This document shows positions 1 to 24,183 of a stretch of DNA of 24,183 bases, piece after piece. This DNA comes from a virus. The stretch covers positions 1 to 24,183 of IMG/VR virus record IMGVR_UViG_3300042879_001058. One strand, given 5' to 3'. The notes under the pieces are model-generated. The model was not told the origin of the DNA and did not search any database. It worked only from the letters and a program-made list of their open reading frames with translations. Within the stretch, counting starts at the first letter, position 1; each line of letters opens with the position of its first letter. Made by a program: the position numbers and the translations under genes.

Positions 1-490
1 CAACATCTTTAACCTCTAGGTTAAATGATTTGTAATTGTATATCATGCTTTTTCTATTGTCTATTTGCTCTAATTTACGAATTGCCCAATTAATGCCCGC
101 ATCACCTCCCCAAGCGTCCCACATTAACCCACCGCAACCCTCTGAATAAGGAACATCTTTGTTTTGTTGATGTCTTTTAAATGACGCCATTCTAGCAATG
201 GTATCACGAGATATTTTCTCACGATTTGCTAGTTGATTTGCTCTGGTCCAACCTACTGGTGTACCACAATCGCTGCCATTCTCCTCTTTCCACTTTAATG
301 CTCTTTTTGCATTGTTCGTAGCCGCTTCGGGGTAGTCGTTGTAAGTTTCTTCTTTTAACTCCAAACTTTTCTCTCCCTCTTGCGCAAGATAAGCTGCATA
401 CGCACGCTCCGCGCTATCGCGTGAAGTGTACATACATTCTCCGTCTCCGATCCTATATTTGCCGTTATTTTCGCAATAGTATATGGGCAT
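1..490 (-). CDS. Prohead-protease-like protein, N-terminal part (cut by window edge)
   Basis: Read from the ATG at 490-488, 163 codons are open up to the left edge, so the gene is partial. Residues 53-143 form a block that I know from head-gene regions of many phages; its recognisable parts are TPVGWTRANQLANREKIS and GGDAGINWAIRK. From residue 154 the chain reads KSFNLEVKDV, which resembles the first strand of HK97-type prohead proteases, with the catalytic part expected outside the window. The position, after terminase, portal and minor head protein, fits a head-maturation protease. The start overlaps the end of the upstream HNH gene by 26 nt. An internal ATG at residue 149 could start a shorter protease form. 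The protease identity is inferred from about ten residues and gene order; the N-terminal block on its own is a phage protein of unknown function. Confidence 0.6.
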   Translation of the reverse strand, partial: MPIYYCENNGKYRIGDGECMYTSRDSAERAYAAYLAQEGEKSLELKEETYNDYPEAATNNAKRALKWKEENGSDCGTPVGWTRANQLANREKISRDTIARMASFKRHQQNKDVPYSEGCGGLMWDAWGGDAGINWAIRKLEQIDNRKSMIYNYKSFNLEVKDV

Positions 491-1004
491 AAATTCTTTT
501 TACTAAGTTAATAAATTCATTATAGTCCATATCATTTTTTGCTACATTACATCTTTTGCAGCAACTAACTACATTTCCTTTTATATATCCTTTTTTACTA
601 TTTATTCTATCTATACCATTATAGTAAAAAATATGACTAAAATGCGGTTGTTTATATATGTATTTATTTGAATTTTTAATGCCACAATAATGACATTCTG
701 ATTTAAATAAATCCAATGCTTCTTGACCAGTTAAATTAGATGTTAGACCTTTAAATTGATATCTTTTATTAAGTCTTGATAATAAAGATTTAGCACATAC
801 TAAATCAATATTTTTATCATCAAATTCTTTAATAGATTGCCTTCTTCTTTTACACATCCTACACAATGCACCGCATCTATTAAATTCATCTATTCTTTGT
901 TCACTTAATTTATTACAATCAATACATAAAAATTCTACAATAGACCTTAATCTTCCTTTATTGTCTATTCTAGTAAATTTTTTTATATTTTGTTCTATTA
1001 ACAT
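465..1004 (-). CDS. HNH endonuclease, free-standing, homing type
   Basis: A 179-residue protein with a zinc-binding HNH core in its C-terminal half: CHYC at 104-107, GIDRIN at 130-135, GNVV at 143-146, then CCKRCN at 148-153 and a following NDM. Such proteins nick or cut DNA at specific sites, and many are selfish homing genes. The N-terminal half has more cysteine pairs (C27/C30 and C44/C48/C51) that could form a second zinc site for DNA binding. The start codon ATG (1004-1002) directly follows the TAA of the minor head gene with no gap, and the 3' end runs 26 nt into the next head gene. The gene is visibly richer in A and T than its neighbours, which fits late insertion into a head operon. 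Its target site cannot be read from this window. Confidence 0.85.
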   Translation of the reverse strand: MLIEQNIKKFTRIDNKGRLRSIVEFLCIDCNKLSEQRIDEFNRCGALCRMCKRRRQSIKEFDDKNIDLVCAKSLLSRLNKRYQFKGLTSNLTGQEALDLFKSECHYCGIKNSNKYIYKQPHFSHIFYYNGIDRINSKKGYIKGNVVSCCKRCNVAKNDMDYNEFINLVKRIYAHILLRK

Positions 1005-1835
1005 TTATCTTTTCATTATTAATCTTCCGTTCTCATCCCTTTTCGGCAAAAAACCAACTGTGCATCGACAATTGATCGTAAACCCTGCTGGGGCAGTTGG
1101 GTCTCCAGGTTGTGCAGCTAGCACCGTATCTCCTTTTTTACCAGTGGATGTGAACGGCTCATTAAAAGGAACTGTTGCACCATCCATGTGAAAATGATCG
1201 TAAGAGTTTCTTGGAATCCTACGAGTTCTTATATCACGACTAGCTATCCAAACCTTATCCACTTCAAAGTTATGCAATTTTGCGCCTTCCATTGCGGCAT
1301 AGTTACTTGCACGCATCACTTCAGTCCTTGCTATCCTTCTTGCTCTCATCATTGCATATCCTAGCTCATCACTTTGTACAATCTGGCGACTGATCTCATC
1401 TATACCAAGTCCTTCCGCAACGCCTTTGTTAATGATAGCTAGTAATTGCTTTTTTGTTGTTTGCGTAATATCCGCTACCAACATAAAGCCATACTGAGCC
1501 AAAAATTGCATGATGGTAGTAATGAAGTCATCATTTAAGCCAAATGGATTGGCTGCTTTCTGACTCATGTTTCTCACTGCTCTAAATGATGCGTTTCCGA
1601 ACATAATTGCCGCTTCTCTATAAAGCTGCATCATTATTTTCATCATCTCATCATTCCAAGCGTAAGCACCCATCAGTGTTTGTGCAGCACCCGTACCATA
1701 AAGCCTCACATCACTTGCTACCTTCTCTAGGTCTTTGCTAATTGCCTTCTTAAATAAAGAACTATATTTTGCATCGAGCTGCCTACGCATCCTTTCAAAC
1801 TTCACCCAATATTCGCTTCTTTGCTTCGCGTTCAT
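1005..1835 (-). CDS. Minor head protein, phage Mu gpF / SPP1 gp7 family
   Basis: A 276-residue protein. The C-terminal half carries the family signature: RARRIARTEVMRASNYAAMEG at about 164-184, a DHFHMDG stretch at 213-219 and GFTINCRC at 251-258. Members are minor capsid proteins that associate with the portal and are usually encoded right after it. Here the start lies 14 nt after the portal stop. The N-terminal 100 residues are helical and basic and match nothing I can name. The stop TAA abuts the ATG of the HNH endonuclease, so the two are probably translated together. The identification is confident at family level. Confidence 0.88.
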   Translation of the reverse strand: MNAKQRSEYWVKFERMRRQLDAKYSSLFKKAISKDLEKVASDVRLYGTGAAQTLMGAYAWNDEMMKIMMQLYREAAIMFGNASFRAVRNMSQKAANPFGLNDDFITTIMQFLAQYGFMLVADITQTTKKQLLAIINKGVAEGLGIDEISRQIVQSDELGYAMMRARRIARTEVMRASNYAAMEGAKLHNFEVDKVWIASRDIRTRRIPRNSYDHFHMDGATVPFNEPFTSTGKKGDTVLAAQPGDPTAPAGFTINCRCTVGFLPKRDENGRLIMKR

Positions 1836-1849
1836 CGATGCACTTTTGT

Positions 1850-3355
1850 TTATATGCTGTCCTCAATGACATCATCATCCTCTTCTCTACTGCGCATTGC
1901 TGCTCGCTCTTCTGCTTGGGATATTTCGTCATCACCATCCTCATTATCTCCTCGTCTGTTGTTTGCGATGTTATCTGATCCGTTGTCCATGCCATCTTCT
2001 TCGCTTGGGGGTACCGTTAAGTCCATCACTGCTTGCTCAATAGGAATTAAGCCGCTATTGATATAAGCATACTCAAATGCGCCTTCTCTTTCTTGGTAAT
2101 TCATTGCTACGCGCTTCTCATCCATTGTGAGCCAGTTTGCATCACGAAGTGAACGTACCATTCTCTCCATGTCTTGCTGCATCTCTGGTAATGCCGTAAT
2201 ATCAAAGTCGATAAAATAATCTTCTCCGTATCTAGGCACCAAAAATTTATTTAACTCATCACGTAGTTGGCAACACATTGGAATAATTGTGTTGGTGATC
2301 AGATCACGCATTGCGTTTTGATAGTTATTGTAGCTTGATGTGTCAACATCGAAAAGTACTGCTGGAAGCCCGAAAACCCTACACCATTGGTGCATTGACA
2401 TACGCAAGGTGTTTACCAGCTCCATGTCAACGCTAGAGAGTCCAAAGTTTAAATAGTCCCAAGGAGTTTGCAGCACTGCTACTCTTCCCTTGTTGTCTAT
2501 TCCGTTTATATTCTCATTCACCGCACGCTTAATATCGTTCGCTTGATCAATTGTAAATGATGGCACGATGTTACCAAGCGGCTTAGGAGTAATTGCTCCT
2601 TTCGCTCCACCGTTGCCTGTCATTGTTGCACTTGCATCAGCAGCATTGTTACTCATGCGTAGCGTCTTATAAGCGGCACGAAGTGGAGATAGTCCACGTA
2701 AATGGGTTCTGCGTGTTGCATCGAAGTCTGGATTCCAGCTTCTCCACATCATCACTTGCTCTTTCGGTAGATCAACACCAGCACCAATTTGCAACTTATA
2801 TCCAGCAATTGCATATACATCTTTCGGATCGGGATAAATCTCTAGGAATTGAGTAGGCAAAATGTTAAGCTCACTAAATGTGCCACCTATTCTACCATCA
2901 TTGCCATAAATGTTTCCCTCACCACTTAAATATCTATAACCAAATAAATTCTCGAAGAACTGATCTTGAGATTGATAAGAGTTAGGTTGCTCAAGAAGTC
3001 TTGCTAGTGGCGTACCAAGAACAATGTTCTCACTATATGCGTTTTTACGCGCAATGATAGCTTGCTCAAACGCACCACGATTGGAAACTCCTTTTACAAG
3101 TTGCTTGTAACGCATTAAGTTTGTACGAGCTTTCTCACCTGGGTTAAGTTTATATACATACCAAGGAATAGATGCACTCTTGCGTGCTAAAAAGCTCACA
3201 ATGGAATAAACATCCGCATTGCCAAGATAACCTTGGTTTACGTACTCTATTCCAGTATAATCTTGTATTACCGAACTATTGATGCCAACCATTTGTACTG
3301 CACTGGTCGGATAAGGATTGATGCCCTTCTTTTTGAATAAATCAAATAATCCCAT
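1850..3355 (-). CDS. Portal protein, HK97 family
   Basis: A 501-residue portal protein, the ring at one capsid vertex through which DNA is packaged and ejected. I choose the ATG at 3355-3353 (MGLFDLFKKKG), a typical portal beginning; an upstream start at 3382 would add nine residues and overlap the terminase gene. Recognisable family features are the early YVNQGYLGNADVYSIVSFLA segment, the central MSMHQWCRVFGLPAVLFD segment and the DANWLTMDEKR segment near the C-terminus. The last 60 residues are strongly acidic and low in complexity. It follows terminase large subunit with a 4-nt gap and precedes the minor head protein, the normal order for head modules. Confidence 0.92.
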   Translation of the reverse strand: MGLFDLFKKKGINPYPTSAVQMVGINSSVIQDYTGIEYVNQGYLGNADVYSIVSFLARKSASIPWYVYKLNPGEKARTNLMRYKQLVKGVSNRGAFEQAIIARKNAYSENIVLGTPLARLLEQPNSYQSQDQFFENLFGYRYLSGEGNIYGNDGRIGGTFSELNILPTQFLEIYPDPKDVYAIAGYKLQIGAGVDLPKEQVMMWRSWNPDFDATRRTHLRGLSPLRAAYKTLRMSNNAADASATMTGNGGAKGAITPKPLGNIVPSFTIDQANDIKRAVNENINGIDNKGRVAVLQTPWDYLNFGLSSVDMELVNTLRMSMHQWCRVFGLPAVLFDVDTSSYNNYQNAMRDLITNTIIPMCCQLRDELNKFLVPRYGEDYFIDFDITALPEMQQDMERMVRSLRDANWLTMDEKRVAMNYQEREGAFEYAYINSGLIPIEQAVMDLTVPPSEEDGMDNGSDNIANNRRGDNEDGDDEISQAEERAAMRSREEDDDVIEDSI

Positions 3356-3359
3356 GTTG

Positions 3360-4502
3360 TTATATTGCTCCCCAAGTAACACTTGGGATTGTTAATTTAG
3401 AATATATTGCATATCTCATAGCATCACTAATGTGGTCATTGAACTTGACTGGTTGATCAAGTTTATTACCATTCCTATCCGTTTTCCAACGGTAATTTTT
3501 TACCTCTTTAAGTAAATTTACGGAATCTTGATGAATGTATAGTGGAGTAGCCTTAACGGAACGTATTCCCTCAAGTACATCCTTATTAGCTGGCTTCGCA
3601 TTTAGTCCTTGTCTTACCAACTCTTCAATAGTTTTTGGCTCTGCGGCATCGCAATAAATTTCATCGAACTTATCTATGCCCAAAGCTACAATTTTTTCCA
3701 CTAAGTCATTTGTAGTAAGTTTTGTTTCGTAGATCAACTCTTGTACATACGCTGCATTTTCATAGAACACAACTTTCACCATTGCACTCGGTACATTGAA
3801 ACCAAAGTCTAAGCCATACACCGTTTCCCCTTCTGGCATTGTTTCCGTTGTTCGGTAATGAAGGTAAATTAGGTCTTGGCTCAATCCACGTTCACCAAGG
3901 CCATAGATTTGCCAATAGTTAGGGTCTGCATCTTTTAACCTCTCTAATTCGTCAACCAGTTCTTTTGGAAGGAAAGGATTGTCTTTGAAAGTAGTAATAT
4001 AAAAATCAGCATCGTCTCTTGGAATCACATCATCGTAAATCCATGAGGAGATGTCCGATGGGTTATAGTCAATCACTATCTTACCTTCCGTTCTCATTAT
4101 GAGCTGCATCCATGCTTCATAACTGAGTTCATTAGCCTCATTGCAAAATAAATAGGTTCTAGCCCTACCTCGAATCTTTTGTGGTTGATCAGCACTAACG
4201 AACTCGACCACGTTACCATTAAGCTGATATATTTGCTCTGTCTTATTGTGATTATCTTCAGAATATATCCCAAGGCGGGAAAGTATATCCACAAAGTCGC
4301 GTAGGACTGAACCTTTTATACTTGGGAGAGATTGCCTCACTATCGTTAATGTCTTACCATTCTCTTGAAGTAGCTTTACAATAAACCAAATAAGGATATT
4401 GTAAGTTTTCCCGCTTCTACTGCCTCCCTGCATGACCGTAATGCGCTTTTTTGAGTCTTGCAATATTTCAAAGATCTTGTTAGTTTGAAGTTTAGCGTCC
4501 AT
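3360..4502 (-). CDS. terL: Terminase large subunit (packaging ATPase and nuclease)
   Basis: A 380-residue motor that drives DNA into the prohead and cuts it to genome length. The ATPase shows Walker A GGSRSGKT at 26-33 and a Walker B-like YLFCNEA at 117-123, with the NEANE block typical of PBSX-type terminases. The C-terminal RNase H-like nuclease shows three acidic positions: D232 in GLDFGFN, D285 in IYCDAAEP and D360 in HISDAMRY. Length is slightly short for the family but both domains are complete. Translation starts at ATG 4502-4500, after a 280-nt non-coding gap that separates it from the small-terminase-like gene. Confidence 0.95.
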   Translation of the reverse strand: MDAKLQTNKIFEILQDSKKRITVMQGGSRSGKTYNILIWFIVKLLQENGKTLTIVRQSLPSIKGSVLRDFVDILSRLGIYSEDNHNKTEQIYQLNGNVVEFVSADQPQKIRGRARTYLFCNEANELSYEAWMQLIMRTEGKIVIDYNPSDISSWIYDDVIPRDDADFYITTFKDNPFLPKELVDELERLKDADPNYWQIYGLGERGLSQDLIYLHYRTTETMPEGETVYGLDFGFNVPSAMVKVVFYENAAYVQELIYETKLTTNDLVEKIVALGIDKFDEIYCDAAEPKTIEELVRQGLNAKPANKDVLEGIRSVKATPLYIHQDSVNLLKEVKNYRWKTDRNGNKLDQPVKFNDHISDAMRYAIYSKLTIPSVTWGAI

Positions 4503-4782
4503 AGTCCGAGTTTTATAGTTTTTCTAAAAATTTAGAAGCCGTTTACCAAGTCAAAAGTAGTGTATAAAAAGGGGGTCATTAGTGTATGTGGTTTTTATCT
4601 AGACAAGTGTTTTAGTGTTGTCAAATTTTGGTTTTGCCCCCGCCCCCGATTCAATGTTTAAACTTTAAGTTCCCCCCGTTAGTGGCCGCCTCTTTGCCTC
4701 TTTGTCATGCCCTTCACATTAAACAAAATACATGATTTCTTATAGCTAGTATTATGTTAAATAGAAAAGTTTAAACAGATTG
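4503..4782. other. Non-coding gap between terminase genes, possible packaging site
   Basis: I find no open frame worth calling on either strand in these 280 nt, which stand out in an otherwise tightly packed head operon. The stretch contains two runs of five C close together (about 4637-4648), a run of six C near 4672, an 8-bp palindrome GTTTAAAC (4657-4664) and a second GTTTAAAC copy truncated near 4769. Spaces next to terminase genes often hold cos or pac sites, and a leader or promoter for the terminase transcript is another option. I do not see a clear Bacteroidota promoter here. Confidence 0.4.
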
Positions 4783-5133
4783 TCAGTTTGTCGCCTCTTC
4801 TAATGCCTGGACATTGGGTTTAATTACTTCGATCTGGACCTGGTTTAGTTGGCCTTCGATCTTGCTTTCTATTTTCTGTGTTGGTAGACCAATGAAGTAC
4901 TGCATATACAGTTGCAAAGCTCTTGCGTCTCCTTGAGCTAGCTTTTCATGCAATACCCTGAATGCAGTTTCGGCCATTGGTTCGAGGCGTGCTATTATTT
5001 CCTCCTCCTCCATTCTTCTTTTGCGTCCCGAATTAGGTCTCCAACCTCCATGCTTCTGCACTGGTTTACCAGTCTTTCGGCTTATCTTTACTTCCGTGTC
5101 CTTGGTTTGTGCTTGGCTAATCGTGTCAATCAT
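4783..5133 (-). CDS. Putative terminase small subunit
   Basis: A 116-residue protein with a basic segment GGWRPNSGRKRR at about 29-40, followed by a helical block (EEEEIIARLEPMAETAFRVL and onward) and a charged C-terminus. The GG-x-RP-x-(S/A)-GRK signature followed by helices is common in small terminase subunits and related DNA-binding phage proteins, and the gene lies immediately before the large subunit in transcription order. The role would be recognition of the packaging site. Its start overlaps the preceding small gene by 8 nt. Family assignment is inferred from composition and position, not from a full domain match. Confidence 0.6.
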   Translation of the reverse strand: MIDTISQAQTKDTEVKISRKTGKPVQKHGGWRPNSGRKRRMEEEEIIARLEPMAETAFRVLHEKLAQGDARALQLYMQYFIGLPTQKIESKIEGQLNQVQIEVIKPNVQALEEATN

Positions 5134-5335
5134 TTGCGTTTCTGTTTAGTTTTATAGCCTCTAGATTGTGAGTGTGTCCTTTATCGTCGGGTGCTTCCCT
5201 TTCGAATAATCTCAGGGTTACCCAACCATCTTGGCCTTCTAGATCTTTTATATATTGTTGGAAATCAACGACAAAAAGGTGCAAATAGATGCTACCTTCT
5301 TTCCCCTTTTTTATATAAAAGCCTTTTCGCCTCAT
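5126..5335 (-). CDS. Hypothetical protein, first gene of the packaging unit
   Basis: A 69-residue protein that I do not recognise. I start it at the ATG 5335-5333 (MRRKGFYIKKG); the open frame continues four codons upstream to a TTG. It has a basic beginning and a middle that alternates hydrophobic and polar residues, as in a small beta-rich fold. Its stop overlaps the start of the small-terminase-like gene by 8 nt, so it is probably co-translated with it. It is the first leftward gene after the divergent intergenic region, so the packaging-unit promoter should lie at about 5340-5430, though I see no exact consensus there on the minus strand. Confidence 0.6.
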   Translation of the reverse strand: MRRKGFYIKKGKEGSIYLHLFVVDFQQYIKDLEGQDGWVTLRLFEREAPDDKGHTHNLEAIKLNRNAND

Positions 5336-5430
5336 TATAACCAACAATTTACCATGCTTTTTGGCTATATTCTAGGCATGAACTGACACGGTGTGAATAA
5401 ATATGTTAATAAAAAAAAGATATAAAATAT

Positions 5431-5460
5431 TTTGTCTAATTAAAAATGTTAGTATATTTG
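5431..5460 (+). promoter_or_regulatory. Bacteroidota-type promoter for the small-gene island
   Basis: TTTG at 5431-5434 and TATATTTG at 5453-5460 are separated by 18 nt. This matches the -33 TTTG and -7 TAnnTTTG pattern described for Bacteroidota primary sigma factors. The first rightward start codon lies at 5480, about 20 nt downstream. The 144-nt region 5336-5479 separates the leftward packaging genes from this rightward island. Confidence 0.75.
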
Positions 5461-5479
5461 TGTAAACAAACAAACCAAC

Positions 5480-5572
5480 ATGAAACATTTAACCGCCTCA
5501 AACATTACGCCGATCATTATCGCGGCCGCTTTTTATGCTTTTATTTTTATCATCAATTTTATTAACCAATAA
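5480..5572 (+). CDS. 30-residue single-pass membrane peptide
   Basis: An open frame of 30 codons starting MKHLTASN, then a hydrophobic stretch of about 20 residues (positions 9-28) rich in I, A and F. It is the first gene after the promoter at 5431-5460. An AAACCAAC motif ends directly at its ATG. The length is short, but the promoter, the leader motif and the clean membrane segment support a real gene. The function is unknown; short membrane peptides early in a phage often act on the host envelope or exclude other phages, which is only a guess here. Confidence 0.6.
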   Translation: MKHLTASNITPIIIAAAFYAFIFIINFINQ

Positions 5573-5582
5573 ACAAACCAAC

Positions 5583-6044
5583 ATGAAAACAAAATTAACA
5601 ACCGAAGAAAAAAACGCAATCAAACAAGAAAGAAAGAGACAACAACAAATTGAAACTAGCAAAAACCAAAAACCAGTTAAACAAATAACATTCAATATTG
5701 AATGGAAAAAGTCTAGAATGTATGGACACAATCCAGTTGTAAACGCTCAAATTATACATGAAGATAATAGTTATACAAATTTATATTCTAAATCTGGTGG
5801 GTGGGGATATGATAAAGAAAGTACGGTTATTGCTGATATATTTAACCAATGCTTGGCTTATAAATTGTATAAATTAGAAAATATACCTTCTGATATTTAT
5901 GGCATATCTGAACATGATGGACGACGTTATTATGCTGGTGGAATAGGTACAAATTGTTACTATAAAATATCTGAATTTTTGGGAGGCAAATTTGAAAAAG
6001 TTGGCTGGGGCAATTGTTATGACGTTTACACATTAAAATTTTAA
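5583..6044 (+). CDS. Hypothetical protein, 153 residues
   Basis: I start at ATG 5583, directly after an AAACCAAC motif (5575-5582); an earlier in-frame ATG at 5535 overlaps the preceding peptide gene and is less likely. Residues 1-33 are charged and probably helical (EEK, QERKRQQQ). The rest looks like a compact alpha/beta domain with a conserved-looking YSKSGGWGYDKESTVIADIF (68-87) and several aromatic and glycine pairs (GWGN near 140). I recall similar proteins as uncharacterised genes in Bacteroidota phages and mobile elements, but I cannot name a function. The next gene starts 2 nt after its stop. Confidence 0.7.
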   Translation: MKTKLTTEEKNAIKQERKRQQQIETSKNQKPVKQITFNIEWKKSRMYGHNPVVNAQIIHEDNSYTNLYSKSGGWGYDKESTVIADIFNQCLAYKLYKLENIPSDIYGISEHDGRRYYAGGIGTNCYYKISEFLGGKFEKVGWGNCYDVYTLKF

Positions 6045-6046
6045 TC

Positions 6047-6139
6047 ATGAAAATAAATAAACAAATTTTATACCTAATTATCGCGCTCATTTGCGCGGGT
6101 ATTATAATTGGACAACTTCAGGACCCTTTTTGTAAATAA
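6047..6139 (+). CDS. 30-residue membrane peptide, copy 1 of a duplicated pair
   Basis: ATG at 6047, 2 nt after the stop of the preceding gene, so translational coupling is likely; there is no AAACCAAC motif here. The peptide has a basic start (MKINKQ), a hydrophobic helix (about 7-22) and a polar tail QLQDPFCK. A second copy of its last 24 residues is encoded at 6473-6547. The two copies differ at eight bases, all silent, which is strong evidence that the peptide itself is under selection. The function is unknown. Confidence 0.7.
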   Translation: MKINKQILYLIIALICAGIIIGQLQDPFCK

Positions 6140-6166
6140 TAAATAAACCAACTAAAACTCAAAAAC

Positions 6167-6472
6167 ATGAAAAATAAACTAATTAAAAAAATTAAAAATA
6201 TATTATTAAATTATGGCTCTTTTAATATAGGCGAATTAGATTATTACGATAGTATTCCTTGTATAAATTCATCTGGAAATATTGTTTGTTTGGCAGATTA
6301 CTTTACCGAAAATTATGTAAAAGTGTGTGTATATCATACAAATTCATCAAATACAGATTCAATAGATGAATATCAAGAAATATACGAAAATTTAACGGAG
6401 GAAGTATTAAAAGAAATTCTAATTATTTGTCAACAATGGGAATGTAAAAGTTTAAATAAAATAGGATGCTAA
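6167..6472 (+). CDS. Hypothetical acidic protein, 101 residues
   Basis: ATG at 6167; an AAACCAAC motif lies at 6145-6152, 14 nt upstream. After a basic start (MKNKLIKKIKN) the protein is acidic, with aromatic residues and a run of glutamates, then LTEEVLKEILIICQQW near the end. I recognise no family. The reading frame continues past the TAA at 6470-6472 straight into the second copy of the 24-residue membrane peptide, so readthrough would add a membrane tail. Very AT-rich. Confidence 0.65.
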   Translation: MKNKLIKKIKNILLNYGSFNIGELDYYDSIPCINSSGNIVCLADYFTENYVKVCVYHTNSSNTDSIDEYQEIYENLTEEVLKEILIICQQWECKSLNKIGC

Positions 6473-6547
6473 ATTTTATACCTCATTATCGCGCTTATTT
6501 GCGCTGGTATTATCATTGGACAATTACAAGATCCTTTTTGTAAATAA
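6473..6547 (+). pseudogene. Second copy of the membrane peptide, no start codon
   Basis: Twenty-four codons plus stop, identical at protein level to residues 7-30 of the peptide at 6047-6139. DNA differences are eight substitutions in seven codons, all silent, and both copies end with the same TGTAAATAAT. No ATG precedes it in frame: the codon before its ATT is the TAA that ends the 101-residue gene, and this aligns with a CAA (Gln) in copy 1. It is either a recently broken copy, a frame expressed by readthrough or reinitiation at the stop, or one using a rare ATT start. I label it pseudogene only for want of a start. Confidence 0.55.
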
Positions 6548-6562
6548 TTAAAACAAAATAAA

Positions 6563-6745
6563 ATGCAATATACTTCATTAAAAATACCACAGGACGAACG
6601 CGAAATAAATCTAAAATTAGAAATGGCTGATTTAAAGATTTTGCATAACGCTTGTGTAGATATTTTAAGAGAATACCCAGAAATGATAGGATATAATCGG
6701 GTGCAAATTAAATTAAACGAATTAATTAAATCAAATGAATTATAA
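6563..6745 (+). CDS. Hypothetical helical protein, 60 residues
   Basis: ATG at 6563 after an A-rich leader (AAACAAAATAAA), with no AAACCAAC motif. The product begins MQYTSLKIPQDEREINLKLE and looks like two helices, mixed charged and hydrophobic: residues about 15-36 and 45-58. I do not recognise it. It lies within the rightward run of small genes, 15 nt after the duplicated peptide and 18 nt before the next gene. Confidence 0.6.
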   Translation: MQYTSLKIPQDEREINLKLEMADLKILHNACVDILREYPEMIGYNRVQIKLNELIKSNEL

Positions 6746-6763
6746 AAATTAAAACCAACTAAC

Positions 6764-7063
6764 ATGGAACAAGTTATCTTTTTAAAGGACAAGGAAATAA
6801 ATTCCGTTTTTGCCTTTTTTACAGAGCCAGAATATGGAGAATATGTATGCTTTGACCCAATTGGTGGCCATTCTGGATGTTGCATAGAATATGCTTACGA
6901 ATGCGAAGAGGCAACAGAGGACGAATTTATGCCAATTTATAGGCAGCTAACCAGTTGTTATGGATATGATTTACAAGTAATTCCAAAGAATCAATTCTTT
7001 AATTTTAAAATACAAGACCATTACCGGGGGTATTTATTGAGCAGGTTAACTGAAGAGGGGTAA
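6764..7063 (+). CDS. Hypothetical protein, 99 residues
   Basis: ATG at 6764, with AAACCAAC at 6752-6759. The product is acidic and rich in aromatic residues, with a central GGHSGCCIEYAYECEEAT (about 34-51) and two more cysteine or glycine turns. It resembles small uncharacterised phage proteins but I cannot name a family. A strong hairpin follows its stop at 7073-7106, and a short GGGG/CCCC hairpin (7057-7069) spans the stop codon itself. Confidence 0.65.
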   Translation: MEQVIFLKDKEINSVFAFFTEPEYGEYVCFDPIGGHSGCCIEYAYECEEATEDEFMPIYRQLTSCYGYDLQVIPKNQFFNFKIQDHYRGYLLSRLTEEG

Positions 7064-7072
7064 TGCCCCGAA

Positions 7073-7106
7073 ACGCAATTTAAGGCCATTTAAGGCCTTT
7101 TTGCGT
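7073..7106 (+). terminator. Hairpin after the small-gene run, possible terminator
   Basis: Outer stem ACGCAA (7073-7078) with TTGCGT (7101-7106), a small internal bulge, inner stem AAGGCC (7082-7087) with GGCCTT (7094-7099), and a 6-nt loop ATTTAA. It lies 10 nt after the stop of the preceding gene. No long T run follows on the plus strand, so termination would be weak; it may instead protect the 3' end of the transcript or limit expression of the next gene. Confidence 0.45.
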
Positions 7107-7125
7107 ATTAACCAACACAACTACC

Positions 7126-7272
7126 ATGCAAGAGATAGAAAGTCTCTACAATTGGCTAGAAATGAACTACAAAGCACTTGCTCAAAGCTATGCAGACTGG
7201 GAGAACCCAAATAACCTCCCGTTTGTGCTTTATTGCGTTGCTATGTATGCAAAGCACCAAACTATAAAATAA
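7126..7272 (+). CDS. Hypothetical protein, 48 residues
   Basis: ATG at 7126 with a TAACCAAC form of the leader motif at 7109-7116. The product starts MQEIESLYNWLEMNYKALAQ and is likely two short helices with several aromatic residues. It is the last rightward gene. Its stop (7270-7272) overlaps the end of the converging DnaA-domain gene by 11 nt. The leader motif, spacing and codon use support translation, but there is no family match. Confidence 0.55.
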   Translation: MQEIESLYNWLEMNYKALAQSYADWENPNNLPFVLYCVAMYAKHQTIK

Positions 7273-7651
7273 CCCGACAACGGTATTCATTTTGTAGCAT
7301 TTCGGCCAATTCTGACAAATTAACGTTATAAGGGACAAAAACAGATATTTTTTTGTCGATCATGTAACGGGTTGAAATGTAGTCCTGAATAGATCGTAAA
7401 GCGTTTATAGTGTTTTCGTCTTTTATGCTTATCATATCGTTAATAACGCTTATCCCGTGAATGACGCTGGTATGGTCCGTGTTGGTTAACTGGCCAATTT
7501 GCTTAAGCGTTGCGCCGTAATAATATTTGCTTAAATAGTAAAACAAATGACGACAAACGACAAGCTCACGGTATCGGCCTTTGGTCTTTACCCGCTCAAT
7601 ATCTTGACCCATGACAAAACAAACGCCCTCTAATACATTAATTAACTCCAT
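7262..7651 (-). CDS. DnaA C-terminal (domain IV) DNA-binding protein
   Basis: A 129-residue protein. Residues about 20-72 match the helix-turn-helix DNA-binding domain of the replication initiator DnaA: GRYRELVVCRHLFYYLS (25-41) as the basic-loop helix and TDHTSVIHGI (58-67) as the recognition signature, where host DnaA has a D-H-T-T-V motif. There is no AAA+ ATPase domain, so this is a stand-alone DnaA box-binding-like module. It could mark the phage origin, recruit or block host DnaA, or regulate transcription. It is the last leftward gene of the replication unit, 422 nt after the primase-helicase, and the gap holds iteron-like repeats. The C-terminal 50 residues match nothing I know. Confidence 0.82.
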   Translation of the reverse strand: MELINVLEGVCFVMGQDIERVKTKGRYRELVVCRHLFYYLSKYYYGATLKQIGQLTNTDHTSVIHGISVINDMISIKDENTINALRSIQDYISTRYMIDKKISVFVPYNVNLSELAEMLQNEYRCRVIL

Positions 7652-7749
7652 AAATAATTGATTTTCAATGTTTAATATATCGTTTCAATTGCAACTATTG
7701 CCAAAAACAACCGATTTTGAGGCATTTTTGCCATATTTTGTGCCAAAAA

Positions 7750-7835
7750 CCCCAAAAACCCCCAAAAACTCCCAATCGCCAAAAACCCCTAAGCCCACCA
7801 AAAACTTTCCGCAACAAAAACCCCACAAAAACTCC
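7750..7835 (-). repeat. G-tract array on the minus strand, possible G-quadruplex
   Basis: The plus strand has C runs at 7750-7753, 7759-7763, 7771-7773, 7786-7789, 7794-7796, 7821-7824 and 7833-7835, mostly spaced by A5. On the minus strand, which is the sense strand for the neighbouring genes, this reads as T5-G4/5 units. Consecutive G runs of at least three with loops of 5-12 nt could form a G-quadruplex in single-stranded DNA or in the transcript leader. Confidence 0.5.
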
Positions 7836-7958
7836 CGCGCCAAAAATCTTTCAGACTATTTGGCTAGACCATTTTCCCAATTCACCGCAATTCTCTATAT
7901 ACCCCACCCTATTAAAAAATATAAAAATAAATACCCCCTGGCTAAAATATTAAAAAAA

Positions 7959-8048
7959 TGGACTACATGGACTACAAGAGTGATTATCAACGACTTCTGC
8001 GCTACAAATGCGCTACATTTGCGCTACATTTTGCCAAAATGGACTACA
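7959..8048 (+). repeat. Iteron-like 9-bp direct repeats
   Basis: Six direct copies of TG(GA/CG)CTACA. TGGACTACA is at 7959-7967, 7968-7976 and 8040-8048; TGCGCTACA is at 7998-8006, 8009-8017 and 8020-8028, the latter three exactly 11 bp apart. A seventh copy in inverse orientation (TGTAGTCCA, 8157-8165) lies inside the end of the primase gene. Phased short repeats next to replication genes usually bind an initiator. Confidence 0.65.
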
Positions 8049-8073
8049 TTAACTAGACAAAAACTTCACGACA

Positions 8074-10581
8074 TTAAAAGAAATCATCAGACAATTCCTT
8101 CTTAAAGTTAATAACGTAACATTTTTTGTTGTTTTGACCCCGATCTCTCACCACTTTGTAGTCCATTTTTAAAATCCCGCACGTCTCTTCTATCGCCTTA
8201 TTAAACCTCTTTAACGAGTAATCTTTCTTATCATAACCCGTAAAAGTTAGGTAGTCATTATATAATCTTTCTAGTGTAATGGTTAACCCACTCTCGCCCT
8301 CCAGGCTCATAAAATAATCCAAGAACTCTTCCCCGAATTGAACCCTAATTTGCTTACGGCTTAAACTCTCCGACATAGGCATCTCCGTTATCCCATTTTC
8401 CATATAATCTGACACGCAGTGAAACATCAGATTAAAGAACCTATTCCATTCATCCTTGTCCCAATCATCAAATAGCTTATGCCCGAACTCATCCTCTGGG
8501 GTATGCTTAGGTGAAAAGTACGGCGCAAACTCAAATATCTTTTGCCTACGTTTAGCATGGTTCCCCGAGTTAGGAATAGTATAATTAGTGGTAAAGATCA
8601 CCTTAGGGCTATCCTTATAAGGGATTCTAAGCTCATCCTTGTTCTTTTTCTCTACCGTTATGCCTTCCGTTATTATCGAATAAAAACCCTCAAAATCAAC
8701 GTTCTTACGTGTGTCCTCAATTGCTATAAGCCTGGTGTCCAAATCCACCCTTTGAAAGGCAAAGTTCTTATCTATCTTAAAGTTCTTGCCATCTACTACC
8801 ACTAGGTTATTGATATACCCCAATGCCTTTACAAAAATCCCCTTACCAGTTCCCCCTCCTTTGGCCTCATTCTCAGTCTCTTCTGCTAGTATCACCGCAA
8901 ACGGCCGAGCTGGGTCTTTGTATTTATGCAGTAGATATCCTATCAGTGATAGGCAATACACCAGCTTCGCGTTGTCTCCTCCACTTATCTTATCCAAAAA
9001 CTTAAAGTACTCGCAGTTCTCAATCTTAAAATCATCCTCTATATATATCTTATGATCTAGCACTTGAGACTTCCAAATCACTTTCCCAACCTCTCCATAA
9101 TTCATGAGCTTCATGCCATCCTTTGTTACCCTAACAACCCCGTTTGTGAAGGGAAAATAGCAAACCTCTTTTGTATCTTCCAAAAACTCAATCTTCGCCC
9201 GATCAAAAAACTCAAAGAAATTATCAGAGAAGTATGTATTCGACCCCTTATAAATCGTCTCCATTAGCATCTGTGGATCAAGCCCCATGTCAAACGAACT
9301 CGGCAACCTATTGATAAACCCCTTAATAAATTTCTTTATTTGCTCGGTGGAACTTTCCTCAACCATTCCATCTTGAATCCTTATGAGCCTATAAATAACC
9401 GAGTTAGGATCATAAAAGTACAAGCTAAACCCACCTTTCTCATGTAGAAACCTTTCTAGCTTATCTAGTTGTATAACGGGTGTTACAATGCCGTTTTTTT
9501 CTTTGGTCTCCCAAAACTCTTTGATCTCTGGACCATACTCCTTATCAAGTGTTTCGATTATTTCGTTTGCTTCTGATACGCTTTTGTCATGTTTCTTCAC
9601 TAAAAAACTGACCAATTCATCCCCACTAACCCCATTGCGCTTTTTCTCGTATATCTCTTTTTCTAGCTTCGAGCCGAAGTTTTGCTTCCTTTCTCCATAG
9701 CCTTCTTCAAGGAGCTTTTTGGCCGCCATCTTGAAGTCCGAGTTGCATTTGAGGATGGCATACACTGCTGCTGGCTTATAACCCCTACCAACTTGAAACG
9801 GCGTATTCGTTGAGAATACGGAAAAGAGTCCCATCTCGGTATTATACGACCCACTATGCTCACTTGTCGACCCTGGTCGGAGGTAGTAAATTCGAGTGCC
9901 TCCATTTTTAACCTTTTGCCAGCCGCATTCTTCCATGAGCGCAGTGAAGTCACACCTGTTATTATAGTCATCAAATGGCGAAAGTCCATACTCTTTAGCA
10001 GAAGGCTTGTGATGAGCTTCAATGATATGTTCTTCGACAACTTCATTGAAGGATCGCATAAGCGTGAGTAGCTCTTGCCGCTCCTCGATTGTAATAATAT
10101 TGATGCCTTCTTGGATGATAGAGTAGCCACTCGAAGGCGGTGCCGCAACATAACCAGCCTCACCGCGTGTCTCAATGACACAGTAGGATTTGATGTGAGG
10201 GTTGCTTTTAAATTCATCATTTGTTGGTAGCCTACTTGCCAACTTTTGATTCCCCTCAATCTCCTCACATTTATAGTAGAGGTGATACCCTCCGCTTCTA
10301 GTTTTGACAATATGCAATTTATCATAAAGCTCTTGTCGGATTCTTCTTCTAATTTCATCCCAAAGCTCGTAGGTCTGGTATTTTGTGTCAATGTCGATAA
10401 CCTCCAAGCCTCCAGATACAGAGCCACAAATAATTGCCACTCCTTTGGCTCTAGGGTCGGCCATTTGTACATCAAGCTCCGCTTGTGTAATCTTCTGCGT
10501 TTGGTAAACTTTCCAAGGAAAGATGGCTGCTTTGTTTTCATTTATAGCAATTACGTTTAGTCCTAGTTCGAGATAGTTCAT
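8074..10581 (-). CDS. PrimPol primase fused to SF3 (D5-type) helicase
   Basis: An 835-residue replication protein. The N-terminal bifunctional primase-polymerase domain shows the metal-binding VIDID (61-65), SGGYH (96-100) and the ETRGEAGYVAAPPS motif (137-150). A linker of about 350 residues follows. The C-terminal superfamily 3 helicase has Walker A GGGTGKG (575-581, K580), Walker B LIAIED (618-623), sensor-1 FTTN (663-666) and a likely arginine finger in AKRRQ (676-680). It would unwind the fork and make primers, possibly extending them. The start ATG overlaps the previous gene's stop as ATGA. No phage DNA polymerase is seen, so elongation is probably by the host enzyme or by a gene outside the window. 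All key residues I can check are present. Confidence 0.92.
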   Translation of the reverse strand: MNYLELGLNVIAINENKAAIFPWKVYQTQKITQAELDVQMADPRAKGVAIICGSVSGGLEVIDIDTKYQTYELWDEIRRRIRQELYDKLHIVKTRSGGYHLYYKCEEIEGNQKLASRLPTNDEFKSNPHIKSYCVIETRGEAGYVAAPPSSGYSIIQEGINIITIEERQELLTLMRSFNEVVEEHIIEAHHKPSAKEYGLSPFDDYNNRCDFTALMEECGWQKVKNGGTRIYYLRPGSTSEHSGSYNTEMGLFSVFSTNTPFQVGRGYKPAAVYAILKCNSDFKMAAKKLLEEGYGERKQNFGSKLEKEIYEKKRNGVSGDELVSFLVKKHDKSVSEANEIIETLDKEYGPEIKEFWETKEKNGIVTPVIQLDKLERFLHEKGGFSLYFYDPNSVIYRLIRIQDGMVEESSTEQIKKFIKGFINRLPSSFDMGLDPQMLMETIYKGSNTYFSDNFFEFFDRAKIEFLEDTKEVCYFPFTNGVVRVTKDGMKLMNYGEVGKVIWKSQVLDHKIYIEDDFKIENCEYFKFLDKISGGDNAKLVYCLSLIGYLLHKYKDPARPFAVILAEETENEAKGGGTGKGIFVKALGYINNLVVVDGKNFKIDKNFAFQRVDLDTRLIAIEDTRKNVDFEGFYSIITEGITVEKKNKDELRIPYKDSPKVIFTTNYTIPNSGNHAKRRQKIFEFAPYFSPKHTPEDEFGHKLFDDWDKDEWNRFFNLMFHCVSDYMENGITEMPMSESLSRKQIRVQFGEEFLDYFMSLEGESGLTITLERLYNDYLTFTGYDKKDYSLKRFNKAIEETCGILKMDYKVVRDRGQNNKKCYVINFKKELSDDFF

Positions 10582-10790
10582 AGTTTGTTTTTGTAAGCAA
10601 AGTATTTTTTTATTTGTTCAGAACCATTATCTTCTTGAGATAATCCAAACATTGTTTTACCGCTTTTAAGAACTGGAAAATAAAAAACATCACCTTCAGT
10701 TTCAACAATTTCCCAATAATCTATTTCATCATAATGGCAAATATGATTCTTATTGTATTTATGATCAAAAGATTCATAATAATTTTCCAT
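10578..10790 (-). CDS. Hypothetical acidic protein, 70 residues
   Basis: The product begins MENYYESFDHKYNKNHICH and is acidic, rich in Tyr and His, with a middle of alternating hydrophobic residues (DVFYFPVLKSGKTMFGL). No family recognised. Its ATG sits 1 nt after the VRR-NUC stop, and its TGA overlaps the primase-helicase start as ATGA. Translational coupling on both sides argues for a real gene and perhaps a role in replication. Confidence 0.65.
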   Translation of the reverse strand: MENYYESFDHKYNKNHICHYDEIDYWEIVETEGDVFYFPVLKSGKTMFGLSQEDNGSEQIKKYFAYKNKL

Positions 10791-10791
10791 T

Positions 10792-11064
10792 TTAAATATT
10801 CTTATAACAATAAATATCTATATCCTCAACAGATCGTACTACTCTTGCAAATACGCCATGCTTGTTCAGATCAGCTATTCTTTTCTCTTGCAGTGGTGCA
10901 ACTACTCCTTTCTCCGTTTTTACTTCTAGGAACATGACCACTCCTTTTCGTATGCACATTAAGTCTGGTATGCCGTTCATGTTAGTTTGGATGAGCTTTA
11001 TACAACTCCACCCATGTCTATTAAGTCTATCAACAATCTTCTTTTGCAATTCTGCTTCTCTCAT
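10792..11064 (-). CDS. VRR-NUC domain nuclease
   Basis: A 90-residue stand-alone VRR-NUC protein of the PD-(D/E)xK superfamily. I start at ATG 11064-11062 (MREAELQKKI), which forms an ATGA overlap with the previous stop; a start three codons upstream is also open. The catalytic core is NGIPDL (about 30-35) followed by FLEVKTEKG (45-53), with a basic N-terminal helix. Such small nucleases are frequent in phage replication modules beside helicases and are thought to cut branched or structured DNA. Its place between the SNF2-type helicase and the primase-helicase fits that role. All catalytic residues appear present. Confidence 0.85.
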   Translation of the reverse strand: MREAELQKKIVDRLNRHGWSCIKLIQTNMNGIPDLMCIRKGVVMFLEVKTEKGVVAPLQEKRIADLNKHGVFARVVRSVEDIDIYCYKNI

Positions 11065-11282
11065 TTTTTCCAAGTTTTAGGTATTTCAATATCAAATTTA
11101 TTTCCGTTCATTGGGTTGTCGTACATCCTTATATCATCCGAGTAGTAATGCTTAACCTCTCCTCCATTAAGCCGCACAACCCACACGCTATTTATCTCCA
11201 GCCCATAATCAATGATAAACATTGCATCTCCATAGCCATGCGGAGTGTGGACTGGGATTTTATTTCTAAGTTCTAGTATCAA
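11061..11282 (-). CDS. Hypothetical protein, 73 residues, TTG start
   Basis: The only sensible start is TTG at 11282-11280 (MILELRNKIPVHTPHG), which overlaps the previous TGA as TTGA; there is no early ATG. The sequence alternates strands and turns, with HGYGDAMFIIDYG and NSVWVVRLNGGEVKHYYSDD, and looks like a small beta-barrel of the kind often found in phage replication operons and left unnamed. The stop overlaps the VRR-NUC start. Confidence 0.65.
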   Translation of the reverse strand: MILELRNKIPVHTPHGYGDAMFIIDYGLEINSVWVVRLNGGEVKHYYSDDIRMYDNPMNGNKFDIEIPKTWKK

Positions 11283-11704
11283 AGAATCAAAATATTTTTA
11301 TCCATAAAATTTATAATCACTTTGCTTGGCATCATTATTCCGTTCTCGCACTCTACCTCAAATAAGGTCTGCCATGCACGATCTCTAAGTGTGTTCAAAT
11401 GCACAAGACCTTCGTAAAAATCACCCGTCTTATAAAGCTGGTTTTCCTCACCAAGCCTTACAATGTCCTTAGCACGCAAATCATCTTCGTGGATTCGAAA
11501 TGTAATGATAGCCGTAACTTCTTCAGCCAAACCACGAATATAGCTTATGCCCTCACTAGAAAAAAATATTTCTACGCTCCAGTGTATTTTATTGTCCGTC
11601 TTTTGGTGCCACCAGTCAATCTCTGTTGTATGCGGCAAACCCAAGGCGTAATGTAAATGCTCACACTCAATAGTGAATAGAGTCGAGATAATTTTTTGTG
11701 TCAT
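11279..11704 (-). CDS. Hypothetical protein, 141 residues
   Basis: The product starts MTQKIISTLFTIECEHLHYA. It is acidic, with several Trp and His residues (EIDWWHQKTDNKIHWSVEIF near 28-47) and a final hydrophobic strand. I recognise no family. Its start lies inside the 3' end of the 54-residue membrane protein gene, a 38-nt overlap, and its stop forms a TTGA overlap with the next gene. It is in the middle of the replication unit. Confidence 0.65.
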   Translation of the reverse strand: MTQKIISTLFTIECEHLHYALGLPHTTEIDWWHQKTDNKIHWSVEIFFSSEGISYIRGLAEEVTAIITFRIHEDDLRAKDIVRLGEENQLYKTGDFYEGLVHLNTLRDRAWQTLFEVECENGIMMPSKVIINFMDKNILIL

Positions 11705-11831
11705 AATATAATTTTTTAATTAAATAGGTTATCGTAAGACTTATCATAAAACATAGTGTAAAAGGTACACAAAAGGCAATCCAGTAAACTGCCCATGCAA
11801 AGATTTTTAGTAGTGCAAGCATAATTTTCAT
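11667..11831 (-). CDS. Small membrane protein, 54 residues
   Basis: The ATG at 11831-11829 forms an ATGA overlap with the stop of the preceding gene. The product begins MKIMLALLKIFAWAVYWIAF and is hydrophobic for about 37 residues (4-38), enough for one long or two short membrane segments split near CVPF, then a charged tail. It ends 38 nt inside the next gene. Coupled start and clean hydrophobic composition support a real gene. A membrane protein inside a replication operon could tether replication to the membrane or act on the host; this is a guess. Confidence 0.6.
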   Translation of the reverse strand: MKIMLALLKIFAWAVYWIAFCVPFTLCFMISLTITYLIKKLYYDTKNYLDSIHY

Positions 11832-12052
11832 TTTTGGTTATAGGTTTCGTTGTAGTATTCTTCGCCAGTTACTTTTTGTTCAAAGAAATCACCATTACTT
11901 CTAAAACCTCCTCTGTATTGATTTCCATGAGCGTTTATTATCTGTTCTTTCTCCATTTCTTTTGCTTTGTTGTATGCATCCAAAAAATCATCTGTGTTTT
12001 CACATTCATCTACTTTGTACATAAACCATTCAAGTGCAGTTTGTTGTTTCAT
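11828..12052 (-). CDS. Hypothetical charged protein, 74 residues
   Basis: The product starts MKQQTALEWFMYKVDE, helical and highly charged, with NGDFFEQKVTGEEYYNETY at the end. Proteins of this type, with an N-terminal TALEW(F/L) segment, are common short phage genes without known function. ATGA overlaps link it both to the helicase upstream (12049-12052) and to the 54-residue membrane protein downstream (11828-11831). Confidence 0.7.
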   Translation of the reverse strand: MKQQTALEWFMYKVDECENTDDFLDAYNKAKEMEKEQIINAHGNQYRGGFRSNGDFFEQKVTGEEYYNETYNQK

Positions 12053-13284
12053 AAATAGTCCTTTTTAAAGTGATTTAAAGTATAATCCTTCTTATCCATA
12101 ACCGCCTTATATATCTTGTCCTCAATGCCATTATAGCTAAATACCCAATAAATCTGAGCAGACTCGGTACGATCCTTTGTCTGAATCCTTGCTCTGCTCT
12201 GCCAATAACTCGTAGCCGAAAAGTCAATATTGTAAAAGATAAGCGCATCGGCCGAACTTAGGTTAAGCCCCTCTCGCCCGCTAACGATTTGCGATACAAA
12301 GACGGCATCATTACCCGCCTTGTTAAATGCCGCAGCATCTATCTCTATCCTACTACCAAACACCCATAGTAGTGCTGCATACTCAGCTTGAAACTTATAA
12401 AATATGGCGATCTTCTTACCCGCAAATTTCTCTTTTATAAACTCTGCTTTAGTGTAGTCAAAGGCCTTTGCCACTCGCTTAGGCTCATCCACAATTACTG
12501 ATCCACTATAAATCTGGTGCAGCTTATTCATCAACTTTACCGCCGTATCTCCCATGACAGTCTCGCCGTCTTTATTGGTTACCATTTTATCTCTACGTAT
12601 CTTTTCAGCTAGCTTATACGTGCTATCCTCCATTTTTACGTATAATATGTTCTCTTCTATTAGTCCCTCAAATCCAGCTTGGGCTTGCGTAAATGTGATC
12701 ATAATTGGCTTTATATCTTCCATAATTTTTTCTTCATATGCGTAAGTGTAATCATTAATTGCTCGGTTAAATACATATTTCTTTTGCACGATCACATAGT
12801 CATTCGCCCACTGGTAAAAGGTTTTATACTTTTTATATACCGAGTAACTAGATATGTATAACTGGTGGTAAATCTGTGAGTACGACTCTGGAGTAGGCGT
12901 GCCACTTAAAAATATAATTGGCGTAGCTGCACAAATCCTTTTTAGCTCCTTAGCCCTTTTCGATGGCCTTGGGAAAGCACCGAGTCCATGCGCCTCATCT
13001 ACTATTACCACATCCCATCCATATTCTACTTTATGCAACTGCTCAAAGTTGGTTATATATATCTCCATATCATAACCCATCTTTTTTGCTTGCTCGATAA
13101 TGTCATCAATCGCTTTTTTCTTTGTGCAAAAGAGTACCTTCTGTGCGCCGAATTTGTATGCTGCGGCTAAAGATGTGATTGTTTTTCCAGTGCGAACCTC
13201 AAGTGCTAAATATGCTATTTTGTGGTACTTTAGCAACTTCGCAGCCCTATCCGAAATCTGTATTTGGTAATCTCTAAGATTCAT
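12049..13284 (-). CDS. SNF2-type superfamily 2 helicase
   Basis: A 411-residue ATP-dependent DNA translocase. Motif I is VRTGKT (30-35), motif II DEAH (96-99), and motif III SGTP (127-130). The second RecA-like lobe ends with GLNLSSADALIFYNIDF and the motif VI arginines in YWQSRARIQTKDR. The N-terminus NLRDYQIQ is the usual Q-like entry of SNF2 proteins. It is short because it lacks the insertions of chromatin remodellers, as is common for phage versions. With the VRR-NUC and PD-(D/E)xK nucleases nearby, a role in fork processing or recombination is likely. The start overlaps the MazG-like gene by 11 nt. Confidence 0.9.
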   Translation of the reverse strand: MNLRDYQIQISDRAAKLLKYHKIAYLALEVRTGKTITSLAAAYKFGAQKVLFCTKKKAIDDIIEQAKKMGYDMEIYITNFEQLHKVEYGWDVVIVDEAHGLGAFPRPSKRAKELKRICAATPIIFLSGTPTPESYSQIYHQLYISSYSVYKKYKTFYQWANDYVIVQKKYVFNRAINDYTYAYEEKIMEDIKPIMITFTQAQAGFEGLIEENILYVKMEDSTYKLAEKIRRDKMVTNKDGETVMGDTAVKLMNKLHQIYSGSVIVDEPKRVAKAFDYTKAEFIKEKFAGKKIAIFYKFQAEYAALLWVFGSRIEIDAAAFNKAGNDAVFVSQIVSGREGLNLSSADALIFYNIDFSATSYWQSRARIQTKDRTESAQIYWVFSYNGIEDKIYKAVMDKKDYTLNHFKKDYL

Positions 13285-13546
13285 TTTGTTCTAATTTTAC
13301 TCTTAAGCGTTCAAGATAAAGGCTTGCATCAAACAATTCTTCCTGCAAATGATTGAGCCAATCAATCGTACTAAGATCATCTCGCATCATTGTTACTCCG
13401 TACTTAATCATACCTTCTGCTGACCTTTTCTGATACTTAGCAATCACGCTCTCTACTATTGGATCTTTAGGAATATCATCATGGCACTCAATACATAGAT
13501 CATGTATAGTAGCCATTACATCTTTTTTACATTTATTACAGATCAT
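13274..13546 (-). CDS. MazG-like protein with N-terminal zinc-ribbon-like cysteines
   Basis: I start at ATG 13546-13544 (MICNKCKKDV); four codons upstream there is a TTG. Cysteines CNKC (3-6) and CIEC (18-21) form a possible zinc ribbon. The rest is helical: KYGVTMMRDDLSTIDWLNHL then QEELFDASLYLERL. This YGVTL-type block with EE(L/M)xDA resembles the all-alpha nucleotide pyrophosphohydrolases (MazG-like) of phages, which would trim the dNTP pool. The similarity is partial, and I cannot confirm the full set of metal-binding acids. It overlaps its neighbours by 11 nt on each side. Confidence 0.6.
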   Translation of the reverse strand: MICNKCKKDVMATIHDLCIECHDDIPKDPIVESVIAKYQKRSAEGMIKYGVTMMRDDLSTIDWLNHLQEELFDASLYLERLRVKLEQNES

Positions 13547-13745
13547 GGTGAAATTCAAGTATAAATTTTTTATATGGGAATATACCCTGTATCCTATCGT
13601 TTAAATAAACATAAAAATCTTTTTCATCCTGGGCAACTAACTCTTCATCATCATCTCCATATTGGTACTCATCTATTATAATTGAAGTAATTAATTCTCC
13701 ATTATAATCTTTAATTAACATTTTTACTGGTTTATCAAAGTGCAT
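13536..13745 (-). CDS. Hypothetical acidic protein, 69 residues
   Basis: The product starts MHFDKPVKMLIKDYNGE and has an acidic cluster DEYQYGDDDEELVAQDEKD in the middle, then a hydrophobic, aromatic end. I recognise no family. It overlaps the nuclease gene before it and the MazG-like gene after it by about 11 nt each, so it is likely translated as part of the operon. Acidic small proteins can be DNA mimics, but nothing else supports that here. Confidence 0.6.
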   Translation of the reverse strand: MHFDKPVKMLIKDYNGELITSIIIDEYQYGDDDEELVAQDEKDFYVYLNDRIQGIFPYKKFILEFHHDL

Positions 13746-14493
13746 CTTTTTTATATTTTAATTGGTATGAAATATTTCTAGGGGTTACGCCATCATTCAT
13801 TGCTAGCCATAGCTTTTGTGTGCTTTTAAATAGCTCCCAATCTTTTTTAAGCTCGGTCATAGTACGTTGTACAAGCTGCCATCCTTGTCCTTGTATAGCT
13901 CCGCCTTTGCCGCTAGTGCGGGTCTTAGCATTTAGCCATAGTATCCCTACGGCATCTACGTTTAGCTTTTTATGATGCTCTTTGAGTAATTGATGGTAAG
14001 CTGCTAACTGTAACCAGTAAGATGGATAAATGCTATTACTTGTCTTGATGTCAAGAAGCATTGTAAGCGAGCCGAGTCTAATCACTCTATCCAGTGTCCC
14101 CGCAAAGCCGAGCTTGTCGCTCATCAAGTGAACCTCCATCATATCTATTTGAGGATGAAAATTTGTCGAAAATTCGACATAACGCTCAAACATTGACCAT
14201 TCGAGCATCTTATATTGTGGAGTGCCGTAGTCATTAACTAGATTGATCTCCTCATTGCAATCATACCTTTCCGTCAGCTCATGCACTACTGATCCTCGGC
14301 GTCCCGCCTCGTCTCTAATATGGTCGGCATCTGAGCCAACATCTTTAAGCCATTTGTAATACGATGCGTCCTTTGGGTAAGCCTCTAAAATTGTTGTAAC
14401 GCTAGGTAGGTAATTTTCTTTTGGAGAAAGATAAAATCTCGTGTCAATAAATTGGATGCGTTGTCGGTCTAGGTCTAGTTTGTAATTTTTCAT
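13735..14493 (-). CDS. PD-(D/E)xK exonuclease, RecB/Cas4-like
   Basis: A 252-residue nuclease. The core reads GSVVHELTE with H71, an acidic E120 before the MSDKLGFAGTLDRV segment (D135), then LLDIKTSN (D148, K150) and YWLQLAAY (Q162). These are the H, D, DxK and QxxxY motifs of RecB-family nucleases, in the same order and spacing as Cas4 and lambda-exonuclease-like phage proteins. I see no four-cysteine iron-sulphur cluster, so it is not a Cas4 in the strict sense. Processing of DNA ends for recombination or packaging is likely. It lies just after two tRNA-like elements. Confidence 0.85.
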   Translation of the reverse strand: MKNYKLDLDRQRIQFIDTRFYLSPKENYLPSVTTILEAYPKDASYYKWLKDVGSDADHIRDEAGRRGSVVHELTERYDCNEEINLVNDYGTPQYKMLEWSMFERYVEFSTNFHPQIDMMEVHLMSDKLGFAGTLDRVIRLGSLTMLLDIKTSNSIYPSYWLQLAAYHQLLKEHHKKLNVDAVGILWLNAKTRTSGKGGAIQGQGWQLVQRTMTELKKDWELFKSTQKLWLAMNDGVTPRNISYQLKYKKDAL

Positions 14494-14517
14494 AATAGTT
14501 GTAGTTTAAAAAGTTTA

Positions 14518-14671
14518 AGTCAGGGCAGGACTCGAACCTGCATGAACATATCTCGTTATAATCACTCCATTATAACTTAACCACTAAACACATTTCTATG
14601 CGGGGCGCTCGACCATACCCGTATATGTTCTTATGTGTCTTTCTAGCGTCTACCAATTCCGCCACCTGACT
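14518..14671 (-). tRNA. tRNA-Leu-like element with an enlarged middle
   Basis: On the minus strand a perfect 7-bp acceptor stem is formed by AGTCAGG (14671-14665) and CCTGACT (14524-14518); the pairing extends 3 bp into the flanks. A TG linker and a leucine-type D arm GCGGAATTGGTAGACGC (14662-14646) follow, and a perfect T arm GCAGGTTCGAGTCCTGC sits at 14541-14525. Between D and T arms there are 104 nt, where a leucine tRNA has about 35. This middle contains an 8-bp stem (14623-14630 with 14544-14551) enclosing a second 8-bp hairpin (14555-14576). I cannot find a normal anticodon stem-loop. It may be an interrupted tRNA, a fusion of two tRNAs, or a tRNA-like RNA. Confidence 0.5.
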
Positions 14672-14678
14672 TAATTTG

Positions 14679-14729
14679 GTCGCTATATCGGAATCGAACC
14701 GATCACATGCGCTCCATAGCGATAGCGAC
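14679..14729 (-). tRNA. Short tRNA-like element, possibly His-type
   Basis: Only 51 nt. An 8-bp perfect acceptor stem GTCGCTAT (14729-14722) with ATAGCGAC (14686-14679) and a perfect T arm ATCGGTTCGATTCCGAT (14703-14687). Between them only 18 nt: a 4-bp hairpin CGCT-ATGG-AGCG, then CATGTG. Two features point to histidine: an extra G paired with C at the acceptor end, and ATGTGAT, like a GTG anticodon loop, running into the T stem. No complete anticodon stem is possible, so it is either a deleted tRNA or a mini tRNA-like structure. It lies 17 nt after the SSB-like gene. Confidence 0.45.
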
Positions 14730-14745
14730 TAACCTATGAACCAAC

Positions 14746-15330
14746 CTAAAAAGGTGTATCGTCCTCGTTGACATCTGAGAGAACTGGCTTAATGAGAGGT
14801 AAGATAGAATTTTTTACATATTCCTCCAAATATTCCATCCTATCGGTGTCATCCCAAGTTGTAACACCTTTTACCTTTATTTGTTTCAAAGGCGGCAACT
14901 CCCCAGGATTTGCTTTATTCCAAAAATGCTTGAGTCCTACTCCGTTTTGATTGATAAATACTACCGAGCTTTTCTTATCGCCATCGATAGTTAGCTTAGG
15001 AGTGAGAGTAACCAACTCGCTAAAACTCACGTTAGGCAACGCTTTCAGAAAGCTAACTGCATACCCACTGCTATACTTCATCTCCAAAAAGTAAGTATGC
15101 TTATCATCTTTTACACTGACTACCCAAAACTTTCCGTAGTCGCTTTCTTTGGTTTTGATGTCGGCGATAAAGCCACTGAGTGAGTCATAAAACTCCTCGT
15201 GTACTTCTTTACCCATTTTGTTTACTCTTGATACTGATTTGTCAGTAGGCTGCTTGAATTGACGTACAAGTTTGCCGTTTGTGATGGAGAGAAATACTCC
15301 ATTACCGCTTTGATTAGACTGAAGTCCCAT
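14746..15330 (-). CDS. Putative single-stranded DNA-binding protein
   Basis: A 194-residue protein, mostly beta in character, with charged residues spread over the chain (residues 1-20 Gly/Ser/Asn-rich, then strands through about 150). The last residues SDVNEDDTPF form an acidic tail ending in proline and phenylalanine, like the partner-binding tail of bacterial SSB (consensus DDDIPF) and similar phage proteins. The position at the head of the replication unit fits. I cannot confirm an OB fold by eye, so the call rests on the tail and context. It overlaps the previous gene by 17 nt. Confidence 0.6.
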   Translation of the reverse strand: MGLQSNQSGNGVFLSITNGKLVRQFKQPTDKSVSRVNKMGKEVHEEFYDSLSGFIADIKTKESDYGKFWVVSVKDDKHTYFLEMKYSSGYAVSFLKALPNVSFSELVTLTPKLTIDGDKKSSVVFINQNGVGLKHFWNKANPGELPPLKQIKVKGVTTWDDTDRMEYLEEYVKNSILPLIKPVLSDVNEDDTPF

Positions 15331-15658
15331 TTGCTAAGTGTTTATTGTTAAGTAATAATTGAACCCTATATTGATAAGATGATAGTAAATTTGCTACCTT
15401 TTCGTTATATACTTTATATTCTACTAACTGCTCATACTTGTACATAAATTGGTTGATGTGATGCTGCACATTCTCGTAATCACTCGCACTCATGCGGTGG
15501 ATTTTAAGTGTCAACCAATTGTACTCTTCCCAAAATACTGCGGGAACTTTGTAGTGATCATTGCGATTAACTCTGTTCTTTTTCTTTGGTCTTTTTAAAG
15601 GAACGATGAAAAAAGCAATGGTAAGGCTACAAGCTAGGAGAATTAGTAATAGTTGCAT
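15314..15658 (-). CDS. Membrane-anchored hypothetical protein, 114 residues
   Basis: The N-terminus MQLLLILLACSLTIAFFIVP (1-20) is one hydrophobic membrane segment, followed by a basic stretch RPKKKNR that should stay in the cytoplasm, and then about 85 residues of helical, Tyr- and Gln-rich sequence. There is a cysteine in the segment but no good lipobox, so I read it as an anchor. The gene overlaps the regulator by 32 nt and the SSB-like gene by 17 nt. The function is unknown. Confidence 0.65.
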   Translation of the reverse strand: MQLLLILLACSLTIAFFIVPLKRPKKKNRVNRNDHYKVPAVFWEEYNWLTLKIHRMSASDYENVQHHINQFMYKYEQLVEYKVYNEKVANLLSSYQYRVQLLLNNKHLANGTSV

Positions 15659-15821
15659 TTTTTAAAGTATTAGTTATTTTCAAATAGTTGGATAGTGTAA
15701 TCTTGCCCGTTTTCTCTGCTCTGTAAATGGTCTGTGAAGTTAAGCCGCAAAGCTGCGCCAACTTTTCTTGTGATAATCCTTTTGCTAGTCGTAGTGTTCT
15801 AATTTCTTCTTGTGTACTCAT
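15627..15821 (-). CDS. XRE-family transcriptional regulator
   Basis: A 64-residue protein that is almost entirely a Cro/C1-type helix-turn-helix: EIRTLRLAKGLSQEKLAQLC, GLTSQTIYRAEKTGKITLSN (residues about 6-45). It is first in the leftward replication unit, 17 nt downstream of a clear promoter (15838-15869). Three tandem 11-bp repeats and an inverted repeat lie upstream at 15896-15934, so it may bind there and control its own promoter. Without a C-terminal dimerisation or cleavage domain it looks more like Cro than a classical repressor. Confidence 0.88.
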   Translation of the reverse strand: MSTQEEIRTLRLAKGLSQEKLAQLCGLTSQTIYRAEKTGKITLSNYLKITNTLKNATITNSPSL

Positions 15822-15837
15822 ATCATTTAATTTTAGA

Positions 15838-15869
15838 CAAAGCTAAGTAAACAAAATTTAGTAAACAAA
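15838..15869 (-). promoter_or_regulatory. Bacteroidota-type promoter of the regulator and replication unit
   Basis: On the minus strand TTTG (15869-15866), a 20-nt spacer, then TAGCTTTG (15845-15838), matching TTTG / TAnnTTTG. The regulator ATG lies 17 nt downstream, so the leader is very short. A second TAnnTTTG match (TAAGTTTG, 15873-15866) overlaps the -33 element but has no partner upstream. Confidence 0.75.
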
Positions 15870-15901
15870 CTTAATTACGAAATCGTTTTCGTTGTGAGCC
15901 G

Positions 15902-15934
15902 TTTATCGCTCATAATCGGCTCATTTATCGCTCA
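15902..15934 (-). repeat. Three tandem 11-bp repeats, candidate operator
   Basis: On the minus strand: TGAGCGATAAA (15934-15924), TGAGCCGATTA (15923-15913) and TGAGCGATAAA (15912-15902), head to tail with an 11-bp period. The outer copies are identical. An inverted repeat GAGCCG (15896-15901) / CGGCTC (15917-15922) overlaps them. They lie about 33 bp upstream of the regulator promoter's -33 element. Confidence 0.6.
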
Positions 15935-15935
15935 A

Positions 15936-15963
15936 TAAAAAGCCCCTCGTTGAAACGAAGGGC
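15936..15963 (-). terminator. Intrinsic terminator of the fibre-lysis unit
   Basis: On the minus strand GCCCTTCGTT pairs with AACGAGGGGC (one G-T pair) and is followed directly by TTTTTATT. This is a standard rho-independent terminator, 31 nt after the stop of the HExxH gene. It separates the leftward fibre and lysis transcript from the regulator promoter. No T run follows on the plus strand, so it works in one direction only. Confidence 0.85.
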
Positions 15964-15993
15964 GAACAAACCAACTTATCATGAAAAATCTGC

Positions 15994-16299
15994 TTACTTG
16001 CTACCGTCTTGAAGCGGTATATCTTCGTGAGGATCAATCCTCCTATAATTTTCTTTCCAAAGTATCTTGGTCAAAGTTATGGCTTTTTTCTCAATCTCCT
16101 CCTCACTTGCCTCTGGCCATAGTAAATGCAATGTTTCGTGAACAATAATTTCCAGGTGCTTTTTCCCTTTTAGCCTCTCATCTATTTCGATAAGGCCATC
16201 GGAATGCGCCACCCCATAGGCATTTTCCTTACCAAGTTTGCGATATTTAATTCTTATTTTCAATTCCTTTGGGTGTGTTATCCTAAAATATCCTTTCAT
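15994..16299 (-). CDS. Small HExxH metallopeptidase-like protein
   Basis: A 101-residue protein with LEIIVHETLHLLWPEASEEE at about 49-68; H54, E55 and H58 form an HExxH zinc site, and a glutamate in the following EEEIEKK could be a third ligand. The rest is a small alpha/beta scaffold with GVAHSDGLIEID before the active helix, as in minimal zincin-like or SprT-like proteins of phages. It is last in the fibre-lysis unit and its ATG overlaps the metallophosphoesterase stop (ATGA). Whether it is a protease is not shown by the sequence beyond the motif. Confidence 0.7.
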   Translation of the reverse strand: MKGYFRITHPKELKIRIKYRKLGKENAYGVAHSDGLIEIDERLKGKKHLEIIVHETLHLLWPEASEEEIEKKAITLTKILWKENYRRIDPHEDIPLQDGSK

Positions 16300-17258
16300 A
16301 GAACTTTGCCGTTATGGATGCGCAAGTTTCTGAGATGAAAGTCATCGCCATCGACCTCTACAAATGCAAAGCCATGATTCCACTGGTTATGCGGCATATA
16401 AGCTGGTTGCAGCTCGCATAGGCATCCACTGGCAAATGTAGTGTACATTTTGCCATCCACATTTTTGTAGCTATATTCTTGCGTTCTATGGTTATGGCCT
16501 TGCAAGCTACTCGTTCCCGTTTTGCTCCAAAGCCCCTTAGCTATATGCTCTCCTCCACTTCCAAAAAACTCATGGCCATGAAAAACATTTAGGTTGCCGC
16601 ACTTTACGATCCGCTTGTCCTTGATCACATTTATGCCATTTGCCCTAGCCTTAATGATATTCTCAAAGTCAAACTCCTCAACGCCTACCAGCTCATGGGC
16701 TTTCATAAATAGGAAATGCTCGTAACGCTCACAATGGTTGCCTAGCTTATAATGTATTTGGCACTCAAAAACCTTGCTAACTACCTCAAAGAAATGCTTA
16801 AAGGTATCTATCTCGGCTGCAAAGTCCCTCATCTTTGGGTTCTTAACATACCTTGATAGGCTATGAAAGTCGAGCAAGTCTCCGTTAAGTAAAATAGCGT
16901 CTGGCTTCTCTTTTTTAGCCCAATTAAAGGCAACCGTAATTGCATCAATGTCATGGTAAGGCAAATGGATATCGCTTAAAATAAGCACTCTTTTGGCCTT
17001 CAAAACGTAAGGCTCAAGTATAGTTGCATCACTCTTGGGTAGGTTGTATGGGTTTTTAGGCCTTGTATCAACTTCTTTTACAACTTTATACCCCATAGCC
17101 TTGCTTTTACCCTCTATACCACGAAGAACTGTCCTTACATCCTCCACATCCTTAAATTGGAAGTTTTCCTTGGCATAAATAATTCTAGCGAGTTTTAGAG
17201 TCGGCATTTCCCATCCGTACTCTTCTCTGTAATTTTTACAAACCTCTGCTTTTGTCAT
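16296..17258 (-). CDS. Calcineurin-like metallophosphoesterase
   Basis: A 320-residue protein with all metal-site motifs of the calcineurin-like family: SDIH (95-98), GDLLD (126-130), GNH (171-173), HGHE (225-228) and GHNH (252-255). The N-terminal 85 residues look like a small helical domain (residues 1-47, EVCKNYREEYGW) plus a linker, possibly a helix-turn-helix. Members hydrolyse phosphate mono- or diesters, including nucleic acid ends and cyclic nucleotides; the substrate here is not known. It starts with an ATGA overlap after the spanin and ends with one before the HExxH gene, an unexpected companion for lysis genes. Confidence 0.9.
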   Translation of the reverse strand: MTKAEVCKNYREEYGWEMPTLKLARIIYAKENFQFKDVEDVRTVLRGIEGKSKAMGYKVVKEVDTRPKNPYNLPKSDATILEPYVLKAKRVLILSDIHLPYHDIDAITVAFNWAKKEKPDAILLNGDLLDFHSLSRYVKNPKMRDFAAEIDTFKHFFEVVSKVFECQIHYKLGNHCERYEHFLFMKAHELVGVEEFDFENIIKARANGINVIKDKRIVKCGNLNVFHGHEFFGSGGEHIAKGLWSKTGTSSLQGHNHRTQEYSYKNVDGKMYTTFASGCLCELQPAYMPHNQWNHGFAFVEVDGDDFHLRNLRIHNGKVL

Positions 17259-17707
17259 AGGTATTTTTTATAGGCAAACGCTCCCACTCCTATAATCGCT
17301 ATCCATAGCCATGTGTAAAATAATGCTTTGCTTTTGCGGTTAAACCGATCCTCAAGGATCATATACTCTTTATCCTTGGCCTCAAAAAGCACTTTGTATT
17401 TATCATCCCATTTAGTTTCGGTAATGACAATTGTGTCCTTTAGCTCTTTAATTACTGTTCTGATCTTTGTCTTTATATCTGGCGTAGAGTAATGCTCTTC
17501 AACAAGCCAAGTATAGATGCTATCTACTTTTCGCTCGATTATCAAGGAATCTTTGACAACTCGAATAGTGTCAATTTTGCTTTCTTGAGGAAATTGTTCT
17601 AAGCATAGTTTCGCCGCTTGAACGGGATGCTCATACAAGTATTTCTTGACTTTATTTGTCGTTATACATGATGTGAATAAAAAAATAATGGGTAAGTACT
17701 TTAGCAT
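17255..17707 (-). CDS. Unimolecular spanin (outer-inner membrane fusion protein)
   Basis: A 150-residue protein with an N-terminal lipoprotein signal: MLKYLPIIFLFTSC with the lipid-carrying cysteine at 14. The C-terminal membrane segment ALFYTWLWIAIIGVGAFAY is at about 127-145, followed by a short basic tail KKYL. Between them lies a periplasmic-sized region of about 110 charged residues. An outer-membrane lipid anchor plus an inner-membrane C-terminal helix in one chain is the plan of u-spanins such as phage T1 gp11, which fuse the two membranes at the end of lysis. It directly follows the endolysin (7-nt overlap). The lipobox has F at -3, tolerable but not ideal. Confidence 0.75.
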   Translation of the reverse strand: MLKYLPIIFLFTSCITTNKVKKYLYEHPVQAAKLCLEQFPQESKIDTIRVVKDSLIIERKVDSIYTWLVEEHYSTPDIKTKIRTVIKELKDTIVITETKWDDKYKVLFEAKDKEYMILEDRFNRKSKALFYTWLWIAIIGVGAFAYKKYL

Positions 17708-18297
17708 AAAATTGATGTAAAAAGTTTAGTTTTTGATATGCGATCGGCTAGGCCGTTAAACCCGCCATTAATTCTTCTTGTAAGGTGTTTGATTGTTTCA
17801 TCGCTTGCATCTCTAGCCGCTAGGTTCCATAGCACTTTTACTTCAAAGAACCATGCAGCACTTGTTAATGGGTATTTAGTAGCCACTAAATCTGGTGATG
17901 TCAGCAAATCTTGGTTGATGTACTGTCCAAATTCTTTGTAATTATATTTGCCAGTAAGCTGAATGTAGCCTCTGCCTCTGTATTTAAAGCCGTCTCCGCT
18001 TTGCTTATCTCCATTGCCCATGCGGTTAGAGTACACAATATTTGCAATCAATTCTGGCTTTCTAGCCGCTATTTCTGCGGTATCCTTACTAAAATATCTT
18101 GGGAATGTTTTTAAGAGGCCTTGTGCGCTATAATTAAGGTTCTCGCGTACAAACTTAAAGTTACCGCTCTCATGGGCTACTTGGCCTAGAAAATGAGATA
18201 AAACAAGCGGGTTATTTATTTTAAAGGTATCGATAACACTTGGAAGCTCATCAAGAACCTGCTTCGGTAGAGTTGTTATCAGCTTTTTGGTCAACAT
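17701..18297 (-). CDS. Endolysin, glycoside hydrolase family 19
   Basis: A 198-residue GH19 chitinase-like lysozyme that would cleave peptidoglycan glycan strands. I use ATG 18297-18295 (MLTKKLITTL); an upstream TTG would add ten residues. Family features are FLGQVAHESGNF with the catalytic glutamate E43, NYSAQGLLKTFPRYF, and GDGFKYRGRGYIQLTGKYNY (101-120), the chitinase substrate-site signature. There is no signal peptide, so it needs the holin to reach the cell wall. It overlaps the holin-like gene by 47 nt and the spanin gene by 7 nt, forming a compact lysis cassette. Confidence 0.9.
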   Translation of the reverse strand: MLTKKLITTLPKQVLDELPSVIDTFKINNPLVLSHFLGQVAHESGNFKFVRENLNYSAQGLLKTFPRYFSKDTAEIAARKPELIANIVYSNRMGNGDKQSGDGFKYRGRGYIQLTGKYNYKEFGQYINQDLLTSPDLVATKYPLTSAAWFFEVKVLWNLAARDASDETIKHLTRRINGGFNGLADRISKTKLFTSILC

Positions 18298-18481
18298 CGG
18301 CGAACATATTAGAGATGAATTTGCCAACCCAACCGCTAATAAATACGGCTATGGCTATCTCTTTATGTCCCTCTAGTATTGTCATAGTAGATACAAAAAC
18401 ACTAGCAGTAGCAAGAGAATCTCCAAATAGCCTAATCTTTTTAGGTGTTGGATGAAAATAATATTTAAGTCCAAACTTCAT
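18251..18481 (-). CDS. Holin-like membrane protein
   Basis: A 76-residue protein starting MKFGLKYYFHPTPKKIR from ATG 18481-18479; another ATG four codons upstream is possible. The pattern is a basic N-terminus, a first membrane segment (LFGDSLATASVFVSTMTIL), a short polar turn (EGHKE), a second segment (IAIAVFISGWVGKFISNMF) and an acidic tail. The P-T-P-K-K then GD(S/A)L start is seen in holin-like proteins of Bacteroidota phages. Its place before endolysin and spanin supports the role of timing lysis by opening the inner membrane. Confidence 0.65.
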   Translation of the reverse strand: MKFGLKYYFHPTPKKIRLFGDSLATASVFVSTMTILEGHKEIAIAVFISGWVGKFISNMFADVDQKADNNSTEAGS

Positions 18482-18836
18482 TGTTAAATTCATTTGTTAC
18501 GACCCAATTCGTACCGTTGCTCACTATCTCCACGTAATTATATTGATCGTTGAGTACGTATGTTGTCCCTCCGTCAATGGTCTCGGTGGAATAGGCATCA
18601 ATGGTTACTTTATTTACGCTTGAGTCGGTCTTTTTTATAATAAAGGATGCCGCATTTGATACGGCCGTTGGAAGAGTAACTGTAACGGCACCAGATGTAG
18701 CGTTGATTAGCTTTACATTGATGCCGTCCGTTTCCGTTAAAGTAGTGTTTGCACTTGCACTACTAGATGAGAATGCCAAATTACTTGCGTCAAGAATTTG
18801 GTCAAAGTTTGTTATATATGATCTATTTATTCTCAA
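18465..18836 (-). CDS. Fibre-associated structural protein, 123 residues
   Basis: Starts at TTG 18836-18834, overlapping the previous TGA as TTGA; no early ATG is available. The middle reads INATSGAVTVTLPTAVSNAA, then FIIKKTDSSVNKVTIDAYST, ETIDGGTTYVLNDQYNYVEI and NGTNWVV. This beta-rich block is a module I know from the ends of phage tail fibres and virion decoration proteins. Here it is a separate short gene downstream of the fibre genes, probably a tip or accessory protein. Confidence 0.7.
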   Translation of the reverse strand: MRINRSYITNFDQILDASNLAFSSSSASANTTLTETDGINVKLINATSGAVTVTLPTAVSNAASFIIKKTDSSVNKVTIDAYSTETIDGGTTYVLNDQYNYVEIVSNGTNWVVTNEFNNEVWT

Positions 18837-19228
18837 AGCTCTTCTTCGTCTTGTTTAGGGGCTTCTTGTAGCTCAACGCCGTTCACCCAACCATTTAGAA
18901 AGAAATAAGGCTCAAGACCGCCTGGGTTTGCAACCTCAATCTTCTTAAACTCAAACTCACTTTCCTCAATCTTTTTGATGTCGGCTTTTAGCTTTTTTAG
19001 CCCTTCTTTATTAAAATTATATTCTCCTTTATCGTTTAGGATCAAGTTGCCTTTCTCATCAACCGCAGCATTGTCAAGCCTTGCGTCATCAATCTTGCTT
19101 TGAAATTCATCGATAGACGGCTTTAGCTTTTCGTAGATTTTAAACAGCTTCTTTTGCCCTTTGGTCTCTTGATTGCCAATGTTTAGTTTAATGTTCTCGA
19201 TTAATACGAATAAATCTCTGTAAGTCAT
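18833..19228 (-). CDS. Hypothetical coiled-coil-rich protein, 131 residues
   Basis: I start at ATG 19228-19226 (MTYRDLFVLIENIK); the open frame extends further upstream into the previous gene without a good start. Residues 1-100 are charged helices likely to form coiled coil (KLFKIYEKLKPSIDEFQSKI, LKKLKADIKKIEESEFEFKK), then a short end NPGGLEPYFFLNGWVNGVEL and an acidic tail. I recognise the general type as an unnamed protein next to phage fibres. It may be a fibre assembly chaperone; this is inferred only from position and coiled coil. Confidence 0.65.
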   Translation of the reverse strand: MTYRDLFVLIENIKLNIGNQETKGQKKLFKIYEKLKPSIDEFQSKIDDARLDNAAVDEKGNLILNDKGEYNFNKEGLKKLKADIKKIEESEFEFKKIEVANPGGLEPYFFLNGWVNGVELQEAPKQDEEEL

Positions 19229-19247
19229 AGTTAAAATTTTTACGAAT

Positions 19248-19586
19248 TTAGATATTATTTTGATTCCAAGGCAAAGGCAAGTTGACAATTGGAGGATTTT
19301 TTTGCATTTCAATCTGAGCATCTAAAGAAGCATCAAGAGCCGCTACATCCAAATTTGCCTCAAGCCATCCGCATACTTCTTCAAAAGTAAGCTCATTATA
19401 AGGCTTAAATGCCATTGGGTCTGGTGCTGCGCATCCCATAGCTCCGTACACATCACCATAATACTCTTTATCGCCATCTATCTCTTTGGCATCTCTTCTC
19501 CAATGTACGGTCTTTACAACATCTGTAAGTCCATCTTCGCTTGGTGCGGTGTCCATTGCGGATATAACCCAATAATGTTCTATCAT
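19248..19586 (-). CDS. Phage protein resembling DUF7936
   Basis: A 112-residue protein. It begins MIEHYWVISAMDTAPSEDGL, has TDVVKTVHWRR, then APDPMAFKPYNELTFEEVCGWLE and ends with DAQIEMQKNPPIVNLPLPW. This pattern matches short phage virion-region proteins that I recall under the name DUF7936 and that lie beside tail or fibre genes. The function is unknown. It begins 4 nt after the stop of the large fibre gene, so it is co-translated with it. Confidence 0.7.
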   Translation of the reverse strand: MIEHYWVISAMDTAPSEDGLTDVVKTVHWRRDAKEIDGDKEYYGDVYGAMGCAAPDPMAFKPYNELTFEEVCGWLEANLDVAALDASLDAQIEMQKNPPIVNLPLPWNQNNI

Positions 19587-19590
19587 ATAT

Positions 19591-22500
19591 TTATTTTTTA
19601 AGTGTGTCTATTTCTGCTTTGAGTTCTTGGATGGCTTTTACTAATACTGGTATTAAACCAGCAGGACCAAGTGTTTTGTATTCTATTTCATCATCTGGTT
19701 TATTTTTCCATTTGTCAACTATATCAGGAAATATTTCTTCTACTTCTTGCGCAATGAAACCTAAAACATTTTTTCTTTCATTACCAAATCCTTTCTTAAA
19801 GTCAAATCTTACTGGTCTTAAAGCATTTATTATGTTTAATCCATCCGTTGATGTTGTAATATTTTCTTTTGTTCTTATATCTGATATTGATTGTACTGTT
19901 GTATTTTGAGCATATAAAACACCACCTCCACTAACCCTAAATAATGCAGTACTTCCAGAATAATTATAACATTCAATTGAATTATATGTACCACCAGCTT
20001 GAATATAAAGACCATAACTTGAAAAATTACTATTAACCATAGTAAACCCATAGTCTGCTGTGTTATTAGTAATATTTACCTTCCCCGCACTCGTTATTGT
20101 CATTACATTTTGAGAATTATTAGCAAATACTAACGAATCGTTACTCTGTACATAAGTAACTGCTGACTTTTCTGTTCCTGCACTATTTAAAAATCTAATC
20201 TGTGCTGAATAACTTGCATTTGTATTTTGAACTGATATACCAACATTCCCAGCCTCAGATGCTGCAATATGAAGATTGTCTAATGGATTTGTAGTACCAA
20301 TACCCACATTGCCATTATCTCTAATTACCATAGGAATACTCCAAGTAATTGCATCTCCAGCAGAACCAGCACCAGCATTACTTATACCAAACTCTATACT
20401 ACCACTATTATCAACACCTAATTGTATTCTTCTTGCATAACCAGATGCATATTTTTTCCAACCACTGCTGAAGTAGGCATTTTGATTAAAGCTTGCAAAA
20501 GTACCATTGATAAACACTGCGTTATTAATCCTAACAGAACCTTCTACATGAAGTCTTGCTGCTGAATCAACAGAAGCCCCAGTATTTATGCCTACCAATC
20601 CCCCACTCGTTATGCGCATTTTCTCTGAATTGGTTGAGCCATCCCAACAACCAAAAAGAATATCTTTATTTGTAGAGTTTGTAAATAATGCAGTATGAGA
20701 TGTTGTAGATTGAACACCAACTGTTAAACCACCTTGTCCAAAATAAGCACTTCCATTTAAGTTACCACCACTAGATAAAGTACCAGCATTTGTAAAATTT
20801 GACCCAATGGTTAATGGATAACTTGGGCTGTTCGTCCCAATACCCACATTGCCCCCATTCTTAATAACAAATTTTGCTTGAGTATTTGTACCACCATTAG
20901 TCCATATACCAAAATCATTTGTACTACCCGATGATTGATAAATACCATCCCATCCTACATAATAAGATGCAGTAAATACAATATTATTACCAGTTGCAGA
21001 TGAACCAATATAACTTTTAAATCCATAAGCATTTAATGCTTGAAATTCAGCAGCTGCCGTAACACTCGAACTGAAAGTTGTAGTGCCATCAGTATTGAAA
21101 ATAACATTTTGACCAGCCGTTGATTTGGCACTTATATAAATTGCTTGTTGTGAACCGCCAGCATAAAAACCACTATTAATATAATGTCCAGAAGATGTAG
21201 AATTAAAATTTAAGTAATTATATTTATTTACAAGATCAGTTATTCTTATTTGTCCTTCGTATAGATAGTTTTTAACATTTACATAAAAACCACCAGCAGC
21301 ATCTATGTTATAATTCCCTAAGTCAACTGCGTTTGTTGCACCAGTATAAGGTACATAACTTGATGACGCACTTGATGTTGTTAAATATGTATTACTATCT
21401 ACACTCCCGTCAGCTTTCAAGAATTGTGAACTTGTACCACTTGTTTTCTTAAATGATGCAGCTTCAACTTGATAGCTAAAATAACCTTGACCGCTAACGG
21501 TAAGCATTATTGCATTTGTACCAGCACCAACCTCAACTTCTCCAGTCGGTTTAATACGAACTTTTGTTGAATATCCAGTACCAGTCCTTGTTGTGGACTG
21601 CATGATGTTTAAATCACCAGGATCAAGCTCGTCGTTTTTAATTCTCCATGATCTTGATGCAGCATCCGAACCATATCCTAATTGATAATAACTATTTTCC
21701 GAAGTTAAAAACGCAAGACCCGTTACATTTGAACTAAATGTCTTTGCTCCTGCTATTGTTTGCGCTCCAGTTGTTATAACACCTCTAGCCGTTGCACTTG
21801 CATCTGGCAAATTAAATGTATGCGTTGTACTACTTGAGCTTATCGCAAAGTCAGTACCCGTTGTACCAGTTGCGAATGTTTGAGTTGCGCCAGTTAGGCC
21901 ATTAAGGCTTGTTATAGCCGCACTAATATATGTCGGTGTCCATGCCTCCCAAAAACTACCTGGTCCGTAATATCTTAATAATTGTCCATTTGTAGGACTT
22001 GCTGCACTTACATCACTAATATTATCAAGTCCCAAATTCACTGCACCAGTAAATCCGTTCACACTACTCACCGCATCCGTATTATCAACCTTATCCCATG
22101 TAGTACCGTTAAATATTGCCCAATCTCCTATCTTCCAATCCGTAATGCCATCTAAGTTTGTACTACCCGCCGTTGTTACTATGTAATAATATCCTTTTGT
22201 ACCAGTACCGCTTGTAAGTGTAGGACTATTAGTAGATGCGTTCCAAGTACCAGCATAATATACACCTCCAACAAGTGCGGATATTTGATTTTGTACTTTA
22301 CCAAATGCTTGAAGCACGCTATCGGTAGCCGCTATTGTACCACCACTTGTTAAGTTAAGCCCAGTTAATACGGTTGATCTTACTCTAGGCTCGGTAAAAT
22401 ATATTGGACCATTCTCTGGCACAACACTTGTGTCAAGCGTTTGAAAAGATTTATCTCCTCTCCAATATTGTAATGTAGTTCCTGGAGTTATTGCGGGTTC

Positions 22501-22806
22501 ACCACCTAATCCACTCAAAGAGTAATTAGGAACATTTAAAGTATTGCTTATTAATGTTGATGCGCCACTCGTACCACTTGTTGTAAGAGTAATGGCTTGT
22601 TGGTAAGTATTGCTATCAAGCGATCCATCACCTTTTAAGAACTGAGAGCTTGTGCCACTCGCAATGTACTTTTGAAAGCGTTGATTGCCTCCGCTTCCTT
22701 TACCAATATAAAGATCATACGTGTCAGTAGTGAATAGAGGCTCGGCAAGTTGTCCTTGTGGAATTGTTGCCGCCGTACCCCTTTTTATCTTTAATGTATT
22801 TGCCAT
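19591..22806 (-). CDS. Tail fibre with C-terminal S74 intramolecular chaperone
   Basis: A 1071-residue fibre protein. The N-terminus [20 protein letters not shown] and [13 protein letters not shown] (25-37) is a common fibre-attachment block. A phrase [19 protein letters not shown] (50-68) recurs further on with two changes. The body is beta-rich, with repeated GNVGIGT(N/T)(S/N)P-type motifs typical of trimeric fibres. Residues about 973-1071 are a peptidase S74 domain ([34 protein letters not shown], then a terminal coiled coil), which folds the trimer and then cuts itself off at the serine of SDIR. It would be the receptor-binding fibre. Confidence 0.9.
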
Positions 22807-22816
22807 TTATATATTT

Positions 22817-24183
22817 TTACCAAGTTCCGCAATCAATTGTGTCGTTGACACCGATTTTGTTATTAAATGTAGTCCAATCACTTGTACTCAAAGCTCCTCT
22901 TACACTTGCACTCGCCGTAGGTAGGTTAAATGTGTGTGTGTCATTTAAGCTATTTATATTAAAATCACTACCCGTTGTCCCCGTAGCTAAGTATTGCACT
23001 TGAGCGGTAAGGCCGTTTAGTGCATTAATGCCCGTAGAGAAAGTAGTAATGATTTGACAAAGGTTATTGTCCTCAGTATGCAAAGTTATCGTTCTTCCAG
23101 CATGAGTAACATATATTCTTATGGCAAGTCTCTCTGTTGCCGTTAATATTGTCTCTGGGACTGGCAACGTAGAGAAATAAGCCTCAACCGCAGTACCCCC
23201 AGTTATTACGTCCGGGTTTGTTGACCCACTTGCAATTAGCGTGAATGTAGTGCCATCATATTTATAAAGCTCTACATAATAAGTAGGGTTTCCGCCTCCA
23301 CTTGACGCAGAGAAAAATGTCTCAAAATTCCAGTTACCGCCAGGTATCTTGAGCAAATTTGGATCATTCGCATCGGTTAAAAATGATGCTATGTACCCAT
23401 TGCCATTTATTGTAAAATTAGTACCAGCACCAAGAATGGGAGTCTTATTCATCTCGTAATAAGTAATCCCACCAATTGTCCCTTGGTTAACTGATCCGTT
23501 TAAATAATATGATACGGATGCACCTCCGCCTCCGCCTCCACTTGGAAAGTCTCCAAGGCTGCCATCACCTCTTACGTATTGTGATGCCAACCCAGAACCC
23601 GTAACGGCAATTGTGCCATTGCTGGTCAAAGGCGAGTTGCTCACCGTAAAAGCGGCTGGCATTGTAAGCCCTACGCTTGTAAGCCCCGTATCAATATCGC
23701 TCCAAGATGCTTGTACTGTACCGCCATCTTGCTGCGTTAATGTTAATGTCTTTGTACTTGTACCCGTAACACTTGCACTATTTATCTTATCGTTGTATGC
23801 TTGATCCCATTGCCCTTGCTTAGTATCGGTTGGAATAGAGTAGCCGCTGCCATAATTTATGGCAATTGTACCATTACTTGTAAGAGGGCTATTTGATACC
23901 GTCAACCCAGTTGGCACGCTAATACCAACGCTCGTCAAACCAGTATCGGTGTCCGTACCATTCACCCATGCCGTACCATTGTATTTTAATACTTGGTTAG
24001 TGCTTGGTGAAGTGATCGTAACATCACCGAGTTGGCCTAAGTTATAATCCCCTTCCGTTGCCACAACATCACCCGTTCTGCCAAATACACTTGTTACGGG
24101 AGCCGTATCAATATCGCTCCATGAGGCTTGTAAAGTCGAGCCGTCTTGCTTTGTAAGAGTAAGTGTCTTGGTTGTCGTACCGC
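22817..24183 (-). CDS. Second tail-fibre or tail-structural protein (partial, start beyond window)
   Basis: The frame is open from the right edge without a stop (455 codons seen); an internal GTG near 24064 is not the true start, because upstream codons read SVFGRTGDVVA, a common phage fibre motif. It contains repeated modules: TKTLTLT(K/Q)QDG followed by QASWSDIDT appears twice, and SNSPLTSNGTIA twice. A glycine run (SGGGGGGAS) follows SQYVRGDGSLGDFP. The C-terminal part ALNGLTAQVQYLATGTTGSD and HTFNLPTASASVRGALS closely matches a segment of the neighbouring fibre gene. It is probably a fibre shaft or adaptor. Confidence 0.8.
   Translation of the reverse strand, partial: GTTTKTLTLTKQDGSTLQASWSDIDTAPVTSVFGRTGDVVATEGDYNLGQLGDVTITSPSTNQVLKYNGTAWVNGTDTDTGLTSVGISVPTGLTVSNSPLTSNGTIAINYGSGYSIPTDTKQGQWDQAYNDKINSASVTGTSTKTLTLTQQDGGTVQASWSDIDTGLTSVGLTMPAAFTVSNSPLTSNGTIAVTGSGLASQYVRGDGSLGDFPSGGGGGGASVSYYLNGSVNQGTIGGITYYEMNKTPILGAGTNFTINGNGYIASFLTDANDPNLLKIPGGNWNFETFFSASSGGGNPTYYVELYKYDGTTFTLIASGSTNPDVITGGTAVEAYFSTLPVPETILTATERLAIRIYVTHAGRTITLHTEDNNLCQIITTFSTGINALNGLTAQVQYLATGTTGSDFNINSLNDTHTFNLPTASASVRGALSTSDWTTFNNKIGVNDTIDCGTW

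What the first reader, a model, noticed from the sequence alone, without database searches (positions are those of the whole stretch)
14518..14671. tRNA-Leu-like locus with a 104-nt middle and no normal anticodon arm
Acceptor stem (7 bp plus 3 flanking pairs), D arm and T arm are all canonical for a leucine tRNA, but the part between them is about 70 nt too long and folds into an 8-bp stem enclosing another 8-bp hairpin. A second D-loop-like sequence (TTTAGTGGTTAA) lies inside it. Possible readings: a tRNA interrupted by a small structured insert, two tRNAs fused by deletion, or a tRNA mimic that host enzymes process but that does not decode. The first two stems are what is seen; the rest is inference.
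Basis: partly seen in the sequence, partly recalled or inferred. Interest (0 to 1): 0.7.

Follow-up and report, generated by a model that had tools for sequence, protein, structure and literature searches.

The report
Phage tRNA body with swapped anticodon
This phage carries a gene for an RNA that keeps the acceptor, D and T arms of a leucine tRNA but has an unrelated structured piece where the anticodon arm should be, and it belongs to a large, apparently undescribed family of such RNAs found so far only in viruses, whose tRNA part stays the same while the middle is swapped.

Summary
At 14671-14518 (minus strand) a perfect tRNA-Leu acceptor stem, D arm and T arm enclose 104 nt with no anticodon arm. 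It is neither decay nor a lone oddity. About half of the related phages (40 of 80 loci) carry such an element just upstream of the same exonuclease gene. A second, 49-nt version (acceptor, GG-loop hairpin, T arm) lies next to it at 14728-14680; relatives show heavy compensatory change in it. Including those from other scans, 147 distinct elements were studied. Their acceptor and T stems covary and U48 is kept (136/147), but an anticodon arm occurs only at chance level (8/147 against 8.5 in shuffles; canonical tRNA-Leu 65/65). The middles fall into ~124 unrelated types. Some near-identical middles recur in phages with no flanking similarity. The signature was absent from 198 Bacteroidota genomes, and no exact copy was found in 50,697 GenBank phages. 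Intron, fusion and pseudogene readings are not supported. Best reading: a tRNA chassis that host tRNA enzymes cut out of the phage transcript, carrying an exchangeable RNA payload. Processing and payload function are inferred, not shown.

The parts
14518..14671 (-). Anticodon-less tRNA-Leu-like RNA, 154 nt
   Evidence: identical in L026, 151/154 in L002
14665..14671 (-). acceptor stem, 5' strand AGTCAGG
   Evidence: 7/7 pairs; in 34 relatives all 7 pairs show double changes
14646..14662 (-). D arm GCG-GAATTGGTAGA-CGC (Leu type, G18G19)
   Evidence: same D-arm sequence as canonical bacterial tRNA-Leu
14542..14645 (-). 104-nt middle in place of the anticodon and variable arms; last base is U48
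   Evidence: 104/104 identical in L002 although exonuclease gene is 697/759; found in only two IMG/VR contigs
14623..14630 (-). helix P2, 5' strand GAACAUAU (position of an enlarged variable arm)
14544..14551 (-). helix P2, 3' strand AUAUGUUC, 2 nt before the T stem
14569..14576 (-). hairpin P3, 5' strand GUUAUAAU
14555..14562 (-). hairpin P3, 3' strand AUUAUAAC
14633..14640 (-). alternative helix, 5' strand AGACACAU (would cross P2: possible pseudoknot)
   Evidence: suboptimal fold -42.0 against -42.2 kcal/mol; no comparative support either way
14586..14593 (-). alternative helix, 3' strand AUGUGUUU
14525..14541 (-). T arm GCAGG-TTCGAGT-CCTGC
   Evidence: T-stem covariation; G-C to G-U in L002
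14518..14524 (-). acceptor stem, 3' strand CCTGACT
14680..14728 (-). Second, minimal tRNA-like element, 49 nt: acceptor TCGCTAT/ATAGCGA, hairpin CGCT-ATGG-AGCG, linker CATGTG, T arm ATCGG-TTCGATT-CCGAT
   Evidence: 11 variants, 98.3% paired cells, 12 of 16 pairs with double changes, 0/500 shuffles
13735..14493 (-). Downstream gene: Cas4/PD-(D/E)XK-type exonuclease, ATG 24 nt after the 3' end of the element
   Evidence: phrog_298, E 7e-36
14746..15330 (-). Upstream gene: 194-aa protein of unknown function, same strand
   Evidence: no PHROG match

Best explanation
The locus is one member of a large family, found so far only in viruses, of tRNA-Leu-derived noncoding RNAs that have lost the anticodon arm but keep the acceptor/T stack, the D arm and the bases of the tRNA elbow. 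Shown by sequence: the anatomy, covariation, absence of an anticodon arm, replacement of the middle, and recurrence of the same middle in unrelated phages. Inferred: host RNase P and RNase Z, which read the acceptor/T stack and the D/T elbow and not the anticodon, cut the element out of the polycistronic phage transcript. This leaves the exonuclease mRNA with a ~24-nt leader and releases a stable RNA. In that RNA the tRNA body is the chassis (processing, end protection, perhaps CCA addition) and the middle is the working, exchangeable part, like the artificial 'tRNA scaffold' used to express RNA inserts. What the middle of this copy acts on is unknown.
For: Body under selection: 34 sequences, 99.8% of cells paired, all 7 acceptor pairs with double changes, 109 double-change cells against 24 in shuffles. 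T loop UUCRANU, and U48 in 136/147, the Levitt partner of A15. No anticodon: 8/147 against 8.5 in shuffles, canonical tRNA-Leu 65/65. An unbiased D-arm sample is bimodal: ~56 ordinary tRNA-Leu of 79-85 nt and ~25 elements of 93-223 nt with about 20 different, all paired, acceptor stems. Rfam's tRNA model matches several end to end at 36-47 bits. Middle as a unit: ~124 unrelated types among 149; types such as L143/L219, L152/L164, L167/L225, L098/L128 and L287/L337 are 95-98% identical with no flank similarity; middles fold better than shuffles, mean z -0.81, n=141. In two phages 5-6 copies sit among ~27 ordinary tRNAs, including Leu, where extra punctuation would be pointless. Processing fits: U(-1) 73% and A(-2) 61%, preferences reported for bacterial RNase P, which reads acceptor, T and D/T loops (PMC4919922). 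Co-oriented with both flanking genes in 100 of 134.
Against: No transcript, processing or phenotype data exist here. No common motif or target was found in the middles, and antisense matches to the same contig are at chance level. The window's middle has no relative outside two close contigs. Encoded CCA is rare. In the exonuclease locus simple hairpins occupy the same place in other relatives, which fits a purely cis role there.
Confidence: 0.5

Rival explanations
1. Pure punctuation: the element only marks where RNase P and RNase Z cut the operon transcript, setting the 5' end of the downstream mRNA and the 3' end of the upstream one. The middle is neutral filler.
For: Elements sit in short intergenic gaps, co-oriented, often 14-33 nt before a start codon; a downstream ORF within 60 nt in 69/147 against 30% at random positions. 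In relatives, simple hairpins or terminators take the same place. The body is conserved and the middle is mostly not.
Against: Near-identical middles in phages with unrelated flanks; window and L002 middles identical over 104 nt beside a gene at 92% identity; middles more structured than shuffles; several copies inside tRNA arrays that already offer cutting sites.
Confidence: 0.25
2. Decoy or mimic: the tRNA-like body itself is the effector. It binds a host tRNA-handling factor or a tRNA-attacking defence protein (for instance leucyl-tRNA synthetase, EF-Tu or a tRNase), and lacking an anticodon it cannot be killed by anticodon nucleases or disturb decoding.
For: D arm, G18G19, U8/A14, A15/U48 and A73 (110 of 141) are Leu-type features; leucyl-tRNA synthetase of E. 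coli does not read the anticodon (own knowledge). Virus-only distribution. Fast turnover between close relatives.
Against: A73 is not kept in the exonuclease-locus copies (U73 in the window, often C or G), acceptor sequences vary freely and CCA is rarely encoded, so no synthetase identity is conserved. The decoy idea does not explain conserved, mobile middles.
Confidence: 0.18
3. Decaying tRNA-Leu pseudogene or fusion of two tRNAs.
For: ARAGORN does not call it; it is over-long; a D-loop-like string lies inside.
Against: Perfect, covarying acceptor and T stems across dozens of sequences; no ordinary tRNA at the syntenic position in 80 relatives; canonical tRNA-Leu genes coexist with the elements in the same phages.
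Confidence: 0.03
4. A real tRNA interrupted by a small intron that splices to restore an anticodon arm.
For: The insert is at the right end of the cloverleaf and is structured.
Against: No conserved anticodon-arm halves next to the D or T arm; anticodon-arm signal exactly at shuffle level; inserts of 19-170 nt are too short and too varied for known self-splicing introns; Rfam finds no intron in the window.
Confidence: 0.02

Closest known systems
Phage T4 RNA C (species 1) and RNA D small stable RNAs
   Same: Phage-encoded, in the tRNA cluster, 119-139 nt; RNA C has a canonical T arm CCGGG-TTCGAAT-CCCGG beside its 3' end and a weak 5'/3' stem; function unknown (own knowledge)
   Different: No Leu D arm, no 7-bp acceptor stem, not matched by the tRNA model; one pair in T4 rather than a family with exchangeable middles
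tmRNA tRNA-like domain
   Same: Acceptor and T arm present, anticodon arm replaced by a long insert; processed by RNase P (PMC4919922)
   Different: A true D stem is kept; no tmRNA call, no Rfam tmRNA match; acceptors lack a conserved G3-U70; inserts of 19-170 nt
Bacterial Y RNA YrlA
   Same: tRNA-like domain resembling the D, T and acceptor arms (PMC8394870)
   Different: In YrlA the 5' and 3' ends form a separate Rsr-binding stem, so the tRNA module is internal; here the ends form the acceptor stem in normal tRNA order. No Rfam Y RNA match
MALAT1 mascRNA / MEN-beta menRNA, plant mitochondrial t-elements
   Same: tRNA-like structures in longer transcripts, cut by RNase P (and RNase Z for MALAT1 and MEN-beta), releasing a small tRNA-like RNA (PMC4919922)
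   Different: Eukaryotic nuclear or organellar; single loci without variable payloads
Canonical phage tRNA-Leu
   Same: Same D arm, T loop, U48 and mostly A73
   Different: No anticodon arm; longer; different acceptor and T-stem sequences

Membership tests
Canonical tRNA-Leu | 7-bp acceptor stem, D arm with GG, T arm with UUCRANU | tested here: met
Canonical tRNA-Leu | 5-bp anticodon stem with 7-nt loop, U33 and a Leu anticodon | tested here: not met
   none in the window; 8/147 in the family against 8.5 in shuffles, canonical Leu 65/65
Canonical tRNA-Leu | discriminator A73 | tested here: not met
   U73 in the window; A in 110/141 of the family
tmRNA | tRNA-like ends plus an internal tag-encoding reading frame and pseudoknots | tested here: not met
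   no ARAGORN tmRNA call, no Rfam tmRNA match
YrlA (bacterial Y RNA) | 5' and 3' ends form a long Rsr-binding stem outside an internal tRNA module | tested here: not met
   the ends form the acceptor stem; no Rfam match
tRNA with intron | exon sequences flanking the insert form an anticodon arm | tested here: not met
tRNA pseudogene | loss of base pairing and an intact orthologue at the same place in relatives | tested here: not met
   pairing kept; no ordinary tRNA there
RNase P / RNase Z processed tRNA-like RNA (mascRNA type) | cleavage by RNase P at the 5' end and RNase Z at the 3' end | not testable with these tools
   only indirect: U(-1) and A(-2) bias and an intact acceptor/T/D recognition surface
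T4 RNA C type stable RNA | stable phage RNA made from a tRNA-cluster transcript | not testable with these tools
   location in tRNA arrays seen in L394 and L395; stability not testable

The most novel reading that the evidence does not exclude
A virus-only class of modular RNA cassettes: phages use a fixed anticodon-less tRNA chassis, matured by the host's own tRNA enzymes, to make and stabilise many unrelated effector RNAs. These are exchanged between unrelated phages and kept within their tRNA arrays and operons.
Probability: 0.4. Interest if true: 0.92.

Novelty: new variant of a known kind. Interest (0 to 1): 0.8.

Why it matters
If the elements are transcribed and processed, phages have used the tRNA scaffold trick (an RNA insert in place of the anticodon arm) on a large scale, with well over a hundred different payloads in this limited sample. 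That would be a large, untested reservoir of phage noncoding RNAs, some possibly counter-defence or host-control agents. It also offers a way into the long-open question of what the small stable RNAs of phage tRNA clusters, such as T4 RNA C, do. In practice, tRNA finders miss most of them and give about a quarter a false tRNA call (36 of 147), so catalogues of phage tRNAs contain errors.

Tried and rejected
Rfam at gathering and relaxed thresholds on the window: only sub-threshold tRNA and tRNA-Sec matches. Megablast of the window against GenBank phages: no match. Fold energy alone: weak; for the 49-nt element the predicted minimum-energy fold is not the tRNA-like one, so that element rests on covariation. 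Antisense pairing of middles to their own contigs: chance level. A helix next to the T arm as a universal feature: only moderately enriched (69 against 43.5). Searching for the window's middle elsewhere: only the two known contigs. Host signature: 31 of 31 parsed Leu D-arm loci from Bacteroidota genomes are ordinary tRNA-Leu. Candidates from BLAST that were not the same thing: Pseudomonas phage Kremar (ordinary tRNA), crAssphage cr4_1 (tmRNA-like), Sulfitobacter phage phiCB2047-B (acceptor only 5/7 paired). Four megablasts to place other family members near named phages: one weak match to a Bacteroides phage. Papers: no description found in the open-access library.

Full report
WHAT IS THERE. 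The window is a 24,183-bp virus record. On the minus strand, between a 194-aa gene (15330-14746) and a Cas4/PD-(D/E)XK-type exonuclease gene (14493-13735; phrog_298), lie two tRNA-like elements. Instead of an anticodon arm it has 104 nt that fold into an 8-bp helix (P2, 2 nt from the T stem, where the long variable arm of tRNA-Leu would be) around an 8-bp hairpin. A rival helix of equal energy would cross P2. My scan found no other such element in the window.

RELATIVES OF THIS LOCUS. Scans with the exonuclease gave 80 loci. In 40 of them a geometric scan (7-bp acceptor, 5-bp T stem with T-like loop) found an element just upstream of the exonuclease on the same strand (neighbouring sequences). 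They fall into three groups: 49-54-nt minimal elements, 82-154-nt elements with Leu-like or altered D arms, and an ACAAGGT group of 86-106 nt. None has an ordinary anticodon arm. Where no element is found, the same place often holds a simple hairpin or a terminator. In the window's own subgroup, L003-L008 have only the small element, while L002 and L026 have both. For the small element, 11 variants give 98.3% paired cells and 12 of 16 pairs with changes on both sides, reached by 0 of 500 shuffles. The GG in the hairpin loop and UUCGA in the T loop are invariant, which suggests that the hairpin is a reduced D arm (inference). A shuffle control of the small-element scan gave 0 hits against 13 in the real DNA.

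THE WIDER FAMILY. Of 118 distinct hits with enough downstream DNA, 111 are closed by a T arm and the complementary acceptor strand; the finder's false-positive rate on shuffled DNA is 0.35%. A search with the Leu D arm alone, which does not prescribe the acceptor, split into two clear populations. One is ordinary tRNA-Leu: 79-85 nt, Leu anticodons. The other is anticodon-less elements: 93-223 nt, about 20 different acceptor stems, a shared ACAGG/GCAGG-type T stem. On 34 bodies every acceptor pair shows double changes and 99.8% of cells pair. Pairing was part of the selection, so the weight lies on the double changes, which also far exceed slid and shuffled controls. U48, the last base of the otherwise variable middle and the partner of A15 in the tRNA core, is kept in 136 of 147. 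A canonical anticodon arm occurs in 8 of 147, shuffles give 8.5, canonical tRNA-Leu 65 of 65. Rfam's tRNA model, which played no part in finding them, matches several end to end with 36-47 bits.

THE MIDDLES. 149 elements have about 124 unrelated middles, 106 of them singletons. They are not junk. Several are 85-98% identical between phages whose 600-nt flanks show no similarity (L143/L219, L152/L164, L167/L225, L098/L128, L287/L337, L237/L242). They fold better than dinucleotide shuffles (mean z -0.81, n=141). Within types, some stems appear to change on both sides (for example GCAAC/GTTGC and GTAAC/GTTAC in L066/L218; read by eye). Between the window and L002 the exonuclease gene is 92% identical, the middle is identical over 104 nt, and the three changes in the element fall in stems and keep pairing. 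A small recombination tract could also explain that identity; in L026 such a tract is likely, since its 200 nt upstream are identical too.

WHERE THEY OCCUR. The AGTCAGG signature is absent from 198 Bacteroidota genomes, and 31 of 31 parsed Leu D-arm loci from 395 Bacteroidota genomes are ordinary tRNA-Leu. Among 50,697 GenBank phage records no exact copy of the signature turned up. A clear relative is in the uncultivated podovirus MW202828, with a minimal element right behind it, and a looser, unannotated one is in Leuconostoc phage phiLM33_01. A 75-kb and a 62-kb virus carry six and at least five copies among about 27 ordinary tRNAs each, including Leu(UAA) and Leu(UAG), so the elements do not replace tRNA-Leu. 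A bacterial host in Bacteroidota is suggested but not proven: one exonuclease relative lies in a Cytophagaceae MAG, and more distant ones are in Flavobacterium phages.

HOW IT MOST LIKELY WORKS. What is kept is the surface that bacterial RNase P reads (acceptor stem, D/T loops; PMC4919922), and RNase Z by established knowledge. What is lost is the part they do not need. The base before position 1 is U in 73% and the one before it A in 61%, in line with reported RNase P preferences. The elements are co-oriented with both neighbours in 100 of 134 cases and often end 14-33 nt before a start codon. I therefore infer that the host's tRNA enzymes cut them out, leaving a short-leader exonuclease mRNA here and a stable tRNA-like RNA. 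The middle is then the natural candidate for the working part: it moves as a unit, is structured, and occurs where punctuation would be superfluous. The main rivals are pure punctuation and a decoy acting through the body. Aminoacylation is doubtful for this copy: U73, no encoded CCA.

NOVELTY AND LIMITS. Known relatives in kind are T4 RNA C and D, tmRNA, YrlA and mascRNA; for each a defining feature was tested and not met, or could not be tested. Rfam has no family for these elements, and the open-access papers searched gave none. Subscription papers and preprints were not searched. There are no expression data, and metagenomic contigs may be fragments.

Noticed in passing
L247, L255, L262, L266, L269, L273, L294, L301, L327, L338, L340 and others: About 20 viral contigs carry only the 5' half of an ordinary tRNA-Leu (GCGGATGTGGCGGAATTGGTAGACGCGCTAGTTTCAGGT...), after which the sequences diverge. 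This looks like a phage attachment site inside tRNA-Leu.
   Followed up: no
L397, about 602-712 (Leuconostoc phage phiLM33_01, PV780767): Unannotated tRNA-like element with paired acceptor TTGACAGG/CCTGTCAA, a Leu-like D arm and no anticodon arm, in a cultivated phage; its T loop is TGCAAAT rather than TTCAAAT.
   Followed up: partly
L396:1409-1547 (phage T4 rnaC): The T4 small stable RNA C has a canonical T arm next to its 3' end and a weak 5'/3' stem, which suggests that it is a remote example of the same idea.
   Followed up: partly
L101, L107, L116, and the ACAAGGT group (L070, L072, L103): Related elements with an extra hairpin inserted into the D loop as well as a replaced anticodon domain.
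   Followed up: no
L018, L061, L064, L117, L120 upstream of the exonuclease: In relatives without the tRNA-like element the same gap holds a terminator-like hairpin with a recurrent loop GTTTCTACA followed by a T run.
   Followed up: no
L241:1308-1525 (crAssphage cr4_1): Unannotated stretch that looks like a phage-encoded tmRNA ending in a canonical T arm.
   Followed up: no
L243:1417-1526 (735-kb phage LR756501): A Leu-type tRNA with a plausible CAG anticodon arm but a variable region of over 40 nt: possibly an intermediate between ordinary tRNA-Leu and the anticodon-less elements.
   Followed up: no
window 7685-7843: Low-complexity stretch of near-tandem CCAAAA/CCCCCAAAA-like units next to the primase-like gene, unusual for this compact genome.
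   Followed up: no
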